A stretch of 54,776 bases of DNA from Paludibacteraceae bacterium (lineage in GTDB: Bacteria; Bacteroidota; Bacteroidia; Bacteroidales; Paludibacteraceae). The stretch spans positions 1 to 54,776 of the forward strand of contig JAKSOA010000014.1 of the NCBI GenBank assembly GCA_024405875.1. The letters are read 5' to 3'. The position numbers and the translations under genes are program-made. The notes beneath the pieces were generated by a model, which was given only the letters and a program-made list of their open reading frames with translations, was not told the origin of the DNA and did not search any database. Every line of letters begins with the position of its first letter. The first letter of the stretch is position 1. Below are positions 1 to 54,776 of the stretch, piece after piece.

Positions 1-2057
1 GAATTGCTGAGTTGCACAACCACCTCAAGGGCTCTTCACTTATATTCACGCTCAACTGGCTTGCGGTGATGAACTTTCCAAGAAAGTACGGCAAGCGTCA
101 GTTCAAGGATATGAAGAACTTCAAAGGCGAGTATTGGGAGATAACACTTGCGGCATTCCTCAGGGCGTGGCTCTACAAAGAGATTTACGCCATACAGGAT
201 ACCCCGATGGACGAGACCTTCAAGCAGTTCTTAAGGGAGAGTGACAAGTCAATGTTCATACAAATGAATGTAGCCAGTGTGCAGGACTTTATCTCAAGAC
301 TCAGATACCGCAGTGGTGCCGATGTGGATTACGCCATACCGACACACCTGCCAATCTCCACCAAGGATGTTGACAGCCGCATCTGTATGATAGGTGAGCG
401 TCAATTACTCTATAAGTGTTTCAACGCCATAAACAGAGGAGAGAAAAGCAAACTCTTCAAAACGTTGTTCTACGCGTACCTTATTGTAAAGGCAAAGTTC
501 CGTTACGCAATGGTACAAATCAACGATGTAATAGGCTTTGCAAACTTCAGTTACTATGACAGCAAGAAATCAAACCTGCTTAAAGCACTTGAAAACATAC
601 CTGTATATAAGAACAAGTTAGTTGAGATAGGTGTTAAACTTGCGGTTCAGAAATCCTATGTAAAACACATAGAGTACCGCATAACCCCAGAGGACACAGC
701 GTCAGAGTTGCAGAAAGAGTTGAACAAGGCTGACAAGCATACAAAAAACGGAGACAGCCACGGCTACATAGTTCATTTCATAAAGAAGAAAGACAAACAC
801 ACAGGCAAGGGGAAAGTAGAGGAAGGGACAATATGCCGCAACTATGAGGAAAGAAAAAAATACAGCAGAGATGCTGACGGAGTAAGAACACTGCTTATGA
901 ACGGCAACCGCCAGATTACAGGAATTGATGCCGCCAACAGTGAGTTCTTCTGCCGTCCGGAGGTTTTTGGAACAGTGTTCCGCAAGGTTCGCCACACACA
1001 GCCCAAGACAGATATGGCGTACTTTAAAAAACTGCCGCCGCTTAACTTAGGTGTAACCTACCATGTGGGTGAAGATTTCTATGACATAATAGACGGACTC
1101 CGTGCAATGGAAGAGGCAATAATATTCCTGAACCTGCGTAACGGTGACCGTATAGGTCACGGAACGGCACTCGGATTGGATGTCCGTCACTACTATGAGG
1201 AGAAGCACTATACAGTAGTGATGCCAAAACAGGTTATGCTTGACAATATGGTGTGGCTAATAAACAAGATAGAAAAGTACGGCATAGACGGAGGCACATT
1301 TCTGCACGAGGCAAAGAAGGAGTTTTACAGGCTTAGGGAGGAGATATACCACACGCATTTAGAGGAGCAGACATTTATGGATGCGTGGCTGTTAAGAGGA
1401 GACGAGCCAAGCCTGTACCTTGACGCAACTCGTGAACCAAAGCGTCAGAACCTTATGGACATCTACCAGCTCAATATGGATAACAGAGTAGTTCCGGCAC
1501 GCTCAGATGAAGATGCCCGTAGACTATACTACCGCTATCATTATGACTATAAGGTGAAGGCTGAGGGAGCCAAGTCCAAGGAGTGGAAAATAGAAACAGA
1601 GCACAGAGCGTCGTTTGTTAGAATATTAGAAACAATACAGGAGAAGATGCAGGAGGAGATTGCACGCCGACACATAGCCATAGAGTGCAACCCCACATCA
1701 AACCTGAGAATAGGAAACATACCAAGGTACGTTGAGCACCCCATAGTCAAGTTTAACAATGAGGACCTCATACGCACCGATGGCAAAGTAGATAAATCGG
1801 CACAAATATCAGTGTCAATTAACACCGATGATGCTGGCATATTTGCAACGTCACTGGAAAAGGAGTTCACCCTAATGGCGTTAGCACTTGAGAAAGAGAC
1901 AACAGAGGATGGTGAACCCAAATACCAGCAGCGTAGCGTTTACCGCTGGCTTGAGAACATAAGAGAGAACGCATTTATACAGAAGTTTGGAGAAGAAACT
2001 CCCACTTCCGTCATTTCGAGCGATAGCGAGAAATCTCAGTCAAGAACGTCATTCTGA
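1..2057 (+). CDS. Large adenosine-deaminase-family protein, 5' truncated by window edge (RdrB-like candidate)
   Basis: The frame is open to the window edge (codons from base 3), so the true start lies upstream. The first visible residues read IAELHNHLKGSS, the N-terminal HxH metal motif of the adenosine/AMP deaminase fold. Further family motifs are YHVGED (nt 1059-1076), RIGHGTALG (nt ~1149-1175), IECNPTSNLRIG (nt ~1680) and the zinc-site Asp pair in NTDDAGIF (nt 1827-1832). A full metal-dependent deaminase site is therefore present. The span from HxH to the Asp pair is about 605 residues, against roughly 280 in ordinary adenosine deaminases, so there are large insertions. That size is known for RdrB of the RADAR phage-defence system; the RdrA ATPase would lie outside the window, so this assignment is inference. 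The last ~15 codons and the stop lie inside two dispersed repeats. Its base composition is more GC-rich than that of the next three genes. Confidence 0.8.
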   Translation, partial: IAELHNHLKGSSLIFTLNWLAVMNFPRKYGKRQFKDMKNFKGEYWEITLAAFLRAWLYKEIYAIQDTPMDETFKQFLRESDKSMFIQMNVASVQDFISRLRYRSGADVDYAIPTHLPISTKDVDSRICMIGERQLLYKCFNAINRGEKSKLFKTLFYAYLIVKAKFRYAMVQINDVIGFANFSYYDSKKSNLLKALENIPVYKNKLVEIGVKLAVQKSYVKHIEYRITPEDTASELQKELNKADKHTKNGDSHGYIVHFIKKKDKHTGKGKVEEGTICRNYEERKKYSRDADGVRTLLMNGNRQITGIDAANSEFFCRPEVFGTVFRKVRHTQPKTDMAYFKKLPPLNLGVTYHVGEDFYDIIDGLRAMEEAIIFLNLRNGDRIGHGTALGLDVRHYYEEKHYTVVMPKQVMLDNMVWLINKIEKYGIDGGTFLHEAKKEFYRLREEIYHTHLEEQTFMDAWLLRGDEPSLYLDATREPKRQNLMDIYQLNMDNRVVPARSDEDARRLYYRYHYDYKVKAEGAKSKEWKIETEHRASFVRILETIQEKMQEEIARRHIAIECNPTSNLRIGNIPRYVEHPIVKFNNEDLIRTDGKVDKSAQISVSINTDDAGIFATSLEKEFTLMALALEKETTEDGEPKYQQRSVYRWLENIRENAFIQKFGEETPTSVISSDSEKSQSRTSF

Positions 2058-2073
2058 GCGAAGCGAAGAATCT
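2009..2073 (+). repeat. Two REP-like copies fused to the 3' end of the deaminase gene
   Basis: Copy 1 (2009-2036, with a TTTCGAGCGATAGCGAG core) and copy 2 (2047-2073, CGTCATTCTGAGCGAAGCGAAGAATCT type) lie in tandem. The upstream reading frame runs through copy 1 and stops at the TGA inside copy 2. The encoded tail (SSDSEKSQSRTSF) is repeat-derived rather than part of the enzyme fold. The same family recurs between genes at 18.9, 25.6, 26.2, 28.5, 45.0 and 45.6 kb. Confidence 0.8.
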
Positions 2074-2148
2074 TTTGAAAGTGGAGCGAGATTGTTTGTA
2101 AACCGAATGTAAAATTTATAAATAATTTAAAATCAATAATATAGACTA

Positions 2149-3246
2149 ATGAGAAGAAGATTAATAACAAAAAGATCTGATAGTGATGGCATAGTGAATG
2201 TTATCTGTTCAATGTTGTCATATTCAGCAGAGGATGAGATATTATTGATAATAGATCCGTTTTTTTATTACAAAACAAATTTGGGTGAAGCTTGTGAAAT
2301 ATTCAGACAGATTGTGTCTCGTTATCCTAATGTTAAAGAAATTTGGACAGTTTGCAAAGATGATATAACAAAAGCACCCAAAACACAAATATATGATGAA
2401 TTTAAAAGAAGATTGTTGCGTGGACAAAAACTAACAAATATATTAACGACAGATGATTTTCATGATAGGTTTATAATATTGTTGAAGTCAGAAAAAGGAA
2501 TTACGATCGGAACCTCCTTTAATGGTATGAGAAATAAGTTATATACAATTTCTACCTTGAGTAAAGAAATTGTAAGAAAAGTTTTGCATGAAGTGGCGTT
2601 ATTAGAAATTAACCATATAAGGACAACTATTAAAACACCTATAAAAAATTATTCTTCTATTAAATTAGCCGAATATAGACACCTTGTAAAAGGCAATAAG
2701 CCAAATTATTGGGTTCATCGCATTGCTCACGAAGAGGATGTCTCGTATGAACTTCTTAAAAGAGGCTATTTGTCCATAGGATTTGCAGATTTCGGATATA
2801 CACAAGAGATTCCAGCACTGGCTAAAAACATTACTAGAGAAATTGAAAAAATTTGGGGCGATTCTTATAAGAAAAAATATAGATTATGGAATTTTTTATT
2901 TGAATTCAGTAAGGATGATATAATTCTAGTACCTGATTTCCCTGAAAAAAATAGATATAGTTTATACAAAATTGAAGGTGCTGATGCAATTCCAGCAGAA
3001 AAATTACACACAAGAGGGTTGACAGATATTGATGGCAATGTTTTGAATTGGGATGGAAATTATTTAACTACTGGAGGAGAAAGAATAGTGGATTTAGGTT
3101 TTTTCTGGGAAGTTACTGAACTTGCAAATAACTTGACGATGGAAGATACTTATTGGAAAGAAATAAAAAAAATTGATGTAAATATGAACATTTCAAAAGA
3201 AAGAAAACTAGTTAAAATAATTAAAGAGGGTATAGAAAGAAACTAG
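2149..3246 (+). CDS. PLD-like (HxR variant) protein with unknown C-terminal domain
   Basis: A 365-aa protein without signal peptide, hence cytoplasmic. The N-terminal ~160 residues resemble a phospholipase-D-type half site: a hydrophobic strand with LLIIDPFF, then FHDRFIILL and IGTSFNGM, matching the H-x-R-F-I...G-(S/T) signature of PLD-like domains found in Bacteroidota accessory genes. The ORF6N protein at 11.6-12.6 kb has the comparable YHDRYIML. The C-terminal half (from about residue 185, YWVHRIAHEED...GYLSIGFADFG) is rich in aromatics and contains DDIILVPDF. It recalls the non-catalytic sensor domains of restriction-type proteins, but I cannot name the family. The gene is AT-rich, begins 91 bp after the deaminase gene, and sits in a run of accessory genes, so a defence role is plausible but inferred. 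Confidence 0.6.
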   Translation: MRRRLITKRSDSDGIVNVICSMLSYSAEDEILLIIDPFFYYKTNLGEACEIFRQIVSRYPNVKEIWTVCKDDITKAPKTQIYDEFKRRLLRGQKLTNILTTDDFHDRFIILLKSEKGITIGTSFNGMRNKLYTISTLSKEIVRKVLHEVALLEINHIRTTIKTPIKNYSSIKLAEYRHLVKGNKPNYWVHRIAHEEDVSYELLKRGYLSIGFADFGYTQEIPALAKNITREIEKIWGDSYKKKYRLWNFLFEFSKDDIILVPDFPEKNRYSLYKIEGADAIPAEKLHTRGLTDIDGNVLNWDGNYLTTGGERIVDLGFFWEVTELANNLTMEDTYWKEIKKIDVNMNISKERKLVKIIKEGIERN

Positions 3247-3357
3247 TTAAAACAACAAAAACAAACTTAAAATGTACCCCCCCCCAAAAAAAAATACTAA
3301 AAATTTTAAAACAGGGGTTGGAATAGCTGAAGTGGTAACGAATTAGTAAATCATATT

Positions 3358-3966
3358 ATGTCTCAAACAACATTAACGGAAATTGCCCTTGACGCAATTA
3401 AAGAGAATTTATATATTGCAAAGGTTGCAATGGAAAGTAAAAAAAATAATAATGGTTGTTATGGTTTTCCTACTGTAATTTTGTTGTCATCGGTCATTGA
3501 TATTATTGGCACATTGTTATGTTTAGGCAGCAATAATACAGGTTCTTTACGTCCAACAAACCATACAAATTGGTATAAATGTATGGGAACTGCAAGAAGC
3601 CACTTTACAGCCGTATGGAATCAGTACGATGCTATTATTAGCGGATACGGTATCACAAAGAATACTTGGATAGATACTATTTATACTATATATCGCTGTC
3701 AATCGGTTCATAATGGCACAATAGAATTTAATACAAGTATGAGTATTAATTCAGGTGCAAATAATGAGGCTTTAACAGTAGATACAAAAACTGGGCATCA
3801 ACAACTACATTTAGAGCCATTTTATGATATGGTAGTGATGATATCTGATGAATTTATGAAACAATATAATAATGGGTTTGTTAAAGATACAAACTTTTAC
3901 AATGCTGTAGGAATTCCAGATACAGGCACTACAGTATCTAATATAATAGAGAATAAGACAAAGTAG
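3358..3966 (+). CDS. Hypothetical protein with HEPN-like RxxxxH motif
   Basis: A 202-aa soluble protein that I do not recognise by family. A helical N-terminal part holds a hydrophobic stretch (ILLSSVIDIIGTLL). Residues 113-118 read R-C-Q-S-V-H in the context YRCQSVHNG. This matches the R-x4-6-H signature of HEPN domains, many of which are RNases in toxin-antitoxin and defence systems, and the residues around it fit the usual helix. The gene is AT-rich, 111 bp after the PLD-like gene, and preceded by a C9-A9 tract (3277-3294). HEPN function is inference from one motif. Confidence 0.55.
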   Translation: MSQTTLTEIALDAIKENLYIAKVAMESKKNNNGCYGFPTVILLSSVIDIIGTLLCLGSNNTGSLRPTNHTNWYKCMGTARSHFTAVWNQYDAIISGYGITKNTWIDTIYTIYRCQSVHNGTIEFNTSMSINSGANNEALTVDTKTGHQQLHLEPFYDMVVMISDEFMKQYNNGFVKDTNFYNAVGIPDTGTTVSNIIENKTK

Positions 3967-3987
3967 TAACTAACAACAGTGTAAACG

Positions 3988-4022
3988 CACGAATTTTATT
4001 TAGGAGTCTGACTGCGTAAGTG
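3988..4022 (+). repeat. 35-bp repeat, copy 1 (upstream of the P-loop gene)
   Basis: Matches 4654-4688 at 31 of 35 positions. Read in one frame it gives ARILFRSLTA followed by TAA; copy 2 in the same frame gives an ATG-started MNTRILFRSLIT followed by TAG. Two of the four differences are silent (AGT/AGC Ser, TAA/TAG stop). Each copy lies about 60 bp before a start codon. Function unknown. Confidence 0.65.
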
Positions 4023-4079
4023 GATATGAAAATAACACAAAATAACAAAAGAAAGCAAACAAATTAAACATCAATTGCT

Positions 4080-4580
4080 ATGAAAAAAATAATCTGCATA
4101 AAAGGTACAAAGGATTCAGGTAAGACCACTACCATAGGTATGGTTTATCAAAAATTGCATGGCAAAGCAATTTTATCTCAGTTAGGAATGGAGACCGATT
4201 CTTTTTTGGGGTATGACAAATGTGATGAGAATTGTAGTGGATGTAATAATAGGGTGGATGATTTTATAGCGATATTACCCTACCGGGGATATAAAGTTGG
4301 CTTTATTAGTGCAGGAGACCCATATACTAATTTAATTGTACGAATCAAACTTTTTATAACATTGAAGGTTGATGTTATAGTGTGCTGTGCAAGATGTGGC
4401 AGAAGGAACTCTTTCAATGATTCTGTAGCACAAAAATTTGAGGAATTAAGGTCTATCTTAAGAGAAGACAAGGTTATTGTGCACAACACATGGGAATATA
4501 CAAATGGTGGTATATGTACATCAAAGGCACCTTTGGTAGATATTATTTTGTCAGAGATAGACGATGCTTTGAATGATTAG
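4080..4580 (+). CDS. Small P-loop NTPase-like protein with cysteine clusters
   Basis: A 166-aa cytoplasmic protein. Residues 9-16 are a Walker A loop (G-T-K-D-S-G-K-T) straight after the first beta strand, as in small nucleotide kinases and GTPases. Two cysteine groups stand out: C48-x3-C52-x2-C55 and C102-C103-x2-C106, possibly metal-binding. The second follows a hydrophobic strand (VDVIVCC) where a Walker B Asp might be expected but is not obvious. I do not recognise a named family. It is the last of three AT-rich genes (PLD-like, HEPN-like, P-loop) that may form one functional unit, and it is bracketed by the two 35-bp repeats. Confidence 0.6.
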   Translation: MKKIICIKGTKDSGKTTTIGMVYQKLHGKAILSQLGMETDSFLGYDKCDENCSGCNNRVDDFIAILPYRGYKVGFISAGDPYTNLIVRIKLFITLKVDVIVCCARCGRRNSFNDSVAQKFEELRSILREDKVIVHNTWEYTNGGICTSKAPLVDIILSEIDDALND

Positions 4581-4653
4581 GTAATATATATCATTAGTGG
4601 GCAATAGTGAAACCAAACAAAACATTAATTCAAAAAAATATCAACTATGAACA

Positions 4654-4688
4654 CACGAATTTTATTTAGGAGCCTGATTACGTAGGTG
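4654..4688 (+). repeat. 35-bp repeat, copy 2, with a 12-codon ORF
   Basis: Second copy of the 3988-4022 repeat. With the ATG at 4647 it encodes MNTRILFRSLIT and stops at TAG. It lies ~60 bp before the start of the Ig-like surface protein. It may be a leader peptide or the tail of a lost gene; nothing decides between these. Confidence 0.6.
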
Positions 4689-4748
4689 AGAGGGCTGACA
4701 AAAAAACAAAAACAAAACAAACAAAATAACTTAAAAAACTTAATTATT

Positions 4749-7580
4749 ATGGAAACAAAAAATTTATTAAACAAAAAAATTAACCAATGGTTATTGCTGG
4801 TGGCAATGCTATTTGGGTTTAGTGGTGCGTTATCTGCAGATAAGTATGTCTATTTTGACTCAAACAAAGGAGAGTGGGAAAAAGATGGTTCAGCTTCTGC
4901 TTGCCACTATTGGGGTGGTACAGGTTCCACATGGCCTGGAAATCTAATGACAAAAGTATCTGGAGAAAGTCACATTTGGTATTATAAAGTTCCCAGTGGG
5001 AATGGCAACTGTATGTTTGTACGTGTGTCCAGTGATGGCAAATCTGATTGGGGAGCAAAAACTACGGATCAAACGACTCCAAGTGCTACTGGTAAAAATT
5101 TATGCACAATGAGTTCTTTTAATTGGGGAGATACAAAGTGTACTGCATCTTTCAGTGGCTATTATGCATTAACCCCAACAGCGGTAACCTTAACGGTTAC
5201 TGATGGAAAACTTAGTGGTTCTGGTACCTCATCTGACCCATATATGGTTGAAGCAGGAGGTAAATTTACACTTTCGGCTTCAAACCTAACATTCTCTCCT
5301 GCTGACCCCGATATGAAGGGCTATTATTACTTTGGAACGAGTTCAACAGGTATACCAAATTCAGATACTTCTTCTGCAGAAATGACCGCCTCTTCTACAG
5401 TTGGAAATAAAACACAATATTATGTAATAGTAAAAGGCAAGTATAATACTACGACATCAAGTAGCACAAAAAGTGCATCGGTTTACGTACAAACAAAATC
5501 TTCTTGCGTTCCACCAACTGCATACAATGTTTCTGGACCATCATCGGTTTGTGCTGGTTCAAATGCGGAGATAACATTATCAGGTTCTCAGACAGGCTAT
5601 ACATACGAGTTGTATAAAGATGGAGCAACAACATCTACCACACAGGCAGGAACAGGCTCTTCATTAACTTTTAGTGCGAAGGTATCTGGCTCAAGTGCCG
5701 CAGCATTTACTATAAAAGGTTATGTGACAGGAACACCAACTTGTACTGCTGATATGAATGGTACAGCAACCGTTACTCCAATTGCTCTTCCATCAGCACC
5801 AACAGGCAGTAATATTAATGTTTGTTCAGGTTCTGATGCGGTATTTACAGCGTCTCAAACAAATAATCGTTGTATAGACTGGTACACAGCAAGTACCGGC
5901 GGTACAAAGTTAGCGACATGTCAAACCTCTTATACTAAGACAAATCTTACTTCAGATTATACTGTTTATGTTGAAGCAAGAAATGCTGATAACGGCTGTG
6001 TATCACAGAGTAGAACAGCAATAAAGGCAACCGCTGTAGCAAAGCCTACAATAGCAAGTACAGCTCCTGCATCAGGGTGTATTGGCACTAATGTAAATAT
6101 AGGTGCTACTGCAAGTTCGGGTGCAACTGTAAGATGGTATGAAGCCGCAACAGGTGGCACAGCACTTTACACGGGAACACCATATACAGTATCAAGTATC
6201 AGTGCCACAAAAAAATATTATGCGGAAGCATATAACAGCACATTAGACTGTGCTTCAACAAGCAGGACTGATGTGACCGCAACCGCCAAGGCTTTGAATA
6301 ATGTAAGCAACATAACATTCTACCCTTCATCTGTTAAGAAGGGTGAACCAACACAGGCTACCGCTACTGTAACAACAGTTGGTGGTACAGGTGAATGGAT
6401 TACAACCACATCAAGTCTGATTAGTTTCTCAAGCACATCTGCTAATCCTACCACAATCAGCACAAATGGCATAGGTACCGCTAAGGTAACATATACATTA
6501 ACAGGCGGATGTTCTGGCACTGGTGCAGTTAATTCAAAGACTGTTGATTTGGTTATCAACTCTGACTGCGATGCTCCTGATGCTGGTACTATCAGTGGTG
6601 ACAATGCAATCTGTGCCGGAGGTAGCGTTTCACTTTCTGTAACAGGTTACACATCTACAAACACCAAATTGCAGTGGAACAAGAACGGCAGCCCTGTGGC
6701 AGGAAAGACAAGCAACACTTATACAGAGAGTAATGTTACTGAAACTGCCACATACACTGTGACAGTAACAAGAACCGATGTTGACAACTGTTCCGCCACT
6801 ACACCAACTGGTTATGAAGTCACCGTCACCCAAATCCCAACCATCACAACACACACCGATAACTCTCGTTGCGGCACAGGTACTGTAACATTGAGTGCAA
6901 CTGCAAGTGCTGGTGATGTTAAATGGTATGCAGCCTCTACTAGTGGCAGTTCACTTGGAACAGGTGCATCTTATACAACACCAAGTATAAGTGCCACAAC
7001 CAAATACTATGTTGATGCCACACAGAATGGCTGTACCACAGCATCAAGAACTGCTGTTACCGCAACTGTAAATACGGTGCCTTCAATTGGCAGTATTTCC
7101 GCTCCTGCTAATGCTTGTGGAGCAGGTGATATAAAATTTACAGCAAATAATGTAACAACTGATGCTACGGTTACTTGGTATGAGAACTCTTCTCAACTTG
7201 GCACAGGTGCAAGTTACACATTCAGCAATGTTCCTGCAGGTACGTCTCACTCTGTTACCGCTAAGGCTACTCTGAATGGTTGCACATCATCAGAGAAGAA
7301 TGCTAGTGCTAGTCGTTTGGCAGTTCCTACCCTTACCATCAACGCTCCTACAGCATACGCTTGGGAAGATGCTACATTCACATACACATCAGACGGAAGC
7401 GTAACAGGTAGTGTAACACAAAAAACAGGTACAGGTGGTATTATCAGTGGTGATACATTCAAGGGTCATGTGGGTGATGTATTCACAGGCTCTTACACCG
7501 CAACCAACACAACAACAGGCTGTACTACCAGCGATTCAGCAGATGTTACAGTTACCAGGGCAACTGAGTCCTGCGACTAA
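4749..7580 (+). CDS. Secreted multi-Ig-like surface protein with N-terminal CBM26-like domain
   Basis: I start at ATG 4749 (943 aa). It gives a clean signal peptide (NQWLLLVAMLFGFSGALSA), while the frame upstream is Lys/Gln/Asn-rich and has only a GTG. The mature N-terminus (YVYFDSNKGEW ... HYWGG ... TWPG ... MTKV ... IWYYKVP) resembles starch-binding CBM26-type modules. The rest is a string of Ig-like repeats of the CHU_C-associated type. Examples are TVRWYEAATGGTALYTG and VKWYAASTSGSSLGTG, each ending in a (T)KYY(A/V) strand. The protein stops after the last Ig domain with ESCD, without a recognisable T9SS domain; two proteins at 14-19 kb also end in Cys-Asp. Likely a cell-surface glycan-binding or adhesive protein. 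It is followed by a strong terminator. Confidence 0.8.
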   Translation: METKNLLNKKINQWLLLVAMLFGFSGALSADKYVYFDSNKGEWEKDGSASACHYWGGTGSTWPGNLMTKVSGESHIWYYKVPSGNGNCMFVRVSSDGKSDWGAKTTDQTTPSATGKNLCTMSSFNWGDTKCTASFSGYYALTPTAVTLTVTDGKLSGSGTSSDPYMVEAGGKFTLSASNLTFSPADPDMKGYYYFGTSSTGIPNSDTSSAEMTASSTVGNKTQYYVIVKGKYNTTTSSSTKSASVYVQTKSSCVPPTAYNVSGPSSVCAGSNAEITLSGSQTGYTYELYKDGATTSTTQAGTGSSLTFSAKVSGSSAAAFTIKGYVTGTPTCTADMNGTATVTPIALPSAPTGSNINVCSGSDAVFTASQTNNRCIDWYTASTGGTKLATCQTSYTKTNLTSDYTVYVEARNADNGCVSQSRTAIKATAVAKPTIASTAPASGCIGTNVNIGATASSGATVRWYEAATGGTALYTGTPYTVSSISATKKYYAEAYNSTLDCASTSRTDVTATAKALNNVSNITFYPSSVKKGEPTQATATVTTVGGTGEWITTTSSLISFSSTSANPTTISTNGIGTAKVTYTLTGGCSGTGAVNSKTVDLVINSDCDAPDAGTISGDNAICAGGSVSLSVTGYTSTNTKLQWNKNGSPVAGKTSNTYTESNVTETATYTVTVTRTDVDNCSATTPTGYEVTVTQIPTITTHTDNSRCGTGTVTLSATASAGDVKWYAASTSGSSLGTGASYTTPSISATTKYYVDATQNGCTTASRTAVTATVNTVPSIGSISAPANACGAGDIKFTANNVTTDATVTWYENSSQLGTGASYTFSNVPAGTSHSVTAKATLNGCTSSEKNASASRLAVPTLTINAPTAYAWEDATFTYTSDGSVTGSVTQKTGTGGIISGDTFKGHVGDVFTGSYTATNTTTGCTTSDSADVTVTRATESCD

Positions 7581-7605
7581 GTAGTCCGCAGCAGTCATTT
7601 ACAAA

Positions 7606-7643
7606 AACTTTCCCCACCACGCTATGTGGTTGGGGATGTTTTT
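7606..7643 (+). terminator. Rho-independent terminator after the Ig-like gene
   Basis: CCCCACCAC (7612-7620), loop GCTAT, GTGGTTGGGG (7626-7635, one bulge), then a T-rich run. It ends the 4749-7580 unit just before the AT-rich three-gene operon. Confidence 0.75.
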
Positions 7644-7697
7644 GTATATACAAGAAGAAAGAGGGCTTATTTAAATTCGCTAAAAAATGAGAAAAAC

Positions 7698-7728
7698 TTG
7701 GATTGGAACATTTTTTTTTATACATTTG
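7698..7728 (+). promoter_or_regulatory. Bacteroidota-type promoter of the three-gene operon
   Basis: TTG at 7698-7700 and TACATTTG at 7721-7728 with a 20-bp spacer fit -33/-7 elements. A start near 7735 would give a ~16-nt leader to ATG 7751. That argues against the longer reading frame, whose start would fall upstream of the -7 box. Confidence 0.6.
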
Positions 7729-7750
7729 CATTCAGAAAGTATGTCTTTAT

Positions 7751-8512
7751 ATGGCTTTTGACTTTGGCAATCATATGCGCAGAGAATATAAGAACACGTT
7801 TCTTCAAAATGTTCTTGTAGAAATAGATTTCAAAGAATGGAATTTAATAGATAGGGAAGATGTATCTCGTAAATGGAATGAATTTGTAGTATCCAATTTC
7901 AATAATTCTAATGAGACAAATTTGTCAGTTGACTTATTAGAAAAACCAATTAGGGTATCTCGCAAAGATGGTTTCTGCTCTTTCTTTTTCTCTAGAAGTG
8001 TTGTGTCTGCAGTTGTTGGTGCAAAAGATTATCGTACATTTGTTGACAGTGTTATACCTCAAATTTATAAATTATCCAAGTTTTTAACGGATGTAATTTC
8101 TATTAATGAGGTTACAAGATTGTCTTTACGGAAAATAAACATTTGGCAGTTTAAGTCTAAAGATACGTCTCCAATTCAATCAGAAGAAGTTAGAAAAATA
8201 CTATTTAGCAATGCACTCATAACTCACGAAGAGAGCGAGGTGCTTAATGAAGAGGAGCGAAATATCGGTGATATGCACAAATACGAATGGGAAGACGGGG
8301 ATAAAAAGGCGATTGTAAAAACTTTTTTTATTTCGCCGAAACAGACGGGTGTTTTTGCTCAAATATTGGATTCCGAGTTGCAAATGACTAAATCAATTCA
8401 AATAGATCAAGTTCAAGATAATTTTATTGAATTGAATAATATTTTATATAACTTATATCATTGGTGCGTTAGTGAAAGTGTTATTGATATTATGATAGGG
8501 AATCAGAAATGA
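7751..8512 (+). CDS. TIGR04255-like protein, first gene of an unknown three-gene operon
   Basis: 253 aa from ATG 7751, a start chosen from the promoter position. No signal peptide or membrane segment. The N-terminal pattern (REYKNTFLQNVLVEIDF) and a C-terminal helix with HWCVSESVIDIMI resemble the sporadically distributed TIGR04255 family, whose function is unknown and which occurs in accessory DNA. I am only moderately sure of this match. It is followed after one base by the 208-aa gene, and that gene overlaps the third by 4 nt, so the three are almost surely co-transcribed and translationally coupled. All are AT-rich compared with the flanking surface-protein genes, which suggests joint transfer. 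A defence or toxin role is a guess from context. Confidence 0.55.
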   Translation: MAFDFGNHMRREYKNTFLQNVLVEIDFKEWNLIDREDVSRKWNEFVVSNFNNSNETNLSVDLLEKPIRVSRKDGFCSFFFSRSVVSAVVGAKDYRTFVDSVIPQIYKLSKFLTDVISINEVTRLSLRKINIWQFKSKDTSPIQSEEVRKILFSNALITHEESEVLNEEERNIGDMHKYEWEDGDKKAIVKTFFISPKQTGVFAQILDSELQMTKSIQIDQVQDNFIELNNILYNLYHWCVSESVIDIMIGNQK

Positions 8513-8513
8513 A

Positions 8514-9140
8514 ATGAATTCGTATATAATTGATAATAAGAAATTTGTAAGTATTGAGGATTTGTATGATACAATATATGCGCCTGATGCCCTAAAGTTT
8601 GAAATAGGTCATTTGGCTGTGGTTTTAATGGTGCTTGCAACTCCCTCTCAAAACTATCAATCATCAACAGAGATATGCTCTTCGAACGCACAAATTATAA
8701 TGCCAGATTTGAACCCACATAAACTAGATGTTGGCACGTTTTGTAATTTTAGCGAATTTCAGCTAAGCGTCAATAGAACTGTACAGCATACCCGTGAGGT
8801 GACTAACTATGCACATTTTTATGATTCATTTTGTAAAAACATTTCTTTGCATGGTCAAAGGATAGTGTTGGAACCTCTTTTTTCCAAAATGGCAAAAGGT
8901 TTAGGTTCTCTTAAAGTAAAACAATCGTATGTTGACACAAGTGCAGATAAAATAGAATTTCATCTAAATCTTTATAACGGGGTGTATGTTTCTGCTTTGA
9001 AAAGCATTGATACTTGTGATGATGATATGGTTACATTTACAATTTCGGCTAACAACGAAATGATAACGGCTGGATATATGTCTATGTCTGTTTTAAATGA
9101 GCGTCTGCAACAAGTTCAAAGGTCATTGCAAATTGTATGA
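8514..9140 (+). CDS. Hypothetical protein, second gene of the three-gene operon
   Basis: 208 aa, no signal peptide, no family recognised. The ATG lies one base after the previous stop. Its own stop overlaps the next start (ATGA at 9137-9140), which implies translational coupling. It is a mixed alpha/beta protein with a hydrophobic N-terminal helix (GHLAVVLMVLA) and no obvious catalytic motif. In such pairs a TIGR04255-like partner is often followed by a small protein of unknown role, so a complex between the two products is a reasonable but unproven idea. Confidence 0.6.
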   Translation: MNSYIIDNKKFVSIEDLYDTIYAPDALKFEIGHLAVVLMVLATPSQNYQSSTEICSSNAQIIMPDLNPHKLDVGTFCNFSEFQLSVNRTVQHTREVTNYAHFYDSFCKNISLHGQRIVLEPLFSKMAKGLGSLKVKQSYVDTSADKIEFHLNLYNGVYVSALKSIDTCDDDMVTFTISANNEMITAGYMSMSVLNERLQQVQRSLQIV

Positions 9141-9982
9141 AAAATTACCCTGCCACATTAATACCGATTCCTGGTTGGGAAAGACTTCTAAATATTGATA
9201 AAATTAGAAATTCAAACATTGATTTCCCTATAGTAAGGAGAATATCGGGTATTTTTAAGCAAAATCGGCATTTTTTTATTGAGGTTGGACAAGGGGTTTA
9301 TCACTTATTGTTGGATGCGAACTTGCCTGAATATAATCTGAGCAGTATAGCGGACTTATCGATGAACATTATAAGTGATGAATGTTCAATTGAGGACTCT
9401 ATGTATAGGCATAATATAAAGGATGCTAAAGGAAATGATATAGACAATTGGAATGGCGAGCGTGTTCTCTTGAGAAAATATAAGAAGTGCTTACATTGTG
9501 TAGATCCGTGTTATTTTATTGCACTTAAAGCATCCAACATACATAATCAGACATTTACATACGAACGCCAATATGCTGATATCAAACAGTATAATAAGGA
9601 TAAAGAAAGCATAGATACCAAAGATCCTAAAGAAATAATAATCAAAGCCTTTAGTTCTAATGATTTATACAAGGTGAATGGAGTTTTGAAACTTAAACAT
9701 TCTCCTACTAAATTGAATTATTGGCATACGGTACTTAAAACCTACGCACCTAAGCATAGTAAAGGTCTTAAAAAAATCGATAGTAGATGGAAACAAGATG
9801 TGGCACAACAGATATTTGAGTCAATTTTAAGAAAGAATATCTGGATCAATGAGTTGCCTTGTAAATGCTTATCATCGAATGAATATGAAAACAAAGAGTA
9901 TTGCAAGATAAGAAGATTTATTGAAAGAATTTTTATCAAAATTCAAACTTTCATACTGAGCGCAGTTCTTGTGGATAAGTAA
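9137..9982 (+). CDS. Hypothetical protein, third gene of the three-gene operon
   Basis: 281 aa starting at the ATG that overlaps the preceding stop by 4 nt. I recognise no family. It is basic and Lys/Asn-rich in the second half, has a Cys pair (CLHC) and YFIALKAS in the middle, and a conspicuous HSPTKLNYWH stretch. The C-terminus (IFIKIQTFILSAVLVDK) is hydrophobic and could be a short membrane anchor. Alternatively it may be non-native, because the frame stops exactly where the deaminase relic begins. The 3' end may have been reshaped by the recombination that left that relic. Confidence 0.55.
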   Translation: MKNYPATLIPIPGWERLLNIDKIRNSNIDFPIVRRISGIFKQNRHFFIEVGQGVYHLLLDANLPEYNLSSIADLSMNIISDECSIEDSMYRHNIKDAKGNDIDNWNGERVLLRKYKKCLHCVDPCYFIALKASNIHNQTFTYERQYADIKQYNKDKESIDTKDPKEIIIKAFSSNDLYKVNGVLKLKHSPTKLNYWHTVLKTYAPKHSKGLKKIDSRWKQDVAQQIFESILRKNIWINELPCKCLSSNEYENKEYCKIRRFIERIFIKIQTFILSAVLVDK

Positions 9983-9983
9983 A

Positions 9984-10346
9984 TCATCTTATTGAGGCTT
10001 GGCAGTGGCGACGGTATAATCCTTATATGGCACTTGCCGATGATATTTTTGAGGCACAAGATAGGGTATCGCCATTGAGGCTTTGCCTACAAGTAACATT
10101 CATATAGGCTACTACAATGATTATAACAACTATCATATTTGGAATTGGGTGAAATGGACAAAAGAGGGGCTTGCTGTTCCGCCTATTGTTCTTGGCACCG
10201 ATGACTGCGGCATTTTCTCCACCAACATCTACAATGAGTACGCCCACCTGTTCTGCAACCTTGTGAATATTCATCACCTCTCACGCACGGAGGCACTTGA
10301 GATTATATCCAAAATCCACCACGCCTCCAAGATTTATGCGTTTTAA
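9984..10346 (+). pseudogene. Frameshifted C-terminal relic of a second adenosine-deaminase-family gene
   Basis: Two blocks in different frames align with the deaminase gene at the window start. Block A (about 9984-10080) reads LIEAWQWRRYNPYMAL, comparable to FMDAWLLRGDEPSLYL there. Block B (about 10067-10346) reads IAIEALPTSNIHIG, then VLGTDDCGIFSTNIYNEY, comparable to HIAIECNPTSNLRIG and SINTDDAGIFATSLEKEF. Block B ends in a normal TAA. Between the blocks the frame shifts and roughly 80 residues present in the intact gene are missing. The catalytic HxH half is absent, so this cannot be a working enzyme. The 509-bp stretch 9983-10491 otherwise holds only the zeta promoter. Confidence 0.75.
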
Positions 10347-10440
10347 TTGTGGTAAAAAATTTTGACCACCTTTCTTCGTTGAAATATAGACCACAACTCC
10401 TCACCACCGCACAAAGTGGAGGGGAGAATTTGGTTACCAT

Positions 10441-10473
10441 TTTGGTATCCAAAAAATATTTTTACTATATTTG
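10441..10473 (+). promoter_or_regulatory. Promoter of the Phd-zeta gene
   Basis: TTTG at 10441-10444 and TATATTTG at 10466-10473, spacer 21 bp. This gives a leader of only ~12 nt to ATG 10492 and supports that start over the upstream in-frame codon, which lies within the -7 box. Confidence 0.65.
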
Positions 10474-10491
10474 CGGTGTAAAAGGTTGGTT

Positions 10492-11304
10492 ATGAAAATT
10501 ATTTCTGCAAGAGATTTCAGGGAGAATCAGTCCAAGTATCTTGGATTTGTGGACAAGGGTGAAAGTGTTATTCTGCAGGTTAGGGGCGGATGCTACAAGA
10601 TTATGCCTGTTTCTGATGATGATGTTCTTATGAACAGGTATGACATTCCGGCGTTTCTTCAAACGCTTACTGCCGCAGAGGGTGCTCCCTCTTATCTGAC
10701 AATCGGTGCCAAGCCGCAAGGCAAGGTTCTCTACATTCTTGGTGGCTGTAACGGTGCAGGCAAAACTACTGCCTCACGTACCGTCCTGCCAGAACTTTTT
10801 GGGTGTAAGGAGTTTATTAATGCCGATGAGATTGCTCACGGGCTCTCTCCATATAATCCTGGTTCGGCAGACCCTATGGCGGCACGCCTTATGCTTGAGA
10901 GGGTGAATGAGTTTTTGAAAGGTGAACAAAGTTTCTCAATTGAGACCACTCTCTCAACCCGTAGTTACAAGGGCTTGGTTGAGAAGGCTCACGCCGCAGG
11001 GTTCTATGTGTGTTTGGTATATTTCTTCCTGGACTCTGTTGAGGTTGCAAAGCAGAGGGTTGCCGCCCGTGTAAAGGCTGGCGGTCATAATATTCCCACA
11101 GATGTAATAGAAAGGCGTTACCATCGGGGACTGAGGAATCTGTTTGAACTCTTTATGCCTGTGGTTGATGAGTGGCATCTGTATGATAATACAAATCTGG
11201 ATATTAAGCCTGTTGCATTAGGTGGTTTAAATAGTGATGATGTGATTGTTGATGATGTTAAATTTAATAAGGTAAAAGATTATGGATATTTCAAAGGTCA
11301 ATGA
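10492..11304 (+). CDS. Phd/YefM-like antitoxin domain fused to zeta toxin
   Basis: 270 aa in one uninterrupted frame. Residues 1-45 (MKIISARDFRENQSKYLGFV ... VILQV ... YKIMPV) look like the DNA-binding start of a Phd/YefM antitoxin. Residues 78-270 are a zeta-toxin kinase: Walker A GCNGAGKT (G85-T92), FINADEIAHG with the expected catalytic Asp (D112), SIETTLSTRS, and VDEWHLYDNTN. Known zeta toxins phosphorylate UDP-sugar precursors of peptidoglycan and are held by a separate epsilon antitoxin. Here the putative regulatory/antitoxin domain is in cis, which is unusual. The 3' end overlaps a 58-aa ORF by 23 nt, a possible second antitoxin. A strong promoter precedes it, so it is probably a self-contained module. 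Confidence 0.8.
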   Translation: MKIISARDFRENQSKYLGFVDKGESVILQVRGGCYKIMPVSDDDVLMNRYDIPAFLQTLTAAEGAPSYLTIGAKPQGKVLYILGGCNGAGKTTASRTVLPELFGCKEFINADEIAHGLSPYNPGSADPMAARLMLERVNEFLKGEQSFSIETTLSTRSYKGLVEKAHAAGFYVCLVYFFLDSVEVAKQRVAARVKAGGHNIPTDVIERRYHRGLRNLFELFMPVVDEWHLYDNTNLDIKPVALGGLNSDDVIVDDVKFNKVKDYGYFKGQ

Positions 11305-11458
11305 GGCGTTAACAGCCTCGATTTTTAAATCACGCAAGATTATGCTACGTGAGAAGGCTCTGCATAATGAAGATGTAGTTGTGGGTGACGGTAATGGCGG
11401 TGTCAGGTACATTAACGCTCGTGAGTTTCTTGAAACTCACCCTGAGTTCAGATTGTAA
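11282..11458 (+). CDS. 58-aa protein overlapping the zeta gene (candidate partner or antitoxin)
   Basis: ATG at 11282 inside the end of the zeta frame, stop TAA at 11456-11458. The product starts MDISKVNEALTASIFKSRKI and ends YINAREFLETHPEFRL. It is a small, charged, coherent protein with helix-forming start and end. The 23-nt overlap indicates translational coupling, as in toxin-antitoxin operons. No family recognised; the partner role is inferred from position and size. Confidence 0.6.
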   Translation: MDISKVNEALTASIFKSRKIMLREKALHNEDVVVGDGNGGVRYINAREFLETHPEFRL

Positions 11459-11561
11459 AGTTGTATGCCGCCACCTCCCGGTCCAGCACCACACGTTTTC
11501 CACGCACATTAAACACTTGAGGCACAGGCGTAGAGCCTACCTCGTTCACACGCCCGTTCAT
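11448..11561 (-). pseudogene. N-terminal ORF6N fragment (37 codons)
   Basis: On the minus strand an ATG (11561-11559) overlaps the stop of the ORF6N gene (ATGA) and opens a 37-codon frame containing VPQVFNVRGKRVVLDREVAAY. This is the start of an ORF6N domain, truncated right after VAAY. Its 3' end overlaps the end of the 58-aa ORF on the other strand. It is a remnant of another ORF6N gene in a former tandem array. Confidence 0.7.
11463..11552. repeat. 90-bp direct repeat A (ORF6N N-terminus)
   Basis: Nearly identical to 12729-12818 (a handful of mismatches). Both encode, on the minus strand, the N-terminal piece of an ORF6N domain. The pair brackets the whole ORF6N gene, a configuration that could let the 1.27-kb unit be deleted or amplified by homologous recombination. 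Confidence 0.8.
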
Positions 11562-12613
11562 ACTTTTAAAACTAACTCAGGTTGTTGGAGTAATTCATCA
11601 ATCAGATGATGGTACATATTTTTGTTCTCAACGCCATTTATTGATGTGATTTTCATTCCGGCATCTTTAGAAGAACAACCGCAGTCATAAATTTTTTCTG
11701 TGTTGGTGTTATAATCCAGCATAATATAGCGGTCGTGGTAAATTCCTCCATTGTGTCTAAACCTTATACTAAGGTTATTTCGCCCATAAAGAGCCTTCTC
11801 TAAATTTGATTTAGTCAGATGATTCCCTACATTTTCACTGAAGATAGTAACTTCAACACCGTTTCTAACACTTGAAAGTAGTAGTTCAATGGTTCTTACA
11901 CCAATATAATTGTCCACTATAAAGATGGTTTTTACCGCTTCAGCATAAATGCTTAAATAAACCATATTTGCCTCTTGTATAGAGTTATTGTGAATCAAGA
12001 TATCTTTCCCTTGATGAAAATCTGTGAACCCTTGAACAATGTCCTTAAATTCGGCACGTGTAACCATATTGTCCATTCTATCTTTCAGTGTATTAATCTT
12101 TTCATCTTGCTGTTCAATGTAATATTGCATCTTACACCCCGATGCCAGGCAAGGATTATTATATAGAAAGTCTTTCATTGCCTTAAAGGCTCTGATTAAC
12201 ATTTTGCTTTGCCGTGTAGCCAAATCTCCCTTTAATACTGAGGTAAGCATATAAACGCCCTGTTCTGTAAAGGCGTACGGTTTGTATTGTCGGCCTCCGC
12301 GACCTTCTGTTTTTGAGGTCAAAATTTTTGACCTCAAAAACTGTTCGCACTCTTTTTTTGTCAGTTGAAACATAAAATCAAGGTCAAATCTTTCAATATT
12401 ATTTTTGACCTGTTGATTGAATGCTTTGGTGGAGTATCCATATATTCTGGCAAGGTCAATATCTAGTAAGACACGCTCTCCACGAATGTTATAAATAAGG
12501 TCTTTTAGTTGTGTGTGGGCGTATATAAGCCCTGTTTCAGGAATTGCAACTAGTGTATTAACTTCCTCTTCAAACTCAATTGGAATGCTGCGTTTCAGCA
12601 CCTTTTCAAGCAT
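11558..12613 (-). CDS. ORF6N-domain protein with C-terminal PLD-like half site
   Basis: 351 aa from ATG 12613. The frame is open further upstream to a TAG near 12763, but the only start there is a TTG at 12700. After ~35 residues left over from an older ORF6N copy comes a complete ORF6N domain: LIYNIRGERVLLDIDLARIY, then KNNIERFDLDFMFQLTKKE and YKPYAFTEQGVYML. Next is a coiled-coil-like linker (IEQQDEKINTLKDRMDNM), then a domain with VDNYIG, IFSEN, YHDRYIMLDY and CGCSSKDAG. The latter matches PLD-like sites common in Bacteroidota ORF6N proteins. ORF6N is a KilA-N-like domain of phages and mobile elements, probably DNA-binding. It probably relates to mobile-element or phage interaction; exact role unknown. 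Confidence 0.75.
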   Translation of the reverse strand: MLEKVLKRSIPIEFEEEVNTLVAIPETGLIYAHTQLKDLIYNIRGERVLLDIDLARIYGYSTKAFNQQVKNNIERFDLDFMFQLTKKECEQFLRSKILTSKTEGRGGRQYKPYAFTEQGVYMLTSVLKGDLATRQSKMLIRAFKAMKDFLYNNPCLASGCKMQYYIEQQDEKINTLKDRMDNMVTRAEFKDIVQGFTDFHQGKDILIHNNSIQEANMVYLSIYAEAVKTIFIVDNYIGVRTIELLLSSVRNGVEVTIFSENVGNHLTKSNLEKALYGRNNLSIRFRHNGGIYHDRYIMLDYNTNTEKIYDCGCSSKDAGMKITSINGVENKNMYHHLIDELLQQPELVLKV

Positions 12614-12818
12614 TGAGACACCCTCTGCCGTAAAGGCGAAAGGCAGGTATCTTGACCCACCTCTTCCACTCGTTTTTGAGATTACAATTTGTAATAACAA
12701 ACACTCTTCTTCACTTAATTTGAACCACGTATGCCGCCACCTCCCGGTCCAGCACTACGCGTTTTCCACGCACATTAAACACTTGAGGCATAGGAGTAGA
12801 GCCTACCTCGCTCACCCG
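12614..12818 (-). pseudogene. Internally deleted ORF6N copy upstream of the ORF6N gene
   Basis: Minus strand: VPQVF-type start (here MPQVFNVRGKRVVLDREVAAY) followed directly, in another frame, by WFKLSEEECLLLQIVISKT and RYLPFAFTAEGVSMLEKV. About 25 codons of the normal ORF6N core are missing and the frame is broken at the junction. The distal part is in frame with the intact gene and is read as its leader if translation starts at TTG 12700. Confidence 0.7.
12729..12818. repeat. 90-bp direct repeat B (ORF6N N-terminus)
   Basis: Partner of 11463-11552, same orientation, 1266 bp apart. Confidence 0.8.
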
Positions 12819-12843
12819 TGTCGTTGTGGTGTAGAGAATTTGT

Positions 12844-12873
12844 TTTGCAATTCAAAAAAAATCCATACATTTG
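12844..12873 (+). promoter_or_regulatory. Promoter of the Rpn-type gene
   Basis: TTTG (12844-12847) and TACATTTG (12866-12873), spacer 18 bp, ahead of the ATG at 12955. Confidence 0.55.
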
Positions 12874-12954
12874 CAGAAACAAAGTGCCGAAAATTATTTG
12901 CAGCAAGCCGAAGGCTGCTAATTAGAAATGAGTTTTCACTAATTTTTAATTAAT

Positions 12955-13896
12955 ATGGATAATTTTCGTTACGTGAACCCGTTGACAGACTTCGGGTTCA
13001 AAAGAAACTTCGGTGATGCCGAGGTTATGAAAGCGTTCCTTACAGATTTGTTGGAACTGAGTTCTGAAATCAAGGAAATCACACACCTTGACAAAGAGCG
13101 TCTTTCAGAGACGCAGATGGGCAGGGGCGTGGTGTTTGACCTGCTATGTGAGACCGTTGACGGCTCCCGTTTCATTGTGGAGATGCAGAAGCGCAAGCAG
13201 AAGCATTTTGCGGAGCGGATGGTGTTCTACCTCTCAAGAGAGGTGGCGTCACAGACCAAGAGAGAAGAGTGGGATTACAACATCCTTCCGGTCTATGGAA
13301 TCTTCTTCCTTGACTTCCACCTGCCTGATTTCAAACCCAGCACCCTCAGGACCATAGAGTTCATAGTGAGGGAGACAGGAGAGGTCCTGACCGACAAGGT
13401 CAAGGCGTTCACTCTGGAACTGCCGTCATACGATGGCAAACCCGACGATGAATGTAAGACGCAGATGGATTACTGGCTTTATAATTTGGCTAATATGGAG
13501 ACAATGCAAACCGATTTGAAATTCAAGGACAAGCAGCCTGCGTTTGAGAAAATGCAGAAGTTGTCAGAACTGTCCGCAATGACCAAGGCGGAGAGCGACC
13601 AGTACTTCTGGGAGCAGGATTATTACATTACCATAAAGAACGCCGAAGATTATGAGCGTGAGGATAGAGAGAAGAAAAGAGCCGAAATCTTAGCGGAAGG
13701 ACGTGCGGAAGGACGTGCGGAAGGACGTGCGGAAGGACGTGCGGAAGGACGTGCAGAAGGACGTGCAGAAGGTCTTGAGCAAGGAATTGAGCAAGAAAAA
13801 CTAAGCGTAGCAAGAAACATGAAGCAAGAAGGCCTTGAAGTCTTGCTTATTTCTAAAGTCACAGGTCTCAGCGCAGAGGAAATCAGCAAACTCTGA
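12955..13896 (+). CDS. Rpn-family PD-(D/E)XK nuclease / putative transposase with AEGR repeat tail
   Basis: 313 aa. The N-terminus NPLTDFGFKRNFGD is the hallmark of the Rpn/PDDEXK_2 family. The nuclease core is visible as VVFDLLCETVDGSRFIVEMQ, i.e. D-(x)n-E-x-Q, with active-site Asp and Glu and the family's typical Gln. Family members are recombination-promoting DNA nucleases, often many per genome. Residues ~246-275 are a tandem AEGR repeat, encoded by 12-bp units, leading to a short C-terminal helical domain (SVARNMKQEGLEVLLISKVTGL) typical of the family. It has its own promoter and terminator, so it is monocistronic. It probably acts on DNA recombination or serves as a selfish element; no transposon ends were found. 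Confidence 0.85.
   Translation: MDNFRYVNPLTDFGFKRNFGDAEVMKAFLTDLLELSSEIKEITHLDKERLSETQMGRGVVFDLLCETVDGSRFIVEMQKRKQKHFAERMVFYLSREVASQTKREEWDYNILPVYGIFFLDFHLPDFKPSTLRTIEFIVRETGEVLTDKVKAFTLELPSYDGKPDDECKTQMDYWLYNLANMETMQTDLKFKDKQPAFEKMQKLSELSAMTKAESDQYFWEQDYYITIKNAEDYEREDREKKRAEILAEGRAEGRAEGRAEGRAEGRAEGRAEGLEQGIEQEKLSVARNMKQEGLEVLLISKVTGLSAEEISKL
13693..13776 (+). repeat. Seven 12-bp units inside the Rpn gene
   Basis: Five perfect GCGGAAGGACGT units (13693-13752) plus two diverged units. They encode Ala-Glu-Gly-Arg repeats. The unit is a multiple of three, so copy-number change alters linker length without breaking the frame. Confidence 0.9.
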
Positions 13897-13927
13897 CCGC
13901 ACCCCAAACAGTAACCCAACTTAAACT

Positions 13928-13975
13928 ATCACCACCACCAACTCTGGAAACGGAGAAGATGGTGGTGATTTTTGT
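13928..13975 (+). terminator. Rho-independent terminator after the Rpn gene
   Basis: ATCACCACCA (13928-13937) pairs with TGGTGGTGAT (13960-13969), with an inner CTC/GAG-type stem, then TTTTTG. Confidence 0.8.
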
Positions 13976-14161
13976 ATGTTGCCAAATTCGCTACACGGCT
14001 GTACCCTTATCCGCCACAACACTTTGACAATCACACACTTGAAACGCCCTAACTTTGTGGCGTAGAGTGCATTGTAGTGCCGTTTGACCACGTCAAATGA
14101 CGCTGCTATGGCATCTAAGATGTTCTTTTTCAGTATGTTATATAAGCATATTGTGTGCCTG
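13976..14161. other. Gap without a supported gene
   Basis: Between the Rpn terminator and the next promoter neither strand shows a frame with recognisable protein features. An 86-codon minus-strand frame exists but has no family resemblance and runs through the terminator, so I do not call it. Confidence 0.5.
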
Positions 14162-14197
14162 TTTGTGTGAGTAGTCCGCACGCCTCACATACGTTTG
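14162..14197 (+). promoter_or_regulatory. Candidate promoter of the surface-protein cluster
   Basis: TACGTTTG (14190-14197) is a good -7 element. The nearest TTTG (14162-14165) is slightly too far (24 bp). It would give a ~110-nt leader to ATG 14314. Confidence 0.4.
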
Positions 14198-14313
14198 CAT
14201 ATATTACTCATACTGAACAAAGCATCAAAACAATAAACAAATGTCAGCAGAACATTAAACGCAACACAGAAGAACAAATAATAGAAAAACAAAAAAATTA
14301 AATACTAAAAATT

Positions 14314-16815
14314 ATGGAAAAACAAAAATTACAAAAAAAATTGAGACAGAGGCTGAGTTGGTTATTGCCAGCAGTTATGCTGTTTGTTGCTCTTGGTTAT
14401 AGCACACAAGAGGCACAGGCTAACTTTGACTCAAAAGGTACTTATTATTTTGATAATAATGTCACCAATTGGAGCAAAGTATATTTTATAATTGGAAGAA
14501 GTGATTGGTCTCAGGCTATAGAGATGTCAGCAACAGATTGTGATGGTATTGTTTCTGCTGTATCAACATGGGATAATACATACGAGTTCTTTTTTGCTGA
14601 TTCTAATTGCGGTTACACGGAGGGTAGCGGTGCAGGAGATGATATTGCATCAAAACGTTCTGGTAATTACAGTAGCGATGTAACTTCCAAACCATCCAAA
14701 TTTATGTTTGTGCCGTCAAAAGCATCTGGCACAAATATTTCTGGTACTTGGAGTGATGTTGATTTTACTCCATGCCAACTGCCATCAGTATTAGCAGGTT
14801 CTAAGATTATGTTCTATATAGGAGAATATGCAAGCTGGGGTCAAGAAACTTTTTATCTTTCTAAAAATAGTTCTGTAGTTTCCACTGCACCTAAGGTGGT
14901 CGAACATGATAGCAAAAGATATGGGGTTGCAGTTGCTCCGGCAACAACGGGTTATAACGTAACACATGATAAGTCATTGAGTTATGCTGGACATCCAATA
15001 AGTGGAACACCAGTTCAAGGTGGTGCGTATTATAACACTGATGATGCAAATTGTCAAGTAACAAATTCTACTGCACTTACCGCTTCAGTTACTCTTGCAA
15101 GTTCTTCCATTTCAGCAGGAAGTAATGTTGCAATAACTGAAAGTTCTAAATCAAATGGCATACTTGGGTTAACATCACAGATAAAATATTATGCAACTAC
15201 AGATAATACAACCTTTACAGAATTAAGTGTTTCAAGTAGTAATCTTCAAACATCTGGGTTGGCAGAGGGTACTTGGACAATTATACCAGTATTCTATGAT
15301 GGTCATATTACTTGTAAAGGTACCACCACAACTTTAACAGTTGCTGCCTCCGGTGACGCCCCGACAGTACTTATTGCAGACGCACCAGATGTAAGCGGTG
15401 ATATAGGCACTCTGTACGGTTACCTTAAACTTACAGGTTGTCAGGATGTAACAGACTATGGCTTTATTTGGAGTGAAACCCAAAGTGATATTGAGGGTAC
15501 AAACCCAACAGGTGGAACCACAGTAAAGGCTACATACCCAACAGGAGATATAACAGTTGGTAATGAGGGTACAGAGTTCAAGGCAGAAGATAAAGAGTTC
15601 ACCCCTCAAACCACCATATATTATAGAGCATACGCCACAAACACTATAGGTACTTCTTATTCAGAGGAAATCAGGTCATTCAGCACAGCAGGTTGTATTA
15701 AGCCTGTAGTAACAGACATAGATGTTCCTGCAAATATCTGTAGCAACGCAGGCACAATAACCGCTACCGCCACAGCAACAGCAGGTTCAACATTTGTTTG
15801 GAGCGTTGACGGAACAGTATTTACAGCGGCAAGCGGTACAACCGCCACCGCCACAATTACTGTTGGTGCCGCAGGTACAGGTTCTATAACCGTAACACCT
15901 ACAAAAGATGCTTGTGAGGGTAATTCATTCACACTCAGCGATATAACAGTTAAAGACGCTACCATTACAGCCAAGAACCTTAAGGTAAATGATGATAAAA
16001 CAACAGAGGGCGAGACAATAGACTTCTGTGAGGGTCAGGAGATAACCTTTAAGATAACATCAGACTACGATGTTACCACTTACGATTGGTCATTCCCAAC
16101 AGGATGGACAATTAAGTCAGGTGAGGATACAGAAGAGGTGGTTGTAACAGCAAGTGCCACATCGGGTACGGTTTCAGCCACAATTGCTAATGATTGCGGG
16201 GTTTCCGATACAAGAACCATCGAGGCAAATGTTACAGCAAAACCAGCCACACCGGGTACTATTACAGGTGCTGCCAGCGTATGTAAGGGCACTCCTCAAA
16301 CATATACAGTGGCTGCCGTTGATGGTGCCACAGGTTATGAGTGGATACTACCTACAGGCTGGACCGGAACTTGTGACCCAGAGGGAGGCAACACAATAAC
16401 AGCAACTCCAGGTGCAGATGCTGAGAGCGGTACCATTAAGGTTAAGGCAACCAATGACTGCGGTAGCAGTGAGTACAACACAGGCATCAGTGTAACCGTT
16501 GGTGGATACTCAATAGCCATATCAGGTGTGGGTGCTAAGAGCGCCGCCGCCACATATCCTTGGGAGTATATGACTCTCACCGCTGAGACAGAGGCGGAGA
16601 ACATTACTTGGAACTGCGTATATAGCGGTACAGTAGCGGCAGACCTTACAGTATTTGAGACTAATGGCAAGACCGCCAAACTTAAATCAGGTGCAGATGC
16701 AAGTGAGACAGAGCACTATACGGTAACAGCAAGTTCAACAGATGGTAGTTGTCAGACCACATCGCCAGGCTACGATGTTTACATCAATGCAGCCGATATA
16801 GAGATATGTGACTAA
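14314..16815 (+). CDS. Secreted Ig-like surface protein 1 of the cluster
   Basis: 833 aa with a long signal peptide (LSWLLPAVMLFVALGYSTQEAQA). The N-terminal domain begins GTYYFDNNVTNWSKVYF, closely like the start of the 1555-aa protein (GDVYFDNTVTKWSQVY) and like starch-binding CBM26-type modules. Residues ~349-461 are the cluster's shared module: PTVL ... LYGYLKLTGC ... GFIWSE ... TIYYRAYATN ... RSFSTAGC, a FN3-like fold by pattern. Then follow Ig-like/PKD-like domains with WSVDG, YDWSFPTGW and YEWILPTGW strands. It ends in IEICD without a T9SS domain. Probably first gene of an operon with the next three large genes (31-bp gap to the next). Likely a surface glycan-binding or adhesive protein; partner unknown. 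Confidence 0.75.
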   Translation: MEKQKLQKKLRQRLSWLLPAVMLFVALGYSTQEAQANFDSKGTYYFDNNVTNWSKVYFIIGRSDWSQAIEMSATDCDGIVSAVSTWDNTYEFFFADSNCGYTEGSGAGDDIASKRSGNYSSDVTSKPSKFMFVPSKASGTNISGTWSDVDFTPCQLPSVLAGSKIMFYIGEYASWGQETFYLSKNSSVVSTAPKVVEHDSKRYGVAVAPATTGYNVTHDKSLSYAGHPISGTPVQGGAYYNTDDANCQVTNSTALTASVTLASSSISAGSNVAITESSKSNGILGLTSQIKYYATTDNTTFTELSVSSSNLQTSGLAEGTWTIIPVFYDGHITCKGTTTTLTVAASGDAPTVLIADAPDVSGDIGTLYGYLKLTGCQDVTDYGFIWSETQSDIEGTNPTGGTTVKATYPTGDITVGNEGTEFKAEDKEFTPQTTIYYRAYATNTIGTSYSEEIRSFSTAGCIKPVVTDIDVPANICSNAGTITATATATAGSTFVWSVDGTVFTAASGTTATATITVGAAGTGSITVTPTKDACEGNSFTLSDITVKDATITAKNLKVNDDKTTEGETIDFCEGQEITFKITSDYDVTTYDWSFPTGWTIKSGEDTEEVVVTASATSGTVSATIANDCGVSDTRTIEANVTAKPATPGTITGAASVCKGTPQTYTVAAVDGATGYEWILPTGWTGTCDPEGGNTITATPGADAESGTIKVKATNDCGSSEYNTGISVTVGGYSIAISGVGAKSAAATYPWEYMTLTAETEAENITWNCVYSGTVAADLTVFETNGKTAKLKSGADASETEHYTVTASSTDGSCQTTSPGYDVYINAADIEICD

Positions 16816-16846
16816 TAATTAATCTTGAAAATAAAACAAATACAAT

Positions 16847-18916
16847 ATGAAAAATTTAGTAAATATTAAAGATGCGTTTTTCCGTGGTGTCAAACACTGC
16901 GGGAAGGCGATGTTATTGTTAGTTGCATTAACTGCACTCAGCGGCTCTGCGTGGGCGGCGACAAATGAAATGAGTTATTGGAATCTTAAACGTAATAGCA
17001 ACTGGTTGAATAATGATGGATATGGCTTTGGTGAAACCATAAATGCTGGCGTTGTTACAGAGTTCTCATTCACTGCCTTTTGGGTTAAAGCAACATTTGA
17101 AGAATTTTGGATTGATAAGTTAGGTGTTTACTATACTCTGAATGGTAGTGATGTTGATAATTATTTTATTACTTCAGAATGTAAGGCTTGTGGTTATAGA
17201 GTATGGGAATCTGGAGATAATGTAAATAAAAATCTTTTATCTGATTCTCATATCAATAATCCAGGTGATAACACTCTTGGACTCTATTTTCAAGCACAAT
17301 GGGAAGGTTCTTCAAGCCAAGAGAAGTCCGCTACTGTTAAATTCACCCTTCCAGGTTTCTCAAAGACCACTGCCACAGGCAGTTTTGGTGATGTTACTAT
17401 AGGTGCAGATAAGTCTGAAACTATATCTTTTACAAAGCACTACGGAACAGCACTAACCGCAAGCAATTGTGAAATTAAAGGTGACGGAGCATCAAGTTAT
17501 TCAGTAACAAGTATTAATGAGACAGGTGTAACAGTAAAATTCCAGCCTAACAGTGTTGGCTCAAAACCTGCTACACTAACAATTACAGATGCACACGGTA
17601 AAAAATGTACAATTACATTAAGCGGTAACGCAACCTCATCTTCCACCCCTACCGTCCTAATCTCTAAGTCAGAGAAAGTTGAGGGGCAGGAGGTTACATT
17701 GTCTGGTTATTTGAAATATACTGGTTGTAAGACTATAAAGAGCGTAGGTTTCATTATAAGCCAGAATTTGGCGGAGGTTGAGGATGGTACAGCACAAGTA
17801 TATAATGCCACCACCGCTCCAGACGCCCCGATAGCCGCTATGTCAGACTTCAGTCTCTTCAGTGATGAGTTTGAGAATGAGGTAACCTATTACTACAAGG
17901 CTTGGATGAAGGCAAGTGATGAGACAGTAACTCTTTCAGAAGAGACTCGCTCATTTACTCCAGCAGGTGTCTGCAATATTACAGGTGCAGCATCTGTTCT
18001 GCCAATATTTGAGAGTGGCAAGATTACAGAGTCAGCCACATTTGCAAGCGGCAGTGCAAGCATAAATCTGAAGGTTGACAAGAATTGTATTGCCGATGTA
18101 TATCAGTGGAATGTTAAGAGCCAACCTGATGATAGTCACGTAGGGTTTGTACCTGATTGGCAGAAGAGGAATGTTTCTATAACTGTAGATAAGGTAGGTA
18201 CTTACACATTTACTCTAAGTGCAAATTGTTCAGGAAGTGCTCAAGTAGAATCTTCAAGAGTTCTTACACTCTATGTCTGTGAGCCAGCGGAGACAACCCA
18301 ACTCTACCTTGACAATCACACAAACAATGTGCTTTGCGTAGGTGAGAAGGCTACAGCAACCTGTATAACCAAGGAGGGTTACACATACTCATTATATAAT
18401 CCATCGGGCGATAACCTTGGTTCACTTGCAGGTACAGGTGGTACACAGACTTGGCGTAACGTTGAGGGAGCAGGTGAGTTTACAATGCGTACATCTCCTA
18501 CCACTTTGCCACAGTGTGCCGCAATAGTAAGTAGTGCCACACAGCGTTACAATGAGCCTACAATGGAGATTACCGCTGACCCAGGTTTGTCAGTATTGAG
18601 TTATCAGCCTGTAATACTTAGCAAGAAAGATGTAGAGTCTCCTACATACGTTGACACTGACCCAACTTGGGTTATAACCAACGGTTCAGACAAAGCATAT
18701 CTGCTTAATGAGCATAACCGCCTTGCCTACGATAACCGTGCACGTGAGAGCGTTGTGTTCAAGGCTGGTGCAGGTAGTGCCACTCAGATTACAGTAGCGG
18801 CTTCAGCCTACAAGACAGTAGAAGTGCCAGATGCAAGTGGTAATTATACCAAGCAGTGCCCTGCTACTGTAGATGTAACACTTACAGTTTCACCGGCAGT
18901 TGATGATTGCGATTAA
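16847..18916 (+). CDS. Secreted Ig-like surface protein 2 of the cluster
   Basis: 689 aa. Signal peptide (GKAMLLLVALTALSGSAWA) is paralogous to that of the next gene. The N-terminal domain (residues ~45-165) is of unknown type. A domain with FGDVTIGADKSETISF follows, typical of Bacteroidota choice-of-anchor repeats. The shared cluster module lies at about 268-376 (PTVLISKSE ... LSGYLKYTGC ... GFIISQ ... TYYYKAW ... RSFTPAGVC). Two more Ig-like domains lead to the end AVDDCD. No T9SS sorting domain is visible. Surface or matrix role inferred from architecture only. Confidence 0.7.
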   Translation: MKNLVNIKDAFFRGVKHCGKAMLLLVALTALSGSAWAATNEMSYWNLKRNSNWLNNDGYGFGETINAGVVTEFSFTAFWVKATFEEFWIDKLGVYYTLNGSDVDNYFITSECKACGYRVWESGDNVNKNLLSDSHINNPGDNTLGLYFQAQWEGSSSQEKSATVKFTLPGFSKTTATGSFGDVTIGADKSETISFTKHYGTALTASNCEIKGDGASSYSVTSINETGVTVKFQPNSVGSKPATLTITDAHGKKCTITLSGNATSSSTPTVLISKSEKVEGQEVTLSGYLKYTGCKTIKSVGFIISQNLAEVEDGTAQVYNATTAPDAPIAAMSDFSLFSDEFENEVTYYYKAWMKASDETVTLSEETRSFTPAGVCNITGAASVLPIFESGKITESATFASGSASINLKVDKNCIADVYQWNVKSQPDDSHVGFVPDWQKRNVSITVDKVGTYTFTLSANCSGSAQVESSRVLTLYVCEPAETTQLYLDNHTNNVLCVGEKATATCITKEGYTYSLYNPSGDNLGSLAGTGGTQTWRNVEGAGEFTMRTSPTTLPQCAAIVSSATQRYNEPTMEITADPGLSVLSYQPVILSKKDVESPTYVDTDPTWVITNGSDKAYLLNEHNRLAYDNRARESVVFKAGAGSATQITVAASAYKTVEVPDASGNYTKQCPATVDVTLTVSPAVDDCD

Positions 18917-18930
18917 TTAGTGATAACAAC

Positions 18931-19008
18931 CGTCATTCTGAGCGGAACGAAGTGAAGCGAAGAATCTACTAATGATTATGAGATCCTTCACTAATGTTCA
19001 GGATGACG
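18931..19008. repeat. REP-like inverted repeat
   Basis: Left arm starts CGTCATTCTGAGCG and runs to GAAGAATCT. The right arm, AGATCCTTCAC to CAGGATGACG, is its inverse. It sits alone in the 123-bp gap between two co-oriented genes and could form an RNA hairpin that attenuates or stabilises the mRNA. Confidence 0.8.
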
Positions 19009-19039
19009 AGGGAAAAGAGAAAAACAAAAATCTAAATAT

Positions 19040-20920
19040 ATGAAAAAGCTATTTCAAACAAAAGAGACATCTGCCAGCGGCGTTAAGCGCTGCGGCAGAG
19101 TGCTGTCACTAATTGTGGCTCTGACCGCCCTTGCGGGGAGTGTGTATGCACAGCAAACATATCAGGCGTATCTTAACAATACGCAGCAGGCCTCCTGCTG
19201 GAGCGGTGGCGGATTCTCCTGGCTGCCTGCACAGACTCCTGACGGTAGTAACAATGTATCTTGGACCATTGATGCAAAACAGTATGAGAATTATATCTAT
19301 TTCTCAAAATCAGGTTCTGTTGATGACATTATAAATATGCCTTCCACGGTAACGGTAAATGACCCTCAAGGACTGCTTTATAGGGGAGAGAAGTGTGAGT
19401 GTAGTTCAAAAATAGGTGTCTGCCTTAACTTTAAGGAGGCTGCCACAGGTATAACACTTACATATAATGTATCATCTAAGGCAGTTACTGTTTCAGGTGA
19501 GGTTGTTACAAAGTACAGCATTAATGCAAGCGGTACGGGCTGTACCATTTCACCTGCATCAATTTCTGTTAATGAGGGTTCTTTTGCAACATTTACAATG
19601 ACCCCTGAGGCAGGTTACTCATACGCATCTTACACAGTAACCCCAAGCGGTGCTGCTACAGTTACAAAAGAGGGAAACACATTCAGAGTTACCCCTACTG
19701 CTAACTGTACATTTAGTGTTGTATGCTCTCAAAAGTCATATAATGTTACAACATTACTTACAGAGGGTAGCATAACCCCAACATCAGCAACCGTAAGCCA
19801 CGGTGGAATCCAGACGTTCACAGTAACCATTCCTGGTGGCAAGCAGTTTGACAAGACAGCCACCAACTATAGCGGAACTGCTGAGATTTCGTACAATGAT
19901 AATAAAATTACACTTAGCAACGTAACATCAGCAGGTGTGCTTGAGGTAGCATTCTCATCAGATGTAACACCTATAGTCTTCTGGGAGAAATACCCGACAC
20001 TTGGAGCCAACAGCGTAAATCTATATGGCTACCTTGCTGAACGTTACTGTACCACAGTTACAGCCGCTGGTTTCTATTGGAGCAAATCTCCTATAACAGA
20101 TAAGGCCGCCGCAATAGCCGCCATAGGTAACGGTAATACTTCTAAGGAGTATGTAATTCCTGCCACAGCGTTCAAGAAGCCTGACGGCACAGCCGCTACA
20201 TTGGCTACTATGGAGAACGGCTTTTCATTCTCAGCAGAGAATGCAGAACTTAACCCATCACTTACTGAGGCTACCACAATATATCTTGTGAACTACCTGA
20301 AGACAGACGGCAATATGGCTATCTCTGATATGGTGGCACTAGTATATGAGCCTTGCTTCCCTGTAGAGAGTGTAACACTCAACAACAGTGCGGTAAGCCT
20401 GCCAGAGGGCTACAAGTTCACATTTGAGGCTTTGGCACGTAGTGCAGGTAAGAACCCTGTATATGAGTGGTACTTAGATGGTAATAAGATTGATGGTGCC
20501 ACAAGCAGTATCTATGAGTTCACAATGGATGCTGCTGCAAGTCACTCTTTGAAGGTTAAGGTTACAGGAGATTGCAGTTCATTTGAAGAGGCTACAGCAA
20601 TCATAGAAAGTTGCACTGTACCTGAGATAACACTTGACGCTACACCTGCATCCGCAACACCTTGGGTAACGGTTGCAATAACAGCCAATGGTGCTGAAGA
20701 ACAAATAGGCACAGGTCTGTGGAGCGTAACACCAGATGCTGAACTTAATAACGGCACTCCTACGGGTGTCACATTCCGTGCAGGCACACCAGGCACATAC
20801 ACAGTCAAGTATGTTGGAATTTCAGATGAGTGCACCGCGGCGGACGTAAGGGTTGAGGCTGAGAAAGAGATTACAGTAAGTGCGGACTCTGAGGACTGCG
20901 AAAACCCTAATGCCAATTAA
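19040..20920 (+). CDS. Secreted Ig-like surface protein 3 of the cluster
   Basis: 626 aa; signal peptide ending LALTALAGSVYA-like (VALTALAGSVYAQQ). The N-terminal domain is unique; then come two Listeria-Bacteroides-like beta-repeats (YSINASGTGCTISPAS; YNVTTLLTEGSITPTS). The shared module is at about 310-439 (TPIVFWEKYPTL ... LYGYLAERYC ... GFYWSK). Two Ig-like domains follow. It ends SEDCENPNAN, a slightly longer version of the acidic-Cys-acidic ending of its neighbours. The next gene starts 16 bp later, so they are surely co-transcribed. Confidence 0.7.
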   Translation: MKKLFQTKETSASGVKRCGRVLSLIVALTALAGSVYAQQTYQAYLNNTQQASCWSGGGFSWLPAQTPDGSNNVSWTIDAKQYENYIYFSKSGSVDDIINMPSTVTVNDPQGLLYRGEKCECSSKIGVCLNFKEAATGITLTYNVSSKAVTVSGEVVTKYSINASGTGCTISPASISVNEGSFATFTMTPEAGYSYASYTVTPSGAATVTKEGNTFRVTPTANCTFSVVCSQKSYNVTTLLTEGSITPTSATVSHGGIQTFTVTIPGGKQFDKTATNYSGTAEISYNDNKITLSNVTSAGVLEVAFSSDVTPIVFWEKYPTLGANSVNLYGYLAERYCTTVTAAGFYWSKSPITDKAAAIAAIGNGNTSKEYVIPATAFKKPDGTAATLATMENGFSFSAENAELNPSLTEATTIYLVNYLKTDGNMAISDMVALVYEPCFPVESVTLNNSAVSLPEGYKFTFEALARSAGKNPVYEWYLDGNKIDGATSSIYEFTMDAAASHSLKVKVTGDCSSFEEATAIIESCTVPEITLDATPASATPWVTVAITANGAEEQIGTGLWSVTPDAELNNGTPTGVTFRAGTPGTYTVKYVGISDECTAADVRVEAEKEITVSADSEDCENPNAN

Positions 20921-20936
20921 GAAAGGAGAGTAAAAA

Positions 20937-23900
20937 ATGAAAACACTATATAAAATGAATAATGTTTGTAAACGCGTAAGTGCTATGGGCAAAGCCCTTG
21001 CACTTGCAGTAGTTATGCTTGCCTTTGGCAATAGTGCGTACGCCTGGCAGATAGAGGCGGGTGATGTCTATTTTGACAACACTGTTACCAAGTGGAGTCA
21101 GGTATATATCCGTTTTGGTACAACAACGTGGTGTACCGTTTACAAAATGGAAAAAGTGGCAGACAATGACAATATCTACTACTTTAATTTCCAAGGCACG
21201 GCAGATGGCATTGAAGCCATTCAGTTCGCCTCTGTTGACGGGTATAATGTAACTGACCCTTCACAGTGTTTTGACCAGTGCGGTATATATAACGGTAACG
21301 TAATTAGCGACGGACAGAAAACAGACTATGTCAGGGCTGATTTGTCAGGTTCCAACCGCTGTGTTGTGGCTATAGGCAACACAGGCTACTGTGCCTACTC
21401 TGGTCCGCAGCCTATGCCGGGTAGCGTTTCATACAATCTTACAAAACTTGGTGGTAGTACTGTTACAAAGGGTGGTATTGTAGGATACTTTACTCCAGGG
21501 CAGAGTGTTGCTTTTGCAGGTAGCACCGATTTGGGAGGTTATCCACAGTTCCCTGCAGGAGTTGGTGACTATGTTCACGCCACATTCAGATACTATCTTA
21601 GCGGAAGCACATACTCCAATATCTCTTGCTCAGGTACTAATAACAGCGCAAAGAGTTTCTCAACTCAGGTAACTCTTCCAAGTGCTCCGGGCAAATATAC
21701 AATGAGCACGTACTACCGTTGTGGCGGTATTGATTCAGAAACGTACACATCATACTACCATATAGTAGGTCTCACAGGTAATGACCTTAACTTTGGTGCG
21801 TTGCAGGCTGGAGCCAAGAAATCTCTTACAGAGAGCCTTAGCGGTGTATGGAATGGATATGCTGAAACAGCGGTCACTGCTGAAATAAGCGGTGCCGGTG
21901 CTTCAAACTTCTCATTTTCTGAGGACGCTTCAACACAGAGTACAAGCATAGCCATAACAAACAAGGCTGGCTCCACTCCAATCTATTTCACAGCACCAAG
22001 TGAGAAGGGTAACTATACGGCAACCCTTACCCTTACTCTTACATACAACACAAGCCAAACTATTACCAAGACCTACACCCTTACAGGTTCTGTAGTACCT
22101 GATGAGCCTACGGTTATGTTAGGTGCCGCTCCTGTATGTCTTGACGGTCCTAAGGCTACTCTTAGCGGCTATCTGAAACTTGCCGCTTGTAATAATGACC
22201 TTAAGGAGGCTGGTATTGTGTGGAGTACGGGAGCGAATCCTGAGGTTGGTAAGTCAGGCTGCACTACTATACAATGTATAACAGGCGACACTCCTATAGA
22301 GGTAGGTACTGCGTGGTCAGGCAACACCGCCACAAAATTTACCGCAGGTCAAACATACTACTACCGTGCGTATGTTATTGACAAGTCAACATCAGGTGGG
22401 ACTTACTACTCACCAGACGGCACGTTTATGTGCAGCAGTGCGTGCGTATATCCTGAGGTTAATGACACAGTCTATATCCAGGTTGACAAGAATTTTGAAG
22501 CTGATGATGATTGTGCCTTAAAGTATAGGGAGTTGCAGACAGCGGTAACTAAAATTAAGAGCATAGGATACCTATACAACTTGTCAAGCAAGATTTTGAA
22601 CAAGCATATAGTTGTTCTTGTGGGCTACCATAAGACACCATATACAGGAACAGGCACCACCTCAGTAACTGGTGGCGAGGCTACGGATTTGAGCACAATA
22701 ATATTTGAAGATATTAACAACACTCAGACTCCTGAGAAGGTGCTTGTTATACGTGCTGCTAATCCGGCACAATCGCCTATTATTCAGCACCCTACAATAC
22801 GTAACTCAAAGAACATAACATTTGAGAATGTAAATATTCACGGTAGTGAGAGTGCCGGCGCTACTTCAACGCAATTTGATAATGCTGTTGATATTGATAG
22901 TGGAGATACCAATTGGATGGGTCTGACCACAGGTGCTGTGGCTAACGCCAACATCAATTTCAAGAATTGTGAAATAAAGTCAAAAGGTTTCACCTGTCTG
23001 CACGCTGCGGCGTATGATGGCATTACATTTGAGAACTGTGATATAAAGGCTGAACTTGACCCATCTATGTTGGGTAATGCCAACACAAACAAGTGGGGTG
23101 CGTCAGTTAAGTTCATAAGGTGTAAAAACATCAAGTTCCTGCGTAATAACTTCCGTGGCTCACACGCCACATCAGTGTGGTTGCAAGGTGTAATAGGATT
23201 CCTTGCTATGAACAACGTGTTCTGGAATGACAACAACGCATACAACTCTTCATATAAGGAGAACGGAACATTCTTCCGCCTTGTTACACAGCAGTCAGGT
23301 TCCGGTGCTACGGCAGATTTGAACCAGAAGATAGGTATATACTATAATACACTCTATATAGCGGATAATGATGCTGTTACAGATGACCGCCACTTTGATT
23401 TCTTCCGCTTGGGTTCTAACTATGAAGATTTGCAGAAAGTTAATTTAGGTCAGAATGAGGCTTCTACAATCCGCTTCCTGTACAATAACTGCTACAGTTA
23501 TGATACGTCATCTGTAATAGGTTGCAACCAGAGTGGAGATAACAAATGGTGCCTGACAGCCACAGAGAGTGACTGGTGTAGTTCAATCCACCATAACAAC
23601 TACTGGAGTATGAATGAGGGCAGAACGCCTTACTTTGTTATACCTAATGAGTCCGCTTGCGGTGGCAATGTATATTACAATGTGAATGTATATGAGCAGG
23701 TATGCTCTACCGCCGCTTCAGACCCTGCAACCCTTGTAATCAAGGGCGGTGACCTTAACCTTGGTCAGCACATAACATCAGATGAATCGGGTCTTGGCGG
23801 TGAGACTCTTTACAATGACCGTCTGCACGCATCAAACGGTGCTGACGCCGTGCGTAAGACCAACGGTAAGTGGACAATAGGTGCTTACCAGCAGAGTGAG

Positions 23901-25604
23901 GCGAGCACCCCTGTTGATGTAATAGTTTGGTGGGGTGATGTAAAAAATGACAGCACCAACTGGGATAACCGTTACAACTGGCGTAAACTTGACGGTTCAC
24001 GTGTTACTTGCGTTGATAACTTTGCGGCAGACCTTAAGGTTATAATCCCTGCTCCTGAGTCAGAGACTTACAAGACTCCTGATGGTGGTATCAAGAACTA
24101 TCCTAACCTACCAGCCAAGTTTGACGGTACACGTACAAAGAACACACAAGAGACAGTTAACGCAGGTCACGGTATTTCCAATCCGTCTAAGTTTGCTGGA
24201 ACAATTGAACTTGAGTATGGTGGTGCCATCAAGAATGTAGAGGCACTCAATGATGATGAGGCACGCCGCTACACAGAGGCTAACACAAGTTTCACCGCCG
24301 GACGTAAGGAGTGGATACTTGTAGGTACAGTAGTTAGACCGTTTGCTGACGGTGGCAAGCAGAGTGTACGTCTTGTACAGTCTGGTGATTACTTTATAGC
24401 AGACCATATGCCACACGTTTATATGCACGAGGCTTCATTTAACAAATCAACCGCTGAGGCAGGTTGGCTGACTCCGTTCACCCAACTTGACCAGGAGGTT
24501 CCGTATGACAGGGTATTTGCAATAAAGATACCTGACCAGTACGGTCCTTATAAGTTGCCTGCCGCTGCATACGCACAGTATTTTGGCATAGGTGACCCAG
24601 AGGATGGTACTAGGTCTAAGACCTTCAACTTCAACGGTTGGTTCCTCAATGATGAAGTAATACCTGAGTATAAGATTGACGGTAACAAAATTATGAGCAA
24701 CACATATCCTGCAACATTGAGTGTGGAAGCCGCAATTGGAGTTAACCATGGTGAATTCAAGGTATATGATTATAGTGAGCAGAGTTTTGAGAGTGAAGTT
24801 GATTATATTAAACCGCAGAACGGGTTCATATTTGTTCCTGTAGACGGTAATGACGGATATTTCCGTATAACACCAGAGATGCTCACAAGTGAGAATACAA
24901 AATACAAGAGTGCTACAGCCACTAACCCTACATTAAAACTAAGGGCTTCAAATCCTGCGGGTACAGACGGTTCAAGCAGTGTATTGATTATATATGATGA
25001 GCTTAAATCTGACGAGTATGTACAGGGTCCTGACCTTATAAACACCACTATTGCGGGTATGCCTACCAAACCTGAGGTTTACGCTATGATGTTTGGCAAG
25101 GAACTTGATAAGGCAACAGTTCCAAGCCTTGAGCAGGCAATACCACTTGGTCTTAAACTTGAGAAGGCGATGACGGTAGAGTTCACTCTTCCTACAATGG
25201 AGGGCATAGAGAAAGCCATTCTTGAAGACCGTGAGGCAAACAAGAGTTATGACCTGCTTAAGGGTGAGAAGGGCTCAATATCACTTGCCGCCGGCACATA
25301 CGCTGGCAGGTTCTACCTGAACCTTGGAGCGGAGGAGCAGGATATTCCAACAGAGGATGATGACGTTACAACAAGCACCGCCACTATTGACCTCTACGGA
25401 AATGGCAAGAACATAATAATAAGCTCATCTGAGAATGTAATTCTTAAGAGTGCTGAGATTACCGATATGAGTGGACGTACAACTGTAGTTGACCTTAAGA
25501 ACGCACACTATAACAAGATTAAGGTTAAGGGTGCACAGGGTGTATATGTTGTAAAGGCAATAGGTGACACTAAGACAGAGACCGCTAAGGTGATAGTGAA
25601 GTAA
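20937..25604 (+). CDS. Giant beta-helix surface protein with T9SS type A sorting domain
   Basis: 1555 aa. Signal peptide (ALALAVVMLAFGNSAYA), then a CBM26-like start (GDVYFDNTVTKWSQVY). The shared cluster module lies at about 391-502. A right-handed parallel beta-helix covers roughly 610-860 (NITFENVNIHG, INFKNCEIKSKG, ITFENCDI, IKFLRNNFRG), followed by beta-rich regions. The last ~75 residues are a classical T9SS C-terminal domain (IDLYGNGKNIII ... ITDMSGRTTVV ... GVYVVKAIG ... KVIVK). The protein should be exported by T9SS and anchored to or released from the surface. Unusually, the start has a Shine-Dalgarno-like GAAAGGAGAG upstream. Ligand unknown; a polysaccharide is likely. Confidence 0.8.
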   Translation: MKTLYKMNNVCKRVSAMGKALALAVVMLAFGNSAYAWQIEAGDVYFDNTVTKWSQVYIRFGTTTWCTVYKMEKVADNDNIYYFNFQGTADGIEAIQFASVDGYNVTDPSQCFDQCGIYNGNVISDGQKTDYVRADLSGSNRCVVAIGNTGYCAYSGPQPMPGSVSYNLTKLGGSTVTKGGIVGYFTPGQSVAFAGSTDLGGYPQFPAGVGDYVHATFRYYLSGSTYSNISCSGTNNSAKSFSTQVTLPSAPGKYTMSTYYRCGGIDSETYTSYYHIVGLTGNDLNFGALQAGAKKSLTESLSGVWNGYAETAVTAEISGAGASNFSFSEDASTQSTSIAITNKAGSTPIYFTAPSEKGNYTATLTLTLTYNTSQTITKTYTLTGSVVPDEPTVMLGAAPVCLDGPKATLSGYLKLAACNNDLKEAGIVWSTGANPEVGKSGCTTIQCITGDTPIEVGTAWSGNTATKFTAGQTYYYRAYVIDKSTSGGTYYSPDGTFMCSSACVYPEVNDTVYIQVDKNFEADDDCALKYRELQTAVTKIKSIGYLYNLSSKILNKHIVVLVGYHKTPYTGTGTTSVTGGEATDLSTIIFEDINNTQTPEKVLVIRAANPAQSPIIQHPTIRNSKNITFENVNIHGSESAGATSTQFDNAVDIDSGDTNWMGLTTGAVANANINFKNCEIKSKGFTCLHAAAYDGITFENCDIKAELDPSMLGNANTNKWGASVKFIRCKNIKFLRNNFRGSHATSVWLQGVIGFLAMNNVFWNDNNAYNSSYKENGTFFRLVTQQSGSGATADLNQKIGIYYNTLYIADNDAVTDDRHFDFFRLGSNYEDLQKVNLGQNEASTIRFLYNNCYSYDTSSVIGCNQSGDNKWCLTATESDWCSSIHHNNYWSMNEGRTPYFVIPNESACGGNVYYNVNVYEQVCSTAASDPATLVIKGGDLNLGQHITSDESGLGGETLYNDRLHASNGADAVRKTNGKWTIGAYQQSEASTPVDVIVWWGDVKNDSTNWDNRYNWRKLDGSRVTCVDNFAADLKVIIPAPESETYKTPDGGIKNYPNLPAKFDGTRTKNTQETVNAGHGISNPSKFAGTIELEYGGAIKNVEALNDDEARRYTEANTSFTAGRKEWILVGTVVRPFADGGKQSVRLVQSGDYFIADHMPHVYMHEASFNKSTAEAGWLTPFTQLDQEVPYDRVFAIKIPDQYGPYKLPAAAYAQYFGIGDPEDGTRSKTFNFNGWFLNDEVIPEYKIDGNKIMSNTYPATLSVEAAIGVNHGEFKVYDYSEQSFESEVDYIKPQNGFIFVPVDGNDGYFRITPEMLTSENTKYKSATATNPTLKLRASNPAGTDGSSSVLIIYDELKSDEYVQGPDLINTTIAGMPTKPEVYAMMFGKELDKATVPSLEQAIPLGLKLEKAMTVEFTLPTMEGIEKAILEDREANKSYDLLKGEKGSISLAAGTYAGRFYLNLGAEEQDIPTEDDDVTTSTATIDLYGNGKNIIISSSENVILKSAEITDMSGRTTVVDLKNAHYNKIKVKGAQGVYVVKAIGDTKTETAKVIVK

Positions 25605-25618
25605 AGGATACTAACCCA

Positions 25619-25685
25619 CGTCATCCTGAGTGAAACGAAGGATCTCCTAATGAGTGCGAGATTCTTCGCTACGCTCAGAATGACG
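25619..25685. repeat. REP-like inverted repeat
   Basis: CGTCATCCTGAGTGAAACGAAGGATCTC-type left arm and GAGATTCTTCGC...AGAATGACG right arm form a long imperfect hairpin around a short loop, 15 bp after the stop of the 1555-aa gene. It may act as a transcription terminator or mRNA end. Confidence 0.85.
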
Positions 25686-25722
25686 GAGAAAAAGAGAATA
25701 GTAATAAAAAAATATATAAAAA

Positions 25723-26145
25723 ATGAAGAAATTATTATTTATTGGAATTGTAGCGTTGATGGTACAGAGTTTGGGGGCGGTAACGCTGCCAAGCACATCT
25801 TATAGTCCTTATGCTGGAGGTTCATCTTCAGGCACTGAGCAGTCATTGCTTTCAGGTGGTACTATGGTTTCTGGTTCATATTCTGTACTGAGTGAAGGCG
25901 ACGACCCGTACACTCACGTTTGTGATGGTGCAACAGATTGTGAAGATTGTTGCTACAATAGTGCTTTCTTGGCTTGTTTACAAGCCGGTGGTGACCCTAA
26001 CGAATGTGGTGCCTCTAATACAAAATGTGTAAACTCCTGCGAAGGTGGTGGCTCCCTCCCTCTTGACGGAGGTCTATCAATTTTGCTAATCCTTAGTGTT
26101 GCCGGCGGTGCGGTTAAGGCATTCAGGGTCAAAAGGGACAAGTAA
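25723..26145 (+). CDS. Small Cys-rich secreted protein with PID-CTERM-like sorting tail
   Basis: 140 aa. Signal peptide (MKKLLFIGIVALMVQSLGA), a Gly/Ser-rich stretch, then a compact core with nine cysteines (HVCDGATDCEDCCYN ... CLQAG ... NECG ... KCVNSCEGG). The C-terminus is tripartite: LPLDGG, a hydrophobic helix (LSILLILSVAGGAV), and a basic end (KAFRVKRDK). This is the layout of PEP-CTERM-like signals. In Bacteroidota the P-(I/L)-D-G-G form is known as PID-CTERM and is thought to be processed by an exosortase-type enzyme. It lies between a T9SS cargo and a CotH-family protein, each flanked by REP-like repeats. Function unknown; the many cysteines suggest disulfide bonding with neighbours. 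Confidence 0.7.
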   Translation: MKKLLFIGIVALMVQSLGAVTLPSTSYSPYAGGSSSGTEQSLLSGGTMVSGSYSVLSEGDDPYTHVCDGATDCEDCCYNSAFLACLQAGGDPNECGASNTKCVNSCEGGGSLPLDGGLSILLILSVAGGAVKAFRVKRDK

Positions 26146-26155
26146 TACCCTATCT

Positions 26156-26192
26156 CGTCATTTTGAGCGAAGCGAAAAATCTCAAAATGACA
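26156..26192. repeat. Short REP-like hairpin
   Basis: CGTCATTTTGAGCGAAGCGAAAAATCTC followed by AAAATGAC: a compact version of the family, 10 bp after a stop codon. Confidence 0.7.
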
Positions 26193-26228
26193 AGGTAATA
26201 TAAATTAATATAAATAAAATTACATAAT

Positions 26229-28382
26229 ATGAAAAAATTATTTACGATTACCGTAGCGGTGCTATGCACTGCTATGGCTTTCGCAGAGGTTGAGCCTGTT
26301 ATTACGGCTTGGAGAACCAGCGTCAATACAAATGACGCCACTGACTTTGCGTCAATGTATGTCTCTGATTTGGGCTCTACCATTACAGGTAATGCCGGGT
26401 ATGAGACTGGTGAGGTAACATATATGTGGGAGAAGTCTGCCAATGGCTCATCTGACTGGGCTCCGTATGCAGACGGTTTGGGTTCTGAAACAAATAACAT
26501 CCGCCCTATAAAGGCTGGTTACTACCGTTGTGTTGTAACTCTTACTCCTGCGGCAGGAGAGCCTGTAGTGGTTAATTCAAATGCTATACAGGTTACCGCT
26601 ACACCAGGTAGTACGGTTAGCATCAGTTCTAATATTCCTGTAATAAGCATTAGGACAGATGCAGAGGTTATGCCTGACTGTTCAGACCCTCTTGGTAGTC
26701 TTGCAAAAATGTACACTGCCAAGCAAAAACGCAGTGCGGATTGTAAGATTATCTGGAATGGCGAGAAGACCGATGGCAGTGCCAATATTTATAGTGGTGC
26801 GGATTTTGACGCTCATAACGGAAAACTTTACTATGATAAGAAAATAAGAATCAATTATCGTGGTTCATCAAGTTTGACAAAGGCAAGAAAGAACTACGCT
26901 TTTGTTTGCGGTGATGATAACTGCGGTGATAATGGTAAGTGGGTTAAGGGTAAGGAGAAGATGTTTAAACTCTCTGACAAGAAGGATAAAGATTGGATTC
27001 TATACTCATCAAATGATGACAACACTTGGATGCGTAACAAACTTCAACTTGACCTCTATGAGGAGATGACGGGTAACTGGAACTCTCACGGACGCTATGC
27101 CAAGGTCTATATTAACGGTGAGGATAAGGGTCTGTATGTATTTATGGAGAAGAACAAAGATGGTGAGGCTCGTATAAACGTAGATGAGAACACTGGCTTT
27201 ATCTTTAAGTATGACAAGACCGATATGGTGGACCGTTATCCGACTGGGGTTCCTGCCACAGATGTTCAGGGTAATGATGTGGAGCAGAACAAGTGTACAT
27301 TTATATCAAAGTATGTCGGTCAGTTAACTGTTCATACATATGAAATTGATATAGACCACGCATTTGAGGTTGTCTATCCTGAGTATGGTGACTTCTCAAC
27401 CGCTGAGTGGGATGCAAAGATGACTACTATAAAGGGTAAAATCAGTGCGTTTGAGGATGCTGTAAAGGATAATGATTATGCTACATTGCGTACTCTTATA
27501 GACTATGAGTCTTTTGCAGACTACTTTATTATAGAGGAGCTTGCAAAGAATGTTGACGGTTACCGCATATCACAATATTTCCATTATAAAGATGATAATG
27601 CAAAACTTATGGCAGAGCCACTTTGGGATACTGAACTTGGTCTTGGTAACCACGAAGGCAGTGTGAATGACAATAATCTTTTGTGTAATGAAAGTCGTGT
27701 AACTACTGATGATTTCCCAATTCCGTTCTGGTGGACAGGTAAAACAGGTGGTGGTAAGCACGGTAAGTCAGGAACATCTGCCACAGGTGGTGTGAATCAA
27801 GAGATTCGCATTGGTTCAAGTAACGGTTTGTTAGGCGACGCCTGCTTTAAGGCAAAGGTTAAACAGCGTTGGGCACAACAGATTGCCGCTGGTGCTCCGT
27901 TGTCAGAGTCTAATATTCAGGCAAAACTCTCCGCTTATGAGACCTCATCAGGCAAATCCTCATCTGCGTTCAGTGGTTGGCTTATTGGCAATAACTCTCG
28001 TACTACAAAACTTGGTTCCATTATCAACGGCTGGAGTGTTTCTGATTATGTAACATCTGTATCATCTTCATTTGACGGTGAGGCCCCTTCAGTTCTTGAG
28101 AAACAGGTGGCTATGGACGGCTCTGTTACTATGACGGCAACCGCTACAGCATCTCAGGGTAGTGCGTCACTGCTCTACAGTTGGCAGCGTTCAGATGACG
28201 GTGAGACCAATTGGATTACCGTTGTAGATGATGAGGCTACAGCCTCTCACACATTCACAGGCATAAATGAGTCTGGCTACTACCGTTGCAAGGCTAAGTC
28301 AAGTGACTGTGACTGTATTAAATATACAAGTGATAATGTGCTTCACGTTGTAGTTGACCAGGTTAAGGTTGTCTGCAAGTAA
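26229..28382 (+). CDS. Secreted CotH-kinase-family protein with Ig-like domains
   Basis: 717 aa, signal peptide MKKLFTITVAVLCTAMAFA. An Ig-like domain (~30-125; TYMWEKSANGSSDW) precedes a CotH domain. CotH landmarks are PVISIRTD, RINYRGSSSLTKARKNYAF, KDWILYSSNDDNTWMRNKL, YAKVYINGEDKGLYVFMEK, and ADYFIIEELAKNVDGYR followed by LWDTELGLGN. CotH proteins are atypical protein kinases first known from Bacillus spore coats. Secreted bacterial forms are common next to surface or cellulosome-like proteins, where they may phosphorylate exported partners. A second Ig-like domain closes the protein (LLYSWQRSDDGETNW). No T9SS domain at the end (DQVKVVCK). The cluster neighbours are possible substrates (inference). 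Confidence 0.85.
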   Translation: MKKLFTITVAVLCTAMAFAEVEPVITAWRTSVNTNDATDFASMYVSDLGSTITGNAGYETGEVTYMWEKSANGSSDWAPYADGLGSETNNIRPIKAGYYRCVVTLTPAAGEPVVVNSNAIQVTATPGSTVSISSNIPVISIRTDAEVMPDCSDPLGSLAKMYTAKQKRSADCKIIWNGEKTDGSANIYSGADFDAHNGKLYYDKKIRINYRGSSSLTKARKNYAFVCGDDNCGDNGKWVKGKEKMFKLSDKKDKDWILYSSNDDNTWMRNKLQLDLYEEMTGNWNSHGRYAKVYINGEDKGLYVFMEKNKDGEARINVDENTGFIFKYDKTDMVDRYPTGVPATDVQGNDVEQNKCTFISKYVGQLTVHTYEIDIDHAFEVVYPEYGDFSTAEWDAKMTTIKGKISAFEDAVKDNDYATLRTLIDYESFADYFIIEELAKNVDGYRISQYFHYKDDNAKLMAEPLWDTELGLGNHEGSVNDNNLLCNESRVTTDDFPIPFWWTGKTGGGKHGKSGTSATGGVNQEIRIGSSNGLLGDACFKAKVKQRWAQQIAAGAPLSESNIQAKLSAYETSSGKSSSAFSGWLIGNNSRTTKLGSIINGWSVSDYVTSVSSSFDGEAPSVLEKQVAMDGSVTMTATATASQGSASLLYSWQRSDDGETNWITVVDDEATASHTFTGINESGYYRCKAKSSDCDCIKYTSDNVLHVVVDQVKVVCK

Positions 28383-28405
28383 TAACGCATTAAATATCCA
28401 TTCCA

Positions 28406-28434
28406 AGAGCCAGTCCCATCTCAGGGCTGGCTCT
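28406..28434 (+). terminator. Candidate terminator after the CotH gene
   Basis: AGAGCCAGTCCC / GGGCTGGCTCT stem with a six-base loop, followed by GTTGTTCTC. The T-tract is weak, so this may be terminator or mRNA-end hairpin. Confidence 0.5.
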
Positions 28435-28466
28435 GTTGTTCTCCCCTGCCACCGCACAAAAAGATT

Positions 28467-28573
28467 CGTCATCCTGAGTGAAACGAAGGATCTCATAATT
28501 AGCGTGAGATTCTTCGCTATGCTCAGAATGACGAGAAATGCTCAGACTGTTTACAGACCGTCAGGTAATGACG
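28467..28573. repeat. REP-like inverted repeat plus inserted variant
   Basis: 28467-28533 is a full hairpin copy (left arm CGTCATCCTGAGTGAAACG..., right arm ...AGAATGACG). 28541-28573 is the reverse complement of 45631-45663 with one mismatch in 33. This variant carries an extra ~21 bp (ACCTGACGGTCTGTAAACAGT) inside the repeat core. It lies between convergent genes and ends 18 bp from the pckA stop. Confidence 0.8.
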
Positions 28574-28591
28574 TACTTGAAACTATTTAAC

Positions 28592-30196
28592 TTATAGTTT
28601 TGGACCAGCGGCAACTAAAGCCTTTCCAGCCTCATTGCCGGTGTACTTATCAAAGTTCTTGATGAAGCGTGAGGCAAGGTCTTTAGCCTTTGTCTCCCAC
28701 TCTGATGCGCACTTGTAAGTGTCACGTGGGTCAAGAATATTTGGGTCAACACCTGGAAGTGCTGTTGGAACCTCAAAGTCAAACATAGGTATCTTCTTTG
28801 TAGGAGCGGTCTTGATGGCACCACCAAGAATAGCGTCAATAATACCACGAGTGTCACGTATAGAGATACGCTTGCCTGTTCCGTTCCAACCTGTGTTTAC
28901 AAGGTATGCCTTAGCACCTGATTTCTCCATCTTCTTTACAAGTTCCTCAGCATATTTTGTTGGGTGAAGCTCAAGGAATGCCTGACCAAAGCAAGCGGAG
29001 AATGTAGGAGTTGGCTCTGTAATGCCACGCTCTGTACCAGCAAGTTTTGCTGTAAATCCGCTAAGGAAGTAGTACTTTGTCTGCTCTGGTGTAAGAATAG
29101 ATACAGGAGGCAAAACGCCGAATGCATCAGCAGAGAGGAATATTACGTTCTGAGCGGCAGGAGCGGCTGAGATAGGTGTTTGAATGTTCTTAATGTGATT
29201 GATTGGGTAAGATACACGTGTGTTCTCTGTCACGCTCTTATCTGCAAAGTCAATCTTACCGTTGGCGTCAACTGTAACGTTCTCAAGAAGTGCGTTACGC
29301 TTGATGGCGTTGTAAATATCAGGCTCGCTCTCTTTGTCAAGGTTAATAACCTTTGCATAGCAGCCACCCTCAAAGTTGAATACGCCGTTGTCATCCCAAC
29401 CGTGCTCATCATCACCAATAAGTTTACGTTTTGGGTCTGTTGAAAGTGTTGTCTTACCTGTTCCTGAAAGTCCGAAGAAGATTGCTGTCTCCTTGCCTTC
29501 CATATTACAGTTGGCTGAGCAGTGCATTGAAGCCATACCCTGAAGTGGAAGGTAGTAGTTCATCATTGAGAACATACCCTTCTTCATTTCACCGCCGTAC
29601 CAAGTATTAATGATAACCTGCTCACGTGATGTTACGTTGAATGCAACGCAGGTCTCAGAGTTAAGTCCAAGTTCCTTGTAGTTCTCAACTTTTGCCTTAG
29701 AGGCGTTGTATATTACAAAGTTTGGCTCAAAGTTCTTGAGTTCCTCTTCTGTTGGCTGAATGAACATATTCTTTACAAAGTGAGCCTGCCAGGCAACCTC
29801 AACTATGAAGCGGACAGCCATACGAGAATCTTTGTTGGCACCACAGAATGCGTCAACTACATAAAGTTCCTTGTTGCAAAGTTCTTTCTTGGCAATCTCC
29901 TTAACGGTAGCCCAAACCTCCTCTGACATAGGGTGGTTGTCATTCTTGTAAGCGTCTGATGTCCACCATACAGTATCTTTTGATTTAGCGTCCATAACAA
30001 TGTATTTATCTTTAGGAGAACGTCCTGTATAAACACCTGTCATTACGTTTACTGCGCCAAGTTCTGTCTCTTGACCTTTGTCAAAGCCTGTAAGGCCTGC
30101 CTTTGTCTCTGCGGCGAACAACTCCTCATATGAAGGGTTGTGACCAATCACCTTTGCTCCGGTGATGCCGTACTTTGTTAAATCTAAACAACTCAT
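28592..30196 (-). CDS. pckA: Phosphoenolpyruvate carboxykinase (ATP)
   Basis: 534 aa, full length for the ATP-dependent enzyme. It interconverts oxaloacetate + ATP and PEP + CO2 + ADP. In gut Bacteroidota it works mainly in the CO2-fixing direction toward succinate. Landmarks: [13 protein letters not shown] substrate loop, [21 protein letters not shown], kinase-1a [32 protein letters not shown], and RVSYPINHI. All active-site loops appear intact. Monocistronic, minus strand, convergent with the CotH gene. Confidence 0.97.
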
Positions 30197-30287
30197 AATA
30201 TAAAATAATTAGTAATTAGTAATTAAAGCAACTGGTAATTAATGTGGGGAAAACGTAATTGTAAAGGCTACCCCAAAGTATGCAATG

Positions 30288-30295
30288 CAAAAGTA
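30288..30295 (-). promoter_or_regulatory. Candidate -7 element of pckA
   Basis: TACTTTTG on the minus strand ~92 bp upstream of the pckA start. No matching -33 element was found at the right spacing. The pckA-RSH intergenic region is 296 bp and otherwise AT-rich, with ATTACTA-type arrays at both ends. Confidence 0.35.
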
Positions 30296-30453
30296 TAAAT
30301 TTTATTTGAGAAATTAATGCGGTTTAGGCACAATATTTTCACACAAAACTAAAAATGTGTAAGATTTATTTCTAATAAGTTGATATTTTAAATTCATTTT
30401 CATACTTTTACCTTTTCATTTTACGGTGATTCGGTGACGCTCGGCTTGCACCT

Positions 30454-30489
30454 TAATTGCTAATTACTAATTACTAATTGCTAATTGAA
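30454..30489. repeat. TAATTGC/TAATTAC array before the RSH gene
   Basis: Runs of 7-bp units (TAATTGC, TAATTAC) end 3 bp before ATG 30493, preceded at ~30424 by two GGTGATTC-type units. Related arrays occur at 30206-30245, 33017-33048, 34331-34360 and 50295-50326. Confidence 0.7.
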
Positions 30490-30492
30490 TAA

Positions 30493-32388
30493 ATGGATGT
30501 AGAATCTTTACAAAACAACTTTTTCTCACAAATCAGCGCCCGCCACACCAAAGAGGAGACTGAGCGTATTAAGCAGGCTTACTTTATGGCAAAGAAGTTT
30601 CACGAGGGTCAGTTCCGTAAGACGGGTGAGCCGTACATAATACACCCTATTGCTGTGGCTCAGATTGTGAATAATGATATGCAACTTGGCGCCGCTCCTA
30701 TTATAGCCGCTCTTTTGCACGATGTGGTTGAGGATACCGCCGCAAGCATTGATGACGTGCGTGAGCAGTTTGGCGATGAGGTGGCGTACCTTGTAAATAC
30801 CGTTACCAAGCATCAGCCCACTCAGGTTGACGCCTCCAAGCAGGTGGAGAACTTCAAGCAGATGCTTGCCGCCTTTAACTTTGACATCAGGGCGTTGCTT
30901 ATAAAACTTGCCGACCGACTGCATAATATGCGTACTCTCAAGAGTATGAAGGTGGAGAAGCAACTTAAAATTGCCGCTGAGACTGACTTTTTCTACGCTC
31001 CGCTGGCAAACCGCTTAGGGTTGTACCTTATTAAGAGTGAACTTGAGAATTTGGGGCTTCAGTACCGCTCTCCGTATGAGTACAGCGTAATTCAGGAGCA
31101 ACTTAACAACTATGTTATTCAGCATACCGATGCCGCTGAGCGTTGGATGGAGCCTATACGCAAGCGTCTTAAAGAGGTGGGAATAAACGCCACTGTCTCT
31201 TGTGACCCGCGTACCGTATATTCCCTGTGGTACAAGATGCACCAGACCCGTGCCTCTTTCAAGGAGTTGGAGCATATAAGGGTGGTTCACATAAACTATG
31301 AGCCTATGGAGAAGTGGGATAATCCGGGACGCACACTCACGCAGAAGGAGAAGGATACCGCTCTTTACATATATTCACTTATAACTGAGATATATACAGA
31401 GAAACCGTACAGTATGCTCAACTATATTGACACTCCTAAGGCTAACGGTTACCGCAGTCTGCACGTAAAACTTATGGGTAATGAGGGCAGATGGATGGAG
31501 GTTCACATTCAGAGTAATGAGATGCGCCGTGTGAGCCAGTACGGCTGTCTTGCCCAGCAGGGTAACGTGGAGCAGTGGATTGAGCGTTTCAAGCACGTGT
31601 TGCAGGACTTCTCCGCCTCCGCCACCTCCACCGGTCAGACTTTTGATGATATGGTCTCAAGTTTCTACCACGATGACATAATTGTCTTTGCGGCGGACGG
31701 CAGTAAGATTACTCTCCCTGATGAGTCAAGCGCCGTTGATTTCGCCTACGAGATTCACTCTGACGTGGGAGACCACGCCAAATATGCTATAATTAATGAT
31801 AAACTGTGTGCTGTCACAACCATATTGAATCGTGGTGACCGTGTCAAGATAGGTACTGACCCCGACTATCACCCGCAGGAGAGTTGGCTTAAGGTGGCTC
31901 AGACATACCGTGCCCGTAGTTTCATACGCCGCTATCTGAAGCAGGCTGCTGAGAATGAGAAGAACCCTGACTACATACTTTGTGAGCAGTGTCACCCTCT
32001 GCCTGGCGATGAGGTTGTAGGTTTCCGTCTCCCCGATGGCAATACGCTCATACACAAGTGCAACTGTGACAAGGCTCTCTCTCTCTCATCACAGGCTGGC
32101 GATGTTATTACAAAGGTTGATTTGCAGGTTGATGATGACACCTACCCTGTGGGGCTCATAATAAAGGCTGTGAACCGTGACCGCTACCTGCTTGACCTTG
32201 CCAAACTTATATCTGATGAGATGAAACTTAGTATTGGTGAGATAACGAGTGCCACCACCGATGAGATTATTGAGACAAAAATAAAGGTCTTTGTCCACTC
32301 TATAAGTGAACTAAAGACCCTTGTTGTAGGTATTCAAGCCCTACCTAATGTTTATGAGGTAAGGCGTGAGAGTGGTAGGATTTTATAG
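30493..32388 (+). CDS. RelA/SpoT homologue: intact (p)ppGpp hydrolase, degenerate synthetase domain
   Basis: 631 aa with the long RSH layout: HD hydrolase, synthetase, TGS (VFAADGSKITLPDESSAVDF) and ACT (last ~75 residues). The hydrolase site is complete: IIHP (H51), LLHDVVEDT (H76 D77 E80 D81) and KLADRLHNMR. In the synthetase domain, aligned by eye to Rel of Streptococcus equisimilis, the Mg-binding Asp264 is His261. ATP-site Arg241 is Asp238, Lys297 is Leu, Arg269 is His266, and Gln325 is His. The Glu (MEVHI) and guanine-stacking Tyr (NGYRSLH) remain. It should degrade but not make (p)ppGpp, a SpoT-like role, with a separate synthetase elsewhere; this is inference. Its stop overlaps rpiB's stop tail-to-tail by 6 bp. 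Confidence 0.9.
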   Translation: MDVESLQNNFFSQISARHTKEETERIKQAYFMAKKFHEGQFRKTGEPYIIHPIAVAQIVNNDMQLGAAPIIAALLHDVVEDTAASIDDVREQFGDEVAYLVNTVTKHQPTQVDASKQVENFKQMLAAFNFDIRALLIKLADRLHNMRTLKSMKVEKQLKIAAETDFFYAPLANRLGLYLIKSELENLGLQYRSPYEYSVIQEQLNNYVIQHTDAAERWMEPIRKRLKEVGINATVSCDPRTVYSLWYKMHQTRASFKELEHIRVVHINYEPMEKWDNPGRTLTQKEKDTALYIYSLITEIYTEKPYSMLNYIDTPKANGYRSLHVKLMGNEGRWMEVHIQSNEMRRVSQYGCLAQQGNVEQWIERFKHVLQDFSASATSTGQTFDDMVSSFYHDDIIVFAADGSKITLPDESSAVDFAYEIHSDVGDHAKYAIINDKLCAVTTILNRGDRVKIGTDPDYHPQESWLKVAQTYRARSFIRRYLKQAAENEKNPDYILCEQCHPLPGDEVVGFRLPDGNTLIHKCNCDKALSLSSQAGDVITKVDLQVDDDTYPVGLIIKAVNRDRYLLDLAKLISDEMKLSIGEITSATTDEIIETKIKVFVHSISELKTLVVGIQALPNVYEVRRESGRIL

Positions 32389-32835
32389 CACCTGACCAAT
32401 CTTTGTAACACGACGCTCGTGACGTCCGCCCTCAAAATCGGTGCTGAAGAATGTGTCAATGAAGCGTTCAGCCTCAGCCTCTGATATGAAACGGGCTGGC
32501 AGTGATATTATGTTGGCGTCATTGTGCTGACGTGCGAGTTTTGTAATCTCATCTTTCCAGCATAGTGCGGCACGCACATTCTTGTACTTGTTTACGGTCA
32601 TACTTATGCCGTTTCCGCTACCGCAGATTGCTATTCCAAAGTCAACCTTGCCGGTATTGACGGCTTTGCCTAACTTGTGCCCGAAGTCAGGGTAGTCACA
32701 ACTCTCTTCTGAGTCTGTGCCAAAATCAATCAGTTCAAACACTTTACCGTTAAGGTAGTTCTTTACATACTCTTTAAGCATATATCCGGCGTGGTCAGAC
32801 GCAATGCCGATGCTTAGGGTTGATAAGTCCTTCAT
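32383..32835 (-). CDS. rpiB: Ribose-5-phosphate isomerase B
   Basis: 150 aa, normal RpiB length. Interconverts ribose 5-phosphate and ribulose 5-phosphate in the pentose phosphate pathway. The signature SDHAGYMLK (D14-H15), the catalytic Cys in AICGSGNGISM (C71), and a His in ARQHNDANI (H104) are all present. Convergent with the RSH gene. 192 bp separate its start from the end of metK, a gap holding dispersed repeats. Confidence 0.95.
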   Translation of the reverse strand: MKDLSTLSIGIASDHAGYMLKEYVKNYLNGKVFELIDFGTDSEESCDYPDFGHKLGKAVNTGKVDFGIAICGSGNGISMTVNKYKNVRAALCWKDEITKLARQHNDANIISLPARFISEAEAERFIDTFFSTDFEGGRHERRVTKIGQVL

Positions 32836-33001
32836 ATTTTTTCTTATTAAACATTACTATCATTACAATTAGAAAAGGAAAAAATATGAAAGTTCCTTTT
32901 CTTACCCCACCCCAAACCCCTCCCTTGGGGAGTGGCTTAGTCGCAACTAATGTTGCTCCGTAACAGTGCTTTCAATTTTTCCCAGTGAATCAGTGATTCA
33001 G

Positions 33002-33048
33002 TGAGGCGAAGCCTCATATATTAATTATTAATTATTAATTGCTAATTG
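33002..33048. repeat. Palindrome plus ATTAATT array overlapping the metK 3' end
   Basis: TGAGGCGAAGCCTCA (33002-33016, hairpin with GAA-type loop) followed by TATATTAATTATTAATT-type units. The first 39 bp are identical to 50280-50318. The metK stop and its last residues (LAINN) are encoded by the array. Confidence 0.85.
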
Positions 33049-34278
33049 TATGTCTCTTGCGACATCCAGTTTCTCCCACGTAAACAGTTCCACAGTGCGT
33101 TCTATCTGCTTGCCGTCAATGTTAAAACACTTGGTGACGGTTTGCGGCTCACGCCCGAAATGCCCGTATGAGGCTGTCTCCTCATAGATTGGATTACGCA
33201 GTTTCAGGCGTTGCTCTATGGCGTACGGACGCATATCAAAAATCTCAAGCATCTTTGAGGCTATCTCTGAGTCAGAGAGTTTGGTGTGATTGGTACCGTA
33301 TGTGTTAATATAGAGGTTCATAGGCTCCGCCACCCCGATGGCGTACGCCACCTGCACAAGTGCCTCATCACATACTCCTGCCGCCACAAGGTTCTTTGCT
33401 ATATGGCGTGCGGCGTATGCGGCGCTGCGGTCAACTTTTGAGGGGTCTTTGCCTGAGAAGGCTCCGCCTCCGTGGGCCCCTCTGCCACCGTATGTATCTA
33501 CTATTATCTTGCGACCTGTAAGTCCGGTGTCTCCGTGCGGACCGCCTATGACAAACTTACCTGTAGGGTTTACAAATAGTTTGAAATCTCCTTTATTGAG
33601 TGCGGCGTAAGCGGGGTCTTTTGCAAAGACTCTTGGCAGAAGAATGGTCTCCACATCTTTTTTTATGCGTGAGAGCATACGCTCATCATCTGTGTCAAAC
33701 TCATCGTGCTGAGTTGATACCACTATAGCCTCAATGCGTAGCGGCTTGCCCTCTACGCTGTACTCTACTGTAACCTGGCTCTTGGCATCGGGGCGAAGGT
33801 ATGGCATATCCTTCCTCTCACGGCGGAGTGTGTCAAGTTCACGCAGAATGGCGTGTGCCATATCAAGTGTAACGGGCATATAGTTCTTGGTCTCAGAACA
33901 GGCGTACCCGAACATAATGCCTTGGTCTCCAGCACCTTGCTCAAGTGGGTTCTCACGGCTCACACCACGATTTATATCGGCGCTCTGCTCGTGTATGGCT
34001 GAGAGTACGCCACAGGAGCGTGCCTCAAACATATAGTCACTGTTATTGTAGCCTATGCGCTCTATGACGTCACGCGCCACTTTCTGCACATCAATGTAGC
34101 CGTTGGTTGTCACCTCTCCGGCAAGCACTACCTGACCTGTGGTCACAAGTGTCTCACAAGCAACGTGCGACGCAGGGTCACAAGCAAGGAAATTATCAAG
34201 AAGCGCGTCAGATATCTGGTCGGCAACCTTGTCGGGGTGCCCCGCTGATACAGATTCAGATGTAAAAAAGTAATTCAT
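33028..34278 (-). CDS. metK: S-adenosylmethionine synthetase
   Basis: 416 aa; makes SAM from methionine and ATP. N-terminal [13 protein letters not shown] (catalytic H14), [12 protein letters not shown], the [20 protein letters not shown] loop and [19 protein letters not shown] are all intact. The C-terminus (IQLAINN) comes from the dispersed ATTAATT repeat rather than family sequence, so the last residues are not conserved. No SAM riboswitch is visible in the 122 bp upstream. Confidence 0.97.
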
Positions 34279-34286
34279 AATGACTG

Positions 34287-34294
34287 CAAAGATA
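34287..34294 (-). promoter_or_regulatory. Candidate -7 element of metK
   Basis: TATCTTTG on the minus strand, 8 bp upstream of the metK ATG. The leader would be nearly absent. No clear -33 element. Confidence 0.4.
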
Positions 34295-34330
34295 CAAAAT
34301 TAAAGGAGAAATTTTGGAGTAGCGAGAGAT

Positions 34331-34360
34331 ATTAATTATTAATTATTAATTATTAATTGT
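34331..34360. repeat. ATTAATT array
   Basis: Four ATTAATT(A/T) units between the divergent metK and SusR-like promoters. No palindrome adjoins this copy. Confidence 0.7.
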
Positions 34361-34370
34361 TATTTTTTAT

Positions 34371-34378
34371 TAAATTTG
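34371..34378 (+). promoter_or_regulatory. -7 element of the SusR-like gene
   Basis: TAAATTTG 22 bp before ATG 34401; no convincing -33. Confidence 0.45.
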
Positions 34379-34400
34379 TGTTGTATAAATCAATATCTCT

Positions 34401-35891
34401 ATGAAAAAACTGTATCTACTGTTAATCTTGCTATTTTCAATACAATCTTTTGCGGCGGTATTTAATATTGACTCTCTTCAAAGGGCTCTTGACTACACAA
34501 TAGAGCATCGTGGTGATTATGAGAAGAAGAAGATTGAACGCATTGCTTCATTGAGGGGTAAGGCGGATTACTACGCCTTGTTTGAGGAGTATCAGTCATA
34601 TATTTGTGACAGTGCTCTCTACTACATAAATCTTGACATAAGAGACAGGCGTGAGGCTGCTGATGAGATGGGCTGTGCCTTTTCTATGATTAAGAAGGCT
34701 CAGGTGCTCTCTGTGTCGGGGCTCTATGCAGAGGCTCTGGAACTGCTTGAGAGCATAGATGTCAAGGCTCTTGACAGTGAGGGTGTCATACAATATTACA
34801 AGTCATACGCTGACCTCTACCTCTACCTTGCTGAATATGCCTCAGAAGAGGAATATAACTCAAAGTACATTAAGTTGATGGATACTTATCAGGATTCCAT
34901 ATCAATGCAGCCTGCTGACCGCTTTCTGCAGGTGACCACAGAGGCGTCTCTGCTTCTGACACAGAAAAGGTATGGTGAGGCTCGTGCCGTGCTGGAGTCA
35001 ATTCTTGCTGAGACTGAGAGGGGCTCGCGTAATTACGCCATTCTTACCTCAACTCTCTCTTTTGTGTGTGAGTTGATTGAAGATTACAATGGTCAGCGTG
35101 CTTATCTTATGATGAGCGCCATCTCTGACATAGAGGCGGTTGTAAAGGAGAACAAGTCTCTACGCTCTCTTGCTGAGATTCTATACAGAGACGGGGAACT
35201 TAAGAAGGCTGACTCATATATGCAGATAAGTATGGAGGACGCCAATTTCTACAATGCTCGTCTGCGTAACGTGCAGGTTTCTAAAATGTTGCCTGTAATA
35301 AGCCGCGCCTACCAAAATGTGGAGCAAAGGAGCAAGCGTCTGCTTGTTGCCGTGGTGGTGTTGCTCAGCCTCTTTGTAATAGGGCTTGTCTGTGCCATAA
35401 TAATTGTCAGACGGCAGCATAAGAAACTTGTAGAGGCTAATAATATTAAGGAGGTATATCTGGGTAAGTTCCTTGAACTATGCTCCATATATATTGATAA
35501 TTTGGAGAATTACCGCAAGACACTCAACAAGAAGGTATCCACAGGAAAGATGGAGGAAGTGGTAAGGGTTCTAAAACAGAATAACATAACCGCCGATGTG
35601 CTCTCTGAGTTCTACAAGCAGTTTGATGAGGCGTTTCTTAATATTTACCCCGATTTCATCGCGAACTTTAACTCTCTTATGCCTGAGGGGGAGCGTATTA
35701 TGCCTAAGGAGCGGAACCGACTGACCACTGAACTTAGAATATACGCCCTGATACGCTTAGGCATAACAGACAGTGGCAAGATTTCTGAATTTATGCACTA
35801 CTCAATAACAACCATATATACCTATCGTTCCAAAATTAAGAAAAAATCTCTCTATCCTGATGATTTTGAGAACAGAATACAAAAATTTTGA
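34401..35891 (+). CDS. SusR-like membrane-spanning transcriptional regulator (TPR, TM, HTH; DUF6377-type)
   Basis: 496 aa. Signal peptide/first membrane segment (MKKLYLLLILLFSIQSFAA), a periplasmic helical TPR-like region (~25-305), one membrane segment (~314-337, LLVAVVVLLSLFVIGLVCAIIIV), and a cytoplasmic part ending in a LuxR-like helix-turn-helix (~440-480; ELRIYALIRLGITDSGKISEFMHYS, broken here by family-typical spacing). This matches SusR, which in Bacteroides thetaiotaomicron senses maltose oligosaccharides across the inner membrane and activates the starch genes. It lies directly upstream of susC, and an 18-bp motif repeated at two promoters in this locus is its likely target. Confidence is high for the architecture, moderate for the ligand. 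Confidence 0.85.
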   Translation: MKKLYLLLILLFSIQSFAAVFNIDSLQRALDYTIEHRGDYEKKKIERIASLRGKADYYALFEEYQSYICDSALYYINLDIRDRREAADEMGCAFSMIKKAQVLSVSGLYAEALELLESIDVKALDSEGVIQYYKSYADLYLYLAEYASEEEYNSKYIKLMDTYQDSISMQPADRFLQVTTEASLLLTQKRYGEARAVLESILAETERGSRNYAILTSTLSFVCELIEDYNGQRAYLMMSAISDIEAVVKENKSLRSLAEILYRDGELKKADSYMQISMEDANFYNARLRNVQVSKMLPVISRAYQNVEQRSKRLLVAVVVLLSLFVIGLVCAIIIVRRQHKKLVEANNIKEVYLGKFLELCSIYIDNLENYRKTLNKKVSTGKMEEVVRVLKQNNITADVLSEFYKQFDEAFLNIYPDFIANFNSLMPEGERIMPKERNRLTTELRIYALIRLGITDSGKISEFMHYSITTIYTYRSKIKKKSLYPDDFENRIQKF

Positions 35892-35968
35892 GTTTACAGC
35901 GTTTAGATAATCGCTCTTGAAACATTTGGTTATGGCACTGATAATCAATAATATATATTTATAATTGG

Positions 35969-35986
35969 TTTAGATTTTGTTTTGAT
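35969..35986 (+). promoter_or_regulatory. Candidate SusR-like operator, susC copy
   Basis: TTTAGATTTTGTTTTGAT. It matches 47136-47153 at 17 of 18 positions and ends exactly 4 bp before the TTG of the -33 element, as the other copy does. The location is right for an activator contacting RNA polymerase. Confidence 0.65.
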
Positions 35987-35989
35987 GGC

Positions 35990-36021
35990 GTTGTAACTGC
36001 GGATATACCTTAATATATTTG
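35990..36021 (+). promoter_or_regulatory. susC operon promoter
   Basis: GTTG (35990-35993), 20-bp spacer, TATATTTG (36014-36021); leader ~37 nt to ATG 36065. Confidence 0.65.
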
Positions 36022-36064
36022 CAGAACAAAACCCGGATGAACAATTAACTAATTTTATTATCAG

Positions 36065-39025
36065 ATGCTTAAAAATCTACTGAAAAACGGGGTGTTGGTT
36101 TTAATGACCTTTACATCTGTCACAGCACTTGCCCAAGTGAGCGGTACTGTTACTGATGAGACCGGTGAACCGGTTATTGGTGTGAACGTTGTTATTACAG
36201 GCACAACCCAAGGTACTATCACAGACTTTGATGGTAACTACTCCCTACCGGAGGCTAAGAAGGGTGGTTCTCTTACATTCTCTTTCTTAGGTTATAAGAC
36301 AGAGACAGTTGCTCTAACAGGTCAGTCAACGGTTGACCTTGTTCTAAAAGAAGACCAACACGCTCTTGATGAGTTGCTGGTTATTGGTTACGGTCAGGTA
36401 CGTAAGGCTGACGCCACTGGTGCTCTTGTGTCTCTCAAGACAGATGATGAGGCTAAGGGTGTTACAACAAGTGCTCAAGACCTGCTGCAAGGTAAGATTG
36501 CAGGTGTAACCATTTTGAATGACGGTGGTTCTCCTACAGGTTCAAACTCAATCCGTATTCGTGGTGGTTCATCTCTTTCAGCAAGTAATGACCCTCTTAT
36601 TGTAATTGACGGTGTGCCTATTGATAATAATGGTATAGGTGGCGTGGGTAACCAACTCTCAACAATCAACCCGTCTGACATTGAGACCTTCACAGTACTT
36701 AAAGACGCTTCAGCAACCGCTATCTACGGTTCTCGTGCGTCAAACGGTGTAATTCTTATTACTACTAAGCGTGGTTCTGATGACAAGGTATCTGTAAGTT
36801 ATGACGGTAGCGTGTCAGTAGCCACAGCGGGTAAGAAGACCGATGTTCTTAACGCAGACCAATATCGCTCATACCTTATAGACAAGTTCAAAGATGAGGC
36901 TAACTTCTCAGAGGTTATGCACAAGATAGGTGACGCCAACACAGATTGGCAGAAGGCTATTTACAGAACCGCTGTAAGCACTGTTCATAATATAAGTGTA
37001 TTCGGCTCCGCTCCACAGATGCCTTATCGTGTATCGGTTGGTTATGACCTTGAGAATGGTATCTTGAAGACTTCAGGCACACAGCGTGTAACCGGTAATG
37101 TCTCTCTCTCACCATCTCTGTTTGACAAGCACTTTAATATTGACGTGAATGGTAAGGTCTCTTATATTAAGAGCCGCTTTGCAAACTCTGGTGCTATAGG
37201 TACCGCTGTTATGTTTGACCCTACACAGAGCATATATGATGAGGGAAGCCCTTATCAGGGTTACTTTACTTGGACCGATGACCAAGGCAAGCCTGTGGGC
37301 ACCGCTCCTACAAACCCTGTCTCAATGCTTGAGTCTGTGAATGACCACTCTGAGGCCATCAGCTTTATTGGTAACGCAAGTTTTGACTACAAGGTTCACA
37401 AATTTGAGGATTTGTCGGCTCACCTTAATTTGGGTATGGACTACTCAAACAGTAAGGGTGGCAACTATCAGGCTACTGACGCCCCTGCGGTTTTCGCATA
37501 CGGCGGATATGACGGTCAGTGGACACAGAACCGTATGAACCTGCTTTTGGACGCATACCTTCAGTATGGACACGATTTCCGCTGGCAGAAGGCTCACTTT
37601 GACATTATGGGTGGTTACTCATACCAACAGTATAACAAGACATCGTGGCACAGGAATCAGAGAATTACAAAGTTTGACCCCGATGGCAACCCTGAGTTAA
37701 TCTCCACAGGTACAGACCGTAACTACAACTGTCTGGTCTCTTTCTTTGGAAGAACAAACTTTAATGTGAGGGAGTGCTACTACCTTACGGTTACTGTCCG
37801 TGGTGACGGCTCCTCAAGATTCGCTTCTAAGAACCGTTGGGGCATATTCCCTTCAGTGGCTCTCGCCTGGCGTATAAACAATGAGAAGTTTATGAAAGAT
37901 GTGAAGGGTGTTGATGATTTGAAACTCCGTTTAGGTTGGGGTATTACAGGTCAGCAAGACATAAACCAAGGTGACTACCCGTATATTGGTATGTATCAGA
38001 ACGCTGTGGGAGACCAGGCTAACTACATCATTGCCAAGGAGTTCAATGAGTACGGACAATATGTTTCAGTAGTCCGCCCTCTTGCCTATAACCCTGATTT
38101 GAAGTGGGAGCAGACAATGACATACAACGTTGGTTTTGATTACGGTTTCCTTAACAACCGCCTGACCGGTTCTATTGAGGCGTACTATCGTAAGACTACT
38201 GACCTTATCAATGCAAGCACAAAGGCTATCGCTGGTAAGAACTTCAGTGAGTATGTGGTTGCTAACATTGGTTCTCTTGATAATGTGGGTGTTGAGTTTG
38301 CTATGAATGGTGTTGCCATTGAGACAAAGAACTGGCATTGGGATATAGGTGTTAACGTCGCCTGGAACAAGAACACTATTCGTCAACTTACCTACGGTGA
38401 TGGCGCCAATGACTACATACGTGACGGAGTAAAGATTCAGAAAGTTGGCTGCGCCGCAGGTAGTTACTATGTATATGAGCAGATTTATGACGCTGAGGGC
38501 AAGCCTATTGAGGGTGCGTACGTTGACCAGAACAATGACGGTATTCTTAATGATGATGACCTCATAGTCTTCCACAAGAGTACTCCTGATGTTACATTGG
38601 GTCTGAACACAAAACTCACCTATAAGAATTGGGACTTCTCATTCAGCGGTCACGGTGGTTTTGGCGGCTATAATTACAACAGCACTCTTGCCAACAACAC
38701 AAACACAAACAACTCTTCAATATATCAGGGTACTTATCTTCTGAACAGATTGACAGATACTGTGAATATGGGTTATACATCAAACCAGCCTACAAGCAGT
38801 TACTTTATTCAGAACGCGTCATTCTTCCGTATGGACTACATTACTCTCGGTTGGTCTTTCAAGGCTAAGCAGAGCAAGTTTGGCGGTCGTGTCTATGCAA
38901 CAGTTCAGAATCCGTTTGTGATTACAAAGTATAAAGGCTCTGACCCTGAGATAAGCAGTGGTATTGACGCCTCTTTCTATCCACGTCCTATAACAGTGAT
39001 GTTAGGTCTTAACCTTAAGTTTTAA
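36065..39025 (+). CDS. susC: SusC-like TonB-dependent outer-membrane receptor
   Basis: 986 aa. Signal peptide (VLVLMTFTSVTALAQ), a carboxypeptidase-regulatory-like domain (VSGTVTDETGEPVIGVNV), TonB box region (DELLVIGYGQVRKAD), plug (LLQGKIAGVTI ... IRGGSSL ... VIDGVPI ... YGSRASNGVILITTK), and a C-terminal 22-strand barrel ending in LNLKF with the terminal aromatic. It imports glycan fragments across the outer membrane together with the adjacent SusD. The neighbouring amylases point to starch or related alpha-glucans. First gene of a five-gene operon with gaps of 20-35 bp. Confidence 0.95.
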   Translation: MLKNLLKNGVLVLMTFTSVTALAQVSGTVTDETGEPVIGVNVVITGTTQGTITDFDGNYSLPEAKKGGSLTFSFLGYKTETVALTGQSTVDLVLKEDQHALDELLVIGYGQVRKADATGALVSLKTDDEAKGVTTSAQDLLQGKIAGVTILNDGGSPTGSNSIRIRGGSSLSASNDPLIVIDGVPIDNNGIGGVGNQLSTINPSDIETFTVLKDASATAIYGSRASNGVILITTKRGSDDKVSVSYDGSVSVATAGKKTDVLNADQYRSYLIDKFKDEANFSEVMHKIGDANTDWQKAIYRTAVSTVHNISVFGSAPQMPYRVSVGYDLENGILKTSGTQRVTGNVSLSPSLFDKHFNIDVNGKVSYIKSRFANSGAIGTAVMFDPTQSIYDEGSPYQGYFTWTDDQGKPVGTAPTNPVSMLESVNDHSEAISFIGNASFDYKVHKFEDLSAHLNLGMDYSNSKGGNYQATDAPAVFAYGGYDGQWTQNRMNLLLDAYLQYGHDFRWQKAHFDIMGGYSYQQYNKTSWHRNQRITKFDPDGNPELISTGTDRNYNCLVSFFGRTNFNVRECYYLTVTVRGDGSSRFASKNRWGIFPSVALAWRINNEKFMKDVKGVDDLKLRLGWGITGQQDINQGDYPYIGMYQNAVGDQANYIIAKEFNEYGQYVSVVRPLAYNPDLKWEQTMTYNVGFDYGFLNNRLTGSIEAYYRKTTDLINASTKAIAGKNFSEYVVANIGSLDNVGVEFAMNGVAIETKNWHWDIGVNVAWNKNTIRQLTYGDGANDYIRDGVKIQKVGCAAGSYYVYEQIYDAEGKPIEGAYVDQNNDGILNDDDLIVFHKSTPDVTLGLNTKLTYKNWDFSFSGHGGFGGYNYNSTLANNTNTNNSSIYQGTYLLNRLTDTVNMGYTSNQPTSSYFIQNASFFRMDYITLGWSFKAKQSKFGGRVYATVQNPFVITKYKGSDPEISSGIDASFYPRPITVMLGLNLKF

Positions 39026-39045
39026 CTAAATACTACAGACTGATT

Positions 39046-40623
39046 ATGAAAAATCTAAGATATATATTTGTTTTAGCTGTGGCGCTTGTACTTTCATCCT
39101 GTGTTAAAGATATGGATAAGGTTGTGCTCAGTGACTCAGCCAACACTCCTGACAAGGCTTGGAGTGATGAGGCTACATATCAGGGTATGCTTGCCAAGAT
39201 ATATGCGGGTTTCACCCTTACAGGTAACCAAGGCCCGTACGGTTATGATGATATATCAAACGGAGATACCGGTGAGACCGCTTGGTTGCGTAGTTGGTTC
39301 ACTCTTCAGGAGTTCTGTACTGATGAGGTGCGTGTATTCTGGGATAATGATGCTCTTAATGACCTTCAGTCACTAAGATGGAGTTCAGATAACAACTGGT
39401 TCAGACTAACATACGATAGAATGTATCTGACCATTGCATATTGTAATGAGTATCTGCGTCAGACTACAAGAGAGAAGATGGATGAGCGCGGCATACGTGC
39501 CACCATTCAAGAGGAGACACAGGTTTACCGTGAGGAAGTTAAACTTCTGCGTGCTATGAACTACTACTTCCTTATGGATATGTACGGCAATGTACCTATA
39601 ATAGTTGAGGAAGATGGTGTGGGTACCGCTCCAGCCGCCACAAAGACAAGAAGAGAGGTTTTTGCTTGGATTGAGGGTCAGGTAAAGGGTCTTGGCACAC
39701 TTCCTGCAAAGGGACTTTACGGCAGAGTTAATGAATATGTGGCTGCAATGCTTCTTGCAAAAATGTACCTTAACGCTGAGGTTTACATAGGTGAGCCAAG
39801 ATATAATGAGTGTGTTCAGCAACTTGACAAGGTTATTGGCGGAGGCTACACACTAGAGCCTACATACAAGCACCTATTTGGTGCCGACAACCACACATCA
39901 CCTGAGATTATATTCCCTCTTGTATATGACGGAAAAAAGGCTACAGGTTACGGTGGCGTTGGTTTCATAATTGGTGTGGAGGCGTCACTTAAGGTTCCCG
40001 GACTTCCTATAACCGAAATCTATGGTGTTGACGGTTCCACAGCCGCTTGGACAGGCGGACGTGCTCCAAAAGAGTTGTTCAACCTCTTTGGTGCCAATGA
40101 CCAGCGCGCTCTCTTCTACAAGGAGGGTATGACCGATGAGATTTATGACCTTCATACAGGTTACACAGAGGGCAGACTTGTAACAAAGTTCACAAACCGC
40201 ACACGTTCAGGTTCTGTAGGTGCCGACCTTATTTTCCCTGACACAGACTTCCCTCTGTTCCGTCTTGCTGACGCATATCTTATGTATGCTGAGGCTGTGG
40301 CAAGAGGTGGTGCCGGAGACCAGAGCAAGGCTCTTGAATATGTGAGTGCTCTACGCACACGTGCCGGTGCTGACGCTGTTACCGCAGCAGATGTAAGCAA
40401 CATTAACTTCTACCTTCCGGAGCGTGCCCGTGAACTCTATTGGGAGGGTTGGAGACGTACCGACCTTGTACGCTTCAACAGTTTCACACAAAATTACAAC
40501 TGGACTTGGAAAGGTGGCACTCAGACTGGTGTTATGAACCACGATGCCAAATATAACCTCTATCCTCTGCCTGCAGGTGAGTTGAGTGTGAACAGTCAGT
40601 TGAAACAAAATCCTGGATACTAA
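39046..40623 (+). CDS. susD: SusD-like glycan-binding lipoprotein
   Basis: 525 aa. Lipoprotein signal peptide with lipobox VLSSC, then acidic residues consistent with surface export. TPR-type helices are recognisable (TYDRMYLTIAYCNEYLRQ; LRAMNYYFLMDMYGNVPI), as is the C-terminal SusD signature (LFRLADAYLMYAEAVARGG ... LYWEGWRRTDLVRF ... NLYPLPAGEL). It forms the lid on the SusC channel and binds the glycan. Starts 20 bp after susC. Confidence 0.95.
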   Translation: MKNLRYIFVLAVALVLSSCVKDMDKVVLSDSANTPDKAWSDEATYQGMLAKIYAGFTLTGNQGPYGYDDISNGDTGETAWLRSWFTLQEFCTDEVRVFWDNDALNDLQSLRWSSDNNWFRLTYDRMYLTIAYCNEYLRQTTREKMDERGIRATIQEETQVYREEVKLLRAMNYYFLMDMYGNVPIIVEEDGVGTAPAATKTRREVFAWIEGQVKGLGTLPAKGLYGRVNEYVAAMLLAKMYLNAEVYIGEPRYNECVQQLDKVIGGGYTLEPTYKHLFGADNHTSPEIIFPLVYDGKKATGYGGVGFIIGVEASLKVPGLPITEIYGVDGSTAAWTGGRAPKELFNLFGANDQRALFYKEGMTDEIYDLHTGYTEGRLVTKFTNRTRSGSVGADLIFPDTDFPLFRLADAYLMYAEAVARGGAGDQSKALEYVSALRTRAGADAVTAADVSNINFYLPERARELYWEGWRRTDLVRFNSFTQNYNWTWKGGTQTGVMNHDAKYNLYPLPAGELSVNSQLKQNPGY

Positions 40624-40644
40624 CCTTATAATATCAGATAAATT

Positions 40645-41781
40645 ATGAAAAAAATATCATATATAATAGCAGCGTTCATAGGAGCAGTGGCACTTGCCTC
40701 TTGTGACACACGTGAGCCGGCTCTGAAAAACATTGTGCCTTGCGTAATAGGCGAGGTTCCTTCAGAGGTCTTCAATATTAGTGACATAATGCAGAAAGAG
40801 CCTGAGAGGCAGACACTCTTCACTCTCACTTGGTCTCCTGCCCAAATGAAGACAAACAACGGAGAGGTGAATGTGGCTCCTGTAATCTATAACATTGAGT
40901 TTGACGCTTACGGAAACGGATTCAATGGAGCCAAAGCGTACTCAATAATTTCCGGTAACGCCTCATCACTTGATATTCCTGTAATGGATTTCAGTACGTG
41001 GGTGCTATCAAACATTCCGGGTGCCAAACCAGGGACCGACATCTCTCTTGAGGTGAGAATAAAGGTGCAATATGGTGACGCTGAGAACTATACATACTCT
41101 CAGAACGCACAGATTGTAAAAATTAATCCGTTTGGTTATCAGCCACTCTACATTATAGGTGACAGAAACGGTTGGAATAACACTGACACCTCTTACAGAT
41201 TGTTCAAGAACAACAATGACGGTGGTGATTTCACTCAGACATACACAGGAAAGTTCAAAGGAGAGTTCAAACTCATATCAAAGGGCTGTCTTGGAACTGA
41301 TGATATGTTCTGCAAGGTTTCTGACACTCAGATGGCTGTCAAGTCATCAGGAGAGCCGTTCAGGGTTCCGGCAGAGGGCTACTACACTCTTACTGTAAAC
41401 ATAATGGATATGACATATACCATTACCCCGTATGCCAAGACTCCGAAGACATTCACAAGCGTAGGCTTTATGGGAGCGTGGTGTGGATGGACTACAAATG
41501 ACCCTCAGGCACAGATGAAGGCTACCGCATACGACCCTCATATATGGAGCGGCACATTTGACCTTGCCACTGTTGACTATGGTGTTAAGTTCTGCGGAAA
41601 TCTTGGTTGGGGCGACAAGTGGCAGCCTGATGCCACTAAGACAGAGGAGATACCGTTCGGTATTGCTGAGTACAACAAGGATATAGCAGGAGACCCTAAC
41701 TTCTCTCTTGGAACAAACACAGGCACATATTTTGTGATGCTGAATGATATTACGGGAAATTATATTATAGAGAAACAGTAA
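40645..41781 (+). CDS. SusE/SusF-like starch-binding lipoprotein
   Basis: 378 aa, lipobox VALASC. An N-terminal SusE-type Ig domain (TLTWSPAQMKTNNGEVNVAPVIYNIEFD) is followed by two tandem SusE/F-type binding domains. The first contains LYIIGDRNGWNN ... GEFKLIS, the second SVGFMGAWCGWTTN ... GVKFCGNLGWGDKW. Each has Trp/Lys residues where SusE and SusF contact malto-oligosaccharides. SusE normally has this three-domain size and SusF one more, so SusE is the closer match. It sits between susD and the first amylase, as expected. Confidence 0.85.
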   Translation: MKKISYIIAAFIGAVALASCDTREPALKNIVPCVIGEVPSEVFNISDIMQKEPERQTLFTLTWSPAQMKTNNGEVNVAPVIYNIEFDAYGNGFNGAKAYSIISGNASSLDIPVMDFSTWVLSNIPGAKPGTDISLEVRIKVQYGDAENYTYSQNAQIVKINPFGYQPLYIIGDRNGWNNTDTSYRLFKNNNDGGDFTQTYTGKFKGEFKLISKGCLGTDDMFCKVSDTQMAVKSSGEPFRVPAEGYYTLTVNIMDMTYTITPYAKTPKTFTSVGFMGAWCGWTTNDPQAQMKATAYDPHIWSGTFDLATVDYGVKFCGNLGWGDKWQPDATKTEEIPFGIAEYNKDIAGDPNFSLGTNTGTYFVMLNDITGNYIIEKQ

Positions 41782-41808
41782 TAACAACTGAGTTTAACAG
41801 TTGAAAAA

Positions 41809-43218
41809 ATGAATATTATGAAACTGAACAGATTATTTTTAATAGCGATAGCGGCGTCACTGCTTCTGGCTTCCTGCCAGAAGAGTGAGCCTCAGAAACC
41901 AACTGAGGATTGGGATACTCCTGTGGCAAGCATAGGTAAGAATAACAGAGTCATCTATGAGGTGAATGTTAGAAATTTCTCAAAGGCAGGTAACTTTGAC
42001 GGGGTTAGGAATGACCTTGACCGTCTCTATAAACTTGGTGTTGATATTCTGTGGCTTATGCCTATACATCCGATAGGCGTTACAGGCAGGAGCGGTTCTC
42101 TGGGCAGCCCCTACTCAGTACGTGACTATATGGCTGTAAATCCTGATTACGGTACTGTAGATGACTTTAAGAATCTTGTAAACGCCGCACACGCCAAAGG
42201 TATGAAGGTGTGGATGGATTGGGTGCCTAACCATACCGCTATGGACCACGTATGGTTCACAGAGCACTTTACATACTATGCTCAAAAGAGTGGCAAACCA
42301 TATAACCCTGTAATCGGGGGTATAACTTGGTCTGATGTATATCAACTTAATATGAAGAGTGCTGATGTTCATAACGCAATGATTGAGTGTATGAAGTATT
42401 GGGTATCTGAGTGCAAGGTGGACGGTTTCCGTTTTGACTACGCCTCATCAGATATGATTTCAAATGATTTCTGGGTATCAGCAAGAGCCGCCCTCACAGC
42501 AATTAATCCTGATTTGGAGTTTATGGCTGAGGCTGACTGTAGCACAGAGTACGCAACGCTTCTCACAAACTTTGACTTTGACTACGCCTGGGGCTTTAAT
42601 GACCGTATGAATGATTTCATAACATCAAAAGACCTTAATAAGTTCAAAGATGACTGCAAGGCTCTCTTTAACAATGACCGTTATCAGGGTGGTAAAGGTA
42701 AGATGGTTTATGTTACAAACCACGACCTTAACGCCGATTACGGTACTGAGTTCTCACGCTTCTCAAACTATCTCTCAATTATGACCGCTATATCATTCAC
42801 ACTTTATGATATGCCTCTCATATATAATGGTCAGGAGGTTGGTGATGACCAGCAGATGAACCTATTTGACAAGCAGACGGTTACCTGGGGTAACAGGAAT
42901 GAGAGGATAGAGGCGCTTATTAAGAAACTCTGCCGTTTGAAGAGAACTACAAAGGCTCTTGCCTCCGCATCAGAGAGGGGCTCTCTGTATCTGATGCCTA
43001 CAGAGGACCAGGACGTTCTGTTCTCATACAAGCGTACAAACGGAGACAGTGAGGTGGTTGTAATACTTAATTTCTCAGGAAAAAATGTGGATTCTCAATT
43101 CGCGGGCACAGTTCCTATGGGCGTGTTTAGAGATTACCTTGATGGTGGTGACGTGAACTTCTCAGAAGACCCTAGATTCTCTGTCCCGGCATACGGCGTT
43201 AAGATTTACAGAAAGTAA
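41809..43218 (+). CDS. Surface GH13 alpha-amylase lipoprotein (SusG-like position)
   Basis: 469 aa; lipobox LLLASC followed by QKSE, consistent with surface display. ATG 41818 is an alternative start three codons in. GH13 regions: I DWVPNHTA; II GFRFDYAS (nucleophile D210); III EFMAEAD (acid/base E241); IV VTNHD (H305, D306). The barrel is compact and lacks the starch-binding CBM58 insertion of the B. thetaiotaomicron SusG. It would cut long alpha-glucans at the cell surface before SusC/D import. Confidence 0.92.
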   Translation: MNIMKLNRLFLIAIAASLLLASCQKSEPQKPTEDWDTPVASIGKNNRVIYEVNVRNFSKAGNFDGVRNDLDRLYKLGVDILWLMPIHPIGVTGRSGSLGSPYSVRDYMAVNPDYGTVDDFKNLVNAAHAKGMKVWMDWVPNHTAMDHVWFTEHFTYYAQKSGKPYNPVIGGITWSDVYQLNMKSADVHNAMIECMKYWVSECKVDGFRFDYASSDMISNDFWVSARAALTAINPDLEFMAEADCSTEYATLLTNFDFDYAWGFNDRMNDFITSKDLNKFKDDCKALFNNDRYQGGKGKMVYVTNHDLNADYGTEFSRFSNYLSIMTAISFTLYDMPLIYNGQEVGDDQQMNLFDKQTVTWGNRNERIEALIKKLCRLKRTTKALASASERGSLYLMPTEDQDVLFSYKRTNGDSEVVVILNFSGKNVDSQFAGTVPMGVFRDYLDGGDVNFSEDPRFSVPAYGVKIYRK

Positions 43219-43253
43219 ACCTAACCTGAAAACTAATCTTAAAACCAAATATT

Positions 43254-45032
43254 ATGACTAGAAAAATCACAAACTTTGCGCTTATTGTACTGATGGTACT
43301 CTCAACCATCAGTGCAAGTGCCGCCCAAATATACTTCCAATTCAAGGATGGTGCTGAATGGTGGGGTAATGACGGAGCCAAGATAGGAGCCATATTCCGC
43401 ACAGGTACAACCAGTAGTGATTTTGGAAAATATACAACTTTCTTTACACCGGTAAGCGGTCAGACAAATATGTATGAGGCTGCAATCCCTGTGAATGAAG
43501 AGGCTTTCAAGAGTGTGCAATTCCTAAGATTCAGTTCCACAGCGACAAAGGTTGATTGGGCTGACCTTTGGAACACAACAGGTATAATAACATACGACGG
43601 TTCTAAAAACCTCTTCATTGCCAACGCAAGCGGAACGGATTGGGATTCTACCACAGGAATATGGAGTTCTTATAATCCCACACCAGGTCCTACACCTACA
43701 GTTGATGGCGTGACTCTCTATTTCAAGCGTCCTGCAGAGTGGGCAGAGACACCTCACATTCACGTATGGCAGACACAGGAACCTGTCGCAGGTTCAAGGG
43801 TTATATATGAACTGAATGTTCTTAACTACTCATCGACAGGCAGTTTTAATGCTGTTACAAATGATATGGCGCGCCTCAAGGCTCTTGGCGTTGATGTGCT
43901 GTGGATTATGCCTATATTCCCCATAGGACAGAAGGGTAAGGTGGGCACATACGGCAGTCCGTATGCCATTAAGGATTACTATAGCGTGAATCCGAACTAC
44001 GGCTCTCTCGCTGATTTTAAGAATCTTGTAAACGCCGCTCACACAAACGGTATGGAGGTTTGGCTTGACATAGCCTGTAACCATACCGCCACAGATTGCG
44101 CTTGGGTTAATACAAAGAGCGTCTATTACGGCTATAACCCATATCACCCTGAGGGTTGGAATGATGTCTATAAACTTGACTACAACTATGGTGGCAAGAA
44201 CACTGAACTCTACACTGAGATGAAGAATGTTCTAAAGTATTGGGTGAGGGAGTGCAACATTGACGGATACCGTTGTGACTTTGCCACGGGTGTGCCTGTA
44301 TCGTTCTGGAATGAGGCTCGTGCCGCCGTTTCTGAGATAAAGCAGATTACTTGGCTTGGTGAGGCTGAGGACAACAACTATTGGAGTGCCTTTGATATTC
44401 AGTATGGTTGGAATTTCCACGATATGATGGTTAAATTTGCAGGAGACCGCAGCGTGGCTAATCTTTGGACCGACTGTGCAAACTACTTTAACAGCACAAA
44501 GAACAGTGCTCACGCCAAGATGACTCACCTCACAAACCACGACCGCAGTGCGTATGAGAAGACTGAGTTTGAGCGTTTTGGAGAGGTATACAACCCTTTG
44601 CTGGTACTTATCTACACAATTAATGACTATCCTATGATTTATATGGGTCAGGAGATAGGCTGGAGTGTCACAACATTCACTGATAAGCAGGCGGTTAACT
44701 TTAATGTAAAGTCTGAGACGGCCGACTTCTATAGAAATCTGATGTCAAAACTTGTGTCATTGAAACACTCCGCTCCTGCTCTGAAGGACGGTGCTGACCG
44801 TGGCTCGCTGACACGCCTTTACACTAATAATGACGGTAGCGTTCTTGCCTATGTGCGTAAGAGTGGTGATAGCAGTGTAGTGGTGGTGCTAAATTTCTCT
44901 AACGGCGCTAAGAGTGTTACACTCAACAGTGCTCCGTCTGGCACATACGCTGACTTCATTGACGGCGGAACACGCCAACTGTCAGGAACTATAAGCGTTG
45001 GTGCATACGGGTATAAGGTGTTTGTTAAGTAA
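43254..45032 (+). CDS. Secreted GH13 alpha-amylase with N-terminal carbohydrate-binding module
   Basis: 592 aa. Signal peptide without lipobox (ALIVLMVLSTISASAAQ), so periplasmic or secreted. Residues ~24-140 are a module (IYFQFKDGAEWWGNDGAKIGAIF ... KSVQFLRFSS) repeated twice in the 47.2-kb protein. A short Pro/Thr linker (NPTPGPTPT) leads to a GH13 catalytic domain paralogous to the preceding amylase. Catalytic residues intact: DIACNHTA; GYRCDFATG (D342); WLGEAED (E370); LTNHD (H429, D430). The pair looks like a tandem duplication that acquired a binding module. Last gene of the susC operon; REP-like repeats follow directly. Confidence 0.92.
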   Translation: MTRKITNFALIVLMVLSTISASAAQIYFQFKDGAEWWGNDGAKIGAIFRTGTTSSDFGKYTTFFTPVSGQTNMYEAAIPVNEEAFKSVQFLRFSSTATKVDWADLWNTTGIITYDGSKNLFIANASGTDWDSTTGIWSSYNPTPGPTPTVDGVTLYFKRPAEWAETPHIHVWQTQEPVAGSRVIYELNVLNYSSTGSFNAVTNDMARLKALGVDVLWIMPIFPIGQKGKVGTYGSPYAIKDYYSVNPNYGSLADFKNLVNAAHTNGMEVWLDIACNHTATDCAWVNTKSVYYGYNPYHPEGWNDVYKLDYNYGGKNTELYTEMKNVLKYWVRECNIDGYRCDFATGVPVSFWNEARAAVSEIKQITWLGEAEDNNYWSAFDIQYGWNFHDMMVKFAGDRSVANLWTDCANYFNSTKNSAHAKMTHLTNHDRSAYEKTEFERFGEVYNPLLVLIYTINDYPMIYMGQEIGWSVTTFTDKQAVNFNVKSETADFYRNLMSKLVSLKHSAPALKDGADRGSLTRLYTNNDGSVLAYVRKSGDSSVVVVLNFSNGAKSVTLNSAPSGTYADFIDGGTRQLSGTISVGAYGYKVFVK

Positions 45033-45037
45033 TTACC

Positions 45038-45096
45038 CGTCATTCTGAGCGAAGCGAAAAATCTAACAACGTCATTCTGAGCGTAGCGAAGAATCT
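45038..45096 (+). repeat. Two tandem direct REP-like copies
   Basis: CGTCATTCTGAGCGAAGCGAA at 45038 and CGTCATTCTGAGCGTAGCGAA at 45070, both to ...AATCT. They are head-to-tail rather than the hairpin layout seen elsewhere. Confidence 0.85.
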
Positions 45097-45117
45097 ATTT
45101 AAATAAATACTATAATA

Positions 45118-45630
45118 ATGAAAAGATATTTTATAAATATAATTGCACTGCTGCTGCCTGTTATGGCTGTTGCCAGTGATGTGACAATTGTGGACAATCA
45201 GCCTATGACAGCTGTTGATGGTATTAATGGGTGGTATCGTTACACAATAGAGTCTCTAAATGAGGGTGATGAGTTCAGCGTCATATTCAATAACGGTGGC
45301 TGGGCTGGTGGTCAGACCTCTGACTACTTTGTGGAGTCTGCGTCGGGGAAGATGTGTTTCACCTCTAACGGTTCCGGCTCACCTATAACTGAGATAGACT
45401 GCCCTGTTACAGAGGCTGACGGAGCTGCGCTTACAGAGGGTGATTTATCTCTTTATTCTCAAAACGGACATATATATGGCAATACCATCGGGGTGGTTGA
45501 GATATTTAACTCTTCAGGTGTGGTTATGCAGGTTATTGACGCCGACGGTGCGTTTGAGAGCCGTCAGTTGCCGCAAGGCTTCTATATAGTGCGTTCCGGT
45601 TCTTTAGAAACTAAAATTTTTACGTTCTAA
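45118..45630 (+). CDS. Small secreted protein, CBM26-like domain plus T9SS-type C-terminus
   Basis: 170 aa. Signal peptide (MKRYFINIIALLLPVMAVAS). A single beta-sandwich with YRYTIESLNEGD, VIFNNGGWAGGQTSDYF recalls the ligand loop of CBM26-type starch-binding modules. The C-terminal ~60 residues (GVVEIFNSSGVVMQVID ... LPQGFYIVRSG ... KIFTF) match a short T9SS type A sorting domain. Almost nothing but a binding domain plus a sorting signal, so it is probably a surface starch-binding protein. It is outside the tight susC operon (85-bp repeat-filled gap) but may be read through. Confidence 0.65.
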   Translation: MKRYFINIIALLLPVMAVASDVTIVDNQPMTAVDGINGWYRYTIESLNEGDEFSVIFNNGGWAGGQTSDYFVESASGKMCFTSNGSGSPITEIDCPVTEADGAALTEGDLSLYSQNGHIYGNTIGVVEIFNSSGVVMQVIDADGAFESRQLPQGFYIVRSGSLETKIFTF

Positions 45631-45678
45631 CGTCATTACCTAACGGTCTGTAAACAGTCTGAGCGAAGCGAAGAATCT
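45631..45678 (+). repeat. REP-like copy with 21-bp insertion
   Basis: CGTCATT is separated from CTGAGCGAAGCGAAGAATCT by ~21 bp (ACCTAACGGTCTGTAAACAGT). It matches the inverse of 28541-28573 at 32 of 33 positions. Starts immediately after the TAA of the preceding gene. Confidence 0.8.
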
Positions 45679-45695
45679 AATACTATAATTATATT

Positions 45696-47057
45696 ATGAA
45701 AAAACTAATTTTATTATCAACTGTTTTATGCTTGTCGTATAGTTTGATGGCTGGCAATGTCTATAACATTAAAGATTTTGGCGCCAAAGGTAACGGCAAG
45801 ACAATAAACACAAAGTTTATAAATGCCGCTATTGACAGTTGCAACGCCGCTGGTGGCGGAACTGTAATAGTTCCTAAGGGTGTGTTTGTGACGGGTACCG
45901 TAGTCCTTAAGAGTAATGTGCATCTATACCTTGAGCAAGGTGCTGTTATTAAGGGTACTACAAAACTTGATGAGTATGTTCAGTACATTCCTACTAAGGA
46001 TATGACTAAGTATGGTATGGCATACTTCCCTAATTGGACTCGTGGTCTTGTGGTGGCTACCGCCGCAAAGAATATATCAATCTCCGGTCTTGGTAAGATT
46101 GACGGCAGTCACGTAGAAGACCCTAACGGTGAGGAGGGAAAGCGTGGACCTCACGGAATTGTTTTTGGTGAGTGCTCAAATTTTGAGATTAGCGGCATTA
46201 CTATTGACAAGGCTTCAAACTATGCTTTTGTGGGCTATGAGAGTGAGAACGCCACGTTCTGCAACCTTACTATTACAGAGGGTTGGGACGGCATTCACAT
46301 TCGTGGCGGAAAGAACATAAATATTCATAACTGCAAGATGTTTACAGGTGATGACGCCATTGCCGGTGGCTTCTGGGACGGGGTTAGAATCTCTGACTGC
46401 TATTTGAACACCGCCTGTAACGGAGTGCGTGTGATTTTCCCAGCCTGCAACCTTGAGATAGGCAACTGTGTGTTCCAAGGTCCTGGCCTATACCCGCAGC
46501 GCTCAACCTTTGACGGACAACGCCGTAATATGCTTGCCGCCATAATTGTGCAACCTGGCGGTTGGGATTACTCTCCAGGCCCTTCTGATAACATATATAT
46601 CCACGATATTAAGATTGACCAGATGAACGCCGCTGTAAACTTCTTCTTGAACCGCAATAACAGTTCTGAGAATGTGGTTGTGGAGCGTGTTGAGGCTACA
46701 AACATAGTTCTTGCAGGTCTTAGTGCCGAGAGTTGGAACGGTGGCAGGTTCAAGAGTGTGCGTTTCTCTGACATTAATGTTCAGTTCAAGGGCAGCAATG
46801 ATGTTAATCTAAAGAACAAGAGACTTACAGAGACCTCTATAGAGTCACGCTCAATGCCTTATTGGGGATTCTTTGGTAAGAACATTGACAAACTTGAACT
46901 ATCAAACATAACTCTTACTTATACAGGTGATGAGATACGCCCTGCATTTGGTTTTGACGGTGTGGCTGAGGTTGTAACCAATAATGTCAAGGCACAAGAT
47001 GTAAATGGTGTAAGCAAGGTTGTAAGCGTTCAAAGTGGTAAAGTGTCAGGATTATAG
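45696..47057 (+). CDS. Secreted right-handed beta-helix protein, GH28 / pectate-lyase-superfamily-like
   Basis: 453 aa, signal peptide (LILLSTVLCLSYSLMAG). The start YNIKDFGAKGNGKTINTKFI ... GGGTVIVPKGVFVTGTVVLKSNV is the classic entry of GH28 and pectate-lyase-3 folds, followed by about ten helix turns. Aspartates corresponding to GH28 catalysis are present (WDGIHI, D198; TGDDAIAG, D219-D220). The canonical GHG histidine is not seen (ACNGVRV instead), so the substrate cannot be inferred from the catalytic motif. No starch enzyme of this fold is typical, so its presence here may broaden the locus to a mixed polysaccharide. It may be transcribed with the upstream genes or from the REP gap. Confidence 0.7.
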   Translation: MKKLILLSTVLCLSYSLMAGNVYNIKDFGAKGNGKTINTKFINAAIDSCNAAGGGTVIVPKGVFVTGTVVLKSNVHLYLEQGAVIKGTTKLDEYVQYIPTKDMTKYGMAYFPNWTRGLVVATAAKNISISGLGKIDGSHVEDPNGEEGKRGPHGIVFGECSNFEISGITIDKASNYAFVGYESENATFCNLTITEGWDGIHIRGGKNINIHNCKMFTGDDAIAGGFWDGVRISDCYLNTACNGVRVIFPACNLEIGNCVFQGPGLYPQRSTFDGQRRNMLAAIIVQPGGWDYSPGPSDNIYIHDIKIDQMNAAVNFFLNRNNSSENVVVERVEATNIVLAGLSAESWNGGRFKSVRFSDINVQFKGSNDVNLKNKRLTETSIESRSMPYWGFFGKNIDKLELSNITLTYTGDEIRPAFGFDGVAEVVTNNVKAQDVNGVSKVVSVQSGKVSGL

Positions 47058-47135
47058 ACTTCTGACACTTTAGATAACTACATAGTTTATATTTACTTAA
47101 CTAACTGAAACACAGATAAATATATATTATAAATA

Positions 47136-47153
47136 TTTAGATTTTATTTTGAT
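47136..47153 (+). promoter_or_regulatory. Candidate SusR-like operator, second copy
   Basis: TTTAGATTTTATTTTGAT, one mismatch to 35969-35986, and again exactly 4 bp upstream of the -33 TTG. It marks this gene as a likely co-regulated unit of the starch locus. Confidence 0.65.
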
Positions 47154-47157
47154 ACAC

Positions 47158-47188
47158 TTGACAACTCTGTTTTTCCTATATAATTTTG
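47158..47188 (+). promoter_or_regulatory. Promoter of the two-module protein
   Basis: TTG (47158-47160), 20-bp spacer, TAATTTTG (47181-47188); leader ~43 nt to ATG 47238. Confidence 0.6.
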
Positions 47189-47237
47189 CAGAAGGATTTC
47201 AAGTCAAACATTTATTAACATTTTAATTTTTAAATCT

Positions 47238-48170
47238 ATGAAAAAAGTATTTACTCTTGCTGCAGCTTTAATGCTTGCGTTCAGCGTTTATGCTGAGAAA
47301 ATTTATTTCAAGACCACTTCAGCCACATCTTGGTGGGCAAATGACGGCGCTAAGATAGGTGCTCTGTTCAAAGTGGGTAAAGGTGCTATGGATTATGGTA
47401 TGTACGCCGCTTTCTTTACACCGGTAGAGGGTCAATCAGGTGTATTTGAGAGTGATGTTCCAGAGAATGGCGAGCCTTTTGTGGCTGTTCAGTTCCTGCG
47501 TTATCAATCTACTGCCACAAGCCCTGAGGAGCAGAGTTATTGGAATGCGACAGGTCTTTTGGATTACACCGGTGAGTATAATATGTTTACCGCTACTGCC
47601 TCTGGAGAAGCGTGGGATAGTACAACAGGTGAGTGGGGTGCTTACACTCCGGGTCCTGCTCCGGTTCCAACAGGTGATGTAATATATTTCCAGACAACCG
47701 AGGCTTGTGATTGGTCTCTTGATGGAGCTAAGATAGGTGCTATATTCCGTACAGGTATGTCAGACCAAGACTACGGTTTGTTCACTGCATTCTTTACAGA
47801 TAATGGTAACGGACTTTATTCTGCTGAAATTCCTGCCAATGAGGAGCCTTGGGTAAGTGTTCAATTCTTAAGATATAACCCGATTGCCACTGAGCCTAAG
47901 TGGGCTGATTTCTGGAACGGCACAGGCGTTGAAGCCTTTGACGGCACAAAGAATATGTTTACAGCAACAGATTGGGGTGGCGGTCAATTGACTACTACAG
48001 GTACTTGGAGTGTATATACTCCTACAGACGCTTCTTCTGTAAAGGAAGAGGAGCAGATAAAGTGCCAGGTAATCAGAACAATTAAGGGTAACTTTATTAT
48101 TACTCCTAATAATGAGGTTCTGAATATGTTGGGTGTAAACACAGGTCTGTCAATTGACGAGATATATTAA
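47238..48170 (+). CDS. Secreted protein with two tandem carbohydrate-binding-like modules
   Basis: 310 aa; signal peptide MKKVFTLAAALMLAFSVYA. Two ~115-residue modules follow: KIYFKTTSATSWWANDGAKIG ... VAVQFLRYQS and VIYFQTTEACDWSLDGAKIG ... VSVQFLRYNP. Both are homologous to the N-terminal module of the second amylase. The Trp-rich starts and association with amylases suggest starch binding; I do not know a family name for certain. The C-terminal ~45 residues (VIRTIKGNFIITPNNEVLNMLGV) resemble a shortened T9SS-type tail. Own promoter with the SusR-like motif, followed by a strong terminator. Confidence 0.7.
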   Translation: MKKVFTLAAALMLAFSVYAEKIYFKTTSATSWWANDGAKIGALFKVGKGAMDYGMYAAFFTPVEGQSGVFESDVPENGEPFVAVQFLRYQSTATSPEEQSYWNATGLLDYTGEYNMFTATASGEAWDSTTGEWGAYTPGPAPVPTGDVIYFQTTEACDWSLDGAKIGAIFRTGMSDQDYGLFTAFFTDNGNGLYSAEIPANEEPWVSVQFLRYNPIATEPKWADFWNGTGVEAFDGTKNMFTATDWGGGQLTTTGTWSVYTPTDASSVKEEEQIKCQVIRTIKGNFIITPNNEVLNMLGVNTGLSIDEIY

Positions 48171-48202
48171 GTTAGGTTAATAAATAGGTTTTTTATGGTG
48201 TG

Positions 48203-48246
48203 AAACACCCCGGTGTCATTGGTATGACATCGGGGTGTTTTTTTTA
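48203..48246 (+). terminator. Strong rho-independent terminator closing the starch locus
   Basis: AACACCCCGGTGTCAT / TGGT / ATGACATCGGGGTGTT: a 16-bp stem with one wobble and a 4-nt loop, then nine Ts. It separates the plus-strand locus from the minus-strand block and may work for both directions. Confidence 0.92.
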
Positions 48247-48259
48247 TATCGCTTATTGT

Positions 48260-49066
48260 TTAAGAGTATATCATTCTCACAATTGCAAGCCGTAGGCGTT
48301 GGGGTACAATCTTCATCATAAAGCAGATGAATTTGTACTGTGCTCCTGGTATGAGTATTGGTTTTACGTGGCGGCGTGTGAGTTGTGAGGCTATGGCACG
48401 GGCTATGACGCACGGTTCAACTCCGTTTCGCTCATCTGCCTCCATCTTGCCTACTGATTTATCCATCAGAGCCTTGTAGGGGGAATCCGCAGAGGTGCTT
48501 GCCTCTGTATATTTGCGTGATGATGTGAAGTCTGTTTTGGTGTCACCAGGAAGCACGCAGCCGCACTCTATGTTCCAAGGGGCTAACTCCATTCCAAGTG
48601 CCTGCATATAGAGCAGTATGGCACTTTTTGAGGCACTGTAGAATGCCTGGAACGGTATTGGCACTATGGCTGCCACTGAACTCATCGCCACTATGCGTCC
48701 GCTCTTCTGAGCCCGCATCTGCGGCAGCACCGCCTTAACGGTATTTACCACCCCGAAGAAGTTTGTCTCCATCTGGTAGCGCACCTCATCAAGTGATGTA
48801 TCCTCAACTGAGCCTGCTATGCCGTTGCCTGCGTTGCAAACTAAGGCATCTATTCGTCCGCTTTTTGCAATAACCTCATCTACTGCTTTTTGCAGAGTCT
48901 CTGGTTTTGTTACATCGGCGGTAAGGTTTATTATGGAACCTGAACCGTCACTGCGGTCTTCTCCACCACGACGTGAGAGAGCATAGACTGTGTTTCCACG
49001 CTCCATCAGCAGTTCCGCTGTCGCCTTGCCAATTCCGGCACTACCACCGGTCAGTAGTATTATCAT
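48260..49066 (-). CDS. Short-chain dehydrogenase/reductase
   Basis: 268 aa. Classical SDR: TGGSAGIG (6-13) for the NAD(P) pyrophosphate, NAG (78-80), catalytic S130, and YSASK with Y143/K147. The substrate cannot be read from sequence; a basic C-terminal extension (PQRLRLAIVRMIYS) could associate with membrane. Its ATG overlaps the stop of the upstream acetyltransferase-like gene (ATGA), so the two are translationally coupled and probably act in one pathway. Confidence 0.88.
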   Translation of the reverse strand: MIILLTGGSAGIGKATAELLMERGNTVYALSRRGGEDRSDGSGSIINLTADVTKPETLQKAVDEVIAKSGRIDALVCNAGNGIAGSVEDTSLDEVRYQMETNFFGVVNTVKAVLPQMRAQKSGRIVAMSSVAAIVPIPFQAFYSASKSAILLYMQALGMELAPWNIECGCVLPGDTKTDFTSSRKYTEASTSADSPYKALMDKSVGKMEADERNGVEPCVIARAIASQLTRRHVKPILIPGAQYKFICFMMKIVPQRLRLAIVRMIYS

Positions 49067-50190
49067 ATTAGTTTTACGTATGCTTTCCGTGCCTTCATAT
49101 AGGCTGTCTCAAAGTATTCCCAATTTGCTATGCTCTTGTCATTGGTGTCAAGTACGTTGGTAACGTTGGCGTACTTGGCTTTGTATTTGAAGAAGTTTGG
49201 CAACTGATGCTCAAAGAATATGGCGTTCACGCCTTTGCCCTGATAGTCAGGGCGTACGGCAATTAGCAGTAAATCAACCTCATCGTGCTGTTTCGCCTTG
49301 AACTTCTTTAGTATATGGTACCACCCGAATGGGAATAACTTACCTTTGGTCTTGCGCAGCACCTCTGTTATGTTAGGCATTGTTATTCCAATGCCTACAA
49401 GTTCATCTTTGTCATTAACTACAATTGTCACAAGGTCATAGTTAAGAATGGGGAAGTAGATGCTACTATAGTACTCTTTTTGTCGTTGTGTAAGGGGTGA
49501 ATAGTTATAAAGGTCTTTGTAACAGTCATCTATAAGGTCAAAGAATTTGTAGCCTATTGTCTTCATAACCTCTTTAGTGGAGTTTATTTCCAAACGTCTC
49601 AGATGGCATCTCTCACGTGATATTGCAGCCACACGCAGCAGACGCTCAGGTACACTCTCCGGCACAATTAACTTACGCTCGTGCCAACTGCTCTCCTCAG
49701 TAAAGCCGTATGCCTCATAGTGCTTTATATAGTACTCATAGTTATAACTTGCAGCCATAAGTTGGTCTCCCTCAAAGCCTTCAACCAGCAATCCCTCCTT
49801 GTCCATATCTGAGAAGCCTACGGGACCGTTCAGAGTATCCATTCCTTTGCTCCTGCCCCACTCAGCCACAGCGTCAAGCAGCGCTTTTGAGACTGCAAGG
49901 TCATCAATGAAATCAAACCAACCGAACCTCACCTTCTTAACATTCCAATGTCTGTTTGCACGGTGGTTCACTATTCCTGCTATGCGTCCTAATATTTTGC
50001 CGGACTCATCAACTGCCATATAATAGACTGCCTCACATACCTCAAATGCTGGGTTGGTCTCACTATTCAGCGTGTCATACTCATCTTTAAAGAGTGGCGG
50101 GCAGGCGTACTTGCAGTCAAGATAGAGGTCTGTCCCAAACTGAATGAATTGCTTCAGTTGTTTTTTAGTCTTTACTTCAATGATTTTCAT
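49063..50190 (-). CDS. GNAT-like N-acetyltransferase-family protein
   Basis: 375 aa. The N-terminal half (DLYLDCKYACPPLFKDEYDTLN ... YYMAVDESGKILGRIAGIVNHRAN ... RFGWFDFIDD) and a second region (LVGIGITMPNI ... LLLIAVRPDYQGKGVNAIFFEHQL) form a double GNAT-type fold. The latter includes the acetyl-CoA-binding Q/R-G-x-G-like loop YQGKGV. The family is common in Bacteroidota next to metabolic genes; the substrate is unknown. Coupled by a 4-nt overlap to the SDR gene. The 122 bp upstream is filled with dispersed repeats. Confidence 0.7.
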   Translation of the reverse strand: MKIIEVKTKKQLKQFIQFGTDLYLDCKYACPPLFKDEYDTLNSETNPAFEVCEAVYYMAVDESGKILGRIAGIVNHRANRHWNVKKVRFGWFDFIDDLAVSKALLDAVAEWGRSKGMDTLNGPVGFSDMDKEGLLVEGFEGDQLMAASYNYEYYIKHYEAYGFTEESSWHERKLIVPESVPERLLRVAAISRERCHLRRLEINSTKEVMKTIGYKFFDLIDDCYKDLYNYSPLTQRQKEYYSSIYFPILNYDLVTIVVNDKDELVGIGITMPNITEVLRKTKGKLFPFGWYHILKKFKAKQHDEVDLLLIAVRPDYQGKGVNAIFFEHQLPNFFKYKAKYANVTNVLDTNDKSIANWEYFETAYMKARKAYVKLI

Positions 50191-50279
50191 ATTCGGTGAT
50201 TACTCGCTACGCTCGTGATTAACGGCTTCGCCTCAACATACTAACAAGTTGTCTGTATTCGGCTTGCACGTTAATTTGG

Positions 50280-50326
50280 TGAGGCGAAGCCTCATATATT
50301 AATTATTAATTATTAATTATTAATTA
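50280..50326. repeat. Palindrome plus ATTAATT array overlapping the DUF3108 3' end
   Basis: TGAGGCGAAGCCTCA (50280-50294) and about four ATTAATT units. The DUF3108 gene's last codons (LLINN) and stop lie in the array, just as metK's do at 33028. Upstream at ~50195-50240 are further fragments of the family (ATTCGGTGATTACTCGC, GGCTTCGCCTCA). Confidence 0.85.
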
Positions 50327-51122
50327 AAAGGTCCATCTTGACATACCCTATTGTGAGTTTGGATTCTGCGTGCACTATGCGATGTGCTGGTGCTGTCTCT
50401 ATCCAAATGTAAACGGGATTCTTCTTTGAGAATAACGTACCCTCAACGGCTGTTGAGAATTGGAATTTCATAGCCTCCACTTCAGCCCCTCGTCTCAGTT
50501 TGATTTTTTCTGTTTTAATATATGTTATGCAGGCTGGCAGGTTGTCACCTCCAAACATATAGTTGTCAAACCATATCTTATCGCCCGTTTTAAGCGACTC
50601 TATGTCAAAGCATCTGATGCGGTAGAGTAGTGTGAGTACGTCCATAGGGCAACACTCCTTATAGGTCTGCACGTGCGTAAGCGTCTCATTGCTACTCACT
50701 ACCTCTTTGCGAGCGTCAACGCTCATTCCATCGGGGAGAGGAAAGAAGTTATAATAGTAGTAGCACTCCCATTTGCGCTCCACATCGTGCTCAAAGTAGT
50801 AGAGAGGCTCCATTGTGCGGGCGTCAACCTCAACAGAGAATGTGTCCTTTAACTGATAGAATGTCTTTGCCGTCTTTATAGTCTGGGCAGTGGCGAAAAT
50901 CTTGTAACTATTAATACCACGATGGCTGCTGTTGGTTACTGTTGTCTCTAGGTCGGCTCCGTCAATGTACAGAGCCCCCCATTGGAAGAACGCCTCATAT
51001 TTAAGACTCTCTCCAGCCGTGATGGCGGACGGTGACATAGCGCAAGCCGACGTTATATCTTTTGCATTAGCGCTTGAACTTATACAAAGAATTGCTGTTA
51101 TGTATATTATAACTCTTTTCAT
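50313..51122 (-). CDS. DUF3108-family secreted protein
   Basis: 269 aa, signal peptide MKRVIIYITAILCISSSANA. A beta-rich protein with AITAGESLKYEAFFQWGALY, YYFEHDVERKW and TYIKTEKIKLRRGAEVEAMKF, matching the DUF3108 pattern in Bacteroidota; periplasmic, function unknown. The ATG overlaps the stop of the Ig-like lipoprotein gene, and that gene overlaps glyS, so glyS, lipoprotein and DUF3108 form a tight operon. The C-terminal LLINN comes from a dispersed repeat. Confidence 0.85.
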   Translation of the reverse strand: MKRVIIYITAILCISSSANAKDITSACAMSPSAITAGESLKYEAFFQWGALYIDGADLETTVTNSSHRGINSYKIFATAQTIKTAKTFYQLKDTFSVEVDARTMEPLYYFEHDVERKWECYYYYNFFPLPDGMSVDARKEVVSSNETLTHVQTYKECCPMDVLTLLYRIRCFDIESLKTGDKIWFDNYMFGGDNLPACITYIKTEKIKLRRGAEVEAMKFQFSTAVEGTLFSKKNPVYIWIETAPAHRIVHAESKLTIGYVKMDLLINN

Positions 51123-52966
51123 CGACTGGTGTTTTTTCTTTTCAACTCTGTGGGGCGTTGGTTAAGTATGTGGAATGATTTGTAATCCCACTCCTGCTCC
51201 ACGTCCCAGTTTGCCGGTAGTGTCAGTTTCTGGTTCATATAGAAGACCTCTTCTGGTTGCAGGTGCTCACGCACATTGCCTGTATCCCACTCTCCGTTAT
51301 GGTTGGAGTCTATTATCATTCTAACATAGTAGTCGCCCGGTGTTATATCTTGGAAGGTCACCTCCCCATCTTCAAGTACGGAACGGTATTTCACCTCCTC
51401 TTTTTCATTCATAAGTTCTAAGATGGCATCTTCAGGATTCTCTTTGAATTTTATGTATAGATTTGAGTACTCTTCAAGTCTCTTGAGGGTGAAGGTCTTG
51501 TAAAACTTGTCATTATGTTTGCCGTAGATGCTTACAATGGCGGCTGAGTCAATGTCAAGTCTGTAGGTCTCCCCAAACTGCTTCTCATATATTATGCGCA
51601 ACTCTTTATTGCATGCGGAGTCTCTGGTCTCAAATGTTACGGGTATGGGATTAAACAGGGTGTCAACCTTTATCTTCATTGAAATGCTGTCAAAAAGTAT
51701 GCTCTTTATGGGTTCTGCGAAATTAATGGTTATGGTATCCGGAGCCTCCATCTTATCCTGAATGTTATGTGTCAGATTAATGAACTCAATCTTTTTCTTC
51801 TTGGGCTCCTCTTCTCCTTTCTTTTTCTTCTTGGAGGTGTTTGCCTGTATTCTCTTGGTTGTGACTCTTAGGTTTAGTGTGTCGGTCTGTTCCACAAGTT
51901 GTTCAAGTGAGTCTGTAAGGAGATATGTCATCTCAAGACGCAGGGTGTCACTCTTAAGCAGGGTGGTGTCTGTAACCCAATAGATAAGTGAGTCACGGCG
52001 GTTTTGGGAGGGAGTCTCCATTATGAATGGTGATTCGGTGATTCGGTGATTCGGTGATTCGGTGATGGTGTCACTATTAAGGACTCTGAGTTTGGGAAGC
52101 ATAGATGGTTCACTGCCAAAGACAAGTATGAACATCTCACGGTTAGGGTGCATAGCCTTTTTGAAGTACTGATTGGTCTTCTTCTCTGTGAAGAGACGCA
52201 GTATATGGTGATTCGGTGATTCGGTGATTCGGTGATTCGTGGAATCGGTGATTTCTCCTTTCTCAGGGTGGATTTTCTCCCCGTGGAATGCTACGGTGCC
52301 TCCGGCTTTCTGGCTGTAGTACCAATCTCCGCCCGCGTCATTGAGGGCGAAGAGTGTGTACTCTTTGTCTGGTATGTTCTGTATGCGGAAATAGCCTGTG
52401 GTGTCTGTCTTTGCCACACGGTAGAACGGAGTGGTGGTGAAGGTTGTGTCCACGGCATCGGGGTAGATTCCTGCTATTATATCAACTGCGGGTGCAAGTG
52501 TGTGCGCATCAATTATATATCCCTCAATGTAGAGGGTGTCAATCTCAGAACCGGTGGAGAATACGTAGGTGTAGTTCCTAATGGGATTGCCCTCATTGTT
52601 GTCTGTAATGGCGTCTCCGTAGTAGATGGTGTATGTTGTGTTCTCCTTTAGGGTGTCATCAAATGTTGTTATTACACTCTTGTTCTGTGCCTTGACTATC
52701 GGTTTGTTTTTTGACGGTGGTGAGATTATGACATTTTTGTAGGCGTCTTTTATTGCCATATTCTCATTGAACTCCATCTTTATGCCTTTTTTCAACAGAC
52801 GGTCCACATTTGTGGCTCGCTCTTGCGGGGCGCACTCAAGCATTACAGGCGGAACCTCATCTTTTGGTCCTCCCTGCGGTCCTGAACCACGATTGGCGCA
52901 AGAGACGACGAGCACCGATATTGCTATCAGTGCCGTCAGTCTCTGGTATGTGGACAATGCAATCAC
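51119..52966 (-). CDS. Ig-like (SbsA-type) lipoprotein with two 8-bp repeat arrays in frame
   Basis: 615 aa; GTG start overlapping the glyS stop (GTGA). Lipobox VLVVSC. The N-terminal domain (PPVMLECAPQERATNVDRL ... MEFNENM ... NTTYTIYYGDAITDNNEGN) is an SbsA-like Ig domain. Then come a carboxypeptidase-regulatory-like insert (GYIIDAHTLAPAVDIIAGIY ... GYFRIQNIPDKEY) and two low-complexity islands (ITDSTNHRITESPNHH; TITESPNHRITESP). A Lys-rich linker (KKKKKGEEEPKKKKIEF) precedes two further Ig domains, and the C-terminus ends in DSNHNGEWDTGNVREHLQPE. The two islands are encoded by GGTGATTC repeats, whose 8-bp unit would shift the frame on slippage. Surface or periplasmic lipoprotein of unknown partner. 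Confidence 0.85.
   Translation of the reverse strand: MIALSTYQRLTALIAISVLVVSCANRGSGPQGGPKDEVPPVMLECAPQERATNVDRLLKKGIKMEFNENMAIKDAYKNVIISPPSKNKPIVKAQNKSVITTFDDTLKENTTYTIYYGDAITDNNEGNPIRNYTYVFSTGSEIDTLYIEGYIIDAHTLAPAVDIIAGIYPDAVDTTFTTTPFYRVAKTDTTGYFRIQNIPDKEYTLFALNDAGGDWYYSQKAGGTVAFHGEKIHPEKGEITDSTNHRITESPNHHILRLFTEKKTNQYFKKAMHPNREMFILVFGSEPSMLPKLRVLNSDTITESPNHRITESPFIMETPSQNRRDSLIYWVTDTTLLKSDTLRLEMTYLLTDSLEQLVEQTDTLNLRVTTKRIQANTSKKKKKGEEEPKKKKIEFINLTHNIQDKMEAPDTITINFAEPIKSILFDSISMKIKVDTLFNPIPVTFETRDSACNKELRIIYEKQFGETYRLDIDSAAIVSIYGKHNDKFYKTFTLKRLEEYSNLYIKFKENPEDAILELMNEKEEVKYRSVLEDGEVTFQDITPGDYYVRMIIDSNHNGEWDTGNVREHLQPEEVFYMNQKLTLPANWDVEQEWDYKSFHILNQRPTELKRKNTSR
52029..52066. repeat. 8-bp repeat array 1 inside the lipoprotein gene
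   Basis: Four perfect GGTGATTC units plus GGTGAT (plus-strand sense). Three units encode one turn of the peptide SPNHRITE. Confidence 0.92.
52207..52254. repeat. 8-bp repeat array 2 inside the lipoprotein gene
   Basis: Four perfect GGTGATTC units followed by two degenerate ones (GTGGAATC, GGTGATTT). 140 bp from array 1 and in the same orientation, so recombination between arrays is also possible. Confidence 0.9.
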
Positions 52967-54513
52967 TCCGCGAGTAATTTCTTATATAGATTACGCATAT
53001 TTACCTGTGCGTCAATGAGTGTGTGCAACTCATCAATCTTTATGCGGTCTTGTTTCATTGTGTCACGGTAACGTACTGTAACACAGTTGTCATTCAGGGT
53101 ATCGTGGTCAACTGTTATACAGAATGGGGTGCCTATGGCGTCTTGGCGGCGGTAACGCTTGCCTATTGAATCCTTCTCATCATATACGCACTTGAAGTCA
53201 AACTTTAGAAGGTTCATAATCTCACGTGCCTTCTCAGGCAGTCCGTCTTTCTTTACAAGTGGGAGAATGGCAGCCTTTACAGGAGCGAGTACCGGTGGCA
53301 GGTTCAGAACCACACGGCTATCTCCGCCCTCAAGAGCCTCTTCTTTGTAGGCGGCGCACATAATTGAGAGGAACATACGGTCAACGCCTATTGAGGTCTC
53401 AATCACATACGGGGTGTATGACTCATTTAGTTCAGGGTCAAAGTACTCTATCTTCTTGCCACAGTATTTTGCGTGCTGGCTGAGGTCAAAGTTTGTGCGT
53501 GAGTGTATGCCTTCAACCTCTTTGAAACCGAATGGCATCTCAAATTCAATGTCTGTGGCTGCGTTGGCGTAGTGGGCAAGTTTATCGTGGTCATGGAAAC
53601 GGTACTTCTCATCACCAAGCCCCAATGCCTTGTGCCATTTAAGGCGGAACTGCTTCCAATGTGCGAACCAATCCATCTCTGTGCCTGGCTTAATGAAGAA
53701 CTGCATCTCCATCTGCTCAAACTCACGCATACGGAATATGAACTGGCGCGCCACTATCTCATTACGGAAAGCCTTACCTATCTGGGCTATACCGAACGGT
53801 ATGCGCATACGGCCTGTCTTCTGAACATTCAGGTAGTTTACAAAGATTCCTTGAGCCGTCTCAGGGCGTAGGTATATCTTGCTTGTTCCCTCTGCTGTTG
53901 AGCCTATCTCAGTGGTGAACATAAGGTTGAACTGACGTACATCGGTCCAATTCTTGGTGCCGCTTATAGGGCATACTATCTCATAATCAAGTATTATCTG
54001 CTTCAGTTCATTGAGGTCTGAGGCGTTCATTGCGGCTTTGAAGCGGGCGTGTATCTCCTCACGCTTTGCAAGATGCTCCTGAACACGCGGGTTGGTTGAC
54101 TTGAAGAGTTCCGCGTCAAAACTGTCACCGAACTTCTTTGCCGCCTTCTCAACCTCTTTCTCTATCTTCTCATCATATTTTGCTATGAGGTCCTCAATAA
54201 GCACATCGGCACGGTAGCGTTTCTTGCTGTCACGGTTGTCAATAAGCGGGTCATTGAAGGCGTCCACGTGTCCCGATGCCTTCCAGGTGGTAGGGTGCAT
54301 AAATATTGCGGCGTCAATACCCACGATGTTCTCGTGCAGCAGCACCATACTGTCCCACCAATATTTCTTGATGTTATTTTTTAGTTCAACACCCATCTGA
54401 CCGTAGTCATAAACTGCGGCAAGACCATCATATATGTCACTTGAGGGGAATACAAATCCGTACTCCTTGCAGTGTGACACCATTTTTTTAAATACCTCGT
54501 CTTGTGAAGCCAT
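52963..54513 (-). CDS. glyS: Glycyl-tRNA synthetase, single-chain class II
   Basis: 516 aa. Charges tRNA-Gly. Single-chain (alpha2-type) enzyme typical of Bacteroidota: DGLAAVYDYGQMGVELKNNIK, motif 2 region IGKAFRNEI, LRPETAQGIFVNYLNV, RFRLKWHKALG-like helix, EVEGIHSRTNFDLSQH, and motif 3 VIETSIGVDRMFLSIM, followed by the anticodon-binding domain. All key blocks present. First gene of an operon with the lipoprotein and DUF3108 genes. Confidence 0.96.
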   Translation of the reverse strand: MASQDEVFKKMVSHCKEYGFVFPSSDIYDGLAAVYDYGQMGVELKNNIKKYWWDSMVLLHENIVGIDAAIFMHPTTWKASGHVDAFNDPLIDNRDSKKRYRADVLIEDLIAKYDEKIEKEVEKAAKKFGDSFDAELFKSTNPRVQEHLAKREEIHARFKAAMNASDLNELKQIILDYEIVCPISGTKNWTDVRQFNLMFTTEIGSTAEGTSKIYLRPETAQGIFVNYLNVQKTGRMRIPFGIAQIGKAFRNEIVARQFIFRMREFEQMEMQFFIKPGTEMDWFAHWKQFRLKWHKALGLGDEKYRFHDHDKLAHYANAATDIEFEMPFGFKEVEGIHSRTNFDLSQHAKYCGKKIEYFDPELNESYTPYVIETSIGVDRMFLSIMCAAYKEEALEGGDSRVVLNLPPVLAPVKAAILPLVKKDGLPEKAREIMNLLKFDFKCVYDEKDSIGKRYRRQDAIGTPFCITVDHDTLNDNCVTVRYRDTMKQDRIKIDELHTLIDAQVNMRNLYKKLLAE

Positions 54514-54569
54514 ATTTTAATTGAAAATTGAAAGTTAAAAGTTAATACCTATTTTAACAAAATTGTCCG

Positions 54570-54600
54570 TAAAGGTACAAATAAGCGAGTGAAATACAAA
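54570..54600 (-). promoter_or_regulatory. glyS operon promoter
   Basis: On the minus strand TTTG (54597-54600), 19-bp spacer, TACCTTTA (54570-54577; last base off consensus). Confidence 0.55.
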
Positions 54601-54618
54601 ATAACTTGAGTTTTTTTG

Positions 54619-54626
54619 TATATTTG
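54619..54626 (+). promoter_or_regulatory. -7 element of the last gene
   Basis: TATATTTG, 22 bp before ATG 54648; divergent from glyS. Confidence 0.5.
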
Positions 54627-54647
54627 TAGGGTTAAGTCAGCAACATA

Positions 54648-54776
54648 ATGCGTAATAGAGAAGAAAGACGTAAATCTTTGGGCAATCTGGCACTCCGAAT
54701 GTCATTAGCCGTATGTGTCACCGCACTCATAATTCTGATAGTCGGAGGATATTTTGAATTCAAATATATCTATGAT
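54648..54776 (+). CDS. Start of an inner-membrane protein, truncated by window end
   Basis: 43 codons to the window edge, no stop. A basic cytoplasmic start (MRNREERRKSLGNLALRM) precedes one membrane segment (SLAVCVTALIILIVGGYF). A family cannot be named. The consensus -7 box just upstream supports the start. Confidence 0.6.
   Translation, partial: MRNREERRKSLGNLALRMSLAVCVTALIILIVGGYFEFKYIYD

Follow-up and report, generated by a model that had tools for sequence, protein, structure and literature searches.

The window, i.e., the whole stretch of 54,776 nucleotides analysed here, belongs to a Paludibacteraceae genome (G000; 1.85 Mb in 38 contigs, 79% complete). It carries on the minus strand a gene with a GTG start for a 615-aa lipoprotein with a Big_5 Ig-like domain (Pfam) (51119..52966). 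This gene overlaps by 4 nt with glyS (52963..54513, minus strand), which encodes a class II tRNA synthetase core and an anticodon-binding domain, and by 4 nt with a DUF3108 gene (50313..51122, minus strand). The operon layout with glyS described in an earlier note on this DNA is thereby borne out, and because of the overlaps with both neighbours an operon with translational coupling of the three genes is plausible from the sequence. Of seven sister stretches, five (G010, G002, G001, G012 and G011) have matches to glyS and DUF3108 on the two sides of the lipoprotein gene; the stretch of G003 contains glyS without a DUF3108 match, and in that of G005 glyS alone was found. A relative of the lipoprotein gene is present in 58 of the 61 genomes searched, the nearest named relatives being those of the isolates RUG243 and RUG163, and neither an NCBIfam model nor a related solved structure (E up to 0.01) was matched by the protein. 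The signal for surface export in Bacteroidetes was described as acidic residues following the cysteine, of the K-(D/E)2 or SDDDD type (PMC5080379); the mature N-terminus CANRGSG has no signal of these types as defined in the available part of that paper. The AlphaFold model of the lipoprotein (27 sequences) has a mean pLDDT of 84.7, with values below 50 at residues 24-31, 239-251, 299-310, 374-379, 381-386 and 613-615; the alignment, A1, joins the window to 26 loci of the series L024-L052, from which L028, L041 and L048 were left out.

Two octamer arrays, each with four perfect GGTGATTC units, lie in frame within this gene, as the earlier note had stated and the window sequence confirms. Array A, the first in coding direction (52207..52239, minus strand), has its four units at 52207-52238 and a perfect run ending at 52239, and a degenerate continuation reaches 52253, where Tandem Repeats Finder sets the end at 84% matches. 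Array B, the second in coding direction (52029..52066, minus strand), spans 4.75 units, with four head-to-tail GGTGATTC at 52029-52060 and a perfect period-8 run extending to 52066; its coding-strand unit is GAATCACC, read ITESPNHRITESP. The arrays start at codons 243 and 303 and overlap the predicted low-confidence loops 239-251 and 299-310, respectively. In the window GGTGATTC occurs nine times versus 1.27 expected, a count reached in none of 100 shuffles. The coding-strand unit GAATCACC is free of stop codons in all three frames and encodes the cyclic peptide ITESPNHR, while the opposite strand, GGTGATTC, gives FGDSVIR and a TGA in all three frames. As 8 and 3 have no common factor the same cyclic peptide is obtained in every frame, and as GAATCACC is stop-free in each of them, placement within genes is possible; entry of the octamer into a protein means one fixed, stop-free reading. 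In silico, every gain or loss of a single unit tried shortened the protein from 615 aa to 271-321 aa, in agreement with the truncation that had been predicted: array A gave 271 aa upon loss and 317 aa upon gain, array B 321 aa and 317 aa. The further claim that two compensating changes restore the frame was true for one of the two pairs tried, i.e., one unit added to array A, the array nearer the start codon, together with one removed from array B (615 aa), and failed for the opposite pair (271 aa). Addition of three units to array A resulted in 623 aa.

Both arrays belong, as intragenic copies, to a degenerate octamer family, YGGTKATD, that is dispersed in the genome, and have its nearly pure form CGGTGATT. 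Exact GGTGATTC gave 21 two-unit matches in G000, corresponding to 13 arrays, and YGGTKATD gave 115 two-unit matches (67+48) and the reversed pattern none; sites beyond those listed were read where they fell within retrieved stretches. Three-unit YGGTKATD matches were found in 9 of 16 genomes of the genus, with none for the reversed control in all 16. The counts are 76 in G006, 66 in G000, 55 in G013, 52 in G002 and 48 in G010, followed by 18 in G008, nine in G003, five in G004, one in G001 and zero in seven genomes. The octamer is thus abundant in some species of one genus and absent from others, which makes its origin and polarity testable within the genus. In a sample of the phylum the family was detected in 7 of 296 genomes, G000 included, compared to 2 of 296 (three matches) for the reversed control; among the matches listed, five of the other six genomes show a single unit repeated and G190 shows four short mixed arrays. 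A text search including exact GGTGATTC returned no dispersed bacterial octamers among the matches listed.

Array periods were surveyed in 454,776 bases of G000, consisting of the window and 20 stretches whose contigs were picked for holding the octamer. With a minimum length of 20 bp, the perfect arrays numbered 29 for period 7, seven for period 8, six for period 9, four for period 10 and three for period 12, and zero for periods 4, 5, 6 and 11; in three second-order Markov simulations the mean was 0 for all periods but 10 (1.0) and 11 (0.33). The arrays of the window are the two longest perfect period-8 runs of this sample (38 and 33 bp). Thirty of 37 period-7/8 arrays lie outside ORFs (ATG ORFs of at least 100 aa), although ORFs make up 91% of the bases. 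Among the period-7 arrays, 15 are exactly 20 bp long, which is the peak of their length distribution. In the window, heptamer arrays of TAATTAN / TATTAAT stand between genes at 30206-30225, 30460-30479, 33019-33040, 34330-34358 and 50297-50326; for TAATTAN, 20 bp corresponds to three TAATTA words with one base between them, possibly a multi-site binding element. Moreover, a tandem 12-bp unit, GCGGAAGGACGT, is present in 6.7 copies at 13693-13785 of the window, its length being frame-keeping.

Strand polarity at gene ends was assessed for 122 arrays of at least two octamer units (46 from G000, 26 from G013, 30 from G006 and 20 from others), using simple, uncurated ORF calls with ATG starts only. 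G013 and G006 contributed 20 sites each from among the matches listed, and the others stem from 12 of the 30 three-unit loci, one further locus and three sister contig stretches. In the 40 nt preceding a start, 54 of 58 arrays have AATCACC on the sense strand (36 of 36 outside G000), as do 17 of 18 arrays within ORFs; of the arrays found only after a stop, 20 of 23 have GGTKAT on the sense strand. Outside these ratios are 17 of the 122 arrays that were unclassed, four in the first 40 codons, two near the C-terminus and one of mixed sense only after a stop. If all arrays up to 40 nt after a stop are taken, those of the before-start or other classes included, the strands are even, 23 GGTKAT versus 24 AATCACC. 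Other 7/8-bp words of the genus follow no comparable G-strand rule, the ratio before starts being 13:11. L227 (G013 C50) and L234 (G006 C2) carry inverted octamer pairs that resemble each other, with the loop CGATATCAAAATCCGACTCA and in opposite contig orientation; G000 C36 has a shorter relative of this loop.

It can be asked whether the extragenic arrays act on mRNA, as a leader on the start side and as a stop-side or intercistronic structure, the intragenic copies being by-products. The strand polarity before starts and only after stops agrees with such a role, as does the order of the inverted octamer pairs, GGTKAT..ATMACC in 12 and the reverse order in none, and the same strand rule was reported for the heptamers of Xanthomonas and Nostoc in the available text of PMC4692102. 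However, a selected perfect intercistronic hairpin was rejected as cognate arms pair worse than permuted ones (-227 versus a mean of -285, sd 20.5), and none of eight loci matched an Rfam family. The start-side bias may merely reflect that the AATCACC strand avoids ATG, GTG and TTG, an explanation that leaves the stop-side bias unaccounted for. Taken together, we regard a role on mRNA as a serious but rather unlikely explanation. The octamer has GG at most and no quadruplex-forming G tract of three or more, a fact that speaks against canonical quadruplexes being generally responsible for the polarity. The strand rule at gene ends nevertheless resembles that of quadruplex-forming repeats, although the octamer has no GGG tract.

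Dispersed arrays of 7-8 bp are known from several bacterial phyla, their spread and function being described as unsettled in the available parts of the reports (PMC4679880, PMC4692102), and the octamer family is a further case of these known repeats. For Xanthomonas and Nostoc, the G-rich heptamers GGGAATC / GGGGA(C/T)T were described and quadruplexes were considered (PMC4692102). As far as the available text of that report goes, the octamer shares with them short dispersed tandem arrays that are mostly intergenic, some inverted pairs, adjoining genes that are mostly hypothetical or of general metabolism, and a G-rich strand that is antisense up to 50 bp before starts and sense up to 50 bp after stops. 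In contrast to these heptamers it is an octamer with GG instead of longer G tracts and hence no canonical quadruplex, it is degenerate at three positions with several copies in protein linkers, and its host is an uncultured member of the Bacteroidales (PMC4692102, available text). TAACTGA direct repeats were reported from Beggiatoaceae, some Cyanobacteria and five Bacteroidetes (MacGregor 2015, PMC4679880); in the available part of that study they likewise form dispersed arrays of the 7-bp class, many just before start codons, with one orientation stop-rich in all frames and the other found inside ORFs. The in-ORF copies of TAACTGA lie mostly at protein peripheries, and the mechanism of spread is given there as not known. 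The TAACTGA word is unrelated in sequence to the octamer, and its stop-rich orientation is the usual one before starts, where here the AATCACC strand is found (PMC4679880, same part). Cyanobacterial short tandemly repeated repetitive (STRR) sequences and long simple sequence repeats (Mrazek 2007, as presented in parts of PMC2670836, PMC4679880 and PMC4692102) are also 7-bp-class arrays beyond chance, of which some can form hairpins between genes, and differ in words and phyla. Of specialist interest and worth attention are two features of the octamer family, the strand rule without GGG tracts and the way in which sister species fill the same loops with different words.

Small dispersed repeats that are in frame in protein genes, as here, are also represented by the Rickettsia palindromic elements, which are longer and palindromic, unlike the octamer arrays. 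Of the nine in-ORF arrays of G000, eight read AATCACC in the sense direction: two are in the lipoprotein, one each in a UvrB-like protein, a LysM protein-like and a thiol-disulfide transporter-like sequence, and three in others, the names UvrB, LysM and thiol-disulfide transporter being judged from the sequence by eye. The UvrB-like linker of G003 (L154) contains a diverged octamer array that is interrupted in frame by an extra stretch of about 65 bp with CAAACTTGTTTG, and no octamer array was found in the nine other UvrB-like linkers of the genus that were compared (G011, G005 and G015 not among them). A piece similar to the stretch of about 65 bp of G003 adjoins an octamer array of G000 at C23:84817. 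The UvrB-like linker of G013 (L155) has an inverted-repeat-like insert, CCCTTTGACAAGCTCAGGG, and this linker may be used by another kind of dispersed element. An octamer pair at G000 C35:8933-8948 (L178) is part of a 635-aa ORF and follows the peptide FRYAQNDD, possibly a further dispersed repeat in translated form.

The same two loops of the lipoprotein are occupied by other words in sister species. The first loop has GGGACAA/GGGTCAA together with CTCCTGAA units in G010 and AATTGAA-like together with CTCCTTAA units in G002; the second has CTGTCCA in G010 and AACTTTC in G002. G003 shows a degenerate CTCCTTAA-like stretch. The lipoprotein gene holds 5 of the 14 in-ORF arrays of the sister stretches versus 5.1% of the ORF bases (binomial P = 0.0005, which is generous since it was around this gene that the stretches were retrieved, and since some arrays may have been inherited by both G010 and G002). 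That disordered loops tolerate inserts is the simplest account of the different 7/8-bp arrays found there in sister species.

The arrays of the window are therefore probably best regarded as members of the dispersed octamer family that were resized by slippage and are tolerated as linker padding in the lipoprotein, and not as a purpose-built switch. New sites would be seeded with arrays by some copying process, and the seeded arrays would then be resized and homogenised by replication slippage. Within genes, selection would spare only stop-free, frame-keeping arrays in tolerant linkers, and a rare one-unit slip in the lipoprotein would cause truncation as a side effect instead of as a selected switch. 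The occurrence of one degenerate word at many sites argues for copying in trans; a copying enzyme for octamer arrays was searched for and none was found. A more far-reaching idea, which we consider distinctly improbable, is that a system at genus level writes YGGTKATD arrays in trans at gene boundaries and in linkers, following a strand rule set by the position in the mRNA, and that sister species have time and again rewritten the same loops with different 7/8-bp words, making dispersed repeats a continuing source of new linker peptides.

The earlier note had interpreted the locus as a phase-variable surface lipoprotein, i.e., a contingency locus in which the lipoprotein, and through coupling also DUF3108, would be turned on and off by slippage in one or the other array. 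This is suggested by the 8-bp unit in the coding frame, by the truncation to 271-321 aa upon every one-unit change tried, by the 4-nt overlaps with glyS and DUF3108 and by the fact that the arrays are the longest perfect octamer runs of the sample, as those of a contingency locus might be. However, the octamer family is dispersed and not private to the lipoprotein gene, housekeeping-looking genes (UvrB-like, LysM-like) also carry arrays, and the arrays have 4 to 5 units only. As the gene is widely conserved (58 of 61 genomes) together with its operon, as the protein has no surface-export signal and as the repeats lie in varied genes and mostly between genes (30 of 37 outside ORFs), the lipoprotein is probably no phase switch; the proposal is right in its arithmetic and in the operon layout, but the tests available do not support the phase-variable surface lipoprotein itself, and we give it little credence. 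Phase variation was disputed on similar grounds for the repeats of Xanthomonas (PMC4692102, available text). It is possible that the lipoprotein arrays vary in unit number, with rare slippage switching. The locus calls for caution in that a frame-shifting repeat in a gene need not mean that the gene is phase-variable.

Even less credence is given to a selected diversification of the loops, in which 7/8-bp arrays are kept at the two positions because changing peptides are useful to the cell. Such selection would fit the different arrays of G000, G010 and G002 at the same two loops and the fact that, across the sister stretches, 5 of 14 in-ORF arrays fall in the lipoprotein gene. Yet the loops are predicted low-confidence linkers in which any insert would be cheap, and the UvrB-like linker has an insert of the same kind.

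Least of all is to be expected of a template-directed reverse transcriptase of the DRT10 kind as the maker of the tandem repeats. DRT10, a telomerase-like enzyme, was reported to synthesise tandem-repeat DNA from an RNA template (PMC12632851), and RT_UG17, a group named in the available part of the DRT10 paper, is the second-best PADLOC profile (80.8 bits) of the reverse transcriptase of G000, the single RVT_1 match of this 79% complete genome. However, this origin is thought unlikely since the gene adjoins an 88-nt repeat pair typical of a diversity-generating retroelement, since the 12 kb around it contain no exact octamer unit and only single degenerate matches, and since no RVT_1 match was obtained in the array-rich genomes G013 (91% complete), G010 and G008. 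Of the 16 genomes of the genus, five have RVT_1 matches, the array-rich G000, G006 and G002 being among them with one each.

The reverse transcriptase ORF lies at G000 C1:103161-106921 (L088:3161-6921), with the 88-nt repeats at L088:4585-4672 and 6481-6568. The mismatches between the two repeats coincide with T in the first one (A in the opposite strand); the region looks like a diversity-generating retroelement. On the same contig, twelve copies with 77-nt spacing are found at G000 C1:100382-101353 (L088:382-1353), where ARAGORN detected no tRNA. As they stand beside Cas2-like (110 aa) and Cas1-like (311 aa) ORFs, these copies probably constitute a CRISPR array.
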